NCBI RefSeq assembly: GCF_040419245.1
Contig: NZ_JAZHOH010000001.1
Span: forward strand, 2,046,001 to 2,110,000
Length of the DNA stretch: 64,000 bases
Reading direction: 5' to 3'
From: Ewingella sp. CoE-038-23
Lineage (GTDB): Bacteria; Pseudomonadota; Gammaproteobacteria; Enterobacterales; Enterobacteriaceae
Program-made: the position numbers and the translations under genes
Notes under the pieces: model-generated
What the model was told of the DNA's origin: nothing
Seen by the model: the letters and a program-made list of their open reading frames with translations, nothing else
Databases searched by the model: none
Part shown: piece after piece, positions 1 to 64,000 of the stretch
Numbering within the stretch: position 1 is the stretch's first letter
Layout of the letters: every line of letters starts with the position of its first letter

Positions 1-2
1 AG

Positions 3-620
3 CTGCGTCCGCTGCTGCTGCGCTGGCAAAAAGAGATGACCCAGATGTCGCTGCGTCTGCTGCGCGCCTTCGCGCTAGCGCTGCACCTGCCGGAGAAAAC
101 CTTCGATCCGCTGTACGGCGAGAAGCCTAACGAACATATCAAACTGATTCGCTATCCGGGCCACAGCGCAGGCCAAAGCGGACAGGGCGTCGGCGCGCAC
201 AAAGACTCCGGCTTCCTCAGCTTTCTGCTGCAAGACCACCAGCGCGGACTTCAGGTGGAAGTGGAAGAGGGCCAGTGGGTAGATGCCTTGCCGATTGAAG
301 ATACGCTGGTTGTAAATATTGGCGAACTGCTGGAGCTGGCCACCAACGGCTACCTGCGCGCAACGGTGCACCGCGTAGTTTCTCCGCCGTCTGGGCAAGA
401 TCGCCTGTCATTAGCCTTCTTCCTTGGCGCGCAGCTCGACGCCGTGGTGCCGCTGTTCCCATTACCGGCTGACTTAGCCAAGGATGCGCGCGGCCCGGCC
501 AGCGATCCGCTAAATCCGCTGTTTCGTGACGTCGGTTTCAACTATCTCAAGGGGCGTCTGCGTTCGCATCCTGACGTGGCGAAGCGTTTTTATGCTGACA
601 TTTTGGCGGCCACTGCCTGA
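3..620 (+). CDS. 2-oxoglutarate/Fe(II)-dependent oxygenase, isopenicillin N synthase family (5' end outside window)
   Basis: The reading frame is open from the window edge, so only the C-terminal 205 or so residues are present. The iron triad of the double-stranded beta-helix fold is visible: an HxD pair (GAHKDSG, His codon at 198, Asp at 204) and a distal His in ATVHRV (codon at 369). An RxS motif that binds 2-oxoglutarate follows (RLSLAFF, Arg codon at 402). Family knowledge: such enzymes hydroxylate or desaturate small molecules using O2 and 2-oxoglutarate. The substrate cannot be read from sequence. The gene lies 61 bp upstream of a methionine-type ABC importer on the same strand, so the imported compound may be its substrate; that is inference. 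Confidence 0.85.
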   Translation: MRPLLLRWQKEMTQMSLRLLRAFALALHLPEKTFDPLYGEKPNEHIKLIRYPGHSAGQSGQGVGAHKDSGFLSFLLQDHQRGLQVEVEEGQWVDALPIEDTLVVNIGELLELATNGYLRATVHRVVSPPSGQDRLSLAFFLGAQLDAVVPLFPLPADLAKDARGPASDPLNPLFRDVGFNYLKGRLRSHPDVAKRFYADILAATA

Positions 621-681
621 TTTTTGCTTTCAAACGGATCGAAATTTTCTACACACCATCAATAACAATAAGGGTCACAAC

Positions 682-1512
682 ATGCTCAAAACTCTGGTTA
701 TTAAAACATTGGTCACACGTATTTCTGCGGCAGCATTATTGGTCGCGTCAGTTTCTGCCTTTGCCGCTGAGCCACTGCGCGTGGCGGCGGACCCGATTCC
801 GCACGCTGAAATCCTGGCGTATGTGAAAAAAATCGATCCGAGTCTGGATCTGAAAATCATCGAAATCACCAACGGGGTGAACTCCAACGAGCTGCTGGCC
901 CACGGCGATGTCGATGCCAACTATTTCCAGCACGTGCCTTATTTGCATTCGCAAGAGCAGGCGCTGGGAGTGAAGTTTGCCGTGGCCGCCACCGTGCACA
1001 TTGAGCCGTTGGGGATTTATTCCAGCAAATACAAGAGCTTCAAGGATGTGCCGGACAACGCTAAGGTCGCCGTGCCGAATAACGTGACTAACCTCAGCCG
1101 CGCGCTCTATTTACTGCGCGATCAGGGTCTGATCACTCTGAAACCGGGCTTTAACGATCCGGCGAAAGATCAGGCCACGCCAAAAGACATCGCCGATAAC
1201 CCGAAGCACCTAAAAATCCTCGAAATCGAGTCACCGCAAATCCCGCGCTCGCTGGATGATGTCGATCTGGCGGTGATTAACGGTAACTACGCCCTTGAAG
1301 CGGGCCTCAGCCCGGCGAAAGATGCGCTGGGGCTGGAGAAAGCCCAAGGCAACCCTTACGCCAACATTCTGGTGACCACCGAGAAACTGGCTTCTGACCC
1401 GCGTATTAAGCAGTTGGCGAAAGATCTCGAATCGCCAGAGGTGGCGAAGTTTATCGCTGATAAGTACAACGGTTCAGTGATCCCAGTGGCGGCGGCAGGC
1501 GATAAATCATGA
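682..1512 (+). CDS. MetQ/NlpA-family ABC transporter substrate-binding protein
   Basis: This 276-residue periplasmic binding protein has a MetQ/NlpA-type body (start [14 protein letters not shown], then [12 protein letters not shown]). It should deliver a methionine-like or other small ligand to the permease. An upstream in-frame extension was rejected because ATG at 682 follows a purine-rich ribosome site (AATAAGGG) and opens a normal signal peptide ending SVSAFAA. There is no lipobox cysteine, whereas typical MetQ is a lipoprotein, so this copy is probably soluble in the periplasm. Its stop overlaps the next start as ATGA, so it is co-translated with the ATPase. Ligand specificity is unknown. 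Confidence 0.88.
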
Positions 1513-2498
1513 TAGTCGCCGAACATCTGACCAAACAGTACCCCGGACAGGGCGTCGCCGCGCTACAGGACGTCTCCCTGACCATCAACGGCGGGGCAGT
1601 GTTCGGCATTATTGGCCGCAGCGGCGCGGGGAAAAGCACCCTGATCCGTTGCCTGAATTTACTTGAGCGGCCCGATTCGGGCCGTATTCTTGTGGATGGC
1701 CATGACCTGACTACCCTGAATGACGCCGATCTGCGCCGCCAGCGCCAGCGTATTGGCATGATTTTCCAGAACTTCAATCTGCTGCACGCCCGTAACGTCA
1801 GCGACAACGTGGCGGTGCCGCTGCAAATCGCCGGCGTGGGTCGCGCTGAACGCAAAAAGCGCGTGGCGGAATTGCTCGATTTAGTCGGACTTAGCGACAA
1901 AGCGCAGGCTTTCCCGTCACAGCTCTCCGGCGGTCAGAAGCAGCGCGTGGGCATCGCCCGCGCCTTGGCGGCACGGCCAAACTATTTGTTGTCCGATGAA
2001 GCCACCAGTGCATTGGACCCGGAAACCACGGACTCCATCCTCGCGCTGCTGCGCAGCATCAATAAGCAGCTCGGGCTGACCATTGTGATGATCACCCACG
2101 AGCTGAATGTGGTGAAATCCATCTGCGACCACGCCGCGCTGCTTTCAGGAGGAAAAGTGCTGGAGTCGGGTGCCATTTCTCAACTGCTGGCTGACCCGCA
2201 ATCGCTACTCGGCAAGGCGCTGATGCCGGACTGCGGGCTGCCCGAAGCCGCGCCAAATCCGCTGTTGCCGGTCGCCGAACTCACTTTCTATGACACCCTG
2301 CTGGCGTCGCCGGTGCTCAGCTCGCTGGCCCAGCAGCACGGCGTTGGTGTGACCCTGTTTGGCGGCGGCGTGGAGTCGATCGCTGGGCAGAGGGTCGGGC
2401 GTTTGCGCGTCGGCTTCCAGCCACCCAGTGGCGGGGTGGATTTGAGTGAAGTGATGCTGTTCCTCAACCAACGTGGAGTAAAAGCCGAATGGGTGTAA
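1509..2498 (+). CDS. Methionine-type ABC transporter ATP-binding protein (MetN-like)
   Basis: The 329-residue protein is the cytoplasmic ATPase of the importer. It has a Walker A motif (GRSGAGKST, about residues 36-44), a Q-loop (MIFQNFNLL), the ABC signature LSGGQKQR (about 138) and Walker B with D-loop ([13 protein letters not shown]). Residues from about 250 on match a C-terminal NIL-type ligand-sensing domain, which in MetN allows trans-inhibition by imported ligand. Typical MetN has Cys where this one has Ser in LLSDEA; that should not affect catalysis. It overlaps the binding-protein gene by 4 bp and the permease gene by 10 bp, so the three form one operon. Confidence 0.9.
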
Positions 2499-3166
2499 GA
2501 AACAGCATGGCGTGGGATGACCTCTATGATTTAGTGCTCAACGCCACCGGAGAAACTCTGTACATGGTGGCATTAGCGACACTTTTTACCCTGCTGGTTG
2601 GCCTGCCGCTAGGCGTGCTGCTGTTTATTACCCGCCGCCAGGGGTTAACGCCGTCGCCAAAACTCAGCGCGGTGCTGGGCACCATCGTCAATATTGGCCG
2701 TTCGCTGCCGTTTGTGGTTCTGCTGATTGCCCTTATCCCGCTAACGCGCTGGGTCGTGGGCACGACGCTGGGCAGTACGGCGGCGGTAGTGCCTATTACT
2801 CTTGGCGCTATTCCGTTCTTTGCGCGCATTGTCGAAAATGCCTTGGATGAAGTGGATAAAGGCCGGATTGAAGCTATTCAGGCGATGGGCGGCGGGCTGC
2901 GTTATGTGATTTTCACCGTGCTATTGCCCGAGGCGCTCCCCGCGCTGCTGGCGGGGGTGACGCTGACTATCGTGATGCTGATTGGTTTCTCATCTATGGC
3001 CGGAGTGATCGGCGGCGGCGGGCTAGGGGACTTAGCCATTCGCTACGGCTACCAGCGTTTTAACAATCAGGTGATGGTCGCCACCATCGTCATATTGGTG
3101 CTGATGGTACAAATCATCCAAATGCTCGGCGACCGGATCGTGCGCTCGCTGGCTCACCGCCGCTAA
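2489..3166 (+). CDS. Methionine-type ABC transporter permease (MetI-like)
   Basis: The 225-residue integral membrane protein has about five hydrophobic segments. It carries the cytoplasmic EAA loop that docks on the ATPase ([15 protein letters not shown] followed by [10 protein letters not shown]), as in MetI. The start overlaps the ATPase gene by 10 bp; an internal ATG at 2507 (MAWDDL) is an equally plausible start and would give the usual MetI length of about 219. It is the last gene of the importer operon. Its stop codon overlaps the stop of the convergent HlyD-family gene by 4 bp, leaving no room for a separate terminator. Confidence 0.9.
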
Positions 3167-4212
3167 TCGCGCGCCTGCACCGCAGTATCAATATTCACCA
3201 CCGTCGACATGCCCGGCCGCAGCTGATTGCCGCCGGGCTGGTTGTCATCAATCGCCACTCTGACGGTAATTCGCTGGGAGATTTTGGTGAAATTACCGGT
3301 GGCGTTATCGGCCTTCAATACGCTGAATTCAGAACCTGTCGCCGGAGCAATATAGGCAATATGGCCTTTGAATTGCCGATCCTTTAAGGCATCGACGGTA
3401 AAACTCACCGGCATGCCGACCCGCATCTCCGCCAGTTGGCGCTCCTTGAAATTAGCATTGACCCACACATGCTCCGGGGTGACGGAGGTCAACAGGCTGC
3501 CTGCCGAGACATACTGGCCGACCCGCGCGCTGACTTCACCCAGTTGGCCGTCAGTGGGGGCCACAATCTGCGTGTGTTGTAAGTTGATACGCGCCACCGC
3601 CACTTTAGCCTGAGCCGACTTTAATGCGGCCTGCAACGAGGCTTTACCGGCATCAATCAATCCCAGCTCCTGGCGAGCAATGTTCACCGAGGCCTTGGCC
3701 TTCGCCACGTCGGCCTGCGCCTTGAGCAGCGCGGCCTGCACTTCGTCCCCGGTGGTTTTAGACACCACGCCGCTGGTGAGCAGCGGGGCATTGCGCCGAG
3801 AATCTTGCGCCGCTTTGTTGGCGGCGGCCTGCGCACTTTGTAACTCAGCCTGCGCCAGTTGCAGGCTGGCCTCCGCCGAGCCGCGATTTTGCCCAAAGTT
3901 ATCCAGCGCCACCTGCTGCTGGGCCTCGGCAGCTTCGGCCTGTAACAGCTCCTGCCGATAGGTGCTGTCGTCAATGCTGAACAGCACTTGCCCCTGTTTC
4001 ACCGCCATAAAATCCTGCACCTTTGCCGCCGTGATATAGCCTGAAACCTGCGGGCTGATAAGGGTCACGTTGCCGCGCACATAGGCGTTATCAGTGGTTT
4101 CCACCTTTGAGGTGAAGGGGAAAAGCTGCCAGCTGTAGAGCACAACAAAAACGCCAACGATGCCCAGACACAGCACAACCAAAATCGACGGATAGCGAAA
4201 AATATTCTTCAT
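3163..4212 (-). CDS. HlyD/EmrA-family membrane fusion protein of a drug efflux pump
   Basis: The 349-residue adaptor has one N-terminal membrane anchor (residues about 7-29), a first lipoyl half-motif after TTDNAYVRGN, a long Ala/Gln-rich alpha-helical hairpin (about 95-205), a second lipoyl half (VAPTDGQLGEVSARVGQYV) and a beta-barrel end. This is the EmrA layout: it bridges an inner-membrane DHA2 exporter to an outer-membrane channel. It starts 5 bp after the restored stop of the exporter gene, so the two are co-transcribed, exporter first. No TolC-like gene is nearby, so a shared TolC is presumed. Substrate unknown. Confidence 0.87.
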   Translation of the reverse strand: MKNIFRYPSILVVLCLGIVGVFVVLYSWQLFPFTSKVETTDNAYVRGNVTLISPQVSGYITAAKVQDFMAVKQGQVLFSIDDSTYRQELLQAEAAEAQQQVALDNFGQNRGSAEASLQLAQAELQSAQAAANKAAQDSRRNAPLLTSGVVSKTTGDEVQAALLKAQADVAKAKASVNIARQELGLIDAGKASLQAALKSAQAKVAVARINLQHTQIVAPTDGQLGEVSARVGQYVSAGSLLTSVTPEHVWVNANFKERQLAEMRVGMPVSFTVDALKDRQFKGHIAYIAPATGSEFSVLKADNATGNFTKISQRITVRVAIDDNQPGGNQLRPGMSTVVNIDTAVQARD

Positions 4213-4217
4213 GGATT

Positions 4218-5845
4218 CTACGAGTTCTCTTTAGAGTAAAAACTGGCCACCCAGCGATGCAGCAACAGCACGGCGAAGCAGCCCAGCGCCATATAAAACA
4301 CCACCATAAACACATCGTTGTAGGCCAAAATCCCGGCCTGCTGGGTATAAGGCGCGCAAGGCTCTGGGCCTGTAACTGGACATCATCGCCAAGGGCGGCT
4401 TTCAGCGCCTGGCGGTAGTGCGCCACGCGTTCGGCAATCAGCGGATTTTGCAGCTGGATGCTGTCGGTCATCACGCTGGAATGGAATTTCTCGCGTAGGA
4501 TCTGGATAGTGCCGAGAAAGGCGCTGCCTAGTTGAGCACCAATGTTCTGCGTGCTGAGGAACACCAGAATAAAGCTGATGATCTGGCTCTGGCCGAATTG
4601 TAAGGCGCGAACAAATCCCAGCCACAGGGCGGTCGGCAGGAAAATCGCTCCCGCGAAGGCAATCATGCCCTGACTGAGATAGAACTGTTCGGGATGGGTA
4701 TCAATGGTCGAGTGGGCGTCCATCCATGCACCGCCGGCGATCAGCAACATGGCAAACAGGTGGATGTAAACAATGCGCTCGGACTTATGAATGATGCTGA
4801 TAAACACCAGTCCGGCAAAAGTCATCACCAGCACCACCCAAAATAGAGTGATCAGCTGGTCATTTTGCAGGCCAACCAGCGTCAGAAAGCCCACCATGCC
4901 GGTGGTTTGTTCACTCAGTAGCATACGGACAAACAGCATTGAGCCGGTAAACATCAGCATTTCCGGGGTCATCAGCCAGCGTAAATCGATAATGGGATTT
5001 TTACGTTTTAACTCCACCATAAAGGCCAGCGTTAAGGTCACGATGCCGACCACGAGCACTTCGCCCAGCCAGGGTTTTTCAAACCACCAGTAGTAACGCC
5101 CCATGGTCAGCACCACTGAAATACAGGCAATGGCGATACCAATCAGCGGGTAACTCAGCCAGTCGATACGCTCGAAAACCTTGACTCGCGGCGGGTGGGT
5201 CAACGGCAAAACCCAGATGATGGCCAGACAGATCAGCGCCAGCCCTGACTCCAAAAATGCCAGTTGATGCCAGTGCCCGAGGTCCAGTAAATAGGGGGAG
5301 ATAATGCGCGAAATCGGCAAGGCGATTTGGCTCCCCGCCAGCCCCAGGCACAAACCGGCAGTCAGTTTTTTGGCCGGTGGAAAGATTTCAAACATATAGA
5401 AAATCGCCAGCGGGCCGAGAGAAGCCATGGCAAAGCCCATCACGGCGCGAACCGCCACGGCAGTTTGAAAATCATGGGTGAAAACCTGCGCCAGAGAGAC
5501 GGCGGCGAAAAACAGCAGGCCATATTCCCCGAAGCGGCGAATACCAAACTGGGTGCGAACCTTGTACAGCAGCAGCGTCCCGCTAATGCTGGTCGCGGTA
5601 TAGGCGGCAACCAGCCAGTAACTTTCCGTGGCGGTAATTCCCAACGAGCCTTGAATGCCCGGCAGATTGGAGGCGACCAGATTAATGCCCAGCCCCTGCG
5701 TCATGCCGATAATAAAAGAGGCCATGGCATACACCATGATGCGCCAGCGCGGGTATTGGCTAAGCCATTGGCTCACCTGTTCAGCGAAAGGATGGTGGGG
5801 CGAGGCTGGGGCATTTTGCGGGGTTGGGGAAGAAACGGCTGTCAT
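4218..5845 (-). pseudogene. DHA2-family MFS drug exporter (EmrB-like), interrupted by a single-base frameshift
   Basis: The protein begins as a 14-TM DHA2 exporter (first helix FIIGMTQGLGINLVASNLPG). Up to QSLARL it reads normally, then the frame runs into an implausible Trp/Cys-rich tail ending at 4091 inside the HlyD gene. A different frame restores the expected end, TQQAGILAYNDVF through HRWVASFYSKENS, stopping at 4218, just 5 bp before the HlyD start. The switch falls near 4349-4352, and adding one base there gives about 542 residues, normal for the family. Either the gene is truly broken, which would leave HlyD without its pump, or one T of a short run was lost in sequencing. An upstream MarR gene probably regulates the unit. 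Confidence 0.8.
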
Positions 5846-5900
5846 GATGCTGGGCTAAACCTCTTAACTTCTGCCTCAGTCGAGTGATTACCCGGCTAAT

Positions 5901-5916
5901 ATGTATCAAGCTACAT
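5901..5916. promoter_or_regulatory. Candidate MarR-type operator upstream of the efflux genes
   Basis: ATGTA and TACAT arms flank TCAAGC, about 55 bp upstream of the exporter start. The centre resembles the SlyA-type box TTAGCAAGCTAA. A second small palindrome (TGAATTATTCA, 5957-5967) lies further upstream. Because a MarR-family gene lies immediately upstream on the same strand, it is the natural candidate to bind here. Binding is inferred, not shown. Confidence 0.4.
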
Positions 5917-6047
5917 GTTTAAAATAATGTAAACAGAAGTCACAGATGTGTCTAGCTGAATTATTCAATTTGTGGATATTTACAAGCGTGAATAGCTGAA
6001 ATATGAATGGTTCAAACTGTCAGATAACCGCAAGCTGTCAAAGCTGA

Positions 6048-6527
6048 CTACATAGCCGCCAGCTTGGCGCTAATGCTGGCCATCACTTTGCGCGCCACGG
6101 ACACCTCTTCCTCGGGGATCTCCTGCATCACGTTCATGATGATTTCATCAGTCATAACGCGGACTTCATTGGCGAGGGCGGTGCCCGCTTCGGTCAGCAC
6201 CACGTCTTTTGAGCGGCGATCCAGCTCGCCCGGACTGCGCTGTAGATAGCCCAGGGCCTGCAGGCTGTCGATCAGGCGAATGGCCGTGGGATGCTCGACG
6301 TCCAGCAGGGTGGTTAACTCAGATTGCGGCAGTCGCCCCTGTGCGGCCTCGAGATGCAGCAACACCTGACCACGCGCCAGCGTCAGCCCAATCGTCTTAA
6401 ACCGCGCGTCACAGTAAGTGCGCAATTGGCGGCCGACGTGCATGGTTTCAGGTAAAAAACGCAGTGCTGGGGAGCGAGATTCAGGGCTGTTTGAGCGGGT
6501 CACGGGAGCTTCTCGGCAAAAGGTCAT
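6048..6527 (-). CDS. MarR-family transcriptional regulator
   Basis: The 159-residue protein has the MarR winged-helix layout: an N-terminal dimerisation helix, a recognition region (LPQSELTTLLDVEHPTAIRL, about residues 80-100) and a wing with the conserved Asp-Arg-Arg-Ser (ELDRRSKDVVLTEAG). Such proteins are ligand-responsive repressors, often of efflux pumps. It lies 202 bp upstream of the exporter/HlyD pair on the same strand and is divergent from an NAD(P)-binding protein gene; either or both may be targets. No clear ribosome site precedes ATG 6527. A later start at Met29 (6443) would give a product nearer the usual 130-145 residues, so the start is uncertain. Confidence 0.85.
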   Translation of the reverse strand: MTFCREAPVTRSNSPESRSPALRFLPETMHVGRQLRTYCDARFKTIGLTLARGQVLLHLEAAQGRLPQSELTTLLDVEHPTAIRLIDSLQALGYLQRSPGELDRRSKDVVLTEAGTALANEVRVMTDEIIMNVMQEIPEEEVSVARKVMASISAKLAAM

Positions 6528-6612
6528 GGGATAACAATGTGCATGAGAATAGCACGAAAGGCCCCTCGGCGTGGAGCCAGCCCGCAGTGAAAAGTCTATG
6601 TGCTACAGTTAA

Positions 6613-6628
6613 TGTTCCATGTGAAACA
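6613..6628. promoter_or_regulatory. 16-bp near-palindrome between divergent MarR and NAD(P)-binding genes
   Basis: TGTTCCATGTGAAACA sits 26 bp before the start of the NAD(P)-binding protein gene and 85 bp before the MarR start. It differs by one base from the bacterial parS consensus TGTTNCACGTGAAACA. Its location makes an operator for the divergent pair the simpler reading. Confidence 0.4.
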
Positions 6629-6654
6629 TGACGCAAACCACCAAGGGAGTATTT

Positions 6655-7311
6655 ATGACCAAGGTCGCAATAGTCGGAGCACACGGTCAAATTGGCCAGC
6701 TACTTATCAAACATCTGGTCGCACAAGGGCTGGGCGCTATAGGTATCGTTCGCAAAGAAGAGCAGGTTCCCACCATGAAGAAGCTGGGTGCCGAAGCCGT
6801 GCTGTTAGATATTGAAAACGCCACCGCCGATCAGCTGGCAACTTGCCTACAGGGCGCAGATGTTGACGCGGTGGTCTTCGCGGCAGGCGCAGGCGGGGGC
6901 TCTTCCGCCGAGCGTAAGCGCACCGTAGATTTCGCCGGGTCGGTACTGCTGGCCGAGGCGGCCAATCTGGCAGGCGTTCGCCGCTATGTGCAAATCTCAG
7001 CGATTGGCGTCGATAACCCAATCAAGCCAGACACCGATCCGGTTTGGAAAGCTTATATAGAAGCCAAACGCGACGCGGATATCGAGCTGAAAAAAACCGG
7101 CCTCGACTGGACTATTATTCGTCCTGGCCCGCTGACTGACGATCCGGCCACTGGGCTGGTCACACTCTCCCCAGACGCCGGGCGCGGTGAAGTGACCCGC
7201 GAAGACGTGGCATTGGTGGTCGCCGCCGTCTTACAGGCACCAAGTTCAATCGGCAAACAGTGGGAGTTACGCGGCGGTGAAACGCCAATTAGGGATGCGG
7301 TGAGTCAGTAA
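6655..7311 (+). CDS. NAD(P)-binding protein of the atypical SDR (NmrA/YwnB-like) type
   Basis: The 218-residue protein starts with a Rossmann nucleotide-binding motif (VAIVGAHGQIGQLLIKHL). It keeps the atypical-SDR pattern, with an FAAGAGGGSS turn, an ISAIGVDNP strand and the WTIIRPGPLTDDP segment near the substrate pocket. There is no classical YxxxK catalytic pair, so a redox-sensing or reductase role is open. ATG 6655 is chosen over ATG 6628 because an AAGGGAG ribosome site lies 6 bp before it. It is divergent from the MarR gene, a common arrangement for a stress- or quinone-responsive pair. Confidence 0.85.
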   Translation: MTKVAIVGAHGQIGQLLIKHLVAQGLGAIGIVRKEEQVPTMKKLGAEAVLLDIENATADQLATCLQGADVDAVVFAAGAGGGSSAERKRTVDFAGSVLLAEAANLAGVRRYVQISAIGVDNPIKPDTDPVWKAYIEAKRDADIELKKTGLDWTIIRPGPLTDDPATGLVTLSPDAGRGEVTREDVALVVAAVLQAPSSIGKQWELRGGETPIRDAVSQ

Positions 7312-7324
7312 TTTTTGGTTAACG

Positions 7325-7423
7325 CCTTCTCCTCTCTGAGGAGAAGGTTGGAATGAGGAGTGGTTTAACTCTTTGTATTATGGAACAAACCTCACCCCAG
7401 CCCTCTCCTTAAAAAGGAGAGGG
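7325..7423. repeat. Two GC-rich pyrimidine/purine hairpins after the NAD(P)-binding gene
   Basis: Two perfect hairpins occur: 10-bp arms CCTTCTCCTC/GAGGAGAAGG at 7325-7347, and CCCTCTCCTT/AAGGAGAGGG at 7401-7423. The first has almost the same sequence as a hairpin at 12343-12363. Related elements occur at 7814, 24253 and 37546. They may act as terminators or mRNA-end stabilisers. Confidence 0.7.
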
Positions 7424-7463
7424 AGCAGACTTCATTGGCTTAAGGTCTAATTTTTATCATTCC

Positions 7464-7652
7464 CTATGTTATTTTAAAATAAGAGATGACAAAGCCCACA
7501 ACTAAAGAAAGAGAAATAAGCCATAAAAAGTAATAATTGTTATTGTCAATGCTGGTAGTTAAATAGTTAACAACGCAAGGGATTGAAAAAATATAAAAGG
7601 CATCACCGAATGCTTTTTTAAAAAAATCTTTGCCGAAACGGTTATTAGCCAT
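7464..7652 (-). CDS. Small membrane protein of unknown function
   Basis: A 62-residue ORF (start MANNRFGKDFFKKAFGDAF) has two hydrophobic segments, roughly residues 18-33 and 40-60. The family is not recognised. Support for its being a real gene: an AGGGGG ribosome site about 9 bp before the ATG and a perfect Fur-box-like palindrome 73 bp upstream in the likely promoter. It is more AT-rich than its neighbours and flanked by short hairpin repeats, which suggests an accessory locus. If the Fur site works, the gene would be iron-repressed. Function cannot be assigned. Confidence 0.5.
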   Translation of the reverse strand: MANNRFGKDFFKKAFGDAFYIFSIPCVVNYLTTSIDNNNYYFLWLISLSLVVGFVISYFKIT

Positions 7653-7724
7653 ATCAAGAACCCCCTCATTAATTCAACCGTATTAACCCCTTGCCAATAA
7701 ATTAGCAGCACCTAGCTCATGCTA

Positions 7725-7745
7725 AAATGATAACCATTATCATTT
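7725..7745. promoter_or_regulatory. Fur-box-like palindrome
   Basis: AAATGATAA and TTATCATTT are perfect 9-bp inverted arms around CCA. The core closely resembles the classic Fur box (GATAATGATAATCATTATC). It lies 73 bp upstream of the minus-strand small membrane protein gene; no plus-strand gene starts within 900 bp. The assignment to that gene is inferred. Confidence 0.6.
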
Positions 7746-7813
7746 GTTATTCAGTGATGCTTAATGATTAACAAAGCGTTTGAAGGGAATTGGCGAGTAA
7801 ACGGTTTTTCGCT

Positions 7814-7835
7814 CCTCCCCCTGGTAAGGGGGAGG
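7814..7835. repeat. GC-rich hairpin of the pyrimidine/purine family
   Basis: CCTCCCCCT and AGGGGGAGG arms with a GGTA loop. It lies downstream of the membrane protein gene that ends at 7892 on the minus strand and may end its transcript. Confidence 0.55.
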
Positions 7836-7891
7836 CTGGGAGGGGGTATTGCAGCAAACTCAGTGGCTTATGTAAGAAATAGCCCACTGTT

Positions 7892-8512
7892 CTAGGCGTT
7901 GGCGCTTAAGGTTTTCAACGGTTCCTGACGGCGGAAGAAGGCGATGGCCGCGCCGAGACACAGCACGTAACCCATAAACTCTGTTCCTTCCTCGACAATA
8001 TTCTTCACCGTGCGGATATACTCATCCTGCATCACGGCTCGCCACACTTCATTCATGCCGAACAGCCGTGAGAACACCAGAATCAGCACCAGACCGCAGA
8101 CAATATAGTGACAGGCCGGATGAGCGAGAAACGCCGACAGCCCGCGGACGCTGGTCTTTGGCGTAATGGCCGCCCAAATCACACAGTACACGGCGAGCAG
8201 ACTGGCGAAATAGACCCAGGCCCCTAAGTGGATCAGGTCAAACAGCGCGTCCAGTTCGCGAATAAACATACAGCCGAAGAATCCGCCAATAAGCACCATT
8301 CCGCCGCGCAGCGCGGGGTGGCGTTTAGCCTGTAAGAAGAACAGGGCGGAAGTACTCAGCAGCGCCGCTTCCTGCAAGATTTCCGTGGCGGAAATTTCGC
8401 CCAGTTGATTCTTGAAAATTGCCACGTCGAGATAGATCACCCCGACCACCAGAAAAGCCCCTGCACTGAGCAGTAAAAAGTTGACGACATGCCGCAAAAT
8501 GACTTGGTTCAT
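7892..8512 (-). CDS. Integral membrane protein of unknown function
   Basis: The 206-residue protein has about six predicted membrane helices (for example FLLLSAGAFLVVGVIYLDV near the start and FMGYVLCLGAAIAFF at the end). No catalytic motif is recognisable. Acidic and charged residues in loops (FIRELDALFD, YIRTVKNIVEEGTEF) may be functional. It is divergent from a GntR/FCD regulator gene, with 216 bp between the two starts, so that regulator may control it; this is inference. I do not recognise the family. Confidence 0.7.
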   Translation of the reverse strand: MNQVILRHVVNFLLLSAGAFLVVGVIYLDVAIFKNQLGEISATEILQEAALLSTSALFFLQAKRHPALRGGMVLIGGFFGCMFIRELDALFDLIHLGAWVYFASLLAVYCVIWAAITPKTSVRGLSAFLAHPACHYIVCGLVLILVFSRLFGMNEVWRAVMQDEYIRTVKNIVEEGTEFMGYVLCLGAAIAFFRRQEPLKTLSANA

Positions 8513-8728
8513 TTATAGTTTTCCCGTTTCTGTTCAATGAATCTTCTCCTCGCTACGGGCGCGACGAAAAGTCTGAAAAGGATACGGATGAGAACTATTA
8601 TCTGCTGGGCAAACCGTGCTGCAATGATAAACTGAGGTGACAATATGTGCCTTTTTACGGCGAGTATTGGGTTTTCACCCGCACCATGCGATCACAGTCA
8701 GTCATAGAACACGAGGCATCCGGTTTTA

Positions 8729-9424
8729 ATGAGCAATCAACCTACTACCGCAAAACAGCTGGAAGTCCAGCGTATTGTCGACGTCCTTTCCAAAGCCATT
8801 GCTCAACACCGATTGCGCCCCGGCGCTCGCCTGATAGAAGCCCAGATCGTCGAGGCACTGAATGCCAACCGTAACCACGTCCAGGTGGCGCTACAGCGTC
8901 TGGCGATGCAGCGTATAGTCACGATTGAACCCAATCGTGGCGCCATGGTGGCCCAACCGACCGCCAAAGAGGCGCGAGAAGTGTTCACCGCCCGCCGCGC
9001 CATTGAACGCGCCATTGTCGAAACCATTACCCCTGACTTGATGCGCCGCCATCGCCACCGCATCGCCAGCCACTTAAAGGGCGAGCGCGAAGCGACTAAC
9101 TCTAGCGATCGCCGCGCCATCGTGCGCGAACTCAGCGAATTCCACCTGATGCTGGGCGAGATTTGTGGCAATGAAGTGCTGAGCGAAATCCTCAATAATC
9201 TGATGGTGCGCAGCTCGCTGATTGTCGCGCTCTACCAGCGTAACGACGTGCCTTCCTGCCAGTCAGACGAGCATCAGGCGATTATCACCGCGCTGGAAGC
9301 GGGGGATAATGAACAGGCCGCCGCCGTGATGATTGAGCATCTGGATGAGCTGGAGCAGCAGCTGGCGCTGGAAGAGAGTTCGTCGAGTGAGGTGAATTTG
9401 CGCCAGGCTCTGGCCGATCTTTGA
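8729..9424 (+). CDS. GntR-family transcriptional regulator with FCD domain
   Basis: The 231-residue protein has an N-terminal winged helix (about residues 8-75, with LRPGARLIEAQIVEALN and the wing TIEPNRGAMVAQPT) and a C-terminal all-helical FCD ligand-binding domain. In that domain the metal-binding pattern is visible: Asp/Glu in the first helices, then FHLMLGEICGN, SDEHQAII and MIEHLDELE. FadR/VanR-type regulators respond to organic acids or sugar acids. The target is unknown; the nearest candidate is the divergent membrane protein gene. The product is a normal length and appears intact. Confidence 0.88.
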   Translation: MSNQPTTAKQLEVQRIVDVLSKAIAQHRLRPGARLIEAQIVEALNANRNHVQVALQRLAMQRIVTIEPNRGAMVAQPTAKEAREVFTARRAIERAIVETITPDLMRRHRHRIASHLKGEREATNSSDRRAIVRELSEFHLMLGEICGNEVLSEILNNLMVRSSLIVALYQRNDVPSCQSDEHQAIITALEAGDNEQAAAVMIEHLDELEQQLALEESSSSEVNLRQALADL

Positions 9425-9445
9425 ACTAAGGATAAAGCCAGAATT

Positions 9446-9479
9446 AACTTTAGCTATCCTTATCATGGATAGCTAAGTT
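9446..9479. other. Stem-loop in a convergent gap
   Basis: AACTTTAGCTATCC pairs with GGATAGCTAAGTT (one bulged base) around TTATCAT, between the ends of the GntR gene and the LysR gene. No T-run follows on either strand, so a classic terminator is not certain. Confidence 0.45.
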
Positions 9480-9517
9480 GATAAAATAAAAAAGAAATAT
9501 AATAAATTCCGAATGAG

Positions 9518-10411
9518 TTAAGGCGTATCGAGCAAAGCCAGAAAATTCGCTAGCGTCGCAGCAACCGGCAGAGTGTCGGCCTGTAGCATAAACAGCGGGA
9601 CTTCGGCCTGCGGCGTAGGTTCACTGAGTGGCAAGAACCGCACTTTATCATTCAAGGTAATCCCCCTTACCGATTCAGGTACCAGCGCCAACCCAAATCC
9701 GCAGGAAACCAGCGCAATCAGGGTGCTGATTTGTGCGGCATGCTGCACAATGCGCGGGTAAAAACCGGCGCTTTGACACAACTGAATCAGCTGCTGGTAG
9801 TAGCCTTCGCCGAGCTGCGGCGGGGTGAAGACAAAGGCTTCCTCGGCCAGCGCGGCGAGATCAATCTCCCGCTGCGTCGCCAATGGATGCTCGGCAGGCA
9901 GGGCGACGACAATCTTTTCGCTCAGAAAGGGCGTCAGCAGGCCGTGGCGCAACTGCACGGCGGGCTGGCGGATAAAGGCTAAGTCACTCTCGCCCTGTTG
10001 CACTGCCTGAATTTGCATCGCCGACGGCATCTCTTTAATCACCAGCTCAACCTGCGGATAGTCTTGCCTGAACTGCCGCAGGGCGTTGAGCAACTGGGGG
10101 TAGGCCGCGAGAGACACCGAGCTAATGGTCAGCTTTCCCGCCAGCCCCTGAGCCACATTGCGCACGTGGTTCACCTGCGCGTCGAGGGATTGCAGCAGGC
10201 CGCGCGCGCTGTGCAAAAAGGCCGTTCCCGCCGGGGTCAGCGCCACACCGCCGCGATCGCGAATCAACAGCCTGACGCCCAGCTTCTCCTCCAACTGCCG
10301 CACGGCCACGCTCAACGGCGGCTGCGACATATGCAGCAACTCAGCGGCGCGGTGGAAGTTAAGAGTTTCCGCCACCGTGACGAACTGCTTCAACACTCGG
10401 GTTTCAATCAT
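9518..10411 (-). CDS. LysR-family transcriptional regulator
   Basis: The 297-residue protein has an N-terminal LysR helix-turn-helix (MIETRVLKQFVTVAETLNFH, recognition helix MSQPPLSVAVRQLEEKLG) and a two-lobe effector-binding domain. An upstream in-frame ATG at 10468 is rejected: the extension is Cys-rich and unlike the family, while ATG 10411 follows a GAGAG ribosome site. It is divergent from the SDR/SMP-30 gene pair, 160 bp apart, which it probably controls. A 6-9-6 palindrome at 10469-10489 in the gap is a likely binding site. The inducer may be a sugar or sugar lactone; that is inference. Confidence 0.9.
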   Translation of the reverse strand: MIETRVLKQFVTVAETLNFHRAAELLHMSQPPLSVAVRQLEEKLGVRLLIRDRGGVALTPAGTAFLHSARGLLQSLDAQVNHVRNVAQGLAGKLTISSVSLAAYPQLLNALRQFRQDYPQVELVIKEMPSAMQIQAVQQGESDLAFIRQPAVQLRHGLLTPFLSEKIVVALPAEHPLATQREIDLAALAEEAFVFTPPQLGEGYYQQLIQLCQSAGFYPRIVQHAAQISTLIALVSCGFGLALVPESVRGITLNDKVRFLPLSEPTPQAEVPLFMLQADTLPVAATLANFLALLDTP

Positions 10412-10468
10412 TTTTACTCTCGGACAGCACATTGCGCAGATACATGATGAGTAAGTGTAACCCATCAC

Positions 10469-10489
10469 TTGATATTAATTTTGTATCAA
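10469..10489. promoter_or_regulatory. Candidate LysR-type operator
   Basis: TTGATA and TATCAA are perfect arms separated by 9 bases, giving the T-N11-A form typical of LysR-type sites. It lies between the divergent LysR and SDR starts, 82 bp upstream of the SDR gene. Confidence 0.5.
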
Positions 10490-10570
10490 TGTCGCGGGCC
10501 ATCGGTATTCAACTTTTGTTCACCAACTCGCTAGGCTTGGGTTTCAACACTTAACTCAGGGAGTATCAGG

Positions 10571-11416
10571 ATGGATTTCACCAACAGAGTGGCCGTGATC
10601 ACCGGCGGGGCGCGCGGATTAGGGCTGGCTTACGCCACGGCACTGGCAGAACGCGGGGCGCGGGTGGTGTTAGGGGACGCGGGGGCCGACAATTCGGGCC
10701 AGGGCAGCGACGAAAGCGTGGTGCAACAGGCGGCGCAGGCTCTTCAGCGGCGGGGCTATCAGGCGCGGGCGCATCAGGGGGACTATGCGCAGGAGGCGGC
10801 TTGTAAATCGCTGATTGAGAGGGCAGTCAGTGAGTTTGGCGGCATCGATATCCTTATCCATAACGCCGGATGGGTGGACTATCAGCCCATTGAGCAGACG
10901 GACGGCGCATTCCTACAGCGCGCACTGGGCATCAATGTTTATGCGCCGCTGTGGTTGTGCAAATACGGCTGGCCACACCTGAAAAAATCCGCCTGTCCTC
11001 GCGTGGTGCTCACCACCTCGGACCGGGCGATGTTCGCCGGCTATGCGCAGGTCGGGCTGGCGGGCTACGCGGCAGGCAAAATGGCACAGATTGGCATCAT
11101 GAACGCGCTGGCGTTGGAGGGCAAACCGCAGGGCATTCTCATCAACGCGGTGTCTCCGGTAGCAAAAACGCGCATGTGGGGCGTGCAGGGCGCGCCGACA
11201 GATCTCACCCCCGAGTCCGTGGTGCCGGGCGTGCTCTATCTGGCGTCGGCTGAGTGTCGCGACAGCGGATATATCCTGCGCGCCAGCAACGGCCAGTTCA
11301 CCGCCACGCGTTTTCTCGAGAATAAAGGGGTGGATTACCCGCGGGATTTGGCACGCATCGCCGTGGATAACGCCGAAGACTTTGCCGAACGTTGGCCGCA
11401 GATAAGGGAGCAGTAA
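10571..11416 (+). CDS. Short-chain dehydrogenase/reductase (SDR)
   Basis: The 281-residue NAD(P)-dependent oxidoreductase has the cofactor motif TGGARGLGLAYA (TGxxxGxG), the structural ILIHNAG motif and a catalytic Ser in TTSDRAMF followed by YAAGK (Tyr-x3-Lys). ATG 10571 has a GGGAG ribosome site (CAGGGAGTATCAGG). The SMP-30 lactonase gene follows after 1 bp. A dehydrogenase making a sugar lactone and a lactonase opening it is a common two-step route (inference). It may serve the adjacent sugar importer. The exact substrate is unknown. Confidence 0.88.
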   Translation: MDFTNRVAVITGGARGLGLAYATALAERGARVVLGDAGADNSGQGSDESVVQQAAQALQRRGYQARAHQGDYAQEAACKSLIERAVSEFGGIDILIHNAGWVDYQPIEQTDGAFLQRALGINVYAPLWLCKYGWPHLKKSACPRVVLTTSDRAMFAGYAQVGLAGYAAGKMAQIGIMNALALEGKPQGILINAVSPVAKTRMWGVQGAPTDLTPESVVPGVLYLASAECRDSGYILRASNGQFTATRFLENKGVDYPRDLARIAVDNAEDFAERWPQIREQ

Positions 11417-11417
11417 A

Positions 11418-12323
11418 ATGGACGTTACCCAGTCAGCTCGCCATTTTGCCGGGGTTCAGGCCACTCTGGGGGAAAGCCCGGTATGGGATGCCGCACGGCA
11501 AACGCTGTTTTATATCGACATTACCGCCGGTTCGATTTTCGCCATTCAGCCGGGCGATGCGCCGCAAGAGTTTTATCGCTCAGCCCGGCGAGTGGGGGCA
11601 CTGGCGCTGACAAGGGCCGCAAACCTGATTTTCACCGAAGATGCCCAAGTCGCCATGCTCGAACTTCCCGCCAGACGGGTGGTGGTACGCAGCGCCGAGG
11701 CCAGCGTCAACCCGTCTTATCGCTATAATGACGGGGCCTGTAGCCCAGAAGGGCAATTCATTACCGGACTGATGGATGAACAGCACTCCGCCCGTTCTGG
11801 CAGTTTGCACAGCTACGGGGCTGAAGGGGAAAAGTGCGATTTGCTTACTGGAATGGGACTTCCCAACGGCATTGCCTGGTCGGCCGATGGCGGCACAATC
11901 TACTTTGTCGATTCCGTCGCGCAGGCGATTTATCAGGCCCCGTGGCCGCTATCCAAAGGCCAGCCGCTACAACCGCGAGTATTTGCCCACACGCCCGCTG
12001 AACTTGGCAGACCCGATGGTATCGCCCTCGACGTAGACGGCAATCTGTGGGTTTGCCAGTTCAACGGCGGCTGCCTGCTTTATTACAGCGCCAGCGGCCA
12101 ACTGCTGCGCAAAGTCGAGCTGCCGGTTCCACGCCCGACCAGCTGCTGTTTCGGCGGCGAAGATTTAATGACGCTGTATATCACCAGCGCCCGATTTGGC
12201 ATGAGCCAAGAGGAGCTGCGGCGTTACCCGCTGGCTGGCGATATTTTTCAGCTCAAAGTGGACAGCCCCGGGCTTACGCCACATTGCTTCGACGACGGCC
12301 TTTGGCTCAAGGCCGCACCTTAA
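11418..12323 (+). CDS. SMP-30/gluconolactonase-family protein
   Basis: The 301-residue protein has the six-bladed propeller pattern of the SMP-30/gluconolaconase/LRE family. The usual divalent metal ligands can be placed: Glu in LGESPVWD (about residue 15-21), Asn in RYNDGACSPEG, and Asp in YFVDSVAQAIY and GRPDGIALDVDGN. Family members hydrolyse aldonolactones. It begins 1 bp after the SDR stop, so the two are translationally linked. The regulator is probably the divergent LysR protein. Downstream is a bidirectional hairpin, then the convergent sugar ABC operon. Confidence 0.88.
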   Translation: MDVTQSARHFAGVQATLGESPVWDAARQTLFYIDITAGSIFAIQPGDAPQEFYRSARRVGALALTRAANLIFTEDAQVAMLELPARRVVVRSAEASVNPSYRYNDGACSPEGQFITGLMDEQHSARSGSLHSYGAEGEKCDLLTGMGLPNGIAWSADGGTIYFVDSVAQAIYQAPWPLSKGQPLQPRVFAHTPAELGRPDGIALDVDGNLWVCQFNGGCLLYYSASGQLLRKVELPVPRPTSCCFGGEDLMTLYITSARFGMSQEELRRYPLAGDIFQLKVDSPGLTPHCFDDGLWLKAAP

Positions 12324-12342
12324 TCCCTTACCTCATCCCAAC

Positions 12343-12363
12343 CTTCTCCTCTGAGAGGAGAAG
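12343..12363. terminator. Hairpin between convergent SMP-30 and sugar ATPase genes
   Basis: CTTCTCCTC and GAGGAGAAG are perfect 9-bp arms around TGA. The position between two convergent gene ends suggests a bidirectional terminator or REP-like element. The same arms occur at 7325-7347. No strong T-run follows. Confidence 0.5.
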
Positions 12364-12379
12364 CCGCTAGAACCTTAAA

Positions 12380-13468
12380 TCATTCACTTTCCAGCCGTAT
12401 CCCGGACTTGGCATCAAACAGATGAATGTTCCCGCTATTCGCTTCTAACCAAACTGGCTTACCGGCGGTGGCGGTTGCGCGGCCCGCGCACTGGACGTGC
12501 ATCGGGAAGCCGCTCCAGGTGACGTGCAGCAGGCTGCTTTCGCCGGTGACTTCTAACAGGCGCAGCTCGGCCGGGGTTTGCAGGCTGCTTTCGACAATTT
12601 TCACATCATGCGGCCGCAGACCTACCGTCACCGGCTGGCCTTCGGAATGACGAGCCTGGGCCCACCACTTCTCGGGAAGAGGGAACCACAGCTGGCCGCA
12701 GGCCACGCCCGGCGTGCCACTCATATTCATAAAAGAACCGGCCAGAAGATTCATCGGCGGAGAACCGATAAACCGCGCCACAAAGGTGTTGGCGGGCTGA
12801 TCGTAAATCGACAGCGGCGAGCCTTGCTGCACGATATAGCCATCTTTCATCACCACGATATTGTCAGCCAGCGTCATGGCTTCCACCTGATCGTGAGTCA
12901 CATACACTGTGGTGGTGCGGAATTGCTGATGCACGGATTTGATTTCGGCGCGCAGCTCCATTCGCAGCTGGGCGTCGAGGTTGGATAACGGCTCGTCGAA
13001 CAGAAATACCTTCGGATTGCGCACCAGCGCGCGGCCCATGGCGACGCGCTGGCGCTGGCCGCCGGAGAGATCTTTCGGCAGACGCTGCAACAGATGATCA
13101 ATCCCCAGCACCTTAGCAGCCTGCGCCACTTTGGCCTGCTGCTCTGCCTTCGGCACCTTTTTCACCTGCATGTGAAACGCCATATTCTCCGCGACGGTTA
13201 AATGCGGATAGAGCGCGTAAGACTGAAACACCATGGCGATATCGCGGTCGGCGGGATCGAAATTGTTGATCTTCACCTTATCCAGCAAAATATCGCCGTC
13301 GGACAGCGACTCAAGTCCTGCCAACAGGCGCAAAAGGGTGGATTTACCACAGCCGGACGGCCCGACCAGTACAGTGAAACTGCCATCTTTGATGGTCAGG
13401 TCCAGCGGCTTTAACACCTGCTGTTTGCCATAGTTTTTAGCAACTTTTACTAATTCAACCAATGCCAT
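12380..13468 (-). CDS. Sugar ABC transporter ATP-binding protein (CUT1, UgpC/MsmX-like)
   Basis: The 362-residue ATPase has Walker A (GPSGCGKST, about 36-44), Q-loop (VFQSYALYPHLTV), signature LSGGQRQR, Walker B (VFLFDEPLSNLDAQLR) and the H-loop (YVTHDQVEAMTLAD). A C-terminal OB/TOBE region follows (VGLRPHDVKIVE). This is the CUT1 carbohydrate-importer layout. It is the last gene of an operon running binding protein, two permeases, PfkB kinase, ATPase, and starts 3 bp after the kinase stop. It powers uptake of an unidentified sugar or polyol. Confidence 0.92.
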   Translation of the reverse strand: MALVELVKVAKNYGKQQVLKPLDLTIKDGSFTVLVGPSGCGKSTLLRLLAGLESLSDGDILLDKVKINNFDPADRDIAMVFQSYALYPHLTVAENMAFHMQVKKVPKAEQQAKVAQAAKVLGIDHLLQRLPKDLSGGQRQRVAMGRALVRNPKVFLFDEPLSNLDAQLRMELRAEIKSVHQQFRTTTVYVTHDQVEAMTLADNIVVMKDGYIVQQGSPLSIYDQPANTFVARFIGSPPMNLLAGSFMNMSGTPGVACGQLWFPLPEKWWAQARHSEGQPVTVGLRPHDVKIVESSLQTPAELRLLEVTGESSLLHVTWSGFPMHVQCAGRATATAGKPVWLEANSGNIHLFDAKSGIRLESE

Positions 13469-13471
13469 CGA

Positions 13472-14470
13472 TTATTTCTCCACCGAATTTTTTTCTGCCG
13501 AAAGTGAAAGCAAAACCTGCCAATCTGGATACTGACGCGGGTTACTGCTGATGGCGCTTCCCGCCACGCGCACGCCCCATTGCAGCGCCTGCTGCGGCTC
13601 TTGGCCATAAATCAGCGCCGACAAGAATCCGGCGTTAAAGCTGTCGCCCGCGCCGATGGTGTCAACCACCTGCACCGGATCCGCTGCCTGATGCAGCTGC
13701 CCATGGGCCGACCATAGCCGCGCGCCGTCAGGGCCACACTTGGCGACCACAAAGGCGTTTTCCGCCATCTGCGACAGCAGGTAGGCTGCGGCGTCATCCA
13801 AGGTATTGCGGGCAGACATGCCCAGCGTTTCTACCTCATTGAGCAGCAGCGCGTCGCAATAGCCCAGCCACGGGGTGATTTGCTGGCGCAGGGCGTCGCT
13901 CCAGTCCTGCGGCGGCCAGCCGCTATCCACTACCACCTGATAACCGCGCTGCTTGAGGGCCGACAGCAGTTGCGGATACTGCTCGAACAGCCGGGTGCAG
14001 AGGAAGGTGCCGCACAGCAACACCCAGTCGCCGGGTTGGGCCTGAGAAGGCAGTTGCAGCAGCACGTCGTCGAGATTCAGCCGGACGATGTGCCCCTGAT
14101 TGCTAAAGAAGGTGCGTTCGTGGTCGGGGTGGGTTACACCAAAAGTCAGCGAAGTTTCACAGTCCACGGTCGGCCAGTGCGGCGCGCTTTGCGGGAACAA
14201 GCTCGCCAGCCAGTCGGTGAACTGGTCATTGCCCTGATTAGCCACCAGACGGTGCGGGGTCCCCAGCGCCGCCAGCGCTAATGCACAGTTTCCCGCCGAG
14301 CCGCCGGGGCGAATCGAGCTGGTTTCCAGCATGGTTTCAGTGCCTTTTTGCGGCCACTGGTGCAGGGTGCTCATGATCAAATCAACGTTCAGATTGCCCA
14401 CCACGTACAGGGTGGACTGGGTTTCTGGCTTATTCATGTTGTCGAAGTTTCCCATCATGCTGACATTCAT
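13472..14470 (-). CDS. PfkB-family carbohydrate kinase
   Basis: The 332-residue kinase has the two PfkB signatures: the N-terminal GG-rich motif (RPGGSAGNCALALAALG, about residues 53-69) and the C-terminal anion-hole/catalytic motif DTIGAGDSFNAGF with Asp as base. ATP-dependent phosphorylation of a sugar is expected. ATG 14470 overlaps the permease stop as ATGA; a later Met12 start (14437) would shorten an otherwise atypical N-terminus. Being inside the ABC operon, it should phosphorylate the imported sugar, while the SDR/lactonase pair could feed a parallel oxidative route. Substrate unknown. Confidence 0.9.
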   Translation of the reverse strand: MNVSMMGNFDNMNKPETQSTLYVVGNLNVDLIMSTLHQWPQKGTETMLETSSIRPGGSAGNCALALAALGTPHRLVANQGNDQFTDWLASLFPQSAPHWPTVDCETSLTFGVTHPDHERTFFSNQGHIVRLNLDDVLLQLPSQAQPGDWVLLCGTFLCTRLFEQYPQLLSALKQRGYQVVVDSGWPPQDWSDALRQQITPWLGYCDALLLNEVETLGMSARNTLDDAAAYLLSQMAENAFVVAKCGPDGARLWSAHGQLHQAADPVQVVDTIGAGDSFNAGFLSALIYGQEPQQALQWGVRVAGSAISSNPRQYPDWQVLLSLSAEKNSVEK

Positions 14471-15306
14471 CCCTTGCTGCCGCCGCTGGTTAAGCCGCTA
14501 ACCAGCGTTTTTTGCAGCCACAGAGCAATAAACAGAGGCGGAATAGCCGCCAGAATACCGACGGCGGCGATCAGGCCATCGTCGGTAGCGCGCCCGGCGG
14601 TGAAACCGGCAATAGTCACGGGGAGCGTTTGGGCATCAATGTTGTTAGTAAACAGCAGCGCGTAGAAGAACTCATCCCACGCCAGCAGCCAGCCAAACAT
14701 CGCCGACGCGCCCAGCGCGGGCTTGGCCAGAGGCAACGTGATACGCAGCAGCACCTGCCAATAGCGCAAACCGTCGAGGCGCGAGGCCTGTTCGATATCC
14801 ACCGGCAGGGCGTCAAACTGGTTTTTCAGCATCCAAGTCAGGAAAGGCAAAATCATCGAGCAATAAACCAGCACCAGCCCCAAATGGGTGTTGAGCAGGG
14901 TGAGCTTTTGCAAAATGAAGTACAGCGGCAGCACGAAGGCCACCGGCGGCACCATGTAAATCGCCAGACTGCCGAACAGCCAGCCGTTGCGCCCCGGATA
15001 GCGCGAGAAGCTGTACGCCGCCGGGATCGCCAGCAGCAGCGAAATAATGGTCGCGCCGCAGGCAACCAGCAGGCTGTTGCCGAGCGCGTGCAGGAACAGC
15101 GCCCCCGGCTGCCCGGCTTGCAGGGTCAGCAGGCTGACGTAGCGGCTAAAATCCCAGTGGCGCGGCAGCCATTCCAGCGGAATGCGGGTGAGATCTTCCG
15201 CCGAACTGACGCTCATCAAGAACATCCACAGCAGCGGAGCCAGAATCGACACGGCCAGCAGCAGGGCGAAGGTGTAACGCAGAACCAGACGAATTTTCGA
15301 TTTCAT
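14467..15306 (-). CDS. Sugar ABC transporter permease (MalG-like)
   Basis: The 279-residue inner-membrane permease has six helices and the EAA loop that contacts the ATPase (IEQASRLDGLRYWQVLLRITLPLAKP, given here in part as EQASRLDGLRYWQ). Start: a longer in-frame ORF reaches 15372, but ATG 15306 overlaps the preceding permease stop as ATGA and gives a normal MalG N-terminus (MKSKIRLVLRYTFALLL). It pairs with the MalF-like permease to form the sugar channel. It overlaps the kinase gene by 4 bp, so the operon is tightly coupled. Confidence 0.9.
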   Translation of the reverse strand: MKSKIRLVLRYTFALLLAVSILAPLLWMFLMSVSSAEDLTRIPLEWLPRHWDFSRYVSLLTLQAGQPGALFLHALGNSLLVACGATIISLLLAIPAAYSFSRYPGRNGWLFGSLAIYMVPPVAFVLPLYFILQKLTLLNTHLGLVLVYCSMILPFLTWMLKNQFDALPVDIEQASRLDGLRYWQVLLRITLPLAKPALGASAMFGWLLAWDEFFYALLFTNNIDAQTLPVTIAGFTAGRATDDGLIAAVGILAAIPPLFIALWLQKTLVSGLTSGGSKG

Positions 15307-16205
15307 TCCACGCTCCCTGAACGGCGCTGGCGCAATAACATCAGCATGTAAATCAAGATTAAAATCCCGCAAATCAGGGTCATCAGAATGGCGTAAGCCG
15401 CGCCGCTGCCGGCTCTCAGGTAGCTAAACGACTCTTGATAGACGAAGAAACTCACCGTTTTGGTGCTATCGAGCGGGCCGCCACGGGTCATCACGTAGAT
15501 GATATCGAACACTTTAAAGGCGTCGATGGTGCGCAGAACCAGCGCCACCGCCAGCGGAGCCGCAATCGCCGGGAAGGTGATTTTGCAAAAGCGTCGCCAT
15601 GGCGAAGCACCGTCCAACCGCGCCGCTTCGAACAGGTCTTCGGGAATGGTTTGCAGCGCCGCCAGCGTCAGCAAGGTGATCAGCGGGTAGTTCTTCCAAA
15701 TATCGGCGAACATCACCGCGTTCAGGGCTGAACTGGTATCGCCCAGCCAGCTACGGTAGCTATCCAGCACGCCGAGTTGGGTCAGCAGGGCGTTGATGCT
15801 GCCGTAATCCGGGTTGAAGTTGAGTCGCCACATGGTGGCGTTAACGATGGTCGGCAGCGCCCAAGGCAGGATAACCAGCACCCGCAGGGCGCTGCGCCCC
15901 CAGAACTGTTGATTGAGCAGCAGGGCAACCAGCACGCCAATAATGCCTTCGAACAGCACCGACACCAGCGTGAAATAGAGGGTGCGCCACAGCGCGGCGC
16001 GGAAATCCGGGTCGGTCAGGGCATAAATAAAGTTGTCGCTGCCCACCCAGTTAGGCGCGGTGCCGTCGCCAATCAGCCCGGCATCGGTAAAACTCAGCCA
16101 AAGCGTGCGGGCCAGCGGCCATGCGGTGAGCAGAAACATCATCAGCAGCATCGGCGCCAGCAGCAGCCAAGCCTGACGTCGCTCTCGTTGCGGTAAAGTA
16201 AGCAT
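15303..16205 (-). CDS. Sugar ABC transporter permease (MalF-like)
   Basis: The 300-residue permease has six membrane helices and the conserved EAA-type loop (FEAARLDGASPWRRFCKITFP). It starts MLTLPQRERRQAWLLLAPM, typical of CUT1 first permeases. It lies 74 bp after the binding-protein gene, with a GC-rich hairpin in the gap, and overlaps the second permease by 4 bp. It forms half of the channel for the sugar delivered by the binding protein. Intact and of family-typical length. Confidence 0.9.
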   Translation of the reverse strand: MLTLPQRERRQAWLLLAPMLLMMFLLTAWPLARTLWLSFTDAGLIGDGTAPNWVGSDNFIYALTDPDFRAALWRTLYFTLVSVLFEGIIGVLVALLLNQQFWGRSALRVLVILPWALPTIVNATMWRLNFNPDYGSINALLTQLGVLDSYRSWLGDTSSALNAVMFADIWKNYPLITLLTLAALQTIPEDLFEAARLDGASPWRRFCKITFPAIAAPLAVALVLRTIDAFKVFDIIYVMTRGGPLDSTKTVSFFVYQESFSYLRAGSGAAYAILMTLICGILILIYMLMLLRQRRSGSVE

Positions 16206-16230
16206 GTTCTAAGTTCCGTGGTGTTGATTT

Positions 16231-16254
16231 GCCCCGCATATCGCTATGTGGGGC
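16231..16254 (-). other. Intercistronic hairpin between sugar-binding protein and permease genes
   Basis: GCCCCACATA pairs with TATGCGGGGC (one mismatch) around GCGA on the coding strand. Hairpins at this place in ABC operons often protect the upstream mRNA or reduce read-through, so more binding protein than permease is made. That role is inferred here. Confidence 0.5.
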
Positions 16255-16279
16255 ATTGGTTTCGCTAATAAAGTGGAAC

Positions 16280-17524
16280 TTAACGCAGACGGTCTGCGGC
16301 TTCGGTCGCCGTGGTCATGCCATCTTTGGCGCTCACTTTGCCTTGCAGCACGCCTTGCAGGTTCTGCTGCAAGATGTTGGACAGGCGAGAGTAATCAGGG
16401 GTGACCGGGCGAGAAAGCATCACGTTGAGTGAGGTCTTCGCGGCGGCGATCAGCGCTTCCTGATCTTTCTGCACGGCCGGGTCATCATAAGACGATTTCC
16501 AGATTGGCAGGCTCAGCTTGGCGTATTTGTCCTGTACCGGCTGGGAGGTCATATAGGTGATGTACTGCCATGCCTGATCCGGATGCGTACTGGCCTTGGC
16601 GATGCCTAAACCCATGGATCCGTTGACGCCAGACGCCTGACCCGCCACCGTACCCGGCGCCGGAATAACCCCAACCTGGCCCGCCACTTTGCTCTGTTTC
16701 GGGTCATTCGCCATGTTGTACATATAGGTCCAGTTCAGCGCGAAGGCCGCGTCACCGTTGGAGAAGGACTTACGCACGTCTTCTTCCAGATACTCGCGGG
16801 AGTTCGGGTTTGTCAGACCTTTATCCAGCGTCTCTTTCATGAAGTCGACGGCTTTCAGCGCGCCCGAATTGTTGAAATTCAGCTTGCCGTCTTTATAGAA
16901 GTCACCTTTAAACGCCGAGACCAGCGTGGTGTAGTCACACAGCAAGGCTTCTGACTGCGACCAGCTCCACACCAGTGGGAACTTGACGATGCCTTTCTCT
17001 TTCAGAATTTCAGACTGCTTCTCCACTTCGGCCCAGGTGGTTGGCGGGGTAGTGATCCCGGCCTTCGCCAGCATGGCTTTGTTGTAATAGAGATATTTAG
17101 TGTCGAGGATCCACGGCATGCCCCAGCGTTTTTCTTTGTAGGTCACGGTGGAGATAGCGCCGTCGAAGATTTTGCTGCTTTCGTCAGCGCTGATGCGTGA
17201 GGTCACATCTTGCAGCAGGCCGTATTTGTTGAATTCGGCAGGCCAGATGGCGTCGAACAGCACCACGTCATAGCCATTGGCCCCGGCACCGCGCGCGGCG
17301 ACGATTTTGTCATGCAGGGCTTCATAAGGAACGAATTCGAGATTGACCTTGATATCAGGATGCTGCTTGGTGAAGTCGGCGGTCATGGCGCGAATGTCAG
17401 CTTCGCTATAGGCCGCCTGAGTCATAAACAGGGCGCTGAGCTGGGTTTCAGCCAGCGCATTTGCGGAATAACTGAACGCTAAAGCGGATAGGGCGCAAAG
17501 GGTGGCGGCAGGGGTTAATCGCAT
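16280..17524 (-). CDS. Extracellular sugar-binding protein (family 1 solute-binding)
   Basis: The 414-residue protein has a classical signal peptide (MRLTPAATLCALSALAFSYS, cleavage near SANALA-ET) and the periplasmic binding-protein family 1 pattern (FTKQHPDIKVNLEF, YDVVLFDAIWPAEF, GVNGSMGLGIAKASTHPDQAW). It captures the sugar for the CUT1 importer. First gene of the operon; promoter region holds an operator-like palindrome (17568-17580) shared with the divergent ROK regulator. The length and N-terminus are typical. Ligand not inferable. Confidence 0.92.
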   Translation of the reverse strand: MRLTPAATLCALSALAFSYSANALAETQLSALFMTQAAYSEADIRAMTADFTKQHPDIKVNLEFVPYEALHDKIVAARGAGANGYDVVLFDAIWPAEFNKYGLLQDVTSRISADESSKIFDGAISTVTYKEKRWGMPWILDTKYLYYNKAMLAKAGITTPPTTWAEVEKQSEILKEKGIVKFPLVWSWSQSEALLCDYTTLVSAFKGDFYKDGKLNFNNSGALKAVDFMKETLDKGLTNPNSREYLEEDVRKSFSNGDAAFALNWTYMYNMANDPKQSKVAGQVGVIPAPGTVAGQASGVNGSMGLGIAKASTHPDQAWQYITYMTSQPVQDKYAKLSLPIWKSSYDDPAVQKDQEALIAAAKTSLNVMLSRPVTPDYSRLSNILQQNLQGVLQGKVSAKDGMTTATEAADRLR

Positions 17525-17567
17525 ATCTTCATCTCCAATAACTCGGTAATGGGTGGGTGGATAATTA

Positions 17568-17580
17568 AATCAATTTGATT
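17568..17580. promoter_or_regulatory. Operator-like palindrome, copy 1 (sugar operon side)
   Basis: AATCAA-T-TTGATT, a perfect inverted repeat, 43 bp upstream of the binding-protein start. Seventeen bases (AAATCAATTTGATTGCT) are identical to copy 2, exactly 240 bp away. Probable site for the ROK regulator encoded next door. Confidence 0.65.
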
Positions 17581-17807
17581 GCTTTAATGGGCGAAAAAAA
17601 AGTTCCGCCCCTTGCCCCTTTTGGGGCAGCATCCATGCCGAATTTCCATCGCTGCTACACGTGGTTTTAAAGATGACCGTGAAGATAATGCCGTATTTGA
17701 ATTATCATCACGCAAAATTATAATAAAAACTTAACATGCTCATAACACCGAAAGCTGTGATAGCGGCGTCATTCTCAACACTTAGATCGGCGCAGGGTGA
17801 TTAATAA

Positions 17808-17820
17808 AATCAATTTGATT
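17808..17820. promoter_or_regulatory. Operator-like palindrome, copy 2 (ROK gene side)
   Basis: Same 13-bp palindrome as copy 1, 56 bp upstream of the ROK gene start, consistent with autoregulation. The two copies, one near each divergent promoter, would allow looping repression. The rest of the 352-bp gap (17525-17876) is AT-rich and shows nothing else recognisable. Confidence 0.65.
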
Positions 17821-17876
17821 GCTCAATTATCTATCAGCATACTGGTTTCAGGCTTTCCCTTCGTGCATAGGCAGTT

Positions 17877-19049
17877 ATGACAACTTCTGGTACTAACCTA
17901 GAGCATGCTCGTGCTCACAATCGTCGGGTAGTTATCGAGGCGATTCGCCTGAATGGTGAACTCACCCGCGCTGAAATTGCCCGTATGACGGCCTTAACGC
18001 CGCAAACCGTTTCCAATATTGCCACCGAGCTTGAACAAGCGGGCGTGCTTTCTTCCCATCTGCCGCGTAAAGCGGGAGGAAGAGGGCAACCGGCCACGCC
18101 TCTGACCCTCAATCCTGACAGCGCTTACTCCATCGGCATTCATCTTGACCATCAGTCATTGTTGATTGTGCTGGTAGATCTCACCGGCAGCGTGCGTTTT
18201 CGCCACTGGCTGGCGGTGCAAAAACCACAGCCGGAACCGACGCTGGCCCTGATAGAGCAGATACTGCAAGAAATGCGCCAACAGGTGAAAATCGACTGGA
18301 GAAAAATGCTGGGGATTGGCATCGTGATGCCGGGGCCTTTTGGCGTCGAAGGTATCTCTTCCGAAGGCCCAACCACCTTGCACGGCTGGGATAACGTCGA
18401 TGTCGAAGAGCGACTGCGCAGCAGTACCGGCTGGCCAGTCACGCTGGAAAACGATGCCACCGTTGCGGCAATCGGCGAGCGTTTTCACGGCGTCGCTAAG
18501 CAACTCACCTCCTTTATTTACCTCTATATCGGCACTGGACTGGGGGCTGGGATCTTTATGGACGGGCGGATTTACACTGGCCATGCACACAATGCGGGCG
18601 AGGTCGGTCACATAGTGGTGCAACCCGGCGGGCGAGAATGCTATTGCGGCAACAAGGGTTGCCTCGAGCGCTATCTGTCACTGCAGGCCGCCTATGAAGC
18701 CTGCGGGTTGGATCCGATGTCCGCTAAGCCGGAAGATCTGTTAGAAGTGGGTGACGACGCCTTCGAGCGTTGGCTAGATACCACCGTCGAACCCGCCTGC
18801 CAGGCTATCAATATTATGGAGTGCGTGTTCGACGCCGAATGCGTGATCATCGGCGGCATGGTGCCACAGCCCTTGCTCGAAAAGCTGATGAAACGCCTGA
18901 CGCCGCTCTATAGCTCAGTAAGAAGCCGCTATCCGCGCGGCATGCGGCTAAGAATGGGGATGTCCGGCACCGACACCGCCGCGCTGGGTGCTGCGGCTTT
19001 ACCGATATTTGATGAGTTTAATCCGCAATATGAGGTGTTGTTGAAGTAG
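17877..19049 (+). CDS. ROK-family transcriptional regulator (NagC/XylR-like)
   Basis: The 390-residue protein joins an N-terminal winged helix (RAEIARMTALTPQTVSNIA, about residues 25-45) to a ROK sugar-binding domain. The domain shows the GIGIVMPGPFG and YIGTGLGAGIFMDG motifs, a zinc-binding CYCGNKGC cluster and an EVGHIVV motif. Such proteins repress sugar operons and release DNA on binding sugar or sugar phosphate. It is divergent from the CUT1 importer/PfkB kinase operon, which is the obvious target. Two identical palindromes lie in the shared promoter region. Confidence 0.92.
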   Translation: MTTSGTNLEHARAHNRRVVIEAIRLNGELTRAEIARMTALTPQTVSNIATELEQAGVLSSHLPRKAGGRGQPATPLTLNPDSAYSIGIHLDHQSLLIVLVDLTGSVRFRHWLAVQKPQPEPTLALIEQILQEMRQQVKIDWRKMLGIGIVMPGPFGVEGISSEGPTTLHGWDNVDVEERLRSSTGWPVTLENDATVAAIGERFHGVAKQLTSFIYLYIGTGLGAGIFMDGRIYTGHAHNAGEVGHIVVQPGGRECYCGNKGCLERYLSLQAAYEACGLDPMSAKPEDLLEVGDDAFERWLDTTVEPACQAINIMECVFDAECVIIGGMVPQPLLEKLMKRLTPLYSSVRSRYPRGMRLRMGMSGTDTAALGAAALPIFDEFNPQYEVLLK

Positions 19050-19083
19050 AGCGACTTCTGGGCGCTTTCTTTTCAATTTCATC

Positions 19084-19194
19084 TTAAGGTCAAAACCTTG
19101 CGTTGCCACGCAAACTGGCCTTTAAGGTCAAGGTCGTGCGCTGACGCCACACCGGCCTTAAGGTCAAAACCTTGCGCTGCCACGCAAACTGGCC
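19084..19194. repeat. Three tandem 37-bp units, each with an inverted repeat
   Basis: Units start at 19084, 19121 and 19158, with period exactly 37. Each runs from (T)TTAAGGTCAA to ..GGCC. The first and third differ at one base; the middle one swaps the hairpin (TTGCG..CGCAA in 1 and 3, GTGCG..GCCAC in 2). No unique spacers, so not a CRISPR. They form the outer end of repeat copy A. Confidence 0.85.
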
Positions 19195-19436
19195 CAAAGG
19201 GTTTTAAACGAAACCCTTTGGAATCCTGCGTTTTTTTGCTGCTGAAAGATCGAGGCTTCGCAGGGTCGGAATGGACGTGTTCCAGCGGCCAAAAATGATC
19301 GCCGCGAAGTGCCGCCGCTTAGGCGGTTCCCTCGCGGCGGGATTCCAACCCGCGAAAAAAGACTCGCGGTTTTCCACCTCTTGCTCGGCGTCACTTCTGA
19401 ATGCGGCCTACTGGCATTTCAACCGTGCCTTTTCAG
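19084..19436. repeat. Structured intergenic repeat, copy A (single monomer)
   Basis: One monomer of the family seen also at 23954-24573 and 56125-56750. After the 37-bp units comes a perfect hairpin (CCAAAGGGTTT/AAACCCTTTGG with loop TAAACG, 19194-19221), a GGACGTGTTCCAG block, the CCGCTTAGGCGG palindrome and the block CACCTCTTGCTCGGCGTCAC. It lies between the convergent ends of the ROK gene and the antitoxin gene. An ORF can be read through parts of it on either strand, but the structure is better conserved than any reading frame. No transposase or target duplication was found. Confidence 0.8.
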
Positions 19437-19475
19437 GGGAGTGCTGTTCTGCATCAGTGGGTTAATGACAAAAAC

Positions 19476-19781
19476 TCACTTTTCACTGAAAGGCTGAAAG
19501 ACAAACATGCCGCCGACGGCTTGGGCGTAGCGGGCCACGGTTTCTAAGTTGGGGGAGACCACGCCGTTTTCCATGCGGCTGATGTTTTGCTTTTTCATCC
19601 CGGTTTTTTCCGCAATGTCTTCTTGGGTGAGGTTGAGCGCCTGCCGGGCCTGTTTGAGCTGTGCCAGCATCGCTTGGCGAATTTCAATGGCGTCGAAGGC
19701 CGCGCGAACCTGCGGATTTTTTAGTGCTTCATCCATGACCTGCTGAAGTGGCAACAGATCGTTCTCGTTTTTAATCGCCAT
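19476..19781 (-). CDS. XRE-family antitoxin (HigA-like)
   Basis: The 101-residue protein has an N-terminal helix region and a C-terminal helix-turn-helix of the Cro/CI type (LNLTQEDIAEKTGMKKQNIS, about residues 50-70). HigA-type antitoxins bind their own promoter and neutralise the HigB ribonuclease. It starts 1 bp after the stop of the toxin gene, giving the toxin-first order typical of higBA. Because the toxin has an internal stop, this antitoxin is probably an orphan, possibly kept as a repressor. ATG 19781 has an AGGTC/GGAGG ribosome site inside the toxin 3' end. Confidence 0.85.
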   Translation of the reverse strand: MAIKNENDLLPLQQVMDEALKNPQVRAAFDAIEIRQAMLAQLKQARQALNLTQEDIAEKTGMKKQNISRMENGVVSPNLETVARYAQAVGGMFVFQPFSEK

Positions 19782-19782
19782 G

Positions 19783-20106
19783 CTATGACCTCCGTTTTAT
19801 CGCCTTCATTCGCTGAACGGCTAATTTCAATGATTGCCGTGGTGTCTTTTGTGTTTTCTTGTGCAGCACATGCACCACGTTAATCTGACGTCTTTCCATG
19901 AAAAAATAGAAAGCGCGACCTTGCCCATCAAGGCTGGTGACCCGAAGCTCTCAAATGCCTTCTCCTACATACCTCACCTGCGGCTCCTGCAAGAAAGGCC
20001 CAAACTCTGTCAGTTGCGTAAAACCAAAAAGCATTGCGGCAACCATTGAAGGGGGTAACTGCTCCAACTCTTTTTGAGCACTGCGGGTTAAAGCGACTTG
20101 ATACAT
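19783..20106 (-). pseudogene. HigB/Gp49-type toxin with internal stop codon
   Basis: Translation from ATG 20106 (ribosome site AAGGATGG) reads MYQVALTRSAQKELEQLPPS and on to VRYVGEGI, then TGA (codon 52, 19951-19953), then in the same frame ELRVTSLDGQGRAFYFFMER and a basic end stopping at 19783. HigB/Gp49 proteins usually have a Trp or similar residue before ELRV, so TGG to TGA is a simple explanation. The whole frame is 108 codons, the family's normal size. The downstream half lacks its own good start, so the toxin is most likely inactive unless TGA is read through. It is the first gene of the pair with the intact antitoxin. Confidence 0.85.
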
Positions 20107-20202
20107 TCCGCCATCCTTGGAGTAATCAATTATGATGTTTTTAACCAATAAGTAAAGTCACCATTTATGATTACTTTCCTTTATTGGAATGAATGTCGCA
20201 TT

Positions 20203-20240
20203 AGGAGTGTAAACAGCATGTATGGCTGCAAAACACTCCT
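20203..20240. other. Two-tier hairpin between toxin gene and ABC permease gene
   Basis: AGGAGTGT pairs with ACACTCCT and, inside it, CAGC with GCTG around ATGTATG. A TTTT run follows on the plus strand. It may be a terminator of an unrecognised plus-strand transcript or a structured leader. No gene assigned. Confidence 0.4.
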
Positions 20241-20336
20241 TTTGAGCATTCTAAAGTGTCAGGATTTTGGCGCGAGTGCTTAAAGTGAAGGTGCCGAGAC
20301 AACTCGCAAAAATGGCGGGGATATAGCTATTACAGG

Positions 20337-21992
20337 TCACGCCAACTTGCGATTCTGCAATTTCACCGCGATCAGCATCAGCGTGACGCCTATCAGCACG
20401 GCAATCGACGCCATCGCCATGCCGTCGCCAACCGAACCTTGCTCAAACTGCCGCCAGACAAACACCGACACGGTTTGTACACCTGCGGGAGCCAGCAGCA
20501 GCGAAGTGACCAGCTCGCGCGAGGCCACCGCGAACACCATCATCATGGCGGCCAGCAGGCTTGGGCGAACCAGCGGCAGTAGGATCCGCCACAGCGCCTG
20601 ACCCGCGCTGGCGCCGTGCACCCGGGCCGCGGCGTCGAGATTGCCACCAATCTGCTTTAGGGCGGCGCTGGCGTAGCGCACCGGATAAGGCAGCAGCAGA
20701 CAGCAGTAGGCCAGCAGCAAAATCGCCCAGCTGTTGTAAGGCGTGACCGGCCAGAAGGTTCGGTTCCACGCCAGTATTAGCCCGACACCCACCACAATGC
20801 CCGGCAGCGCGGCGGGGAGCAGAGATAACCCGTCAATTGCCGCCGAGCCGCGAGTCTTGCGCACCACAACCAGCCACGACGCCAACAGGCCGACGGCCCC
20901 GGTGATCAGCGCCGTGCCCAAGGCCAAGCCGAGGCTAGTGCTGAGCGCGCCCAGCGCATCGCCGTCAATTTCAAACAGCGCCGCATAGTGGCGAAGTGAG
21001 AGGTTTTGCCACGAAATGCCGCCGGACAGCGTGTTTGAGAATGCCGTCAGTGCCATAGAGCACAGCGGCATTACCACCGTGACCAAGCCAACCAGCGAGA
21101 ACAGGGCTAACACCGGCCATTTCGCCGCGCCCAGAGGTTTCGCCACCACGTCCGCCGGTTTGCCGGTCAGGGTTTCCACATTGCGCCCGGCCAGCACCGC
21201 GTGCTGCACGCAGTAGGCGCAAAGCGCCAGAGACACCAGCACCAAAGACAGCACGGCGGCACCGGGCATGTCCACTGGCCAGTCGGCCAGCTTCTGCTCA
21301 ATGCCGGTAGTCAGCAGGTTCACGCCGCTGCGTGCGCCCAACGCGCCGGGCACGCCATACTCTTCAATCGTCAGGGTGAAGGCCAGCAGCAGGCTGGAGG
21401 CCATGGCGGGTAGAGCTAAAGGCAGGGTGACGCGGAAAAATGCCCGCCACGGCCCCGCGCCGTGAATGCGCGCGACGTCGGCCAGTCTGCTGCCACTGGC
21501 GGCCATGCTGCGCGACACTGCGAAGTAGACCACTGGGAAGATGTTGAGGGTCATCACCGCAATCATTCCCGGCACTGAGAACAAAAACGCATTGAGACGC
21601 ACGGCCAGAAGCTGTTCCAGATAGCCATTGGTTTGCAACGCCAGCATCCACGATAGGGCGGCGATGTAGGGCGGCGCCATGAAGGGGATCAGAAACACTA
21701 AGTCCCACAGCGCCGCGCCGGGCAAGGCGAATAACCCGCGCAGCGCGCCGAGAGGAATGCCAATAATGGCGCTGCACAGCGCCACGCCAAGCCCGACTTT
21801 CAGCGTGCTAATGACCATTTCCCGCAGCTGGGCATCACTAAAAAGTCGGCCAAAAGGGGCAAAAGCGTCGCTAAAAGCACCGCCGTCGAGATGTGGAAAG
21901 ATAGCCTGCAATACGACAAAACTAACCGGCAGCCCCACCAGAAGCAGCAGCGCAGCGCCGGTGAGCGCGGGTAACAAGAGCGTCTTATTCAT
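20337..21992 (-). CDS. Fused ABC transporter permease (SfuB/FbpB-like, iron-type)
   Basis: The 551-residue protein is two permease domains in one chain, about 12 membrane helices. Two EAA-type loops are visible (SRLADVARIHGAGPWRAFFRV near residue 170, given in part, and LDAAARVHGASAGQALWRI near 455). This is the layout of Fe(III) permeases such as SfuB/FbpB, although polyamine and phosphonate systems have related folds. It is the last gene of an operon ATPase, binding protein, permease, separated from the binding protein by 72 bp containing a strong hairpin. Substrate: ferric iron is likeliest, not proven. Confidence 0.85.
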   Translation of the reverse strand: MNKTLLLPALTGAALLLLVGLPVSFVVLQAIFPHLDGGAFSDAFAPFGRLFSDAQLREMVISTLKVGLGVALCSAIIGIPLGALRGLFALPGAALWDLVFLIPFMAPPYIAALSWMLALQTNGYLEQLLAVRLNAFLFSVPGMIAVMTLNIFPVVYFAVSRSMAASGSRLADVARIHGAGPWRAFFRVTLPLALPAMASSLLLAFTLTIEEYGVPGALGARSGVNLLTTGIEQKLADWPVDMPGAAVLSLVLVSLALCAYCVQHAVLAGRNVETLTGKPADVVAKPLGAAKWPVLALFSLVGLVTVVMPLCSMALTAFSNTLSGGISWQNLSLRHYAALFEIDGDALGALSTSLGLALGTALITGAVGLLASWLVVVRKTRGSAAIDGLSLLPAALPGIVVGVGLILAWNRTFWPVTPYNSWAILLLAYCCLLLPYPVRYASAALKQIGGNLDAAARVHGASAGQALWRILLPLVRPSLLAAMMMVFAVASRELVTSLLLAPAGVQTVSVFVWRQFEQGSVGDGMAMASIAVLIGVTLMLIAVKLQNRKLA

Positions 21993-22030
21993 CAGAAGAG
22001 TGTCTGTTGGTGTAAACAGGGAAGATAACG

Positions 22031-22053
22031 TCAGGGCCGGCTTGCGGCCCTGA
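22031..22053 (-). other. Intercistronic hairpin between iron-type binding protein and permease genes
   Basis: TCAGGGCCG pairs perfectly with CGGCCCTGA around five bases. Same placement as the hairpin in the sugar operon (16231-16254), where it could favour binding-protein production over permease. Confidence 0.55.
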
Positions 22054-22064
22054 ACATGGATGAC

Positions 22065-23042
22065 TCAGCGTTGACCAAAAAGAGCGGCAAATCGGTCAAG
22101 AACCTCTTTGCGCGATGCCGAGGCTTGAGCCTCTTCTGGCAGCAGTTTCAAAGACTTAAACAGAGGGCGCTTGGCGTCGATATCGGTGCGCGCTGGCATC
22201 AGCCAGGCTTCGGCAACCAGCTTCTGGCCTTCTTCCGAAAGGGCGTAATCGATAAAGGCTTTGGCCTCTTTTTGCTCTTTGCTCGACTTAAGGATCATCA
22301 TCGGGCGCGGCGCGATCACCGTGCCGGTAGACGGGAAAATCACTTTAATCGCCTCACCGTCCTGCACGCTGCTGTAGGACACATAATCCACCGCGCCGAA
22401 TACCGCGGCTTTCGCCCCTTGCAGCACTGGCGTCAGGGCCTGCGCATTAGGCCCGGCAATCACCATGCCGTTGGCTTTTAGCTGGTCAAAAAGCTTCCAT
22501 GCCTGCTCGTGCTGGGCATTTTGTAACCCGATCAGCAAATCGAGCGAAGCCCCGGACAGCGCCGGGTCAGGCGTGGTGACTTTATCTTTAAATTCAGGCT
22601 TGGCGAGATCAGCCCACTCTTTTGGCTCCGGCGTGCCGCTTTTGGTATTCCAGACAATCCCCAACGCCGAAATGCCCTGAGCCACGTAATAAGGCGTTTT
22701 GAACTGCGCCGGAACCTGCGCCGCGTTAGGGCTTTGGTAAGGCAGCAGCCAGTCGCGTTTTTGCAGGTCTTCGGCGGTATCCCACGAGGCGGAAATCAGA
22801 ATGTCCGCGCGCGGATTGGCTTGTTCGGCGTCAAGGCGTGCCATCACTTTGCCGGTGGTGGCCTGAAATACGTCGACTTTGACGCCAGTCTGCTTTTCAT
22901 AACCTGCGGCCAATTTTTTAGCCAGAGAGCCTGGCCCGGCGGTGTAGAGCGTCAGGGCATTTGCGCTGCCCGCCATTGCGAGAGAAAGAGTCATTGCGGT
23001 GATTAAACCTGTTTTCGATATAAAAGGAGTGCGTTTCATCAT
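22065..23042 (-). CDS. Iron-type ABC transporter substrate-binding protein
   Basis: The 325-residue periplasmic protein has a signal peptide (cleavage near AGSANA-LTLYT) and the pattern of the Fe(III)/2-aminoethylphosphonate binding-protein family (LTLYTAGPGSLAKKL, ADILISASWDTAED, ARPMMILKSSKEQKEA region). Iron-binding members use paired Tyr residues late in the chain; here YVSYSS is present but I cannot confirm the site. The gene follows the ATPase by 17 bp. Start at the first of two adjacent ATG codons, after GGATAAC. The family also binds other ligands, so the iron assignment is tentative. Confidence 0.82.
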   Translation of the reverse strand: MMKRTPFISKTGLITAMTLSLAMAGSANALTLYTAGPGSLAKKLAAGYEKQTGVKVDVFQATTGKVMARLDAEQANPRADILISASWDTAEDLQKRDWLLPYQSPNAAQVPAQFKTPYYVAQGISALGIVWNTKSGTPEPKEWADLAKPEFKDKVTTPDPALSGASLDLLIGLQNAQHEQAWKLFDQLKANGMVIAGPNAQALTPVLQGAKAAVFGAVDYVSYSSVQDGEAIKVIFPSTGTVIAPRPMMILKSSKEQKEAKAFIDYALSEEGQKLVAEAWLMPARTDIDAKRPLFKSLKLLPEEAQASASRKEVLDRFAALFGQR

Positions 23043-23059
23043 CAGTTATCCATCAGAGG

Positions 23060-23809
23060 TTAAAGAGCAAAAGGAACAACGCGGGAAGGTTCAATATGGT
23101 CAAGTCGCGCGATCTGGCCGTGCTCCATGCGAGCCACGCAGTGCGCCAAGGCTTGGGCTTCTTGCGGGTCATGGGTGACGTAAACCGCCGTAGTGCCCAG
23201 CTGACGCAGGAGCACCGCCATCTCTTCACACAGGGTTTCGCGCAGGTGACGGTCGAGGTTGGAGAGAGGTTCGTCGAACAGCAGGATTTGCGGCTCGGCG
23301 ACAATCGCCCGCGCCAGCGCCACGCGCTGCTGCTGCCCGCCAGAAAGCTCAGCAGGGCGGCGTGCGGCGAAATCCGCTAACCCCACGCGCTCGAGGGTTG
23401 CCATCACGCGCTGCTTTTGCTCCGCTCCGCGCACGCCGCGCATCTGCAAGGGAAACGCGACGTTCTGCATCACGCTCATGTGCGGCCAAAGCGCGTAATC
23501 CTGAAACGCCATGCCCAACGAGCGTTTCTCCGGCGGCAAGCTAAAGCGACCGGCAGCTACGCGAGTGGCACCAAAGTGGATCTCACCCGATGACGGATGC
23601 AGCAGTCCGGCTAACAGTTTCAGCAGCGTACTTTTCCCGCAGCCCGAAGGGCCGAGCAGGGCGATGATGGTACCTTTCGGCACCTCGAGATTGACGTGAT
23701 TGAGTACCCGATTTGCCCCAAATTGGTAACAAACCTGATGAACAGCGATTGCGGGCAAGGAAGACGCGCAGGGGCGCGATCCCAGAGCCGCAAGGTCTGG
23801 AGTGGTCAT
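23060..23809 (-). CDS. ABC transporter ATP-binding protein (iron/polyamine type)
   Basis: The 249-residue ATPase has Walker A (GPSGCGKST), Q-loop (AFQDYALWPHMSV), signature LSGGQQQR, Walker B (ILLFDEPLSNLDRHLR) and H-loop (YVTHDPQEAQAL). FbpC- or PotA-like relatives are usually about 350 residues with a C-terminal regulatory OB domain; this one ends after the nucleotide-binding domain, so it probably lacks that control domain. First gene of the importer operon. Its upstream region is occupied by the structured repeat copy B. Confidence 0.85.
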   Translation of the reverse strand: MTTPDLAALGSRPCASSLPAIAVHQVCYQFGANRVLNHVNLEVPKGTIIALLGPSGCGKSTLLKLLAGLLHPSSGEIHFGATRVAAGRFSLPPEKRSLGMAFQDYALWPHMSVMQNVAFPLQMRGVRGAEQKQRVMATLERVGLADFAARRPAELSGGQQQRVALARAIVAEPQILLFDEPLSNLDRHLRETLCEEMAVLLRQLGTTAVYVTHDPQEAQALAHCVARMEHGQIARLDHIEPSRVVPFAL

Positions 23810-23953
23810 GGGAACTATCCTCTTTGGGATTTAATGTATCGCTGGAGCTTAAAGGGGATTGATGAAGGATTTATGACTGTTGGGGGAAACAGTCGGCGTC
23901 GCTTTTTAGCCTTGGGCAGCGGCCCAAACGCGCTTTTAAATTCAAATTCAACT

Positions 23954-24573
23954 TCAAGGTCGTGGGCGTCGGCCCACACCGTTTTAAGGTCAAGGTCGTG
24001 CGCTGCCGCCACACAGGCCTCAAGGGGCGCCTATCGCCGCGCCCCTCAAGACTCCCAGGCTCTTTACTGCGCGCTTCGCTCGTGAGGCGGACGTGTTTCA
24101 GGGACTTCCGTTATCCACCGCAAAATGTCGCCGCTTAGGCGGTGCCTTCGCCACGGGATTCGAGCCTTTGGTCTCGAACCTCTCGCTCAGCGCCATTTTT
24201 GACTGCGGTTTTGAGGCATTTCGACCGTGCCGTTTCAGTGAAGTTCTATTCGGCTCCTCCCCCTGACAAGAGGGAGGAGCAAGGCAATAACAAACAGAAA
24301 ACCTGAAAAGGCACGGTGTAAAAGCCAGTAGGTCGCGTTCAGAAGTGACGCCGAGCAAGAGGTGGAAAACCGCGAGTCTTTTTTCGCGGGTTCTAATCCC
24401 GCAGCGAGGGAACCGCCTAAGCGGCGGCACTTCGCGGCGATCATTTTGGCGGCTGGAACACGTCCATTCCGACCCTGCGCAGCCTCGATCTCACAAAAGA
24501 AAAAACGCAGGGTTCCAAGGGAGGCGCGTTTACGCCTCCCTTGGTCGGTGTGGGCCGACGCCCACGACCTTGA
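23954..24573. repeat. Structured intergenic repeat, copy B (inverted pair of monomers)
   Basis: A 620-bp element bounded by perfect 28-bp terminal inverted repeats (23954-23981 and 24546-24573; ends TCAAGGTCGTGGGCG...). Each half is a diverged monomer; they meet tail to tail around a spacer that includes a purine/pyrimidine hairpin (24253-24280). Left half hairpin: AGGGGCGC/GCGCCCCT. Right half: CCAAGGGAGGCG/CGCCTCCCTTGG with loop CGTTTA. No transposase, and no target duplication was recognised. It fills the 795-bp gap between the iron-type ATPase gene start and the bcsG end. Confidence 0.85.
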
Positions 24574-24604
24574 CCTTAAAGCAGCTCAAAGGGCTGCCCC
24601 TTAT

Positions 24605-26263
24605 TCACTGTGGATAGGGAACCCAGCTCCCGCCATTCAACCGGATGTAGAACTTCCCTTGATACTCCATGACCACGGCGTTCTCGTTTTCTGACACCCT
24701 TGGGGTTTCAGGCAGGTTGCCGCTGAGGGTTGGCCAGTCGACGGTGGGAGAGGTGAACAGCTTGCCGTCCACGGCGCGGGAGACCAGCTCGGAGAGGGCC
24801 AGATAGCTACTGGGTTGATCGATTTTCAGCGGCGTGGCTGGGTGCGGGGACTGCATACCGAAGAACTTCACGCCGACGGGAATGTGGGTGATGCTCGGGC
24901 TTGGGATATCGCGCAGGCCGGAGATCTGCATCTTATCTCCTGCTAAGGCCGCACCGTGCTCGGGTACCACCACCAGCATCACTTTACGGCCAGACTTCTC
25001 CAGCTGATCCATAAAAGTATTCAGTTGAGCGAACAGCGTCTCGGCGCGGGTGCGGTAATCCGCCGGTTTATTGGTGCCGACGTAACGGTTGCCGTCGTGT
25101 AGCGGCACGAGGTTGAAGAAAGTCGCGGTGCGATTACTGCCGGCTTTCTGCTGATTCTCCAGCCAGCGGGTGAATAACTGACCGTCGTTGTAGATTGGCG
25201 AACCGTCGAAAGAGGTCAGATTATGGCCCAGCCCGGCTTGCGACATCAGTGGTGCCTGCAACCCAGCATCTTTGCGTAAGTCTTTAATATAGTTGCCAAA
25301 CTCACCGGTGTGATCCATCGCCAACTGGGAACCAAAACCCAGGCGCGCGAGATCGTCAAACAGGTAACATTTCTGGCCAGAGGTTTGATACAAATCGTGG
25401 TGCGACGTCTGGCCACAGCTGGCGCGCAGCAGGCGAATCGAGGCCGGGCCGCTGTAGGAGGTGGCGGAGTTAAAATTGCTGAACACCATGTCGAAGCGCG
25501 ACCAGAGCGGAGAATTCGCCAGATTGGCGGCATCCAGATCCGACCACGCCAGCGAACAGATGTTGATCACTAACAGATCAAACGGCTGGGCGTCGGCGGG
25601 CAGAGCTTCAGGGAATAGCGTCTGACGAGTGCGCTCGCGCTGATAGAACTGCTCTAAATAGGCATTCAGATTTTCATTAGTTGGCGGCCCGCTGACGGTA
25701 TTGGGCAGGGATTCGCCACTGCGCGGTTGAGCCACCGGCTGGCTGACTGGGGTGGAAATGTTCGCCACGGCTTTCGCTTCGGGCGATGACCAGCCCGGCA
25801 GCACCAGCAGGCTGACATTCAGCCAGACCAGTACCGCCACGGTTAGCGTGGTGATGCGGATCCACTGCGCCACAAACAGATAAGCCACCAGCAGCACAAA
25901 GGCTACGCCAACCCACTGCCAGTTAATAAAGCGGTCGGCCAACTCGAGCAGGTAGTCGAGGCTAAATCCGCTGACGTCGCCGCCCTGACTGACGATGGTG
26001 CGCCAGCCCGGCAGCCAGGTGTCGTGATAAAACAGCCCTAAACCAAACGGCAGGGCCAGCCAGTGTCGCCAGCGATGCAGGCGCAGAGACGGCAGGGGGA
26101 ACAGCAGGCAGGCGGCAAAAATCAGGTTGCCGATGGCGTCGAAATTGAGATAACCCTGCCAAAGCAGAATAAATTTCAGCAGAAAATAGTAATTCCATGC
26201 CCCAAGACCACGCCAGGATTGCCACAGGGGAAGGCGAGATGCGTTTAATTTGTTGTTATTCAT
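24605..26263 (-). CDS. bcsG: Cellulose biosynthesis protein BcsG (phosphoethanolamine transferase)
   Basis: The 552-residue inner-membrane protein has an N-terminal set of four or five helices and a periplasmic alkaline-phosphatase-fold domain (from about residue 200). The catalytic region TSYSGPASIRLLRASCGQ holds the expected Ser nucleophile, and the metal-site motif VPEHGAAL is present. In E. coli this enzyme adds phosphoethanolamine to cellulose. Its start overlaps the bcsF stop by 4 bp in the bcsEFG operon. Length matches E. coli (559), no breaks. It suggests modified cellulose is made if the rest of the operon works. Confidence 0.93.
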   Translation of the reverse strand: MNNNKLNASRLPLWQSWRGLGAWNYYFLLKFILLWQGYLNFDAIGNLIFAACLLFPLPSLRLHRWRHWLALPFGLGLFYHDTWLPGWRTIVSQGGDVSGFSLDYLLELADRFINWQWVGVAFVLLVAYLFVAQWIRITTLTVAVLVWLNVSLLVLPGWSSPEAKAVANISTPVSQPVAQPRSGESLPNTVSGPPTNENLNAYLEQFYQRERTRQTLFPEALPADAQPFDLLVINICSLAWSDLDAANLANSPLWSRFDMVFSNFNSATSYSGPASIRLLRASCGQTSHHDLYQTSGQKCYLFDDLARLGFGSQLAMDHTGEFGNYIKDLRKDAGLQAPLMSQAGLGHNLTSFDGSPIYNDGQLFTRWLENQQKAGSNRTATFFNLVPLHDGNRYVGTNKPADYRTRAETLFAQLNTFMDQLEKSGRKVMLVVVPEHGAALAGDKMQISGLRDIPSPSITHIPVGVKFFGMQSPHPATPLKIDQPSSYLALSELVSRAVDGKLFTSPTVDWPTLSGNLPETPRVSENENAVVMEYQGKFYIRLNGGSWVPYPQ

Positions 26264-26484
26264 GATGATCTATTCGATGAGTCTGGCGCTAAATCAGCCG
26301 CGGCGAAGGCTTGCTCCGCGCGGCGGGCCTCTTTAGCGGTGATCGGTTTAAGGTAGCGAGGGGACAAAAAGCGCGCCTCGAAGCTCAGTTTCCACCGTGT
26401 CAAACGGCGGCCGATGAACATTCCAAAGGGGATAAAAATTATCGCCGCCAGAATGAATATTTCGATAATGTCGCTGATATTCAT
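26260..26484 (-). CDS. bcsF: Cellulose biosynthesis protein BcsF
   Basis: The 74-residue protein has one N-terminal membrane helix (IIEIFILAAIIFIPFGMFIG) followed by a basic/acidic cytoplasmic tail (RYLKPITAKEARRAEQ). E. coli BcsF is about 63 residues with the same layout and recruits BcsE, with its bound c-di-GMP, to the synthase complex. It sits between bcsE and bcsG: 2 bp after bcsE, 4 bp overlap with bcsG. The tail is a little longer than usual. Confidence 0.9.
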   Translation of the reverse strand: MNISDIIEIFILAAIIFIPFGMFIGRRLTRWKLSFEARFLSPRYLKPITAKEARRAEQAFAAADLAPDSSNRSS

Positions 26485-26486
26485 GG

Positions 26487-28091
26487 TTATTGCTGATCCT
26501 TAGCGCGATGAGGCGTGGCGCTTAAAAGCAAATTGATTGGCTGCGGGTGCGTCGGTTCAGGCGCGTTGGCGGCGTCACGCGGCGGCACGGTCATCTGCTG
26601 CGGCTCGGCGACAGGGTCCGGCAGAGCAGGTTTGGCGGCCAAACGGCGAATTTCCGACTGAATATCATCAGCTTGATGCCAAACCGTGCGGCTGGCGAAC
26701 ACTTCATCCACCGGCAGGCTGAACAGCGAACGCAGCACTTGCTCTACATCGCCGGCCTGGCAGTTGGAGAGAAACAGCAGCAGATGACGCTCGGTCAGTG
26801 ACAAAATATCGCCGTCGCGGCGCAAATGACACAGCGACATCGACTGCGCCGGATTGATGCCCGTCACCGGGCGCAGGGAAATCAGCACGCCCGGTGCGTC
26901 GGTCTGCTGCTCGGCGTGGCTCCAGATGGACTGCATCACTTTGCAGAAGGCCGGCAGCGGCAGGTAGCCTTTGTGATGGGTCGGCAGGCGGCCTTGCAGC
27001 AGTTGCTCAATATCGTCCGACACCTGACGGGTGAAGCTCAGAGGCTGAATATCCTCCAGCAGGGTGAGGAAGCTGGAAAGACGCGCCGCCTGTGGCACCA
27101 CCAAATTGGCACCGCAGGCCTGCAATAGGCGCTGGTCGGCGTAGCGCAGAGCAGCGCCCAGTTCGCGCACTACAATTTTCAATCCGCCGCCGCGCTGGGT
27201 GCGCAGCAGGTGGATTTGCCGGGCGAGGGTTTCAACCTGCTCATTGCTATTAAGGGCGAAAATCAGCGTAGCCGAGCGAGCACGCATACCACTTTCGGCC
27301 AGTGCCGCGTTGTCTTCAAACAGCTGCCAGTTGCCGGAGAGAGGCGGCGCGCCTTCCAGCACGCCGCGCTCGGCCAAAAAGGCCCACTGATCGTCACTGA
27401 GCGCGGCCGGGCCAGCGTCGGCGGCGGCTTTGGGCATTACCGACCAGCCAAGCGGGCGCTTTTGTAGCGCGTAAGTGGTATTGGCCTCCGCGGTCACTTG
27501 GTTATGCCACCAGGAAATAACCCACTGCGCTGGCTCAATATCACTGCGCAAATGGCAAAGACCATATAAAGCACGATGATAAGTATGGAGTTTTAATTTA
27601 AGGTTCTGCTCAGATTTGCCATGGGCAATAATAAGTAGCGCAATCTTCTTAGATTTCGCTAGCGCGCTGATTTCATGCAGCCAATGGGCAAACTCTTGCT
27701 CGCTGAACCCCTGCCAAACGCCGTTGGGAAACAATAAAACCACCAGTTTATTTTGTTCACCAATCACACGATTGAGATCACGCGACAGAGATTTGAACGC
27801 CTTTTTATCCGTCGGCATCGCATATTGCTTGACCGAGGGGGCGGACGAAATAAGGCGCGAAATGAGCACGTGGTCCGGGGAAAGAGGGCGTTGCTTGTTA
27901 CTCGTAATGAGATTTTCTTGAGGATAAATAATCGTCGTTATTATTTTAATTTCTTGTGCATCAAGCACCTGACCCGCCAGCTCGTAAGCCGCATTTTGGC
28001 TATCTGCGTTGACCCAGTAAAGCCCGCTGGACTGCATTTCAGCCAATTCATTCCAGAATTGCTTGGTGCCAAAAGAAAGGGAAAGAGCCAT
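26487..28091 (-). CDS. bcsE: Cellulose biosynthesis protein BcsE (c-di-GMP-binding)
   Basis: The 534-residue cytoplasmic protein matches BcsE in order and length (E. coli about 523). The degenerate receiver-like region and C-terminal GIL domain are present, with the c-di-GMP-binding RxGD-type motif read as LRRDGDILSLT (about residue 425-435). BcsE binds c-di-GMP and boosts cellulose output through BcsF and BcsQ/R. It opens the bcsEFG operon, divergent from bcsRQABC across a 260-bp AT-rich gap. No clear ribosome site precedes ATG 28091, so the start is less certain. Confidence 0.9.
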   Translation of the reverse strand: MALSLSFGTKQFWNELAEMQSSGLYWVNADSQNAAYELAGQVLDAQEIKIITTIIYPQENLITSNKQRPLSPDHVLISRLISSAPSVKQYAMPTDKKAFKSLSRDLNRVIGEQNKLVVLLFPNGVWQGFSEQEFAHWLHEISALAKSKKIALLIIAHGKSEQNLKLKLHTYHRALYGLCHLRSDIEPAQWVISWWHNQVTAEANTTYALQKRPLGWSVMPKAAADAGPAALSDDQWAFLAERGVLEGAPPLSGNWQLFEDNAALAESGMRARSATLIFALNSNEQVETLARQIHLLRTQRGGGLKIVVRELGAALRYADQRLLQACGANLVVPQAARLSSFLTLLEDIQPLSFTRQVSDDIEQLLQGRLPTHHKGYLPLPAFCKVMQSIWSHAEQQTDAPGVLISLRPVTGINPAQSMSLCHLRRDGDILSLTERHLLLFLSNCQAGDVEQVLRSLFSLPVDEVFASRTVWHQADDIQSEIRRLAAKPALPDPVAEPQQMTVPPRDAANAPEPTHPQPINLLLSATPHRAKDQQ

Positions 28092-28351
28092 TATTTGTAT
28101 AGCCTAAATAAGTTTGCCGGAATAAGTCTGACTGACTTGCTGGCATAAGGTGTAACATCATTTTAATTGAAAGTATGCTTTGGAGACAATTAGAAATATG
28201 ATTATAATAACCGAAATTTCTTAATCTAAATATTTCGGGCATTGCCCCATCCCATATCCAGTAAAGAACATCCTAATACCACAACTTATTTTTAGTCGGC
28301 GGTGTTGTTTTTATATCTCAGGAAATGTGAGGGAAGCGGAGTGAAAAAGAG
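28092..28351. promoter_or_regulatory. Shared promoter region of bcsEFG and bcsRQABC
   Basis: A 260-bp AT-rich gap separates the divergent cellulose operons and must hold both promoters. I could not single out convincing -10/-35 boxes or regulator sites by eye. A ribosome site GGAG lies before bcsR. Confidence 0.5.
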
Positions 28352-28570
28352 ATGCGACCTGATAGCCCAGTAGTCAATAGCGAAAAAGATAATGAAAACG
28401 ATGATTTACTGGCGTTAAGTCACCTTTTTGCCTTACCTGAATTACATTATATCGATATAGCCCGTAAAGAAAAAATTCCGCAGGTATTAAAACGCTGGCC
28501 ACTGCTGGCTGAATTATCTCCGAAAGCGGATTTTCATCCCGACCACGAATTAACTCACAACCAAGGGTGA
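28352..28570 (+). CDS. bcsR: Cellulose biosynthesis protein BcsR
   Basis: The 72-residue protein has the BcsR core DDLLALSHLFALPELHYIDI followed by a basic stretch and a WPLLAEL helix. In E. coli this short protein stabilises BcsQ and helps assemble the synthase complex at the pole. It begins the second bcs operon and lies 4 bp before bcsQ. ATG 28352 follows GGAGTGAAAAAGAG. E. coli BcsR is about 62 residues; the N-terminus here is slightly longer. Confidence 0.9.
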   Translation: MRPDSPVVNSEKDNENDDLLALSHLFALPELHYIDIARKEKIPQVLKRWPLLAELSPKADFHPDHELTHNQG

Positions 28571-28574
28571 TCTC

Positions 28575-29291
28575 ATGCCTGTTATTGCCCTTCAGGGGAT
28601 CCGGGGAGGAACCGGCGTCACCTCAGTCACTGCGTCTTTAGCCTGGGCGCTGTCTCAGGCCGGTGAGAAGGTGTTGGCTATCGATTTTTCGCCCGCTAAT
28701 CTCTTACGTTTACACTTTAATATGCCTTACGACTCGCCGCGTGGCTGGGCCACGGCGGTGCGCGCAGGCGAGGGCTGGGAGCAGGGCGCGATGCGCTATC
28801 ATTCCCATCTCGATTTCTTGCCTTTCGGCCAACTGCCTGCCATCGAGCAAACGCAGGTTTACTGCGACTGGCAAGATAACCTGACAAAAATTGACAATAC
28901 TGGCGTCTATGATTGGGTGCTGCTCGACACGCCCGTTGACCAACCGGCGCTGGCGGCGCAGGCACTCTCTATTGCCGACCACGCTTTCACCTTGCTGCAC
29001 GCCGACAGCCAGTCGCACGTTCGTTTGCATCAGCAGCCGATGCCCGCCAATAGCCATTATCTGGTGAATCAGTTCATGCCTGGCAGCCAGTTGCAGCAAG
29101 ACATTCTGCTGCTATGGCAACAGAGCCTGCCGCGCCTGCTGCCGCTGATCCTGCACCGTGACGAAGCCATGGCGGAGTCTCTGGCTGCTAAGCGTCCGGT
29201 GGGCGAAATGGCCCCACTGAGCAAAAGCTGCCAAGAGATGCAGGCTCTCGCCAGCTGGTGCCAAATCCACCTGCGCGCGGGGCAGAAGTAA
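28575..29291 (+). CDS. bcsQ: Cellulose biosynthesis protein BcsQ (MinD/ParA-like ATPase)
   Basis: The 238-residue protein has a deviant Walker A (LQGIRGGTGVTSVTA), an ALSIADHAF switch region and a late basic helix, as in BcsQ (E. coli about 250). It is a membrane-associated MinD-type NTPase that, with BcsR and BcsE, controls synthase assembly. Lys is missing from the usual KGGxGKT signature, which is normal for this family. Its stop overlaps the bcsA start as TAATG. Intact. Confidence 0.92.
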   Translation: MPVIALQGIRGGTGVTSVTASLAWALSQAGEKVLAIDFSPANLLRLHFNMPYDSPRGWATAVRAGEGWEQGAMRYHSHLDFLPFGQLPAIEQTQVYCDWQDNLTKIDNTGVYDWVLLDTPVDQPALAAQALSIADHAFTLLHADSQSHVRLHQQPMPANSHYLVNQFMPGSQLQQDILLLWQQSLPRLLPLILHRDEAMAESLAAKRPVGEMAPLSKSCQEMQALASWCQIHLRAGQK

Positions 29292-31906
29292 TGAGTCGCC
29301 TGCTTCGCGCCTTGTTGGTGCCTCCGGTCGCCAGCGCCTTACAACAGCGTTATCGCAATTATCGCCAGCAGGGCGCGTCGCATGTCGCCAGTCTGCTGAT
29401 GGTGATGTGCGTCACGCTGGGCTGGCTGTTGCTGCGCTTTGAGTCTCCAGCGTGGCAGCGCGTGCGTCAGCGCCGCGCCCAGTGGTTCCCCCATATTTCT
29501 GCCCAACGCCCGCGCCCGGCGGACCCCATCCGCTACCTGCTGCAAACCTGCTGGCTACTGCTGTTTATTCCGGCAGGCGGCCTGCGCGGGCGGGTAAAAG
29601 TCAGTGACTGGCCGCAGCGTTTACGCGCCAAGATGCACAACTGGCTGGACGCGATGCCCGCGCGCATCACCCATAGCCCCTTGTCAGAGAAGGTGATGCA
29701 TCCGATGCGTGGCCTGAGCAAGCTGGCAAGAAGGGCGCTGATCGTCATCGGTTCGCTGGTCGCCGCCGTGCTGGTGATGTTCTGCATCTCGCAGCCCTTC
29801 GGCTATCTGGCGCAGTTCATATTTGTGGTGCTGCTGTGGAGCCTCGCCATGCTGGTGCGCCGCATTCCGGGGCGCTTCCCGACGCTGATGCTGATCGTCC
29901 TCTCGCTGACCGTCTCCTGTCGCTATCTGTGGTGGCGCTACACCTCGACCCTCAACTGGGATGACCCGGTGAGCCTGATTTGCGGCCTGCTGCTGTTAGC
30001 GGCGGAAACCTACTCATGGGTGGTACTGGTGCTGGGCTACTTCCAGACCATTTGGCCGCTGAACCGCAAACCGGTGCCAATGCCCACGGACATCGCCGTC
30101 TGGCCGCAGGTGGATCTGCTGATCCCCACGTATAATGAACCTCTTAGCGTGGTGAAACCGGCGATGTACGCCGCGCTGGGGCTGGACTGGCCGAAAGAGA
30201 AGCTGACCATTTGGCTGCTCGACGACGGCAATCGCCCCGAGTTTGCTGATTTCGCCAAGGAAATCGGCGTGCAATATATTGCGCGGCCGACCCACGAACA
30301 CGCCAAGGCGGGCAACATCAACAATGCCTTGAAGCAGTGTAAAGGGGAGTTGGTGGCGATTTTCGACTGCGACCACGTGCCGACGCGCTCCTTCTTGCAG
30401 CTCACCGTCGGCTGGTTCTTCAAAGACAGCAAGCTCGGCATGTTGCAGACCCCGCATCACTTCTTCTCGCCGGATCCGTTCGAACGCAATCTGGGCCGAG
30501 TGCGCCGCACGCCAAACGAGGGCGAGCTGTTCTATGGCTTAGTGCAGGACGGCAACGACCTGTGGGACGCCAGCTTCTTCTGCGGCTCTTGCGCCGTGCT
30601 GCGCCGCAGCGTGCTGGATGAAATCGGCGGTATTGCGGTGGAAACCGTCACCGAAGACGCCCACACCTCACTGCGCATGCACCGCCACGGCCACACCTCT
30701 GCCTATATTCGCATTCCACAAGCAGCCGGATTGGCGACTGAAAGTCTGTCAGCCCACGTCAACCAGCGTATTCGCTGGGCGCGCGGCATGGTGCAGATTT
30801 TCCGCCTCGACAACCCGCTGTGGGGCAAAGGGCTGAAGCTGGCGCAGCGTCTGTGCTACGCCAATGCCATGTTGCACTTCTTGGCGGGCATCCCGCGCCT
30901 GATCTTCCTGACGGCGCCTTTGGCTTTTCTGCTGCTTAATGCCTACATCATCTATGCCCCGGCGCTGGCTATCGCGCTGTACGTGCTGCCGCACATGGTT
31001 CATGCCAGCCTGGCGACCTCACGGGTGCAGGGGAAATATCGCCATTCTTTCTGGAGTGAAATCTATGAAACCGTGCTGGCGTGGTATATCGCCCGGCCAA
31101 CCACGGTGGCGCTGTTTAACCCGCGCGCCGGGAGCTTTAACGTCACGGCGAAAGGGGGGATGCACGACAAATCCTACGTCGACTGGAAAATCACCCGGCC
31201 TTATCAGTTTCTGATGTTGCTCAATCTGCTGGGCTTTGGCGTGGGGATCTGGCGTCTGTTCCACACGCATTCCGACGAGTTTTATACCGTGCTGATAAGC
31301 CTCGCGTGGGTGACCTACAACATGATTATTCTGGGCGGCGCCATCGCCGTGGCCTTTGAAGCCAAGCAGGTCAGGCAGGCGCACCGCGTGGAAGTCTCCA
31401 TGCCCGCCGCGCTGGCCCGCGAAGATGGCCATATCTATGTCGCCACCATGCAGGACTTCTCGGACAGCGGCGCAGGTATCGCCACGGCCGGTGCCGCGCA
31501 CTTCAGAAAAGGTGACAATGTCACTTTATTATTGCCTCGCGGCCAGCAGGAATATGCTTTCCCGTGCCGCATAAGCCGAGTATTTGGTGAAAACATTGGC
31601 GTGCAGCTGTTGCCAATGACCACCGCGCAGCACGTCGATTTTATTCAATGTACCTTCGCCCGCGCCGACAGCTGGGTAGTACGCAGCGACAGCTTCCCTG
31701 AGGACAAGCCGCTGGAAAGCCTGCGCGAAGTGCTAGGGCTGGGTATTCGTGGCTATCTGCGCATGCTGGATATTGCGCCTTATCGCTTCCGGCCGCTGGT
31801 CGCGCGCGGCAACACTTTTGGCCGCTGGGCGGTCTCCTTCCTGCCTCGCAATCCGTCGCTGTCCGTGCAGCCTGATGAATCAACCTTAACGATGATAAAA
31901 AAATGA
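29291..31906 (+). CDS. bcsA: Cellulose synthase catalytic subunit BcsA
   Basis: The 871-residue inner-membrane glycosyltransferase polymerises UDP-glucose into cellulose and extrudes it. Motifs: DDGN (about residue 310), DCDHVP (DxD, about 358), TEDAHTS (about 453), QRIRW (Q(Q/R)xRW, about 491). A C-terminal PilZ domain binds c-di-GMP (RQAHRVEVS and DFSDSGAG). Start 29291 overlaps bcsQ by TAATG, rather than an upstream in-frame ATG inside bcsQ. Length matches E. coli (872). No disruption seen. It overlaps bcsB by 4 bp. Confidence 0.95.
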   Translation: MSRLLRALLVPPVASALQQRYRNYRQQGASHVASLLMVMCVTLGWLLLRFESPAWQRVRQRRAQWFPHISAQRPRPADPIRYLLQTCWLLLFIPAGGLRGRVKVSDWPQRLRAKMHNWLDAMPARITHSPLSEKVMHPMRGLSKLARRALIVIGSLVAAVLVMFCISQPFGYLAQFIFVVLLWSLAMLVRRIPGRFPTLMLIVLSLTVSCRYLWWRYTSTLNWDDPVSLICGLLLLAAETYSWVVLVLGYFQTIWPLNRKPVPMPTDIAVWPQVDLLIPTYNEPLSVVKPAMYAALGLDWPKEKLTIWLLDDGNRPEFADFAKEIGVQYIARPTHEHAKAGNINNALKQCKGELVAIFDCDHVPTRSFLQLTVGWFFKDSKLGMLQTPHHFFSPDPFERNLGRVRRTPNEGELFYGLVQDGNDLWDASFFCGSCAVLRRSVLDEIGGIAVETVTEDAHTSLRMHRHGHTSAYIRIPQAAGLATESLSAHVNQRIRWARGMVQIFRLDNPLWGKGLKLAQRLCYANAMLHFLAGIPRLIFLTAPLAFLLLNAYIIYAPALAIALYVLPHMVHASLATSRVQGKYRHSFWSEIYETVLAWYIARPTTVALFNPRAGSFNVTAKGGMHDKSYVDWKITRPYQFLMLLNLLGFGVGIWRLFHTHSDEFYTVLISLAWVTYNMIILGGAIAVAFEAKQVRQAHRVEVSMPAALAREDGHIYVATMQDFSDSGAGIATAGAAHFRKGDNVTLLLPRGQQEYAFPCRISRVFGENIGVQLLPMTTAQHVDFIQCTFARADSWVVRSDSFPEDKPLESLREVLGLGIRGYLRMLDIAPYRFRPLVARGNTFGRWAVSFLPRNPSLSVQPDESTLTMIKK

Positions 31907-34209
31907 AACTACTTCCTTTACTCACTTTGATGACTGCGGCATGGGGTGCGGCAGCTCCGGCGTTGCATGCCGAAACCGCGCCGCTGGATTCGCCGCAGGC
32001 CACCACCATTCCGCTGGTTGCTCCGGCGGCGGTGCCGATGATTATTCCCGGCGCGCCGGTGCGTGAGGTAAATCTGCCGTTTCAGGCGATGGTGCCTGAG
32101 CCGGGCGCCATGACCCTGCGCGGCTTCAAGCCCTCGGGCGTGATTGAGTTTGGTGTGCGTAGTGATGAAGTAGTGACTCAGTCCACCCTGAATCTGCAAT
32201 ACACGCCGTCGCCGTCGCTGATCCCGGTGCAGTCGCACCTGAAGGTGTTTCTCAATGACCAGCTGATGGGCGTGCAAACCATCGAGAAAGAACAGCTCGG
32301 CAAGCCGAATCAGTTAAAAATGGCTATCGACCCGCGCTATATTTCCGACTTTAACCGCATCCGGCTGGAGTTTGTCGGCCATTATCAGAATGTCTGCGAA
32401 AACCCGGCCAACAGCACGCTGTGGCTGGAAGTGGGCAAGGGCAGCTCTCTGTCGCTGACCGTGCAGAAGCTGCCGTTGAGCAACGACTTGGCCCACTTCC
32501 CGGTGCCATTCTTTGATGCCCGCGATAGCCGCCCGCTGACGCTGCCGATGGTGTTCTCCGCCGCCCCGGACGCCGGTGAGCAGCAGGCCGCCGCCATTTT
32601 GGCCTCGTGGTTTGGGGTTAAAGCCCAGTGGCGCGGCCAGACCTTCCCGGTGCTCTATAACCAACTGCCGGACAGCCACGCCGTGGTATTCGCCACCAAT
32701 GACCATCGCCCGGACTTCCTGCGCGACCTGCCGCCGGTGAAAGGGCCGACGGTGCAGATGGTCAGCCAGCCGGACAATCCTTACGTCAAAATGCTGCTGG
32801 TGCTGGGGCGTGACGATAAAGATCTGGTGACCGCCGCTAAGGGCATTGCGCAGGGGAATCTACTGTTCCGTGGGTCAAATGTCAGCGTGGATAATGTCGA
32901 ACAGATCAACCCGCGCCAGCCTTACGACGCGCCAAACTGGGTGCGCACCGACCGCCCGATGCACTTTGGCGAACTGAAGCAGTACGCCGAACAGTTACAG
33001 GGTAACGGCATTGAACCCAACCCTATCACCCTGAATATGAACCTGCCGCCGGACCTGTTCCTGATCAACAGCAACGGCATCGATATGCGGCTGAAGTACC
33101 GTTACACCTCGCCGCAGGTGAAGAATACTTCGCGCCTGAGCATCAGCCTGAACAATCAGTTCCTGCAAGATTTCACTCTGGTGCCGGGCAGCGAGCAGGG
33201 TTCGCAACTGCTGCACTTGACCATGCTGCAGGGGCTGCTGGATGACCATAAAGACCTGATGATCCCCGCTTTAAAACTGGGTGCGGTGAACCAGCTACGT
33301 TTTGATTTTGACTACAGTTCGCTGCTGGCGGGCACCGCCGAAGGGCGCTGTGAGACTTACACTACGGTGCAAAACCACGTGGTGATTGATGACAGCTCCA
33401 CCATCGACTTCTCCGGTTATCGCCACTATATGTCGATGCCGGACCTGCGCGCCTTTACCAACGCCGGTTTCCCGTTCAGCCGTCTTGCAGACCTGTCACA
33501 GACGCTGGTGCTGGTGAAAGCTCAGCCACAGCCGGTGCAGCTCACCACCATGCTGGATCAGCTGGGCAACATTGGCTCACTGACCGGCTACCCGGCAACC
33601 GGCGTGGCGGTCAGCAATGACTGGTCGCAGGCCAAAAATGCCGATGCAGATATCCTGATGATTGGCGCGCTGCCGGAGGATTTGCGCGACGCCTCAATCC
33701 GTGATGATAAGAAGGCGAACCTGCTGCTCGACGCCACCCGCGCCGCCGTTAATATGCCCAACCGTCAGGTAGCTTTGCCGGAGAACACCGCGCCAGCCAG
33801 CGATGCCACGCCGGATGCCGATGTGCAGATTAGCGCCCAAGGGCCGATTTCCGCCATTGTCGGCCTACAGTCGCCTTACCACGCTCAGCGCAGTGTCGTG
33901 GCGCTGCTGGCCGACAGCCCGCAAGGCTTCGCATTGCTCAATCATTCACTTCAGGACAGCAAACAGAAGGCGCTGGTGTATGGCTCGGTGGCGATTTTCC
34001 GCGATTCTGGCGTTAACAGCCTGAAAGTGGGCGATGTCTACTATGTCGGCCACCTGCCTTGGTGGGAGCGCGTGTGGAACAAGTTAGCGACGCACCCGGT
34101 GCTGCTGGCCTTTATGGCGGTGGTGGCGGTGGTGCTGATCGCCGTATTGCTGTGGAATGGGCTACGCGCGCTGGGCCGTCGCCGTCTCTCATCCGACGAT
34201 CAGGATTAA
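31903..34209 (+). CDS. bcsB: Cellulose synthase regulatory subunit BcsB
   Basis: The 768-residue protein has a signal peptide (LLPLLTLMTAAWGAAAPALHA), a large periplasmic region with carbohydrate-binding and flavodoxin-like domains, and a C-terminal membrane anchor (LLAFMAVVAVVLIAVLLW, near residue 740) that packs against BcsA. It guides the nascent glucan across the periplasm. E. coli BcsB is 779 residues. Start overlaps bcsA by ATGA; bcsC begins 5 bp after its stop with no bcsZ between them. Confidence 0.93.
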   Translation: MKLLPLLTLMTAAWGAAAPALHAETAPLDSPQATTIPLVAPAAVPMIIPGAPVREVNLPFQAMVPEPGAMTLRGFKPSGVIEFGVRSDEVVTQSTLNLQYTPSPSLIPVQSHLKVFLNDQLMGVQTIEKEQLGKPNQLKMAIDPRYISDFNRIRLEFVGHYQNVCENPANSTLWLEVGKGSSLSLTVQKLPLSNDLAHFPVPFFDARDSRPLTLPMVFSAAPDAGEQQAAAILASWFGVKAQWRGQTFPVLYNQLPDSHAVVFATNDHRPDFLRDLPPVKGPTVQMVSQPDNPYVKMLLVLGRDDKDLVTAAKGIAQGNLLFRGSNVSVDNVEQINPRQPYDAPNWVRTDRPMHFGELKQYAEQLQGNGIEPNPITLNMNLPPDLFLINSNGIDMRLKYRYTSPQVKNTSRLSISLNNQFLQDFTLVPGSEQGSQLLHLTMLQGLLDDHKDLMIPALKLGAVNQLRFDFDYSSLLAGTAEGRCETYTTVQNHVVIDDSSTIDFSGYRHYMSMPDLRAFTNAGFPFSRLADLSQTLVLVKAQPQPVQLTTMLDQLGNIGSLTGYPATGVAVSNDWSQAKNADADILMIGALPEDLRDASIRDDKKANLLLDATRAAVNMPNRQVALPENTAPASDATPDADVQISAQGPISAIVGLQSPYHAQRSVVALLADSPQGFALLNHSLQDSKQKALVYGSVAIFRDSGVNSLKVGDVYYVGHLPWWERVWNKLATHPVLLAFMAVVAVVLIAVLLWNGLRALGRRRLSSDDQD

Positions 34210-34213
34210 TCCC

Positions 34214-37200
34214 GTGAGGCAGATTTCTCGAGGAGTGCCTTTGTCACTGAGCGCCCTGGCGCTGGCGCTGGAGCTTTGTTTGACTCCCACGGCGCTGTTT
34301 GCCGCCGAGCAAGTGGCCCCTGAAGAGTGGCTGCTGGAGCAGGTGCGCATTGGTGAAGCCAGCCATCGCGATGATTTGGTGCGCCAGTCTTTGTATCGGC
34401 TGGAGCTGATGGCCCCGGAAAATCCGCAGGTGTTATCTGCCCGTATGCGTCTCGCGCTGCGGGAAGATAATCAAGCGCTGGCCCAGCAGCAGTTGGATAA
34501 AATTCAGCAGGTTGCGCCCAACTCGGCGATTTACCGTCAGGCGAAGCTAAGTCTGGAACTGACCTCGCCGGACAAGCAGGCTTTAGTGCAACAGGCGCGC
34601 CTGTTCGCCGTGGCTGGCCGTCTGCCAGAGGCCAAGGCGCTGTACGATCAGGCCTTGCAAGGGCAGCCGCCGCCGCGTGAACTGGCGCTGGAGTATTGGC
34701 AGCTGGTTGCCCGCATGCCGGGGCAAAGCGCAATGGCCGAACGCCAATTGCAGGCGCTCAATCAGCATTACCCCGGTGATGTGAATGTGCTGCTACAGCT
34801 GGCGAAAATGGCCTTTGCCCAGCAGCAAAATGTCCGCGCCATTGCGCTGGTCACCGAGCTTTCCAATTCCGATGAAGGCCGCGAACAGGCGGCGGCCCTG
34901 TGGTTAACCGAGATAAAATCCCAGCCGGTGAGCAATCAGTCGGTCGCGGAATTGCAGCATTTTGGCCAAGTGTTCCCCAGTGGCGACTCGGCGATTGAGG
35001 CCCAGCAGGAACTACAGCGCCAGCAGGCCTTATTGGCCGATCCTCGCTATCAGGCGCGGGTCAGCGGGCTGCAAAAAGTGGCCAGAGGGGCCTCGACCGC
35101 CGCCATCGCGCCTCTGAAAGAAGCCCTGCAACAAACCCCCAATGACGCTGACGTGCTTGGCGCGCTGGGTCAGGCCTATTCCCGCGCGGGCAACCGCCAG
35201 CAGGCCCTGTCGTACTACCGGCAGGCCAAAAAAGCCGACCTCAACGCCGCTTATGGCAATAAGTGGGACAGCCTGATTAAAGCCGACAGTTACTGGCTGG
35301 AAATCGAGCAGGGTGATAAGGCGCTGAAGGCCCAAAATGTCAATCAGGCCAGCCAGCACTATCAGCGAGCAAGGCAGATCGACAGCCGCGACCCGTGGGC
35401 TTGGGTTGGGCTGGGGGATATCGCCGTGGCGCGCCACGACGATACGCAGGCGGAGCAGGCGTATCTCAGCGCCCTGCGCCTTGAGCCTGGGAACAGCAGC
35501 GCCCAGCGCGGGCTGGCGAATATCTATCAGCGCCAGTCGCCGCAAAAGGCGCTGGATTACATCCAGACGCTCCCCGCGGCGCAGCGCGCCAAGCTCGAGG
35601 ATATGCAGCGCGGTATTGAAAATAGCCAACTGGCTGACGAGGCCGAGCGCCTGGCCAACCAAAAACAGTGGGCCGCGGCGGCGCAGCGCTATCAGCAGTT
35701 GCTCAAACTGGATCCGGATAACGTTTGGGCCACTTATCACTATGCCAATGCGCTGCGTGAGGCAGGCCACAACGCCGAGGCCGACGCGGCTTTCACGCCT
35801 CTCATCGCCAAGCATCCGGACGATCCGCAGCAGGTGTACGCCTACGCGCTGTATCTTTCCGGCACAGATCGCGATGCCGCCGCCGTGCAGCACCTCAACT
35901 CAGTGCCGCAGGCGCGCTGGGACAGCAATATGCACGAACTGGCGCAGCGCATCACCCTCGACAAGACCTTGAGTGAGATTGACCAGCTGATTGCCCACGG
36001 CGAGAAACCGCAGGCGCGGGAGAAACTGGCCGCCAGCCAGCTGCCGATGAGCACGCTGAGCCTCAACCAGCAGCGCCGCGTGGCGATGGCCTGGCATGAT
36101 GTGGGAGAGACGGCGCAGGCCGCTCGTCTGCTTCAGCCAGTGAAAACCGCGGCCCGCGATTTGCCCATCGGCCAAGACAAGGCGCTGATTTACCGCGATT
36201 CGGCGCGCCTTGAGCAGCAGACAGGCCAGCCTGAGGCGGCGCGTGAAGATTACCAGCAGGCGATGCTCGCCAGCGGCATGACCACCCAAATGCCTGCCGA
36301 CAATGACAGTTACACCCGGCTGACGCGCAATCAGGCCGGGGATGAGTGGCTCAATCGCAGTATTCGTGCCGATGCCCATGACCTTTACCGCCAGCAGGAC
36401 GTCAATTTCACTCTCGATCAGGATATGTCCACCAACAGCGGCACGCCGGGCAAATCCGACCTTAAAGCCAGCACCACCATGCTACAGGCCGATATGCCTT
36501 GGTATCAGGGGCGCGCCTTCCTGCGTTCCGACATTGTGCGCATGGATAACGGCTCCTTTGAGAATGTCACCAACGATGAGGGCCAGTACGACGGGTACAG
36601 CACCTTGTTTGGCACCTGTAGCAGTCAGGTGAAATGTGACAGCGATTATGGTCAGCGGGCCAGCGGCGTGAGTCTCGGCGCGGGCTATAAAGACCAAACC
36701 TGGGAGGGCGATCTGGGCACCACGCCGCTCGGCTTCCCGGTGGTGGATTGGGTTGGCGGGCTGGCCTACAGCAGTGACTGGCAGGATATTGGCTGGACGG
36801 CGATGGCGTCGCGCCGGCCAATCTCCAGCTCCATGCTCTCCACGCCGGGGCGAAAGATCCGCATACCGGCATCAAATGGGGCGGCGTGCGTGCCACGGGT
36901 GTCAGTCTCGGCGTCAGTTACGATCAAGGCAAAGCGCACGGGCTGTGGGGCGACATCAGCGCTCATCAGCTGACCGGCAAAAACGTCGCCGACAACAGCC
37001 GCGAACGCCTGATGGGTGGCTACTACTATAAAGTCATCAATGAGGATAACCGCCGCGCCACAGTGGGACTGAACTCCATGCTGTGGCACTACCAGAAAGA
37101 CCTCAGCGGCTACACGCTGGGACAGGGCGGCTATTACAGTCCGCAGCAGTATTTCTCGCTGGCGGTGCCGGTGAACTATCGCCAGCGGTCGGACAACTGG

Positions 37201-37533
37201 TCATGGGAAGTGGGCGGGTCGGTCTCTTGGTCGCGCTCCTCCACCAAAGACCAGAAGCGCTATCCGCTGCCGGGACTGATCCCTGACGGGTTGGTGGACA
37301 AAGACGCGATAGAACAGGGCAGCAGCAGCTCCGGTTTTGGTTATACGGCGCAGGCGCTGGTTGAAAGACGCGTCAGCTCGCACTGGACGGTCGGCGCGGC
37401 GATTGATATTCAGCAGGCCAAGGACTACACCCCGAGCCACTATCTGCTCTATGTCCGCTACTCGCTGGCGGGCTGGCAGGGCGATCTGGATATGCCACCG
37501 CGCCCGCTGGTGCCTTACGCCGACTTTAAGTAA
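34214..37533 (+). pseudogene. bcsC: Cellulose export protein BcsC, split by a single-base frameshift
   Basis: The GTG start (34214) follows AGGA and opens a signal peptide ending LFAAEQ. A long run of TPR repeats follows (for example PNDADVLGALGQAYSRAGN), as in BcsC, which holds the periplasmic scaffold and outer-membrane pore. From about codon 876 (near 36841) the frame shifts: SSSMLSTPGRKI ends at 36973, while the expected AGAKDPHTGIKWGGVRATG runs in the -1 frame to 37533. One inserted base after CTCTCC restores 1106 residues, near the E. coli length. The break falls in the beta-barrel, so export would be lost if it is real. Confidence 0.88.
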
Positions 37534-37545
37534 CGGCTTCAATCA

Positions 37546-37572
37546 CTTCCTCTCCTTTATCGGGAGGGGAAG
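37546..37572. terminator. Hairpin between bcsC and a convergent GlxA-type gene
   Basis: CTTCCTCTCC and GGGAGGGGAAG are near-complementary arms around TTTATC, between the convergent ends of bcsC and the regulator gene. Likely bidirectional terminator; member of the pyrimidine/purine hairpin family. Confidence 0.5.
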
Positions 37573-38547
37573 TTAAGCTTTCACCTCGCCATTAGCATAA
37601 AACCTCTTATACTGTGACGGTGTCACTTTAAGCTGGCGCAGAAATGCCCGACGCAAAATATCAACGCTGGAAAAGCCACACTCATCGGCGATTTGCTTAA
37701 TCGCCAGCTCGTCGTTTTCCAACAAGGTTCTGGCTTGGGAAATGCGCTGTTGCTCCAGCCATTCTGCCGGAGTCTGGCCAATTTCCTGATTGAATAGCCG
37801 AGTCAGGTGCCTGACGCTAACCCCCATATGCTGCGCCATGGTCTGCACATTGTGCTGCGCCGCCAGAGAGCTCAGCACCCAGCGCTGCACATCCTGTAAC
37901 GCAGAACGGCCGCTGACCGAGGCTTTGCCGTGACGGCTAAACTGCAACTGGCCGCCGGGACGTTTGAAGAACATCACCAGTTGGGCAGCCACCTGCATGG
38001 CAACCTCCCGCCCGACGTCTTCCTCCACCATATTCAACGCTAAGTCTAGGCCGGAGGTCACGCCCGCCGCCGTGCGCAGCGGGCCGTCGCAGAGGAAGAT
38101 GGCATCGGCGTCAACTTGCACCTGCGGGTAGTCCCGCGCCAGCTGTTCGGCTACCGCCCAATGAGTGGTGATGCGCCGGTTATCCAGCAAGCCGCTGGCG
38201 GCTAACAGCAGCGCGCCGCTGCACACTGAGCCATAACGGCTGCTTTGCAAGGCTAGGCGACGAATGGAAGCAAGCACCGAGGCATCGGAGACAAAGGTGT
38301 CGAGCACTGGCGCCCCGGCCAGTAAAAAGGTATCGATAGGCTGGGTTGGCTCATCAGAAAGCTTTAAGTCTGGCAACAGCCGCGCGCCGGAAGAGGAGAC
38401 GATCGGCTGGTCATCCAGCGCCATCACGCGAAGCTTATACAGCTCGCGGCCCAGTTGGGCATTGGCTTCGGCAAAGACGTCGAGTGGCCCTGAGACGTCG
38501 AGCAGCTGCACCCCCGGCACCGCCAAAATAATCACCTGTTTTACCAT
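37573..38547 (-). CDS. GlxA-family transcriptional regulator (DJ-1/PfpI plus AraC)
   Basis: The 325-residue protein has an N-terminal DJ-1/PfpI-like domain (VIILAVPGVQLLDVSGPLDV to VCSGALLLAASG, with the nucleophile-elbow Cys) and a C-terminal AraC helix-turn-helix pair (LAIKQIADECGFSSVDILRR). Start ATG 38547 follows AGAGGAAAG and the upstream in-frame extension to 38655 is rejected. It is divergent from the HD-domain gene, its likely target. GlxA-type regulators commonly control catabolic or detoxification genes. Confidence 0.88.
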   Translation of the reverse strand: MVKQVIILAVPGVQLLDVSGPLDVFAEANAQLGRELYKLRVMALDDQPIVSSSGARLLPDLKLSDEPTQPIDTFLLAGAPVLDTFVSDASVLASIRRLALQSSRYGSVCSGALLLAASGLLDNRRITTHWAVAEQLARDYPQVQVDADAIFLCDGPLRTAAGVTSGLDLALNMVEEDVGREVAMQVAAQLVMFFKRPGGQLQFSRHGKASVSGRSALQDVQRWVLSSLAAQHNVQTMAQHMGVSVRHLTRLFNQEIGQTPAEWLEQQRISQARTLLENDELAIKQIADECGFSSVDILRRAFLRQLKVTPSQYKRFYANGEVKA

Positions 38548-38690
38548 CTGAGCACTTTCCTCTGTTTTCCTGTCACGTAACAACGCAATGTCGCTTTTAG
38601 TCGTACTGCGACGTTTGAAGACATTTATCATCCCCCTTATTCTCTGCTCATGCAACTCACTGCATCACTGCTTACCAACGAGGAACAATC

Positions 38691-39332
38691 ATGAGTCTAA
38701 ACATTAACGGTATTCGCATTCCCGACAGCAAGATGGCCCGCGAGGCGACAGAACTGGTGCGCGACACCGAGTCATCATTGCTGTTTAACCACTCCAGCCG
38801 CGTGTACTACTGGGCAGCATTAGCCGGGCAACAGCGCAATCTGACCGTCGACCAGGAGCTGCTGTATATCGGCTGTATGTTCCACGACATGGGTCTGACC
38901 CACGAGCACTGTAGCTGCGATAAACGCTTCGAAGTGGATGGCGCCAACACCGCCCGTGACTTTATGCAGCAGTACGGCGTTTCAGCTCAGGATATCGACA
39001 AGGTGTGGACCGCCATCGCGCTGCACACCACGCCGGGCATCCCGGAGTTTATGGACCCAGTGATTGCGCTGGTCACCGCCGGGGTAGAGATGGACGTGCT
39101 CGGCATTAACTACGGCGGCTATGAGGATAAAGTTCGCGAAGACGTGGTGGCGGCTTTCCCACGCACCGCGCAATTTAAAGAAGACATTATTCAGGCATTT
39201 TACGACGGCATTAAACACAAGCCGGATACCACTTTCGGTAACGTGAAAGCCGACGTCATTGCTGATAAAGAGCCAGATTTTATGAAAGGTAATTTCTGCC
39301 AGGTTATCCGCGCTTCACGTTGGAAGGCGTAA
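38691..39332 (+). CDS. HD-domain protein, cyanamide hydratase-like
   Basis: The 213-residue protein has the HD metal-binding pattern: His in LLFNHSSRVYYW, the HD pair in GCMFHDMGLTHEHC, a downstream His in IALHTTPGI and a late Asp. The size and HSxRVYYW...FHDMGL spacing fit the small HD family that includes cyanamide hydratases, and also phosphohydrolases. Substrate not proven. It is divergent from a GlxA-type regulator and sits 47 bp before the end of a convergent nitrilase-family gene, so a role on nitrogen-carbon compounds such as cyanamide or nitriles is plausible. Confidence 0.8.
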   Translation: MSLNINGIRIPDSKMAREATELVRDTESSLLFNHSSRVYYWAALAGQQRNLTVDQELLYIGCMFHDMGLTHEHCSCDKRFEVDGANTARDFMQQYGVSAQDIDKVWTAIALHTTPGIPEFMDPVIALVTAGVEMDVLGINYGGYEDKVREDVVAAFPRTAQFKEDIIQAFYDGIKHKPDTTFGNVKADVIADKEPDFMKGNFCQVIRASRWKA

Positions 39333-39379
39333 TTAAGAGGGATTGACCCGCGCCGCAGGCTGTGACGCGGGGTTTTGGC

Positions 39380-40384
39380 TTAATCCTGTTTGATATTGTG
39401 GCTGGCCACGGCGGTTTCTTCTGCGGAGAAACGCGCGCTGATGGCGTCACGCTCGTAGCCCTGCGGCTCAGACAGAATCTGATACAACGCTGGGCGACGG
39501 CCGTAAATCCAACGCCGCCCGGTACTCAGAGGGATAAGCGTCAGATCCAGCTCGGCTGTAACCATGGTATCCGCCGCCGCCCAAGTTTCATTGATGATCC
39601 GCCCATAGGGGTCGAGGATCATCGCGTTGCCCGTTCGCACCTCATCGTCATCAGCCCCCACGCCATTGCTAAACAGAATAAACAATCCATTGTCGTGCGC
39701 CCGTGAAGGCAACCAGCGCATCAGCCATTCACGGCCATTCGGGCCTAGGAAGGCGGCGGTAATTTCCTCTTTCTTTTCATGCCGCTGTTGCCATAAATCC
39801 AGTGGAATCGGCTTCATACCGTGCGGGCTGCGGGAGTTCGTTCCTCCCGTTTGGTGCGGCGCAAGCAGAATGTCAGCGCCCAACAGGGTAGTCGCCCGGA
39901 CGTTTTCCACCAGATTGTTATCCCAGCAGATCAAAATGCCGACCTTAACGCCCCAAGGGGTATCAAACACGGTATAAGCATCGCCGCTGCTAATGGCCTG
40001 ATGCTCGAAGGCGTGAAGTTTACGATGAGTGTGGAAGCTGCCGTCCGGCATGCAGGCCGCATAAGCATTGAACAGACGCCCGTCGTCGGCCAGCTCGATT
40101 AACCCCACGCCAATCAGCATATTGTGGCGCATAGCCAGCGAGCGAATTAGCGCCAGAGAAGGGCTGTCTGACAGCGGCTCAGCCAGCTGCCGCACCTCAT
40201 CCGCGCTGAGTTTCGGCACGTGCCAATAGCCGGTAATGCACATCTCCGGGAAGGCGAGGATCTGGATGCCCTGCAGCGCGGCTTGTTCTATGTACTTTTC
40301 AATCACCATCAAATTGTATTTCTTGTCGCCCGCCTGGTGCTGAAACTGCACCACGGCGCTTTTAATCAGATTGCTACCAGTCAT
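39380..40384 (-). CDS. Nitrilase-family carbon-nitrogen hydrolase
   Basis: The 334-residue protein has the catalytic triad of the family: Glu in LAFPEMCITGYW, Lys in THRKLHAFEH and Cys in ILICWDNNLVEN. The C-terminal part (LDPYGRIINETWAAAD) is typical. Such enzymes cleave nitriles, amides or carbamoyl groups, making ammonia. ATG 40384 (ribosome site GGGAG) is preferred over an upstream one at 40411. It is divergent from a LysR gene that likely regulates it and convergent with the HD-domain gene. Confidence 0.87.
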   Translation of the reverse strand: MTGSNLIKSAVVQFQHQAGDKKYNLMVIEKYIEQAALQGIQILAFPEMCITGYWHVPKLSADEVRQLAEPLSDSPSLALIRSLAMRHNMLIGVGLIELADDGRLFNAYAACMPDGSFHTHRKLHAFEHQAISSGDAYTVFDTPWGVKVGILICWDNNLVENVRATTLLGADILLAPHQTGGTNSRSPHGMKPIPLDLWQQRHEKKEEITAAFLGPNGREWLMRWLPSRAHDNGLFILFSNGVGADDDEVRTGNAMILDPYGRIINETWAAADTMVTAELDLTLIPLSTGRRWIYGRRPALYQILSEPQGYERDAISARFSAEETAVASHNIKQD

Positions 40385-40428
40385 GTCATTCTCCCGTTCA
40401 CTTCGGTTCACTGGCTGGTATTACAGCA

Positions 40429-40455
40429 ACTTCACTGATAACTTTATAATGAAGT
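40429..40455. promoter_or_regulatory. Candidate LysR operator between nitrilase and LysR genes
   Basis: ACTTCA and TGAAGT arms are separated by 15 AT-rich bases, 38 bp before the LysR start and 45 bp before the nitrilase start. Only arm symmetry and location support it. Confidence 0.35.
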
Positions 40456-40492
40456 ATTTTCTAATATTGATTACCAAATGGAATGCAAAACC

Positions 40493-41365
40493 ATGAATAT
40501 CAAGCTGCTGAAAGCCTTTGCGATGCTGGCGGAGAAGGGCAATTACGCCGAAGCAGCCTCAGCGCTGTCGATGACCCAACCGGCGCTGACCAAGCAGATC
40601 AATCTGCTCGAGGCGGAGCTTAACGTGCGGCTGTTTAGCCGTGGCAGGCAAGGGACGCAGCTTACGCCCGGCGGCGCGCAACTGCTGCCCGAAGCGCAGA
40701 AAGTCTTGAAGCAGTCCGCCCTGTTTATGCAGCACGCCGGGCTGGTGGCTCAGGGAATGGAGGGCAAAATCGCCATAGGATTTGGCTTATCGAGCTTTGT
40801 CTATGCACCGCAAAGCGTGGCTAAGTTTGGCAAATGTTTTCCGGCCATCAATATCACTTTGCAGGATCTGCCTTCAAGCCAGCAGATACAGATGTTGCAG
40901 CAGGGCGAATTGCAGATTGGTTTCGTGCGCGTTCCGCCACCCAGCCCGCTGGCGTATTTGCCGCTGTTTGAGGACCGTCTGGTGCTGATCACCCCGGAGA
41001 GCCATTTCCTGTCAGTAGAAGAGTGGCTGGCAAAACATCCGCTGCTGCGGTTGCAGTCCGGGCGCGGGCAGGGGCTGAATCGGCAGATTGATCTGTTTAT
41101 GCATGAGCAGCATTATCAGGCGAGGAGTGAACAATATGCTGCTGATATTCATACGCTTTTGGCTATGGTGCTCGCCGGGCTGGGCGTGGCTTTGCTGCCA
41201 CAAAGCATTGTGCATATTGCGCCGTCGGACCTGAATATAGTGCCACTCAAAGGGCGCAGCTTAAGCTGGCAGACGGGGATTGCCTGGGACCCAAGAATAG
41301 AGGATAGGGCGCGGGATAAATTCATTGAAATGGTGCGGCAGGAGGACCCCGCCGCAGGCAAATAG
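40493..41365 (+). CDS. LysR-family transcriptional regulator
   Basis: The 290-residue protein has the LysR helix-turn-helix (MNIKLLKAFAMLAEKGNYAE, MTQPALTKQINLLEAELN) and an effector domain with GLGVALLPQSIV near the end. Start 40493 is preferred to ATG 40478 because the extra five residues lie before the conserved MNIKLLKAF start. It is divergent from the nitrilase gene and likely its activator. The yqfB gene is convergent, 3 bp away. Confidence 0.88.
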   Translation: MNIKLLKAFAMLAEKGNYAEAASALSMTQPALTKQINLLEAELNVRLFSRGRQGTQLTPGGAQLLPEAQKVLKQSALFMQHAGLVAQGMEGKIAIGFGLSSFVYAPQSVAKFGKCFPAINITLQDLPSSQQIQMLQQGELQIGFVRVPPPSPLAYLPLFEDRLVLITPESHFLSVEEWLAKHPLLRLQSGRGQGLNRQIDLFMHEQHYQARSEQYAADIHTLLAMVLAGLGVALLPQSIVHIAPSDLNIVPLKGRSLSWQTGIAWDPRIEDRARDKFIEMVRQEDPAAGK

Positions 41366-41368
41366 GCT

Positions 41369-41677
41369 TTATTTAAGCAGGCGGAACTCAATCATAAACA
41401 GCTCATTTAGCCCCGGATAAATCTCTGAAATCACCTGTTTGAGCTGCTCTAAAGTCATGTTTTCCTGATCCGCGTGGCGCTGGTTTAACTCTGAAAACAG
41501 CACCGGCGTCACCGCAATCACTTCAATGTTGCAGAAAAACACCCCATCTTCGTAGCGCGAAACCCGGACTTTATCACCCGCTGAGAACTGGGCGTCGCTG
41601 GCTTCGCGCAGGGTAATGGTTTTGCGCTCGGCCAGAATGTCGGTTTCGAATCGCGAGAAGAAAGTGATGTTTTTCAT
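41369..41677 (-). CDS. yqfB: N4-acetylcytidine amidohydrolase YqfB (ASCH domain)
   Basis: The 102-residue protein matches E. coli YqfB (103) closely: FFSRFETDILAERKTITLRE, FCNIEVIAVTPV and HADQENMTLEQLKQVI. YqfB hydrolyses N4-acetylcytidine to cytidine and acetate. The catalytic Lys, Thr and Glu of the ASCH fold can be placed at RKTIT and the QENM region. It is a monocistronic gene convergent with the LysR gene. Small but well supported by family identity. Confidence 0.9.
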   Translation of the reverse strand: MKNITFFSRFETDILAERKTITLREASDAQFSAGDKVRVSRYEDGVFFCNIEVIAVTPVLFSELNQRHADQENMTLEQLKQVISEIYPGLNELFMIEFRLLK

Positions 41678-41818
41678 TGCTGTTCCTATTATTTGGCCGG
41701 AAAATTATTGCCTGATCATCTGATTGGCGAAAAGTCCCACATAGGTGTCGCCAGCCGTTTTACACCCATTGTATGAAGCGCCGGGAGAATGTAAACGACT
41801 GGCGATCATTAAGCGCGG

Positions 41819-42655
41819 CTATTGGCTGTCAGTTGAGCAAGTCAGGCTTTCCCATTGATCAATTTCCTCACTCCAGCTGGCCAGTTTTTGTCGAACCAGT
41901 TGCAGGGCATCGCTGCCTAACAGCAGGTGGGCTGGTGGATTTTCACTGGCAATCAGCGTCAACATGGCGCGAGCGGCCTTCTGCGGATCGCCAAGCTGCT
42001 TGCCACTTTTGGCTTCGCGCGCCTGACGAATCGGGTCAAACAGGGCGTTGTAATCAGTGAGCGAGCGCGGGCTGCGAACCATCGAGCGACCGGCCCAGTC
42101 AGTACGGAACGAGCCTGGCTCGACAGCGGTGACGAAGATGTTGAAAGGGGCCAGCTCTTTGCTCAAAACTTCAGAAATCCCTTCTAAAGCAAACTTGCTG
42201 CCGCAGTAGTAGGCAATCCCCGGCATGGTGATGAAGCCGCCCATGGAGGTGATATTCAAAATATGGCCCCGGCGGCGTTGGCGCATAAAGGGCACCACGG
42301 CCTTGGTGACGGCCACCGCGCCGAACACGTTGACGTCAAACTGGCGGCGCATCTCTTCCAACGGCGACTCTTCGAACACGCCTTCATGGCCGTAGCCCGC
42401 ATTATTCACCAGCACGTCAATTGGCCCGACGTTGTCTTCAATTTCAACAATGGTTTCGTCAATATAGGCAAAGTCGGTGACATCTAAAATGCGCGCAGTG
42501 GCGTGAGTCGGGTGCAGCGCGGTAAATTCTTCAGCCGCCCTGGCGTTGCGCACGGTGCCTATCACGCGATGGCCGTCAGACAGCGCCTCTTGCGCCAGAG
42601 CGCGACCAAAGCCACTGCTTACGCCGGTGATCAAAATGTTTTTAGTATCAGACAT
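41819..42655 (-). CDS. Short-chain dehydrogenase/reductase
   Basis: The 278-residue oxidoreductase has the cofactor motif TGVSSGFGRALA, LVNNAGYGHEG and the catalytic Ser (NITSMGG) with YYCGSKFAL (Tyr-x3-Lys). The 42655 start is chosen since GGAGAAATAACC precedes it; the frame continues to 42700. It is divergent from an AraC-family gene, with a 181-bp gap. The pair is the same kind of regulator/SDR arrangement seen elsewhere in this window. Substrate unknown; C-terminal part (LRTDWAGRSMVRSPR region) resembles the large group of uncharacterised SDRs. Confidence 0.86.
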   Translation of the reverse strand: MSDTKNILITGVSSGFGRALAQEALSDGHRVIGTVRNARAAEEFTALHPTHATARILDVTDFAYIDETIVEIEDNVGPIDVLVNNAGYGHEGVFEESPLEEMRRQFDVNVFGAVAVTKAVVPFMRQRRRGHILNITSMGGFITMPGIAYYCGSKFALEGISEVLSKELAPFNIFVTAVEPGSFRTDWAGRSMVRSPRSLTDYNALFDPIRQAREAKSGKQLGDPQKAARAMLTLIASENPPAHLLLGSDALQLVRQKLASWSEEIDQWESLTCSTDSQ

Positions 42656-42836
42656 GGTTATTTCTCCAAAAGCATTGATAAAGCCAATACGGCTTTTCAC
42701 AGAGCTTAGAGTAGCGCCAATCTGTCATCAGCAAGAGACCTGAAACTCGGAGTTTATTGCCTAAAACTATGAGCGCTGTTTTTATCATCATCACAACTTG
42801 CTACACTGCATCAGAGTAATCCATGAGGTGATTGGC

Positions 42837-43790
42837 ATGAACGGCGTAAACGTTGGGCAGGTTGGGGCAGTGCAGCAGGAGATGGTGAAACTGCTGGAAA
42901 AGCTGGCGCCGGTTGAAGGCTATAACCTGTCGCGGGTGCCGGATGTGCGGTTTTTGCGCTCCAATCGGCCATTAAAACGCATGCCGGTGCTATATGACCC
43001 GGGCATTGTGATTGTCTGTCAGGGGACAAAACGCGGCTATTTTGGTGACCGGGTGTACGTTTATGACGCACAGCATTTTCTCGCCGTGGCGCTGCCGGTG
43101 CCTTTCACCATGGAAACCGACGCCAGCGCTGAACAGCCGCTGTTAGCCATTTATATGCATCTCGATTTTTCTGTCGCCGCTGAACTGATCATGAAGATTG
43201 ACCCAAACTCTGCTCAAGAGTCACCAAGGCCGCAAAGCATGGTTTCGACACCCATGGGCGATGCCATGCAGCACTCCGTTTTGCGTTTTCTTCAGGTGAT
43301 GAGTGAACCACGGGATGCCGAAATCCTAGGCCCGGCGCTGGTTCGCGAGATCTACTACCGCGTATTAACCAGCGAGCAGGGCGCGGGGATCCGCACCGCG
43401 TTACAGCTGCAAGGCCAGTTTGGCCGTATCTATAACGTGATTCGCCACATTCATAGCGCGTATAGCGAAAACTTAGATATCAATCAGTTAGCCCAAATGG
43501 CCAATATGAGTCCGGCGACTTTCCACAGCCACTTCAAGCTGATCACTGAGACATCGCCAATGCAATATCTGAAGTCTTTGCGGCTGCACCAAGCCAGACT
43601 GTTGATGGTCAGAAAGGAGATCACGGCGCTAACGGCGTCGCTGCAAGTCGGTTATGAAAGTGCTTCGCAGTTTAGCCGTGAATTCAAACGCTTATTTGGC
43701 CGCACGCCGGTCGAAGAAGTGAAACGTATGAAAGAGAACTTCGCCGTGCCGCCTGAGCATCAGGCCACCGAGTTTATTTCTTCCCACTGA
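42837..43790 (+). CDS. AraC-family transcriptional regulator
   Basis: The 317-residue protein has an N-terminal AraC-type cupin-like domain (LKRMPVLYDPGIVIVCQGTK region, shown in part) and a C-terminal double helix-turn-helix (DINQLAQMANMSPATFHSH and ALTASLQVGYESASQFSRE). Start ATG 42837 follows GAGGTG; the longer frame to 42798 is rejected. It is divergent from the SDR gene and followed after 1 bp by the NTF2-like gene. The AraC protein likely controls the SDR gene and its own transcription unit. Confidence 0.88.
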   Translation: MNGVNVGQVGAVQQEMVKLLEKLAPVEGYNLSRVPDVRFLRSNRPLKRMPVLYDPGIVIVCQGTKRGYFGDRVYVYDAQHFLAVALPVPFTMETDASAEQPLLAIYMHLDFSVAAELIMKIDPNSAQESPRPQSMVSTPMGDAMQHSVLRFLQVMSEPRDAEILGPALVREIYYRVLTSEQGAGIRTALQLQGQFGRIYNVIRHIHSAYSENLDINQLAQMANMSPATFHSHFKLITETSPMQYLKSLRLHQARLLMVRKEITALTASLQVGYESASQFSREFKRLFGRTPVEEVKRMKENFAVPPEHQATEFISSH

Positions 43791-43791
43791 G

Positions 43792-44187
43792 ATGGCTGAC
43801 GAGCACATGACAAATGACGCAGATTTAATGCAGCACATCATCGAGCTAGAAACGCGTTTGCATCAACGCAATTCACGCCGCGATGATCAAACACTCGAGC
43901 ATTTGCTGCATAGTGAGTTTGCAGAGATTGGCCGTTCGGGGCAGCTGTACAGCAGGAAGGATGTTGTCGAGGCGTTATTGGCTGAAACCCATCAATCGAA
44001 GGTAGCAGCCGAAAACTTTGCGCTGGGCAAAATCAGCGAAGGCGTGGTCATTCTGACTTATCAAAGTTTCGAGTTAACGCCAGACAACGTGATAGTGCGG
44101 CGCACATTGCGCAGTTCAATTTGGCAATGGTCAGAGCCTTACGGCTGGCAGATGAGATTTCATCAAGGGACAGTAAGAAAGGAGTGA
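43792..44187 (+). CDS. DUF4440/NTF2-like protein
   Basis: The 131-residue protein has the NTF2-like cone-fold pattern: an N-terminal helix (LMQHIIELETRLHQRN), LEHLLHSEFAEIGRSG and a C-terminal sheet with SIWQWSEPYGWQMRFHQG. Such proteins bind small ligands or act as minor enzymes; no catalytic residue is evident. It follows the AraC gene by 1 bp, so it belongs to that unit. A decayed second copy of its last 19 codons lies at 48301-48357, on the far side of the autotransporter gene. Confidence 0.85.
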   Translation: MADEHMTNDADLMQHIIELETRLHQRNSRRDDQTLEHLLHSEFAEIGRSGQLYSRKDVVEALLAETHQSKVAAENFALGKISEGVVILTYQSFELTPDNVIVRRTLRSSIWQWSEPYGWQMRFHQGTVRKE

Positions 44188-44513
44188 ATGTAAGAAAAAT
44201 AGGTTTAGATAAAAAAAGACTAATTCTTTTTTTACTACGCCACTTCCAACGTATTCCGCTTAAGCTACCTCAAAGTTTAATATACAAGAATATTCCGACA
44301 CGGCTTAAATTAATGTGGGTTCTATTTTTAGTATTTATTTCAATTTTTTCTTCGCAAACGAAATTAGCTAAAAGCCTCATATGTGAGATGCGCCTGTCAG
44401 CGGTGGGTAAAGATCCTAAACGCACCAGAGCATATAAAACAGGCAAATCATACATAATAATAATACCAGCGAAAAAATCATCACTAAAACGCATTCATAA
44501 CGCAGGGTTATAA
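44184..44513 (+). CDS. Possible small basic protein (doubtful)
   Basis: A GTG at 44184 overlaps the NTF2-like stop after AAAGGA and opens a 109-codon frame (MNVRKIGLDKKRLILFLLRH, one central hydrophobic stretch MWVLFLVFISIF, Lys-rich end). It is AT-rich, has no recognisable family, and may be chance. The rest of the gap 44188-44787 is AT-rich and holds one inverted repeat (44695-44717). Confidence 0.2.
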   Translation: MNVRKIGLDKKRLILFLLRHFQRIPLKLPQSLIYKNIPTRLKLMWVLFLVFISIFSSQTKLAKSLICEMRLSAVGKDPKRTRAYKTGKSYIIIIPAKKSSLKRIHNAGL

Positions 44514-44694
44514 TTTAAAAACAGGCTTAGCCCTACTTAATTTGTCATAAAGCAAAACTTCACGTTGACTTAGTTCTGTTATCAGATAAATTCACACTCC
44601 TGGTAAATTTCTTTTTACCGCAAATGAACTTATTCAGTGATTCGATTTTCTGCAAAACACTCTCAAATGTTTAGGAGCGCAGAATTGAAATCAA

Positions 44695-44717
44695 TAACAT
44701 TCACAGGGTGAATGTTA
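44695..44717. promoter_or_regulatory. Palindrome upstream of the autotransporter gene
   Basis: TAACATTCAC and GTGAATGTTA are perfect 10-bp arms around AGG, 71 bp before the ATG. Length and symmetry fit a repressor site in the promoter or leader. Regulator unknown. Confidence 0.5.
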
Positions 44718-44787
44718 AAAATCTGAGTTATTCATCATCCTATTATTACTAAGATTAATTGTCTGTCATAAAGAAAGGATTTCTTAT

Positions 44788-47700
44788 ATGAAAATGCAAA
44801 TGAAAGCATTGTCCGTGTGTATTACTCTCGCCTTAGGTATTCCCCAAAGTTATGCCGCCGGGGCCACATGTCCTAAAGACATCTCAAAACTCAGCAAAGC
44901 TGAAAAAAGTGCGCTGCCAGCAGAGTGTCAGAAAACCGGTTTCACCGATCAGCAACTATGGATCACTGGAGGTGCGATTGCCGGTGTTGCAGCAGTAGTA
45001 GGTATTGCAATGGCTGCGGGTGGCGGTGGCGGCGGTAATTCGGAGGGTGGTAAACCCGTTCCGCCAAGCGACGGCGGTGATAAACCCGTTCCGCCAAGCG
45101 ACGGCGGTGATAAACCCGTTCCACCAAGCGACGGCGGTGATAAACCCGTTCCGCCAAGCGACGGCGGTGATAAACCCGTTCCGCCAAGCGATGGCGATGA
45201 TACACCCGTTCCGCCAAGCGACGGCGGTGATAAACCCGTTCCGCCAAGCGATGGCGATGATACACCCGTTCCGCCAAGCGACGGCGGTGATACACCCGTT
45301 CCGCCAAGCGACGGCGGTGATACACCCGTTCCGCCAAGCGACGGCGGTGATAAACCCGTTCCGCCAAGCGATGGCGGTGATAAACCCGTTCCGCCAGTCG
45401 ATCCGGTAGCGCAAACCACGACTTATCCGAACGGCTTATCCGTCACCATGATTAAAGGGGCCAGCACCGCCACGCTGACCTTAAATGGTGTATCGATGGA
45501 AGCCACCAAACAGTCCGACGGCACGTGGTTGATCACCGACCCGGCGACCGGGAAAACGTATGTTGCCCAGACGCTCGATCGGACCACCGGCGAGATAAAA
45601 GGCTACAGCATTGTTGATCGTAAATTATGGACGCTGGATGGCACTACGCCAATCGGTATTAAGAAGTGGACATCGAATTACAATCTGCTGAACCCTAAGG
45701 GTACATCGCTGGCGCTAACTGATGGACAATTTCTAAATTACAATGCGTCAGCCTCAGAACCTCTGGTTATTGAAAATGCGGGCACGCTGACGGGTTTCTA
45801 CAGTACTCGGCAAGAATCCCCGGTTCCGAAATGGGGTATGTCGCAAATAAAGGTTGGAGAAAATGCTCTATTCTTAAATACGGGCACGATGAAATTCACA
45901 AGAGATACGGCATTACCTTCCAATAATGCGATTTCTCAAATTCTCATTACCGATAAAGGTACACTGTTCAATGCCAAAGGCGCTGAAATTAAATTTGGCG
46001 ATCTGACTCAGGGTGACCAATATTCATCCCTTTTGGGCGGAAGTATAGGTATGCTTGATAATTCGACCATGGTGAATCACGGTCAGATTAATGCGACAGG
46101 CGGGATAAAAAATCCTTCTCCAAATGACATTCAGAAGAGATACGAAAGTGTCTTTACCTTTGGAGGAAACGGCACTTCCAATTCTATTTATTGGGAAAAT
46201 GCCGCGGACGGCGTGATCACTGCCAACCACGGCTACAACGTTATTACAGATGATACGAGGTGGAGTTGGGTTGATGGTTCCAATGGTGGGTATTTGTCAA
46301 ATGCAGCAACTCAAGGCGGGGTAACGATTAATGCGGTTAATAACGGGCTAATAGATTTTACAGTGCCATTGACTAGTAGTTATGCGTCATCAGATCCCTA
46401 TCATCTATTTGCCGCGATTTCATTGGGTATGGCAAGTAAGTTTAGATCAAAAAATTCAAATATCAGCACATTCATTAATAACGGCACGATCACTGTCAAA
46501 GGGGATGATGCTACCGCATTATACGGTGAAGGAAACACCACCTTAGTCAATAACGGCACCATTAATTTAGGGTCAAAGGAGAATTCCATTGCTGATAACG
46601 GGACGGGATTAACCGCCTTTAAAGCCGTGGGGGAAAAGGTTACCGCCTATAATCAGGGCACGGTGAACATTAACGCCAACCAGTCTTACGTCTTTGACCG
46701 TAACGGCACCACGACGGCACACCTGGTCAATACCGGCACGGTGAACGTCCGCGATGGCGTAACCGAATGGGGCCTGGTGAGAGGGGAAAATGCCAGCGTT
46801 GTGGATACCACATCGGTGTACCGCAGCACGATCAAAAACTACACCGTGGGCACCAAGGCAAACGGCACTGCCGGTACCATGAACGTGTCTCATGCGAACC
46901 TAAAAGACGTTTCCGTGGATACCACATTCACCGAAGGAACGGATGCGAAAACCAAAACTTTCGATAACGTCTTCACCGGCAAGGACATTCAGGGCACGCA
47001 GAACGTTAAGTCAACCAGTGCAGTATGGAATGCCCGCGCGCAAACCGATACTAACGGTAACGTCGACGTGACCATGACCAAAAGAAGCTATCAGGACGTA
47101 GTGAAAGACAGCGCCGGGCTGCAAAACATGGCGAGCAAGCTGGAAAACAACTACACCAATAACGCCTTATACAACAGCCTCAATCTGAAAACGTCTGCTG
47201 ACGTAGAAAGTGCGATGCGTCAGCTATCCGGCGCGAACGCCACTTCCGCGTTTAAAGAGGCCCGCGTGTTAAGCCAGCGTTTTAATATGCTGGCGGATAA
47301 CGCAATTGTGATGCCTTCCGGATTCGGTTTCAATCTGGTGGACAAAAACGATAAGCGCGCGGAGCTGGGCAACGACACCCGCTACGATATGATGGCCTTA
47401 AGTCAGAGTTTTGACCTGAGCGCCAGCCAGAAAATGCAGATGCAGTACGGTATCGCGCGCCTGGACGGGAACGGCGTGAACGGCAAGCAGAAAGCGGGTG
47501 ACAACGGGATCACCGGCGGGTACAGCCAGTTCTTCGGGCTGAATCACAGCGTGGATATGGGCCGCGGCCTGACGCTGACCAACGCCCTGCGTTATGATGT
47601 GCACCAGTTGGAAAGCAACCGCAGCATCCGTTACTCCGGCGCTAACCAGACGGCGAAATCAGACAATAGCCAGCAATATATGGAATGGCGCAGCGGTTTC

Positions 47701-48147
47701 AGCAAAGGTTTTGACGTTGCCGAAGGCCTGAGCCTGACGCCAAGTGCGGGCCTCAAACTGCGCCACACGGCGAACAACGGCTACAGCGAGCGCGGGGCGG
47801 GTGACTTCAACCTGACCATGGATGACAGTAACGAAACGGCGGTGGACGCGCTGGTTGGTTTGAAACTGAAATTCGTCACCTCTAACGGCTGGTCTGTCAA
47901 TGCCTTAGCGGAAGGCGGACCGAACGTCAGTTACAATCAGTCCGCGCAGACTGCTTCGTTGCAGGGTGCCGGTAACTCGCGCTTTATGGTCGACAACGAT
48001 CAGAAAGGTGGCGGTATTAACGGCGTGGTTTCCACGGGTGTTAGTTACGGCGGTGAGGCGGGTCGTCTGGCATTCGATGCCTACCAGTGGAAAGAAGACA
48101 GCGTGAGCGACAAAGGTATTCTGATGAATTACCAATACAATTTCTAA
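44788..48147 (+). CDS. Autotransporter with Pro-rich repeats
   Basis: The 1119-residue protein is a type V secreted surface protein. Segments: signal peptide (to about SYAAGA, residue 25), a short Cys-flanked stretch, a second hydrophobic Gly-rich segment (ITGGAIAGVAAVVGIAMAAG, about 56-75), eleven 10-residue Pro-rich repeats plus a partial (about 89-206), a beta-helical passenger rich in Asn/Gly/Thr repeats (for example NNGTITVKGDDATALYGEG), and a C-terminal beta-barrel from about 840 ending MNYQYNF with terminal Phe. It probably mediates adhesion. Base composition of the passenger is more AT-rich than neighbouring genes. A palindrome precedes it and a strong terminator follows. Confidence 0.9.
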   Translation: MKMQMKALSVCITLALGIPQSYAAGATCPKDISKLSKAEKSALPAECQKTGFTDQQLWITGGAIAGVAAVVGIAMAAGGGGGGNSEGGKPVPPSDGGDKPVPPSDGGDKPVPPSDGGDKPVPPSDGGDKPVPPSDGDDTPVPPSDGGDKPVPPSDGDDTPVPPSDGGDTPVPPSDGGDTPVPPSDGGDKPVPPSDGGDKPVPPVDPVAQTTTYPNGLSVTMIKGASTATLTLNGVSMEATKQSDGTWLITDPATGKTYVAQTLDRTTGEIKGYSIVDRKLWTLDGTTPIGIKKWTSNYNLLNPKGTSLALTDGQFLNYNASASEPLVIENAGTLTGFYSTRQESPVPKWGMSQIKVGENALFLNTGTMKFTRDTALPSNNAISQILITDKGTLFNAKGAEIKFGDLTQGDQYSSLLGGSIGMLDNSTMVNHGQINATGGIKNPSPNDIQKRYESVFTFGGNGTSNSIYWENAADGVITANHGYNVITDDTRWSWVDGSNGGYLSNAATQGGVTINAVNNGLIDFTVPLTSSYASSDPYHLFAAISLGMASKFRSKNSNISTFINNGTITVKGDDATALYGEGNTTLVNNGTINLGSKENSIADNGTGLTAFKAVGEKVTAYNQGTVNINANQSYVFDRNGTTTAHLVNTGTVNVRDGVTEWGLVRGENASVVDTTSVYRSTIKNYTVGTKANGTAGTMNVSHANLKDVSVDTTFTEGTDAKTKTFDNVFTGKDIQGTQNVKSTSAVWNARAQTDTNGNVDVTMTKRSYQDVVKDSAGLQNMASKLENNYTNNALYNSLNLKTSADVESAMRQLSGANATSAFKEARVLSQRFNMLADNAIVMPSGFGFNLVDKNDKRAELGNDTRYDMMALSQSFDLSASQKMQMQYGIARLDGNGVNGKQKAGDNGITGGYSQFFGLNHSVDMGRGLTLTNALRYDVHQLESNRSIRYSGANQTAKSDNSQQYMEWRSGFSKGFDVAEGLSLTPSAGLKLRHTANNGYSERGAGDFNLTMDDSNETAVDALVGLKLKFVTSNGWSVNALAEGGPNVSYNQSAQTASLQGAGNSRFMVDNDQKGGGINGVVSTGVSYGGEAGRLAFDAYQWKEDSVSDKGILMNYQYNF
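45052..45405 (+). repeat. 30-bp coding tandem repeat (KPVPPSDGGD units)
   Basis: Eleven full units of 30 bp and a partial twelfth encode KPVPPSDGGD, with TPVPPSDGGD and GDD variants. All lengths keep the frame. Near identity of units suggests recent expansion by slippage. The array also lacks stops in several other frames, so shadow ORFs on both strands are expected artefacts. Confidence 0.95.
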
Positions 48148-48248
48148 CGGATCACTGCTGATATGTTTTTTCTTTTCTGATGCCACGTCGCGTTATGACA
48201 TGCCATTAGTTTAAGAAATACTTGAAGGATCCGCTGTTATTGAAAAGG

Positions 48249-48278
48249 GCTCATAATCTTTTATGAGCTCTTTTTTTA
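48249..48278 (+). terminator. Intrinsic terminator after the autotransporter gene
   Basis: GCTCATAA and TTATGAGC arms with a 4-base loop, followed by C and eight T residues. It lies 102 bp after the stop codon. Confidence 0.85.
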
Positions 48279-48300
48279 TGCGTCGACACGTTCCAATAGG

Positions 48301-48357
48301 TCAGAGCCTTATGACTGGCAAATTAGATTTCATCAAGGAACAGCAATGAAGGAGTGA
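48301..48357 (+). pseudogene. Remnant of a DUF4440/NTF2-like gene end
   Basis: The 57-nt segment reads SEPYDWQIRFHQGTAMKE then stop, matching codon for codon the last 19 codons of the intact gene at 44131-44187 (SEPYGWQMRFHQGTVRKE), 49 of 57 bases identical. Seven further bases (ATGTAAG) also match. No longer open frame remains. It suggests the autotransporter block entered by recombination or duplication at this gene end. Confidence 0.75.
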
Positions 48358-48570
48358 ATGTAAGCGAGACAGGTGAAATGGCGCAAAACCGCAGATCCGC
48401 GAGCAGCACAATGACAGCGCCAAAGCCCCAGATTCTACGTACCCTTATCTAGGTGCGCATAATGTATATTATGTTAAATTTAATATCATAGCGTACCAGC
48501 CTGACTGGCTTACCTCATCCCCTGTTGTTTTCCATGGCTTATTTTATGATTCGGTCCTTTTTATTTAGCA

Positions 48571-48596
48571 TAAAAATTGCGACCTTTCGGCCGCAA
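48571..48596 (-). terminator. Intrinsic terminator of the minus-strand exported protein gene
   Basis: On the minus strand TTGCGGCC and GGTCGCAA (one G-U pair) flank GAAA and are followed by TTTTTA. It lies directly after the stop at 48603. The rest of 48358-48570 shows no gene. Confidence 0.75.
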
Positions 48597-48602
48597 CTCT
48601 TT

Positions 48603-49130
48603 TTAACTCTTAACCGGCGGCGTTGGCGGAACTGGCAGAATAATTTCTGAAGCGATCTTCCATTCTTTGTTAACTTTCAACCAGTTATGAATCAACAGGA
48701 AAGGTTTCGGCTTACCGTCTTGCCCAGCGTAGGACACGGTAATGGTCACCGGCGCGTAGCTTTGGGCCACATCTTTGGTTAATCCCACCACTTTTAACTT
48801 ACTCAGATCCGGGGTCAAAACTACCGGGCCGGAGTGCGCGATGTCTGACAATTTCTGATCGATAGCCGCATTTCCCCACACTGCCGACCAATTGCCCTCC
48901 ACTGCCGGATTGGCGCTTTTCGCTACCAACATGGCTGACGGCGATTGCCAGAACATATTGTGAATCCCCGTAATATCGTGCTTGTTCGCCAAATCCGCCA
49001 AATGAATAAAATCATTCCTGATGGTTTCTCGGGTTTGTGCTGATAAGGGATCCTGATCCGCAGCCACTGCCTTTGGCAAGCTGGCCAATGTCGAAAGCGT
49101 CACAACCAGCCCGACGACTACATTTTTCAT
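48603..49130 (-). CDS. Exported SnoaL/NTF2-like protein
   Basis: The 175-residue protein has an N-terminal signal peptide (MKNVVVGLVVTLSTLASLPK, cleavage near AVAA-DQ) and an NTF2-like fold pattern (helix TIRNDFIHLADLANKHDITG, strand-rich C-terminal half ending FLLIHNWLKVNKEWKIASEI). Start 49130 (ribosome site AGGATATG) is chosen over an upstream 49187. Function unknown; exported members often bind small molecules. It stands alone, with a terminator after it and an SDR gene divergent beyond a 285-bp gap. Confidence 0.78.
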   Translation of the reverse strand: MKNVVVGLVVTLSTLASLPKAVAADQDPLSAQTRETIRNDFIHLADLANKHDITGIHNMFWQSPSAMLVAKSANPAVEGNWSAVWGNAAIDQKLSDIAHSGPVVLTPDLSKLKVVGLTKDVAQSYAPVTITVSYAGQDGKPKPFLLIHNWLKVNKEWKIASEIILPVPPTPPVKS

Positions 49131-49415
49131 CGCTTCATATCCTGCTATTAAGTAAAAGACACGCGGTGTAGCCAAAACCCACGACACTTCTCAGTTCATA
49201 GAGACATTGGCCTTAATTCATTAATGACCGATCATCTTGAAATAATCAAGGCAACGCTGTGCCAAAATTGTAACTGTCTGCCTACTCTGCCCATGCAGAA
49301 TTCGCCAGAACGCGTCATTTCACCATGGCATAAAAAGAGGGTTTCATGTCATTTGTTAAAGTGGTTTAAAGATTAATACTGGGTTTCCTTACTGAGACAC
49401 TATTGGACTTTAAAA

Positions 49416-50213
49416 ATGACAACATCTATTGCTCGCTCTGTTGCTCTGATCACCGGCGCTTCTACTGGCATCGGCGCTATCTATGCAGACCGTTTAGCAC
49501 GCCGTGGCTATGACCTAATTCTGGTGGCGCGTAACCAGTCTCGCTTAGAGAAAGTGGCTGATATTATTAAGGAAAGCACGGGCGCTGGCGTTACCGCGGT
49601 GGCCGCGGATCTCGGTCAGCCTGAGCAATTACGTCAGGTGGAAGCCCTGTTACGCCGTGAAGATAGCCCGATAAGTTTGCTGGTCAACAACGCGGGGTTT
49701 GGCTCAGTGTTCCCACTTTTGAATGCCAATGTCGATGAAATGGAACAGATGATCGACCTGAACGTTACCGCCCTGACCCGCCTGACCTACGCCGCCGTAC
49801 CGGGATTTGTGGCACGCGGCAACGGCGCCATCATCAATATCTCATCCATCGTGGCGATCAGTACCAATGTGCTGAACGATGTCTATAACGCCAGCAAAGC
49901 TTATGTACTGAACTTCACTCAGTCGCTGCATCACCAGTTGGCGGATAAAGGCATTAAAGTTCAAGTGGTTCTGCCAGGTGCGACGGCCACCGAATTTTGG
50001 GACGTGGCCGGAACTCACGCCTCCAACTTGCCGCAGGACTGGGTAATGAGTGCCGAAGCGATGGTAGACGCGTCGTTGCGCGGTTTTGATCAGGGCGAAG
50101 TTGTCACCATCCCGCCGTTGCAGGACGGTGACAAATGGCTGGCTTATGATGCAGCGCGCGTTGAGCTTTCCGGGTTGTTTGCTAATAAAACCCCAGGCCC
50201 GCGCTATTTATAA
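49416..50213 (+). CDS. Short-chain dehydrogenase/reductase
   Basis: The 265-residue oxidoreductase shows ALITGASTGIGAIYADRLAR at the cofactor site, LVNNAGFGSVFPL, a Ser in INISSIVAIS and the catalytic YNASKAYVLNF (Tyr-x3-Lys). It belongs to the large classical SDR group. The ribosome site is weak (GGACTTT). It is convergent with a GlxA-type regulator gene 19 bp away. Substrate is unknown. Confidence 0.87.
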   Translation: MTTSIARSVALITGASTGIGAIYADRLARRGYDLILVARNQSRLEKVADIIKESTGAGVTAVAADLGQPEQLRQVEALLRREDSPISLLVNNAGFGSVFPLLNANVDEMEQMIDLNVTALTRLTYAAVPGFVARGNGAIINISSIVAISTNVLNDVYNASKAYVLNFTQSLHHQLADKGIKVQVVLPGATATEFWDVAGTHASNLPQDWVMSAEAMVDASLRGFDQGEVVTIPPLQDGDKWLAYDAARVELSGLFANKTPGPRYL

Positions 50214-50232
50214 CCGCTTGAAAATGCAGGTA

Positions 50233-51219
50233 TTACTCGACTGTGGGTGCCTGTTCCACATAAGGCTGGCGGGAACGGATCTCCCGCAATAACGCCTGCG
50301 GCGGCTGCCCGAGCGTGCGTAAAAAGGCGCGCCGCATGCGTTCTTCATCACCAAATCCCGTTTTTAAAGCAATCTGCGCAATAGAAGAATGCCCAGCTTC
50401 AATCATCGATTTTGCGGCTTCAATGCGTAATTTTTCTACCGCTTTGGCTGGTGAATGGCCGGTCTGATGCTGAAATGCGCGGCTGAAATGTCTTGGGCTC
50501 CAGTGAACCTGCTCGGCGAGTTGCTCAACGTTTAAGGGTTCACACAAATTCTCTTTGGCGAATTCCAATGCTTTGCGAACGCGATCGGAATCGGGCTCCA
50601 TTTCGGCCACGGTTGAAAACTGCGACTGGCCGCCAATCCGGCGATGATAAACCACCAGTTTTCGCGCCACGCTTTTGACCAGTTCTGCGCCTAAATCCTG
50701 CTTCACCATGGCGAGAGCCAAGTCAATGCAGGCCGTCATACCCGCAGAGGTCCAGATTTGGCCTTCATTAATATAGATTTTGTCCTGATCGACGCGCACT
50801 TTGGGGAATCTTTGTTGCAGCGCGGCCGCCTGTCCCCAGTGCGTGGTGGCGATGTGGCCGTCTAAAAGCCCCGCCTCCGCCAAGATAAATGCGCCGCTAC
50901 AGATGCTGGAAACGCGCCGCGTTTGCAACGCAACATGTTGAATTTGGCTGATTAATAGCGGGCCGACGTGTGGAATATCCGTACTGCCGCCGACCATAAC
51001 GGTGTCGAACTCGAGCTGCTCAATCGGCTGGCTATCAATTTTGACCCCAGCCGAACTGCTGATCAGGCCACCCTGACTCGAGACAATGTCGAACTGATAA
51101 TATGGCTCTTCATGGCCGCGCATGGCCATTTCCAGATTGGCAATTTCAAAAACAGAGAGAGCCGCCAGATCCAACATTTGAAATCCGGGGAAAATTACCA
51201 GTCCGATACGCAGCGCCAT
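50233..51219 (-). CDS. GlxA-family transcriptional regulator (DJ-1/PfpI plus AraC)
   Basis: The 328-residue protein has a DJ-1/PfpI-type domain (LVIFPGFQMLDLAALSVFEI to SSICSGAFILAEAG, Cys in the nucleophile elbow) and a C-terminal AraC DNA-binding part (NVEQLAEQVHWSPRHFSRAF and SSIAQIALKTGFGDEERMRR). It resembles the other GlxA protein at 37573. The target is not clear: the ABM gene is upstream on the same strand and the SDR gene is convergent. Intact. Confidence 0.88.
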   Translation of the reverse strand: MALRIGLVIFPGFQMLDLAALSVFEIANLEMAMRGHEEPYYQFDIVSSQGGLISSSAGVKIDSQPIEQLEFDTVMVGGSTDIPHVGPLLISQIQHVALQTRRVSSICSGAFILAEAGLLDGHIATTHWGQAAALQQRFPKVRVDQDKIYINEGQIWTSAGMTACIDLALAMVKQDLGAELVKSVARKLVVYHRRIGGQSQFSTVAEMEPDSDRVRKALEFAKENLCEPLNVEQLAEQVHWSPRHFSRAFQHQTGHSPAKAVEKLRIEAAKSMIEAGHSSIAQIALKTGFGDEERMRRAFLRTLGQPPQALLREIRSRQPYVEQAPTVE

Positions 51220-51290
51220 GATGTCCTCTTTTGAGGGAAGTAATATTTAATAGACTTTGCCATGGACGCCGTATTCAGGTCAATCAGCCT

Positions 51291-51635
51291 TTAACCATGA
51301 CAGCATCGACTATCAGCCGGAGCCTGATCGCGCTCCTTCAGGCCATAATCTCGCACGACCTCGGCTACGCGCAGCCGGTAATCCGCCAGAATATTCTCCC
51401 GTCCTTTGGTCTGCGCCAGCCGGTGCGGCTCGAGGTTTCGCCACTGCTTTACCGCCTCTTCATCGCGCCAAAAAGAGAGAGAAAGCAGCTTGTTGGGATC
51501 GGCAAGGCTTTGGAAACGCTCGATGGAAATGAAGCCGTCGATTTCTTCAAGCAAGGGCTTCAGCGCGGCAGCAATAGCCAGATAACTTTCACGCTGGCCA
51601 TCTACGGGTTGTAGTTCAAAAATGACAGCAATCAT
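51291..51635 (-). CDS. ABM-domain monooxygenase-like protein
   Basis: The 114-residue protein has the ABM dimeric ferredoxin-like fold pattern (MIAVIFELQPVDGQRESYLA, FISIERFQSLADPNKLLSLS, WRNLEPHRLAQTKG). Family members are small cofactorless monooxygenases or stress proteins. ATG 51635 has AGGAG at the right spacing, six bp earlier ATG 51641 is too close to it. It is divergent from an ArsR gene across a perfect palindrome, so that regulator probably controls it. Activity unproven. Confidence 0.82.
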   Translation of the reverse strand: MIAVIFELQPVDGQRESYLAIAAALKPLLEEIDGFISIERFQSLADPNKLLSLSFWRDEEAVKQWRNLEPHRLAQTKGRENILADYRLRVAEVVRDYGLKERDQAPADSRCCHG

Positions 51636-51687
51636 GGGCATTCTCCTGATGTGTTTACAGGTTGCGAGTTTACGACTGGCGCGAACG

Positions 51688-51715
51688 CCATACTTCGCTT
51701 AACCTCGAAGTATGG
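51688..51715. promoter_or_regulatory. Palindromic operator covering the ArsR start codon
   Basis: CCATACTTCG and CGAAGTATGG are perfect 10-bp arms with 8 bp between them. The right arm contains the ATG of the ArsR gene (51712), so binding would block both divergent genes. No ribosome site is seen before that ATG, so the transcript may be leaderless or weakly translated. Confidence 0.65.
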
Positions 51716-52398
51716 ATAACATTGATATTGAAGAACGGCTGGCAGCCCTCGCGGCGGCCATGGCCGACAAAACCCGAACCCGCATGCTGTGCCTGTTAAT
51801 GGACGGTCGGGCTTACACTGCCACGGAAATGAGCGCGGCGGTGGATGTCGCGGCATCCACAACCAGCGCACATCTGGCAAAACTGATGGAGCAGAACCTG
51901 ATTAGCTGCGTCAAACAGGGGCGCTATCGCTACTTTCGACTGGCCGGTTTAGAGGTCGCCCAGCTGCTGGAATCGCTGATGGCGATGGTCGGCGTCGAAC
52001 GCCCGGTGGTGAAAAGCTCGACTCCCGGCGCATTGCAATTTGCCCGCACCTGTTATGACCACATGGCCGGTGACGTGGCGGTGAAGCTGCATGACGGCCT
52101 GTTTCGCGCGGGCTGGTTGAGTGGCGATCAGCACTACCAGCTAAGCGAGGAAGGTCGTGAAAATCTGACCGCCGTGGGCGTTGATTGCTCCCAGCCCGCG
52201 TCACGTCGCCATTTTGCCTGTAGCTGCCTTGACTGGAGCGAGCGCAAAGCTCACCTTGGCGGTGCTTTAGGCGCGGCAATATTGGCTACTTTTGAACGAA
52301 AAGAGTGGGTGTTACGCCACCTCGACAGCCGCCAGTTGTCGTTCACCGCTAAGGGGAAAATCGCCTTAGCTCGCCATTTTTCACTTCATCTGGATTAA
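51712..52398 (+). CDS. ArsR-family transcriptional regulator with extended C-terminus
   Basis: The 228-residue protein has an N-terminal winged helix of the ArsR type (about residues 7-80, LAALAAAMADKTRTRMLCLL and the recognition helix VAASTTSAHLAKLMEQNLIS). The C-terminal half (about 100-228) is an extra domain with HXXC-like residues (CYDHMAG, CSQPASRRHFACSCLDW) that may sense a ligand or metal. It is divergent from the ABM gene. Start overlaps its own palindromic operator. Ordinary ArsR repressors are about 100 residues, so the long C-terminus is notable. Confidence 0.87.
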   Translation: MDNIDIEERLAALAAAMADKTRTRMLCLLMDGRAYTATEMSAAVDVAASTTSAHLAKLMEQNLISCVKQGRYRYFRLAGLEVAQLLESLMAMVGVERPVVKSSTPGALQFARTCYDHMAGDVAVKLHDGLFRAGWLSGDQHYQLSEEGRENLTAVGVDCSQPASRRHFACSCLDWSERKAHLGGALGAAILATFERKEWVLRHLDSRQLSFTAKGKIALARHFSLHLD

Positions 52399-52526
52399 GT
52401 CGATTGCCCGCTCGATCCTGCTGCTTTTCATTACATTTCAGTAACATTCCCTGTGACAGCTTCCTCGCGAAAAGGTAGTCTGAACGTAAATGAGTGTCAT
52501 CGTCAGTCGCCTTTTCGGAGTGGTTC

Positions 52527-53963
52527 ATGTCGTTCAAATTCAGCCTCCCTGCTGGCTCCGCCTTGCCTTTATTGGTGGCGGGCGCATTCTTCATGGAGAA
52601 CCTAGACGCTACGGTGATTGTCACCGCGCTGCCGCAAATGGCGCAGGCGTTTGGCGTACACCCGGTCGATATGAATATCGGCGTTTCGGCCTATATTCTG
52701 ACTACCACGGTGTTTATTCCGGCCAGCGGCTGGATTGCCAATCGCTTCGGCACGCGTAAAGTTTTCTCGATGGCCATCGTGCTTTTTGCACTGGCGTCGA
52801 TCCTCTGCTCGGTCAGTACCAGCCTCGCCACCTTTACCGCAGCCCGCATGTTGCAAGGCTTTTCCGGCGCATTGATGGTGCCGGTTGGGCGTCTGGTGGT
52901 GCTGAGAAATACCTCCAAGTCTGATTTGATCCGCGCCATCGCCACTATCACCTGGCCGGGGCTGGTTGCGCCGATTATCGGCCCGCCGCTGGGTGGTTTT
53001 ATTACCACTTTTGCCTCCTGGCACTGGATTTTCATCATTAACGTGCCGCTCTCTCTGGTGGCGCTTTATTTCAGCCAGAAGCTGGTTCCCGCGCTGCCCG
53101 GTGAAAAAGGGGTGCCATTCGACTGGCTGGGATTTGTGCTGACCGGCGCGGCCTGTCTGGGCCTGATGTTTGGTCTGGATCTGTTTAATCAGCACGGGGT
53201 GAGCTGGTTGCCAATCACCTGCGTGGCGGCAAGCATCCTGCTGGGAGCCTTAACGGTGCTGCACTCCATCCGCGCACCTTTCCCACTGCTGCCGATGGTG
53301 GCGATGAAGATAAAAAGTTACGCCGTCACTATTTATGGCGGTTCGCTGTTCCGTATCGCCATCGGCGCCCTGCCTTTTCTGCTGCCTTTGATGTTCCAGC
53401 TGGGCTATGGCATGAGTGCTTTTGATGCCGGTCTGCTGGTGCTGGCGGTGTTTGCCGGAAATCTGGCGATGAAGCCTTTTACCTCGGCCATTCTGCATCG
53501 CTTTAAGTTTCGCTCGGTCATGTTGGTCAACGGGGTGCTTAACAGCCTGACTATTTTTGCCTGCGCGCTGCTGACTCCTGAGGTACCGACCTCGCTGACA
53601 TTATTGCTACTCTTCGCCAGCGGCATGACGCGTTCAATGCAGTTCACCGCGTTAAATACCCTAACATTTTCTCAGGTGCCGAGTGAGCAAATGGGCGGCG
53701 CGAACACCCTGGCAAACACTGTGCAGCAGCTTTCCACCGGGTTGGGCATTACCATTGGCGCCCTTTCACTGCGCGTGGCGGAGCATTTCCAGACCGACGC
53801 CGGAAGTTCGGTGCACCTCGAGCAGTTCCACGTGGCCTTCATTATTATCGGGCTGTTTTCGCTGGTCGGCACCTTGAATAACCTGTCCCTTAGCCCGACC
53901 GCCGGGGATGAAATCCGCCGTAAAAAAGCCCCGTCAGCCCCTGCTGCCTCGGGCGGAAAATAA
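52527..53963 (+). CDS. DHA2-family MFS drug exporter
   Basis: The 478-residue protein has 14 predicted membrane helices with the MFS motif A-like NRFGTRKV (after helix 2) and motif C-like region GLVAPIIGPPLGGFI. It starts MSFKFSLPAGSALPLLVAGA; ATG 52527 follows CGGAG and the longer upstream frame is rejected. Like EmrB relatives it exports hydrophobic compounds by proton antiport. It lies 128 bp after the ArsR gene, which may control it. Unlike the 4218-5845 exporter, this one is intact. Confidence 0.88.
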   Translation: MSFKFSLPAGSALPLLVAGAFFMENLDATVIVTALPQMAQAFGVHPVDMNIGVSAYILTTTVFIPASGWIANRFGTRKVFSMAIVLFALASILCSVSTSLATFTAARMLQGFSGALMVPVGRLVVLRNTSKSDLIRAIATITWPGLVAPIIGPPLGGFITTFASWHWIFIINVPLSLVALYFSQKLVPALPGEKGVPFDWLGFVLTGAACLGLMFGLDLFNQHGVSWLPITCVAASILLGALTVLHSIRAPFPLLPMVAMKIKSYAVTIYGGSLFRIAIGALPFLLPLMFQLGYGMSAFDAGLLVLAVFAGNLAMKPFTSAILHRFKFRSVMLVNGVLNSLTIFACALLTPEVPTSLTLLLLFASGMTRSMQFTALNTLTFSQVPSEQMGGANTLANTVQQLSTGLGITIGALSLRVAEHFQTDAGSSVHLEQFHVAFIIIGLFSLVGTLNNLSLSPTAGDEIRRKKAPSAPAASGGK

Positions 53964-54056
53964 TGGGTTAAGCACACTGCCGATTTGCCTTCATTTATGC
54001 TAATACTGTGTGCAGCTTCACATTTTAATGCGTGATAACTATTGAGGATTCTTGGG

Positions 54057-54806
54057 ATGATTATTTTTGTAACAGGCGCAACCGCTGGTTTTGGCGCTGA
54101 AATTGCCCGTAAATTTGTTAAAGCAGGTCATCAGGTTATCGCCTCTGGACGCCGAAAAGAGCGTCTGGCCGATTTGAAATCTGAGCTGGGCGATGCGCTG
54201 TACGTGGTGCAGCTAGATGTGACCAATCGCGCATCGGTTGGCGAAGCGATCGCCGCGCTGCCTGCCGAATGGCGCAATATCGACGTGCTGGTCAACAACG
54301 CCGGCTTGGCTTTGGGTCTGGAAAAAGCGGACAAAGCCGATGTGGATGACTGGGAAAACATGATTGATACCAACGCCAAAGGCTTGGTGTACATGACCCG
54401 TGCCGTTCTGCCGGGCATGGTTGAGCGCAACGTGGGCCACATCATTAACATCGGCTCAACGGCCGGTAACTGGCCATATGCCGGCGGCAACGTTTATGGC
54501 GCGACCAAGGCTTTCGTTCGCCAGTTCAGCTACAACCTGCGTTCCGACCTGCACGGCACTCACGTTCGCGTGACCAATATTGAGCCGGGCCTGTGCGGCG
54601 GCACTGAGTTCTCCAATGTGCGCTTCAAAGGCGATGACGAAAAGGTCAGCAAAACCTATGACAACACCAACCCACTGACCGCGGCCGACGTGGCTGAGTC
54701 CGTCTTCTGGGTGTCAACGTTGCCAGCTCACGTCAACATCAATAGCATTGAAATGATGCCAGTCAGCCAGTCTTTGGCGGGCTTGCAGGTGCATCGCGAA
54801 GAGTAA
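54057..54806 (+). CDS. ydfG: YdfG-type NADP-dependent 3-hydroxy acid dehydrogenase (SDR)
   Basis: The 249-residue protein matches E. coli YdfG in length and sequence: IIFVTGATAGFGAEIARKF cofactor motif, LVNNAGLALGLEKA, IGSTAGNWPY and YGATKAFVRQFS catalytic motif, and end MMPVSQSLAGLQVHRE. YdfG oxidises L-allo-threonine and 3-hydroxy acids and reduces malonic semialdehyde. ATG 54057 follows GAGG. A strong terminator follows at 54825. Confidence 0.92.
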   Translation: MIIFVTGATAGFGAEIARKFVKAGHQVIASGRRKERLADLKSELGDALYVVQLDVTNRASVGEAIAALPAEWRNIDVLVNNAGLALGLEKADKADVDDWENMIDTNAKGLVYMTRAVLPGMVERNVGHIINIGSTAGNWPYAGGNVYGATKAFVRQFSYNLRSDLHGTHVRVTNIEPGLCGGTEFSNVRFKGDDEKVSKTYDNTNPLTAADVAESVFWVSTLPAHVNINSIEMMPVSQSLAGLQVHREE

Positions 54807-54824
54807 TTTTGCAAGCTGGAAAGC

Positions 54825-54851
54825 AAAAAAGCGCCGCTGGGCGCTTTTTTT
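54825..54851 (+). terminator. Intrinsic terminator after ydfG
   Basis: AAGCGCC and GGCGCTT arms around GCTG, preceded by A and followed by a run of T residues. It could work in both directions, since ynfA converges from the other side. Confidence 0.85.
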
Positions 54852-54874
54852 ATGGCTGAATCATGAGATAAGGC

Positions 54875-55201
54875 TTAACTCGCTTTCCAGCCAGAGACGA
54901 TGATCAGCATTCCAGCCAGAGCCACGCAGGCTCCCAGCCAGTCGGTATGACTTAATTTCACGCCATCGACAAAACGTAACCACAAAAGCGCGGTCATAAT
55001 ATAGACTCCGCCGTAGGCCGCATAAACACGGCCACTGGCTGCCGGATGCAGGGTAAGCAACCAGGCAAACGCCGCGAGGCTCAGCGCCGCGGGAAACAGC
55101 AGCCAAACGTTTCCTCCCTTTCTCAACCACAGATAAGGCAAGAAGCAGCCGATGATTTCAGCCAGCGCGGTGACAAAAAACAGTATGGTAGTTTTGAGCA
55201 T
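54875..55201 (-). CDS. ynfA: YnfA-family small membrane protein
   Basis: The 108-residue protein matches E. coli YnfA (108): four membrane helices, [38 protein letters not shown] and [20 protein letters not shown]. Its relation to small multidrug transporters is known, while its E. coli role is not settled. It is next to ynfB, as in E. coli, with divergent starts. Confidence 0.93.
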
Positions 55202-55330
55202 GGCGGAAGTTTACAGTCCATAGTTCAATCAGGAATAAACCACTCGTCCGTCAAAGAGTGACGTTCGTGGTCGCAATGGTATAATTTATTTATTCGCCTG
55301 AGCGATGTGTAAACCTATAAGGAAGAGCTA

Positions 55331-55702
55331 ATGAATACAATGTTTATGACCCAAATGACCCGCCGGTTGTTACCGGTTGCCCTGTTGGTCATGGCGGCAA
55401 GTTGGCAGGTTTCTGCACAGGCCGCAAATACCAACTGTTCCGGCGGTACCTGCGTGTTCAGCGGTACCGGCAATGACGCGGTGAATAACGAAGCCGCGCG
55501 CCAGAGCAAAGAGCAGTGGAATGACACACAGCAGCTGCGTCATTCAATCAACCAGCGGGCGACCAAGAGCTTCAATAAGTTCGACAAAGCCGTGGATGCG
55601 CGCGATGCCTGCGAAGCCAGCCAAAACCTGAATGCCTACTGGGAACCTAACACTGAGCGCTGTCTTGACCGCCGCACCGGCCGCGCCCTGTTAGCACCGT
55701 AA
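55331..55702 (+). CDS. ynfB: YnfB-family (UPF0482) exported protein
   Basis: The 123-residue protein has a signal peptide (LPVALLVMAASWQVSAQAA) and the YnfB core: EQWNDTQQLRHSINQRATK, then NAYWEPNTERCLDRRTGR. E. coli YnfB shares this core and has no known function. ATG 55331 follows AAGGAAGAG. Its neighbours ynfA (divergent) and a DUF1161 gene (103 bp downstream) match the E. coli setting in part. Confidence 0.9.
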   Translation: MNTMFMTQMTRRLLPVALLVMAASWQVSAQAANTNCSGGTCVFSGTGNDAVNNEAARQSKEQWNDTQQLRHSINQRATKSFNKFDKAVDARDACEASQNLNAYWEPNTERCLDRRTGRALLAP

Positions 55703-55804
55703 CGCAGAGTTAACAGCCAACGAGCGTAAAAGCCCCCCTTTGCGCTCAGGCTGCTAAACTTAAGTAGAAGACCTTCTTTTACTTAATAATCATAAAAGGA
55801 TTAG

Positions 55805-56098
55805 ATGATGAAAAAAACCATGTTAGCCGGACTGGCCATTCTCGCCCTCGCACCCTTAGCAGCTCAAGCATCATGCGACAGCGTGAAAGCCGATATCACC
55901 CAAAAAATCGTTGCTAACGGCTTGCCTGAAGCCAATTTCAAGTTAGATATCGTGCCAAATGATCAAGCCGATCAGGCTGGCGGTCAGGTAGTGGGTCACT
56001 GCGAAAACGACACGCAGAAAATCGTCTACACCAAGACTTCCGATCGCATCGATGACAGTGCCAAGACTGGGACGAGTCAGGATGCACCAGCACAGTAA
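55805..56098 (+). CDS. ynfD: DUF1161 periplasmic protein (YnfD-like)
   Basis: The 97-residue protein has a signal peptide (MKKTMLAGLAILALAPLAAQ, cleavage near AQA-S) and the DUF1161 core: CDSVKADITQKI, a Cys near GGQVVGHCENDTQKIVYTK (two Cys that may pair). Function unknown. Repeat copy C begins 27 bp after its stop. Confidence 0.82.
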   Translation: MMKKTMLAGLAILALAPLAAQASCDSVKADITQKIVANGLPEANFKLDIVPNDQADQAGGQVVGHCENDTQKIVYTKTSDRIDDSAKTGTSQDAPAQ

Positions 56099-56124
56099 TT
56101 TGCGCTTTTAAAAGCTGGTCAAGT

Positions 56125-56750
56125 TCAAGGTCGTGGGCTCGCCGCCCACACTGGCTGGAACCTTGCGTTGCCACGCAAACTGGTCTTTAAGGTCAAAACC
56201 GTGCGCTGCCGCCACACCGGCCTCAAGGGGCGCCTATCGCCGCGCCCCTTGAGAATCCCCGGCTCTTTACTGCGCGCTTCGCTCGCTGGGTGGACGTGTT
56301 TCAGGTACTCCTGTTCTCCACCGCAAAATGTCGCCGCTTAGGCGGTGCCTTCGCTTCAGGCTTCGAGCCTTTGGTCTCGAACCGTTCGCTCAGCGCCATT
56401 TTTGACTGCGGTTTTGAGGCATTTCAACCGTACCGTTTCACTGGGCTTTGTTTTGGGTTTAGTTTTTTTACGAATTGAATGAGACGGTTCGGTGTAAATG
56501 CCAGTAGGTCGCGTTCAGAAGTGACGCCGAGCAAGAGGTGGAAAACCGCGTGGCTTTTTACGCGGGTTGGAATCCCGCCGCGAGGGGACCGCCTAAGCGG
56601 CGGCACTTCGCGACGAGCACTGAGGCCGCTGAAACACGTCCATTCCAACTCTGCGCAGCCTCGATCTCACAGCAAGAAAAAACGCAGGGTTCCAAGGGAG
56701 GCGCGTTTACGCCTCCCTTGGTCGGTGTGGGCCGACGCCCACGGTTTTGA
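56125..56750. repeat. Structured intergenic repeat, copy C (inverted pair of monomers)
   Basis: A 626-bp inverted pair with the same plan as copy B. Left half: outer GTGGGC..GCCCAC, hairpin CTCAAGGGGCGC/GCGCCCCTTGAG (56222-56253), GGACGTGTTTCAG, CCGCTTAGGCGG. Right half: hairpin CCAAGGGAGGCG/CGCCTCCCTTGG, loop CGTTTA (56692-56721), and outer CGGTGTGGGCCGACGCCCAC. The terminal repeats (56125 on, 56723-56750) are imperfect. It fills the convergent gap between the ynfD-like gene and cbl. An extra TTGCGTTGCCACGCAA hairpin lies near its left end. Confidence 0.85.
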
Positions 56751-56806
56751 ATTTGAACTTGAATTTGAATTTAAAGATTCTAAAAGCAGCTCAGAACTGC
56801 AGCCCC

Positions 56807-57766
56807 TCAGATCTGATAATCAATAACCACTTCTTCCTCTTGTGGCTGTGCGAAAGCCTTCTCTTTAATCTCATTAACTGACAGCCGTGGGTTGCACAGC
56901 TCGATAAATCGCCAAACATAGTTACGTTGTAACTGCGCCCTTTTCAACCCTAGCCAGACGGTGTTGGCTTCGAACAGGTGTTCGGCGTTGATGAGCGTCA
57001 GGCCGCTGTCGCGCTCTGCTTCAAAGGCTTTGTCGGCGACGATACCCACGCCCAGACCTAACTCGACATAAGTTTTAATCACGTCGGAGTCCTGCGCGCT
57101 CAGCACGATGTCCGGGCTGAGGCCCGCGCGGTTAAAGGCTTCGTCAATGCGCGAACGGCCTGTGATGCCCTGACGATAAGTGATTAACGGTTGCTCGCTC
57201 AGGTGTTGCAAGGTTAACGGTTGCTGGTTAATTAGCGGATGATCGTTAGGCACTACCACCGAGTGATGCCAACGGTAATAAGGGAAAGCGGCGACGGCCG
57301 GATCGTTGATCAGCCTTTCGCTGGCGATACCAATGTCCGCCTGGCCGCCTAACAGCATGGCCAGCACTTCCTGCGGCGAACCCTGTTGCAGCTCGAGGCG
57401 CACGCCCGGATAAATAGCGCGGAACTCCTTGATCACCTTCGGCAAGCTATAGCGCGCCTGAGTGTGGGTGGTGGCGATAGTCAGAACCCCGGCGTCTTCC
57501 TTAGAAAACACATCGGCCAGACGGCGAATATTTTGCGCCTCATTCAGAATTCGCTCGGCGACGGCCAGCAGCTCTTTACCCGGCTCGGTCAATCCCAGCA
57601 GACGCTTGCCGCGACGGATGAATATCTCCACGCCCAGCTCATCTTCCAGCTCACGGATATGGCGGCTCACGCCCGACTGAGAAGTAAACAGGATGTTGGA
57701 AACTTCCGTCAGGTTGTAGTTGCATCTCGCCGACTCGCGAATGATTTTTAGCTGTTGGAAATTCAC
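56807..57766 (-). CDS. cbl: Cbl, CysB-type LysR regulator of sulfur genes
   Basis: The 319-residue protein matches E. coli Cbl almost throughout: NFQQLKIIRESARCNYNLTE, LFTSQSGVSRHIRELEDELG, TIATTHTQARYSLP, ITYRQGITGRSRIDEAFNRA and VWLGLKRAQLQRNYVWRF. Cbl activates sulfonate use under sulfate starvation. The start is GTG 57766 (ribosome site AGAGG), since the ORF from 57850 adds an atypical tail. It could control the methionine-type or oxygenase genes at the start of the window only by inference. Confidence 0.92.
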   Translation of the reverse strand: MNFQQLKIIRESARCNYNLTEVSNILFTSQSGVSRHIRELEDELGVEIFIRRGKRLLGLTEPGKELLAVAERILNEAQNIRRLADVFSKEDAGVLTIATTHTQARYSLPKVIKEFRAIYPGVRLELQQGSPQEVLAMLLGGQADIGIASERLINDPAVAAFPYYRWHHSVVVPNDHPLINQQPLTLQHLSEQPLITYRQGITGRSRIDEAFNRAGLSPDIVLSAQDSDVIKTYVELGLGVGIVADKAFEAERDSGLTLINAEHLFEANTVWLGLKRAQLQRNYVWRFIELCNPRLSVNEIKEKAFAQPQEEEVVIDYQI

Positions 57767-57890
57767 CGTTTTCTGCCTCTTGAAGTTCGTAAATGTGCGT
57801 AAATCTTTTTGCGTAGCACTATTGTTACGGCCTGTTGCTGCGCAGGACAAATACGAAAAAACGGTTACTTATGCTTTTTCCGACTAAAGA

Positions 57891-57916
57891 AACGAAAAAC
57901 GCCGGAAACCGGCGTT
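57891..57916 (-). terminator. Intrinsic terminator of the D-2-hydroxyacid dehydrogenase gene
   Basis: On the minus strand AACGCCGG and CCGGCGTT flank TTT and are followed by TTTTTCGTT. It lies 23 bp after the dehydrogenase stop and upstream of the cbl start. Confidence 0.8.
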
Positions 57917-57938
57917 AAGAGATGGCGACTGATCTCAG

Positions 57939-58883
57939 TCAGGCACGGACGGGAGTCAGCACCGGCGCGCCACCAAAATGGGCCAGCAGGTTGTCGATCA
58001 CCAACGTCATCATGTTGTTCATCGCCTCGGGAGAGCGCCCGCCGATGTGCGGAGTGATCACCAGATTGGTCAGCGGGATGATCTCCTCCGGGACTTTTGG
58101 CTCGCCGTCAATGACGTCCAGCGCTGCGCCAGCGATGTCACCCTGCGTCAGGCTGGCAACCAAGGCTTGGGTGTCGACCACGCTGCCGCGGGAGATGTTG
58201 ATTAAGAAGCCCTTCTCGCCCAAGGCGCGCAATACTGACGCATCTACCAGTTTGGCGGTGCCCTGACCGCCCGGCGTCGCGACGACTAAATAATCGGCCC
58301 ACTCTGCCAAGGCGTGCAGGCTGTCAAAATAGCGCCACAGGCTGTCAGTGAGTGGATTGCGATTATGGTAGCCGACCGCCATGTCGAAGCCACCGGCGCA
58401 GCGGCGTGCAATTTGTTCGCCGATATTGCCTAGCCCGAGAATGCCGAGTTTTTTGCCAAACATGCCGCCGACGTCAGTACCGGCGCGGGTCCAGTCGCTG
58501 CGGCGCACCTTGGCGTCCATCTGCGGGATTTGGCGCGTGATCGCCAGCATCAGCGCCAGCGTATGGTCTGCCACCGACGAGCTATTAGTGCCGGGACCGT
58601 GAGTCACCACAATGCCGCGCTGCTTGGCGGCGGCCACGTCAACTAACTCATAGCCCACGCCCTGTGCACAGATAATGGCCAGATTCGGCAGCTTATCCAT
58701 CTCTTCGCCCGTCAGCCCGATAGTGCCAATGGTCAATACGGCGCGGATGCTCTCGGCCACGGCAGGGTCGAGATTCACCCGGCTTTCCGGGGTTATGGCG
58801 TAATGCAGCTGGAAGCCTGCGGCTGCAAAACGTTCTGGATAACCGGCTTCGAGGGGGACATGACTTAGCAGCGGGACATTCAT
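57939..58883 (-). CDS. D-2-hydroxyacid dehydrogenase (NAD(P)-dependent)
   Basis: The 314-residue protein has the D-isomer hydroxyacid dehydrogenase layout: a cofactor Rossmann motif LGILGLGNIGEQIARRC (about residue 145), Arg in NISRGSVVDTQAL, Glu in DVIDGEPKVPEE and His in VITPHIGGRSPEA. These are the catalytic Arg, Glu and His. It reduces a 2-keto acid, such as glyoxylate or hydroxypyruvate, or the reverse. It starts upstream of a 247-bp gap before glgX and reads away from it. Substrate not determined. Confidence 0.9.
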   Translation of the reverse strand: MNVPLLSHVPLEAGYPERFAAAGFQLHYAITPESRVNLDPAVAESIRAVLTIGTIGLTGEEMDKLPNLAIICAQGVGYELVDVAAAKQRGIVVTHGPGTNSSSVADHTLALMLAITRQIPQMDAKVRRSDWTRAGTDVGGMFGKKLGILGLGNIGEQIARRCAGGFDMAVGYHNRNPLTDSLWRYFDSLHALAEWADYLVVATPGGQGTAKLVDASVLRALGEKGFLINISRGSVVDTQALVASLTQGDIAGAALDVIDGEPKVPEEIIPLTNLVITPHIGGRSPEAMNNMMTLVIDNLLAHFGGAPVLTPVRA

Positions 58884-59130
58884 GATAGCTCCTGATTAAA
58901 CAACGAATATTGGCTTAAAGAGGTTTTGATTATGGTTTTGACTATCGGCGAATGGCACAGCCTTGTACAGCCAATAAGCGCATTATCAGAGGCTTAAAAG
59001 GTAAAAAATTGCATCAAGGTCTACACTCAATCGAGGCTTCGTGCACACGGCTTTATCTGCCGCTGATGTTCTTCGCTCAATGTTCCTTCAGGTTTTATTC
59101 TGATTTCCCTGTTCAGGAGTGACGTTAAGA

Positions 59131-61419
59131 ATGGCAAAAAAAGCATCCCCTAAATCCACAACTTCCGCCGAAACCCCAGCCGCCAAGCCCTCCACCGCGC
59201 CTCACAAGCAAGTGAATGTCGCCGTGGATGAGGGTGGCGTCAGGATCATTCATCCCTACAGCGATGGTGAAATCGTCAAAAGCTTCGACTCGGGGCACCA
59301 AACGCGGGTCCGGGAAGGTTTACCCGTGCCTTTGGGTGCAACTTGGGACGGTTTGGGGGTCAACTTCGCCCTATTCTCTGCCAATGCCACCAAAGTCGAG
59401 CTGTGCCTGTTCAACGATGAAGGCGAGCAGTATGACGTCATTGAACTGCCGGAATACACCGACGAGGTGTGGCACGGTTATCTGCCCGACGCCCGCCCCG
59501 GCCTGCTGTATGCCTACCGGGTGCACGGGCCTTATGACCCGCATAACGGTCACCGTTTCAACCCGGCCAAATTGCTGCTCGACCCTTATGCCAAGCAGAT
59601 TGTCGGCGAACTGAAATGGGACGATGCGCTGTTTGCCTATGACATGCAGAGCGACAAAAAGGACCTCCACCTCGACAATCGCGACAGCGCCGAATTTTTG
59701 CCGAAGTGCCGCGTGATTGACCCGGCCTTCTCCTGGGCCAGATCGCGCAAGAACCATATTCCGTGGGAAGAGACGCTGATTTATGAAACGCACGTGCGCG
59801 GCTATACCATGCGTCATCCGGCGGTGCCAGAACATCTGCGCGGTACCTTCTCAGGCTTGAGCACCCCGCAAATCGTTGATTACATTAAGTCGCTGGGCGT
59901 GACTTCGGTAGAGCTGATGCCGATCCACGCCTTTACCGACGATCGCCATTTGCAGGAGAAAGGGCTGCACAACTTCTGGGGCTACAACACCCTGAGTTTC
60001 TTCGCGCCGCACCCGCAATACATGGCGACCCACACGGTGAACGAATTCAAACAGATGATCGCCACCCTGCACGCGGCGGGCATTGAGGTGATCCTCGACG
60101 TGGTTTACAACCATACGGCGGAAGGCAACGAGCTTGGCCCGACCCTCTCCTTCAAAGGGATTGATAACGCCAGCTACTACCGCCTGATGCCAGACAATAA
60201 GCGTTATTACATCAATGACACCGGCACCGGCAACACCCTGAATCTGAGCCATCCGCGCGTGCTGCAAATGGTGACTGACTCCCTGCGCTACTGGGCGACC
60301 GAGATGCAGGTTGACGGTTTCCGCTTCGACCTGGCAACTATTCTGGGGCGTGAAAGTTATGGTTTTGATGAAGGCTGCGGCTTCCTCGACACCTGTCGTC
60401 AGGACCCGGTGCTCAGCCAGTGCAAACTGATAGCAGAGCCTTGGGACTGCGGCCCCGGCGGCTATCAGGTAGGCGGCTTCCCTCCCGGCTGGACCGAGTG
60501 GAATGACCGTTTCCGCGACTCCGTGCGCAAGTTCTGGCGTGGCGACGAAAGCCAGCTGGCGCAGTTCGCCACCCGGCTCTCTGGTTCTGCCGACCTATTT
60601 AACCATCGCGGCCGTAAGCCTTACGCCTCGGTGAACTTTATTACCGCCCACGACGGTTTCACCCTCAACGATTTAGTCTCTTATGAGAACAAACACAATG
60701 AGGCCAATGGTGAAGACGGTCAGGACGGCAGCGATAACAATATTTCCGCCAACTACGGGGTTGAAGGACCGACTGACGATCCGGCGATTAATGAGCTAAG
60801 GCTGCGGCAAATGCGCAATATGCTGGCGACGCTGCTGTTCTCACAGGGCACGCCGATGCTGCTGGCGGGCGATGAATTCGCCCGCTCGCAAAACGGCAAC
60901 AACAACGCCTACTGTCAGGATACCGACATCGCCTGGGTAAACTGGAACATCGAGGATAAAGGCAAGTCGATGATCCTCTTTACCTATCGGCTAATTGCGC
61001 TGAGGAAGCGTTTCCCCATTCTGCACCGTGGGCGTTTCCTGACGGGTGCCGTGCATGAAAAGCTGAATGTGAAGGATGTGAGCTGGTTCCAGCCACGCGG
61101 CGAGGAGATGACCGACGAGGCTTGGGCCGATCCTCACGCCAAAAGCATCGCCATGCTGCTCGATGGCCGCGCACAGCCTACCGGGTTACTGCGCTACGGC
61201 TCGCTAAGTACCGTGCTGCTGTTGTTTAACGCCTCACATGAAGAGGTGGTGTTCACCTTACCGTCGGTGGCTCACGGCGAGAGCTGGCGGCACATTTTTG
61301 ACACCTTCCAGCCGGATGATGTCAATGAGCACAACTTTGATTTTGGCCGGGAATACATCTGCCCGTCGCGCACCGTGGCGCTGTTCGAGCTAATAAGCGC
61401 CGGTAAGCACTCGGCGTAA
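59131..61419 (+). CDS. glgX: Glycogen debranching enzyme (GlgX/isoamylase type)
   Basis: The 762-residue hydrolase has a basic N-terminal extension, a CBM48 domain (from about residue 60, PLGATWDGLGVNFALFSA) and the GH13 catalytic region: VDGFRFDLA (catalytic Asp, about 394), AEPWD (Glu, about 435) and TAHDGFTL (second Asp, about 506). It cleaves alpha-1,6 branches in glycogen or maltodextrin. ATG 59131 has AGGAG upstream; a GTG at 59119 is less well placed. E. coli GlgX is 657 residues, so the extra N-terminus is unusual. It stands alone, not in a glg operon. Confidence 0.88.
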   Translation: MAKKASPKSTTSAETPAAKPSTAPHKQVNVAVDEGGVRIIHPYSDGEIVKSFDSGHQTRVREGLPVPLGATWDGLGVNFALFSANATKVELCLFNDEGEQYDVIELPEYTDEVWHGYLPDARPGLLYAYRVHGPYDPHNGHRFNPAKLLLDPYAKQIVGELKWDDALFAYDMQSDKKDLHLDNRDSAEFLPKCRVIDPAFSWARSRKNHIPWEETLIYETHVRGYTMRHPAVPEHLRGTFSGLSTPQIVDYIKSLGVTSVELMPIHAFTDDRHLQEKGLHNFWGYNTLSFFAPHPQYMATHTVNEFKQMIATLHAAGIEVILDVVYNHTAEGNELGPTLSFKGIDNASYYRLMPDNKRYYINDTGTGNTLNLSHPRVLQMVTDSLRYWATEMQVDGFRFDLATILGRESYGFDEGCGFLDTCRQDPVLSQCKLIAEPWDCGPGGYQVGGFPPGWTEWNDRFRDSVRKFWRGDESQLAQFATRLSGSADLFNHRGRKPYASVNFITAHDGFTLNDLVSYENKHNEANGEDGQDGSDNNISANYGVEGPTDDPAINELRLRQMRNMLATLLFSQGTPMLLAGDEFARSQNGNNNAYCQDTDIAWVNWNIEDKGKSMILFTYRLIALRKRFPILHRGRFLTGAVHEKLNVKDVSWFQPRGEEMTDEAWADPHAKSIAMLLDGRAQPTGLLRYGSLSTVLLLFNASHEEVVFTLPSVAHGESWRHIFDTFQPDDVNEHNFDFGREYICPSRTVALFELISAGKHSA

Positions 61420-61439
61420 AACGTTACGTCACAACATCA

Positions 61440-61473
61440 GGGCGCGAGTCAGACGATTCGCGCCCTATTTTTT
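61440..61473. terminator. Intrinsic terminator between glgX and the azoreductase gene
   Basis: GGGCGCGA and TCGCGCCC arms with a 10-base loop, followed on the plus strand by TATTTTTT. The minus-strand gene stops nearby, so it may serve both genes. Confidence 0.85.
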
Positions 61474-61478
61474 GCCTG

Positions 61479-62096
61479 TCATTCGCCACTGATAGCTTCG
61501 CGCAGCGACTGACGCGCCCTCTCCAGCGCGGTTTCCCGGCCAATGGCGCTCATGCTGACGCCTTCGGCGGTGATCACGCTGACGTCATTCATACCCATCA
61601 GCGCCAGAATAGAAACTAAATAAGGTTCCTGAAAATCGTGCAGCCGCCCGGCTTCTGAGGAGTAAATCCCGCCACGCGATGAAGCAATAAACACTTTTTT
61701 ATCCGTGACTAGGCCCTTAACCCCGCCGTGGGTATAGGTGAAAGTGATGCCCTTTTGCGAAATCTGATCGATCCAGGCTTTGAGGTTGCTGGAAATAGAA
61801 TGGTTGTACATCGGCGCGCCAATCACAATGACGTCGCTGGCCATCACCTCTTCGATGGATTGATAAATGCCGTCGATTTCCTGTTGCAGCTCAGGGGTGA
61901 TCGCCGTCTCTTTGGCGTCATGGAAAATGGTCATGGCTGCTGCTGATAAGTGCGGCGGCGGCGTGGTACCTACATCGCGATAACGCACGGCGGCGTCCGG
62001 GTTGATCTTCAGCAGTTCAGCGACAATCCACGCCGATAACTCGCGGGTGACGGAGGTTTCAACAAAGGGGCTGGAATCAATATGTAAGATTTTCAT
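61479..62096 (-). CDS. FMN-dependent NADH-azoreductase family protein
   Basis: The 205-residue protein has a flavodoxin-like fold: the FMN site starts KILHIDSSPF, GAPMYNHSISSNLKAWIDQI and IASSRGGIYSS are typical of AzoR proteins. These enzymes reduce quinones and azo compounds. It differs clearly from E. coli AzoR, so it may be a paralog. It is divergent from a LysR gene with 106 bp between the starts, which likely regulates it. Confidence 0.88.
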   Translation of the reverse strand: MKILHIDSSPFVETSVTRELSAWIVAELLKINPDAAVRYRDVGTTPPPHLSAAAMTIFHDAKETAITPELQQEIDGIYQSIEEVMASDVIVIGAPMYNHSISSNLKAWIDQISQKGITFTYTHGGVKGLVTDKKVFIASSRGGIYSSEAGRLHDFQEPYLVSILALMGMNDVSVITAEGVSMSAIGRETALERARQSLREAISGE

Positions 62097-62202
62097 GCTG
62101 CGGCCTTAATTCGGGAGGGTGAATGGGCGCAGTCTAGTCGTTGTCGTAAAGTTGATAAATGCGCATAATGGCAACATATCGTTGTGAAATAAGGACGACA
62201 CC

Positions 62203-63102
62203 GTGCAAGACGATCTGAATGACATGGCTTACTTCGCCGCCGTGGTGCAGCATCAGGGGTTCACCGCCGCGGGGCGGGTGATCGGCGTGTCGAAATCGGT
62301 ACTGAGTCGACGCATTGAGGCGCTGGAGGCTCGTCTGGGCGTGCGGCTGTTAAATCGCACCTCGCGGCACTTTTCCGTGACGGACGTCGGCCTGCGTTAT
62401 GCCCAAGAGTGTCGAAAAATGCTCGAGCAGGCTCAGGCCGCCCGGCAGGTGATTGACCAATCGCGGCAGTTCCCGCAAGGCTTTTTGCGCGTCACTGCCC
62501 CGGTGATGATGGCAGAAATCGTCCTCGCGCCGATTATTAGCCAATTTCTCAAGCTTTATCCGCAAGTGACCTGTGAAGTGCTGGCGATGAATCGCACCGT
62601 GGATCTGCTGGAGGAGAACATTGATGTGGCGATTCTCTCGCACAACGCGCCGCTGGAGAGCTCCTCGCTCTACCGTCGCGCTCTGGGGCAATTGAAAAAT
62701 CTGTTGGTCGCCAGCCCTGAATTTATCGCCCAATGCTCCGTTGCGCCGAGTATCGACACCCTTGAGCAGTTGCCGGTGCTGACTCGCCATGCCACCACGC
62801 CGCGCAGCGAATGGCAGCTCCATCACGCCGAATTGGGCAGCCGAAGCGTGCAGGTGCAGTCCCGTTTGCGCAGCAATAATCTGCTGGTCATCAAGCAGGC
62901 CGCCATTGAGGGGCTGGGGATTGCGCTGATTTCAGAACACGTCTGCGCGGACGCGCTGGCAGAGGGAAAACTCGAGGTGGTGATGCAAGAGTGGCACACC
63001 GCGCCGTCGTATATTTCGGCGCTGTATGCCAATAAGAAAGGGCAATCCTCCGCCCTGCGCGCCTTTCTCGACTATTTAAGTCAGGCGATGGGGCGAGAGT
63101 GA
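62203..63102 (+). CDS. LysR-family transcriptional regulator
   Basis: The 299-residue protein has the LysR helix-turn-helix (DMAYFAAVVQHQGFTAAGRV, SKSVLSRRIEALEARLGVRL) and an effector domain (FLRVTAPVMMAEIVLAPIIS, IKQAAIEGLGIALI). The start is GTG 62203 with AAGGA upstream; an internal ATG at 62224 is possible. It is divergent from the azoreductase gene, its likely target, and convergent with apbE. Confidence 0.88.
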   Translation: MQDDLNDMAYFAAVVQHQGFTAAGRVIGVSKSVLSRRIEALEARLGVRLLNRTSRHFSVTDVGLRYAQECRKMLEQAQAARQVIDQSRQFPQGFLRVTAPVMMAEIVLAPIISQFLKLYPQVTCEVLAMNRTVDLLEENIDVAILSHNAPLESSSLYRRALGQLKNLLVASPEFIAQCSVAPSIDTLEQLPVLTRHATTPRSEWQLHHAELGSRSVQVQSRLRSNNLLVIKQAAIEGLGIALISEHVCADALAEGKLEVVMQEWHTAPSYISALYANKKGQSSALRAFLDYLSQAMGRE

Positions 63103-63126
63103 TTGTTGCAGTCCCACTACCTTAGC

Positions 63127-64000
63127 TTACTCAGGATCGCGCAAATACGCCTTAAACTGCGGGGTCATGTGCACCTCAAAGCCGTCCGGGGTTTTGGTGA
63201 TCAGGTACACCGCCAGATGCTCTTTCTCTGCCAATGCCATGGCTTTTTTGGTGCCGAGCACCATCAGCCCGGTGTCCCAACCATCGGCCTCCAGCGCGGT
63301 AGAAGCAATCACCGTGGCGGAAACCAGCTTGTGGGTGATCGGATGGCCGGTCGCCGGGTCAATGATGTGCGACAGGCGCTTGCCGTCCAGCTCATAATAG
63401 TTGCGATAACTGCCCGACGTGCTGATGCCCATGCCCTGTAGATCCACAATGGCCTGCACTTCATTATCTTTATCCGTCGGCTTCTGAATCGCCACCTGCC
63501 AAGGATTGCCCTTCGGGTTGTGCCCGCGAGACACCACGGCGCCGCCGACGGACACCAGATAGTTGCTAATGCCGTTAGCTTCCATCAAACGCGCCAAATG
63601 GTCGGTGGCGTAGCCTTCGCCCACGGTGGACAGGTCGACATACATGTTCGGCATATCTTTTTGCAGATACTGACCGTCACTCTGCTGGATCACTTTCAGA
63701 TGCTGTAAACCAATCTCCTGACGCGCGGCGGCAATTTGCTCATCGGTCGGCGTTTTGGTTGGCTGTTTTTGAGGGCCAAAGCCCCACAAATTGACCAACG
63801 GGCCGACGGTGATATCCATTTCGCCACCGGTTTTCTGCCCGATACGCAGCGAGGTCACAATGGCGTCAGCCATCCCCGCGCTGATGGGCTGCGGCGCGGT
63901 ACCCAGATATTGGTTAAAGCGTGAAAGCACCGAGTCTTCTTTGTAGGTCGACATCTCGTGGTCATCTTCCGCCAGCTGCGCCTCAATCAGCTTACGCAGC
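63127..64000 (-). CDS. apbE: FAD:protein FMN transferase ApbE (5' end outside window)
   Basis: The frame is open to the window edge, so the N-terminal part, including the lipoprotein signal, is missing. About 291 residues are present. ApbE features are visible: MSTYKEDSVLSRFNQY near the left edge of the protein, VNLWGFGPQ, VDLSTVGEGYATDHLA, VSVGGAVVSRG, RLSHIIDPATGHPI, and ALEADGWDTGLMVLGTKK, with the metal-site Asp. It attaches FMN from FAD to a Thr residue in flavoproteins such as Nqr/Rnf subunits. Convergent with the LysR gene. Confidence 0.92.
   Translation of the reverse strand, partial: LRKLIEAQLAEDDHEMSTYKEDSVLSRFNQYLGTAPQPISAGMADAIVTSLRIGQKTGGEMDITVGPLVNLWGFGPQKQPTKTPTDEQIAAARQEIGLQHLKVIQQSDGQYLQKDMPNMYVDLSTVGEGYATDHLARLMEANGISNYLVSVGGAVVSRGHNPKGNPWQVAIQKPTDKDNEVQAIVDLQGMGISTSGSYRNYYELDGKRLSHIIDPATGHPITHKLVSATVIASTALEADGWDTGLMVLGTKKAMALAEKEHLAVYLITKTPDGFEVHMTPQFKAYLRDPE

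What the first reader, a model, noticed from the sequence alone, without database searches (positions are those of the whole stretch)
23954..24573. 620-bp intergenic element with perfect 28-bp terminal inverted repeats
Seen directly: the first and last 28 bases are exact reverse complements, and the two halves are diverged copies of one monomer meeting tail to tail. No transposase or obvious target duplication is present. The element stands between two unrelated operons. It may be a non-autonomous mobile repeat, a structured RNA pair or a chromosome-organising element, and I know no name for it.
Basis: partly seen in the sequence, partly recalled or inferred. Interest (0 to 1): 0.75.

Follow-up and report, generated by a model that had tools for sequence, protein, structure and literature searches.

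The report
Mosaic palindromic repeat between converging genes
The 620-base element is one of about forty copies of an apparently undescribed family of large patchwork palindromes that mostly sit between converging genes, crowd around the point where chromosome replication ends in several species, and often stay in place while their hairpin pieces are swapped.

Summary
In detail: perfect 28-bp end repeats, two diverged halves tail to tail, no gene. The 28-bp repeats do not define the family: only 3 of 29 typed sister copies have the same outermost hairpin at both ends. The host is an Ewingella near E. americana ATCC 33852; its genome holds at least 40 loci. The family is in 6 of 6 genomes of that genus and 14 of 14 Rahnella, and a structure model finds it in a third genus; no match inside it in E. 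coli or phage records. Each half is a chain of hairpins plus a three-way junction whose stems covary almost purely by Watson-Crick double changes. An element pairs two unlike arms (139 pairs, never above 78% identical). In the own genome 27 of 39 copies lie between converging genes (background 17%). Copies crowd around dif, about 50 per Mb against 0-6 elsewhere in two chromosomes; weaker or unclear in others. Many sites are shared between species while hairpins are swapped in place; at one site two relatives have only a terminator-like hairpin. No REP transposase is linked. Best reading: a vertically kept, BIME-like mosaic at 3' ends of convergent genes, shaped by DNA-level hairpin processes. 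Function and spreading mechanism are inferred.

The parts
23911..23937 (+). outer small hairpin TTGGGCAGCGGCCCAA followed by GCGCTTTT, the outermost recurring piece on the left
   Evidence: sequence; a hairpin + GCTTTTAAA layout recurs in flanks of many sister copies
23938..23953 (+). hexamer tract (AAATTC)n at the left end
   Evidence: sequence; same tract at the ends of many copies
23983..24017 (+). second left cap hairpin (type c, GTGCGCTGCCGCCAC)
24021..24049 (+). left arm H2 hairpin, type A (AAGGGGCG...CGCCCCT)
24093..24209 (+). left arm core: TGTTTCAG box and three-way junction (stem P1 around hairpins H3 and H4)
24253..24280 (+). central hairpin GCTCCTCCCCC...GGGAGGAGC in the variable centre
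24332..24461 (-). right arm core (second arm lineage), inverted: TGTTCCAG box and three-way junction carrying the alternative H4 module AACCGCG...CGCGGGTT
24515..24544 (-). right arm H2 hairpin, type B (CCAAGGGAGGCG...CGCCTCCCTTGG)
19086..19437 (-). second copy in the window: one arm only (half element) with three cap hairpins
   Evidence: (G000 2065121-2065437)
56186..56743 (+). third copy in the window, two arms, between convergent genes; the site is empty in two relatives
   Evidence: (G000 2102186-2102743)
48452..48479 (+). perfect match to the E. coli dif consensus (consensus recalled): the reference point for the clustering
24605..26263 (-). bcsG-like gene whose 3' end faces the element (stop 32 nt from the right cap)
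23060..23809 (-). ABC transporter ATPase gene (named from its sequence by recall) whose 5' end faces the element

Best explanation
It is a member of an apparently undescribed family of large (about 520-700 bp) mosaic extragenic palindromic elements of Ewingella, Rahnella and at least one more genus of the same GTDB family. A full element joins two different arm lineages tail to tail; each arm is a hexamer tract, one or more small cap hairpins, a G+C-rich hairpin, a TGTTTCAG box and a three-way junction. It carries no enzyme. Many copies are inherited in place for long times, mainly in the gap between the 3' ends of convergent genes; at the one fully empty site that I read, two other species have a plain terminator-like hairpin instead. 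The transcript arriving from either side meets an arm in the same orientation. Likely action (inferred): a two-sided 3'-end structure that protects or delimits both transcripts. Likely evolution (partly shown): hairpin modules are exchanged in place, and stems are kept perfectly paired by DNA-level template switching or gene conversion between copies. Unlike arms are kept either because the heterodimer is inherited as one unit or because near-identical arms would make an unstable perfect palindrome.
For: Family and range: 40 listed loci in the own genome; 6 of 6 genomes of the own genus, 14 of 14 Rahnella; third genus by structure model and by reading. Place: 27 of 39 own loci convergent, 10 tandem, 2 divergent, against 17% convergent in 385 kb sampled. 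Structure: 95.5% of 617 cells paired, 60 double changes against 17.5 in shuffles (0 of 500), only 11 G-U cells. Heterodimer: 139 inverted pairs, arm identity median 0.70, maximum 0.78; 27 of 27 fully typed own pairs have unlike H2 hairpins, where 7.1 alike would be expected under random pairing; 23 of 29 own pairs join arm class I with class II. In-place module swaps: the bcsG site and the 19.1-kb site against E. americana. Shared sites: 17 of 40 own sites have an arm between both conserved flanks on one locus of a species other than ATCC 33852, flanks 71-85% identical. Empty site with terminator-like hairpins, and a relic site.
Against: No transcript or protein data. No intrinsic terminator or promoter was found in the element by the scan, so a direct terminator role is unsupported. 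12 of 39 loci are not convergent, the window's own copy among them. The scarcity of G-U pairs argues against selection on an RNA. Crowding around dif is not explained by a 3'-end role: convergent gaps are about as dense near dif as in the origin half, 16.2 against 13.0 per 100 kb. The count looked only at loci already known to hold an element, so it overstates how often sites are shared; in the unselected dif blocks, of comparable sites in more distant genomes 1 was occupied (G003) and 5 were empty, one of these with a relic.
Confidence: 0.48

Rival explanations
1. A chromosome-organising array: the elements are landmarks of the replication terminus region, bound by a protein or acting as DNA structures where forks converge, and selection keeps them near dif.
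For: Listed loci crowd around dif in the own genome (12 of 40 within 2.5% of the chromosome either side, 2 expected; KS p 1e-7), in G415 (25 loci, KS p 7e-6) and G413 (38 loci, KS p 1.4e-5). HMM scan of stretches: 48.6 per Mb within 5% of dif against 0-6 elsewhere in G000, 50 against 0 in G415 (p 2e-5 and 1e-4).
Against: Weak in G408, the only nearly complete chromosome of the four tested with every first-look candidate scored (15 loci, KS p 0.022); G339 was searched but not tested (its contig is 2.7 Mb). Around dif G003 has 2 and G001 1 element per 100 kb, not clearly above average. Grid stretches without the dif blocks are not significant (p 0.49 and 0.064). No matS-like site (up to 2 mismatches) in 39 elements. 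Related sequences occur on Rahnella megaplasmids. The terminus may simply tolerate insertions; no control family was mapped.
Confidence: 0.15
2. A MITE-like non-autonomous transposon moved in trans by an unidentified transposase.
For: Dispersed copies, occupied and empty orthologous sites, no conserved ORF, end repeats.
Against: Ends usually differ (3 of 29 share the outermost cap); no target duplication evident at the empty site read (by eye, two species); no Y1 transposase in the own genome, and none linked to the family at the 6 loci fetched of 19 listed matches elsewhere; many sites shared across species. Other transposase families were not searched.
Confidence: 0.22
3. A pair of structured non-coding RNAs or riboregulators, one per arm.
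For: Deep covariation of a three-way junction across genera; 3' position next to genes. In the larger set of 111 arms, the 18 junction and H3 pairs have 10 G-U but 37 A-C cells (my sum), a slight lean towards the strand read from centre outwards.
Against: G-U pairs are rare (11 of 617 cells; 10 of about 1,866) and in the 37-arm set neither strand is favoured (at least 9 A-C cells, which would be G-U on the other strand). No Rfam match, no promoter found. Template switching can make and maintain such stems without RNA selection (PMC8794818, abstract read).
Confidence: 0.12

Closest known systems
REP sequences and BIMEs (bacterial interspersed mosaic elements)
   Same: Extragenic, mosaic, inverted hairpin units, mostly downstream of genes between convergent or tandem ORFs (PMC3733652, passages read).
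   Different: Unit is a 200-300 nt multi-hairpin arm, not 20-40 nt; no GTAG or CGTC tag at the end of the caps (by eye); no linked RAYT; stems show few G-U pairs, whereas that paper cites the frequency of G-T pairing in REP stems; two unlike arms; crowding around dif.
Enterobacterial MITE-like repeats (ERIC, YPAL) and EFAR of enterococci
   Same: Non-coding dispersed palindromic elements near genes, listed as MITEs in PMC3733652 (passage).
   Different: Those families were not compared by sequence directly; of 5,426 E. coli genomes none had a match inside the element. Details of YPAL and EFAR are recalled only; the YPAL paper is not held.
matS/MatP and other terminus-region DNA signals
   Same: Repeated sequence concentrated around dif.
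   Different: No matS-like motif in 39 elements; far larger and palindromic; a protein partner is unknown.
Quasipalindromes maintained by template switching
   Same: Near-perfect stems with double changes and few intermediates, as template switching predicts (PMC8794818, abstract and start of introduction read).
   Different: Here it is a recurring multi-copy family with swapped modules and shared architecture across genera.

Membership tests
REP/BIME | short 20-40 nt palindromes with a GTAG (or CGTC) tag at one end | tested here: not met
   by eye on caps and arms: no tag at a cap end, unit much larger; a GTAG does occur inside the right arm of many own copies (CCAGTAGGTC) but not in all and not beside a cap
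REP/BIME | association with a RAYT (Y1 transposase) gene | tested here: not met
   PF01797 in 0 of 1 own genome and in 7 of 19 relatives; the 6 loci fetched of 19 listed matches carry no family hairpin. CGTC-type REPs lack a transposase too (PMC3733652)
REP/BIME | extragenic, mainly between convergent or tandem genes | tested here: met
   27 convergent, 10 tandem, 2 divergent of 39 own loci by crude ORF calls
MITE | terminal inverted repeats common to the copies | tested here: not met
   3 of 29 copies share the outermost cap, 0 of 29 the innermost
MITE | target-site duplication | tested here: inconclusive
   empty sites lie in species with flanks 75-82% identical, gap sequence already diverged
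MITE | relation to an autonomous element with transposase | not tested
   only PF01797 was searched genome-wide
Rfam RNA families | match above the gathering score | tested here: not met
   0 matches in the window
E. coli REP, BIME, ERIC, RIP and other E. coli repeats | sequence match in E. coli genomes | tested here: not met
   blastn of window 23800-24700: 1 of 5,426 genomes matched, and only in the bcsG part of the query
matS array | GTGACRNYGTCAC sites (recalled motif) | tested here: not met
   0 sites at up to 2 mismatches in 39 elements
Structured RNA | expressed transcript | not testable with these tools
   no RNA data at hand

The most novel reading that the evidence does not exclude
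The elements form a terminus-region system: an array of heterodimeric palindromes, concentrated where replication forks meet and placed between converging genes, that serves (or records) the collision of forks and transcripts. Hairpins formed on the lagging strand are corrected by template switching, which would keep the stems perfect and make the terminus their breeding ground.
Probability: 0.12. Interest if true: 0.85.

Novelty: new variant of a known kind. Interest (0 to 1): 0.6.

Why it matters
It adds to the extragenic palindromic repeats a large, two-armed kind without a known transposase, with a rule of unlike arms, a niche between converging genes and crowding around dif in several species. 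Covarying stems with few G-U pairs, in dozens of copies per genome, give a natural test of whether DNA template switching rather than RNA selection maintains hairpins. It also warns annotators: spurious ORFs of about 100 aa lie inside the copies, and draft contigs of a relative often end in them.

Tried and rejected
Intrinsic terminator or promoter inside the element: none found. Phage origin: no match in the phage records and none of a 20-mer in viral contigs. RAYT/IS200 link: not found. Protein-coding: stop-free runs not conserved in length. matS, Chi, IHF and DnaA motifs: none in 39 elements; KOPS-like GGGNAGGG occurs at 0.63 per kb against 0.10 in the dif block, not followed up (motifs recalled). 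Orientation of the copies relative to replication: looked at by eye, no clear bias, not tested formally. The G341 hit (32.7 bits; read) was left as doubtful.

Rows dropped or weak points: 2 of 29 typed pairs with an untyped H2 arm; locus L041 left out of the gene-orientation tally (39 of 40 loci); stretch L335 left out of the grid test because I had moved it off the grid onto known copies; stretches L213-L222 were chosen to lie between known copies and were used only for gene-orientation background; the ten origin-half stretches L223-L232 were picked by hand when the list of copies was known, and about 25 kb of the stretches overlap; without these ten the near/far test still gives p 0.003. 37 of 39 representatives went into the alignment. 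let one plasmid locus (L031) into the 'own genome' group; one search repeats it without. One search pooled loci by organism; one search repeats the count with both flanks on one locus: 17 of 40 again, with L041 in and L006 out, and one further site (L028) empty in R. rivi. The verdicts with gaps of 15-25 kb (own 2070093 and G005 12819 in G001, own 2017702 and G001 211412 in G415) are rearrangements and are not counted. One search stopped with an error after two sites had been printed with their relatives, so the EMPTY verdicts for 2065277 in G001 and 2022650 in G415 rest alone. Only 40 of 66 first-look candidates were scored in the own genome, 40 of 50 in G415 and 40 of 72 in G413.

Full report
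What is there. There is no Rfam match in the window. The element lies 32 nt downstream of a bcsG-like gene and upstream of an ABC transporter ATPase gene. The recurring unit is wider than the reported interval: outside the caps lie a hexamer tract and often a small hairpin followed by GCTTTTAAA.

Host and range. Blast of the element against the own genome gives 185 pieces, of which the listed ones merge to 40 loci. The list is not quite complete: 40 of 66 first-look candidates were scored, and the structure model later hit one more locus at 2854260. In the relatives search the family was in all 6 genomes of the own genus (own included) and in 0 of the 34 others. The 27-mer end was found in 110 stretches of the named genome collection; the 80 whose titles were listed, and the rest, are Rahnella, Ewingella, H. 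psychrotolerans or two unnamed Enterobacterales assemblies. The 17-mer cap hairpin was in 10 of 392 genomes of the family: all 6 of the own genus and 4 of the 5 then-sampled genomes of genus g51, with 3 hits of the reversed control pattern in all. Genus g51 is Rahnella, because its genome G273 matches a named R. bonaserana locus at 100%. All 14 Rahnella genomes held have the family. A covariance model of the arm core found 15 of 392 genomes: 6 of the own genus, the 5 sampled Rahnella, three genomes of a third genus (g131), and one doubtful hit (only 9 candidates scored per genome). The third-genus loci printed show the same architecture with very different letters, and one locus has three arms in direct tandem. 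No hit inside the element in 5,426 E. coli genomes, none in 50,697 phage records, none of a 20-mer in viral contigs. Ten Rahnella plasmid records have partial matches covering 10-57% of the query.

Anatomy. Sixteen full copies align over their whole length. Each arm, read from outside to centre, is: hexamer tract, one or more cap hairpins, a large G+C-rich hairpin (H2), a TGTTTCAG box, and a three-way junction made of stem P1 enclosing hairpins H3 and H4. In 37 diverse arms 95.5% of 617 pair cells are standard pairs, 11 of 18 pairs have changes on both sides, and 60 cells are double changes against 17.5 in shuffles (0 of 500 as high); further pair types are not in excess (21 against 19.3, 100 of 500). 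Sliding the partners destroys the signal: 36-47% of cells paired. Only 11 of the 617 cells are G-U, and at least 9 are A-C, which would be G-U on the other strand. In the larger set of 111 arms the 18 junction and H3 pairs have 10 G-U and 37 A-C cells of about 1,866 (my sum), a slight lean to the strand read from centre outwards; the variable H4 pairs are much less regular. REP stems, by contrast, are said to show G-T pairing often enough to suggest RNA (PMC3733652, passage). Template switching is known to create and maintain perfect stems (PMC8794818, abstract), which fits better than RNA selection; this is inference.

Unlike arms. In 139 distinct tail-to-tail pairs the two arm cores are 70% identical at the median and never more than 78%. 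In the own genome 29 pairs have median 0.71 and maximum 0.78, while arms of different elements exceed 85% in 26% of 1,624 comparisons. Of 27 own pairs with both H2 hairpins typed, none has the same type twice; random pairing expects 7.1. By motif, 23 of the 29 own pairs join arm class I with class II, 4 join class II with an unassigned arm and 2 join II with II. The simplest reading is an ancient heterodimer inherited as a unit; selection against near-perfect palindromes is the alternative.

Position. With crude ORF calls, 27 of 39 own loci lie between convergent genes, 10 between tandem and 2 between divergent ones, and facing stop codons are at a median of 60 nt. The background in 385 kb of sampled sequence is 17% convergent; 27 of 39 has p 4e-11 even against 20%. 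The window's own copy is one of the tandem ones.

Crowding near dif. A perfect dif match lies in the window at 48452-48479. Of 40 own loci, 12 lie within 2.5% of the chromosome length either side of it (2 expected) and 33 within 20% (16 expected), KS p 1e-7. Of three Rahnella chromosomes, G415 (25 loci) gives 7e-6, G413 (38 loci) 1.4e-5 and G408 (15 loci) 0.022. Because some candidates were unscored, I scanned stretches with an HMM: own genome 10 elements in 425 kb within 20% of dif against 1 in 700 kb beyond (p 4e-4; 0.003 without the ten hand-picked stretches); G415 7 in 260 kb against 0 in 240 kb (p 0.01). Without the contiguous dif blocks the grid alone is not significant (1 in 280 kb against 1 in 700 kb, p 0.49; 3 in 160 kb against 0 in 240 kb, p 0.064). 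Against generality: the 100 kb around dif hold 2 elements in G003 and 1 in G001, against 4 in G415, 3 per 50 kb in G005 and 9 per 145 kb in the own genome. Convergent gaps are only slightly denser near dif (16.2 against 13.0 per 100 kb). No control family such as prophages or IS was mapped.

History of the sites. In the 50 kb collinear with E. americana ATCC 33852 all three window elements have a counterpart and there are no others, but with changed modules. At the bcsG site E. americana lacks the left cap and has another hairpin on the right. At the 19.1-kb half copy the H4 module is of the other type. Across more distant species, 17 of 40 own sites have an arm between both conserved flanks on one locus, flanks 71-85% identical, some of them in Rahnella; one site (L028) is empty in R. 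rivi. That count looked only at loci known to hold elements. In the dif blocks, which were not chosen for elements in the relatives, own sites with both flanks found close together in G003, G001 or G415 were occupied once (2138007 in G003) and empty five times (2102296 in G003 and G001, 2065277 and 2138007 in G001, 2022650 in G415). Two sites were read in full. The 56.2-kb site (2102296) is empty in G003 and G001, where the same convergent genes are separated by a plain inverted-repeat hairpin resembling a bidirectional terminator. The 2138007 site in G001 holds what looks like a relic of H2 and cap. No target duplication was evident by eye.

Mechanism. Shown: dispersed, mostly convergent placement, many shared sites, in-place module exchange, unlike arms, stems with few G-U pairs, and an empty site with simple hairpins. 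Inferred: the element acts on both incoming transcripts as a 3'-end structure, and modules and stems are renewed by gene conversion or template switching. Unknown: how new sites are seeded, and why copies crowd near dif in several but not clearly all genomes. No promoter or terminator was found inside, and no Y1 transposase is linked.

Known or new. It works like a BIME but fails the REP tests of size, tag and RAYT link, and fails the MITE test of common ends. Literature searched in the open-access library only. Papers seen in part: PMC7281767 (passages: palindromes there are CRISPR), PMC3733652 (passages), PMC2817692 (passages), PMC8794818 (abstract, introduction start and outline), PMC12306157 (term search only: neither genus named), PMC2267715 (passages). 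None of these passages describes this family; subscription papers were not covered.

Noticed in passing
window 48452-48479: Perfect match to the E. coli dif consensus (recalled), so the window straddles the replication terminus.
   Followed up: yes
window 19086-19781: A one-armed copy next to a HigA-like antitoxin gene (19476-19781, named by recall); in E. americana the same arm is followed by other genes (an AraC-type regulator and a short-chain dehydrogenase, named by recall), so the element marks a rearrangement point.
   Followed up: partly
L237, L243, L244, L245, L246 (G005 contigs): Five draft contigs of E. americana ATCC 33852 end within about 160 nt of a copy, so the family breaks short-read assemblies and copies may be undercounted there.
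   Followed up: no
L254 (third genus, about 1050-2250): Three arms in direct tandem, each with its own hexamer tract, instead of a tail-to-tail pair.
   Followed up: no
window 24098-24430 (-) and 24362-24694 (+): Spurious ORFs of 110 codons cross the element and may be annotated as hypothetical proteins.
   Followed up: partly
L046 (Hafnia psychrotolerans genome), centre of the element: The centre between the arms carries a microsatellite run (CCCAAA)n followed by (ATTCAC)n.
   Followed up: no
39 own elements: GGGNAGGG (KOPS-like, motif recalled) is about six times denser in the elements than in the dif block, 13 sites.
   Followed up: no
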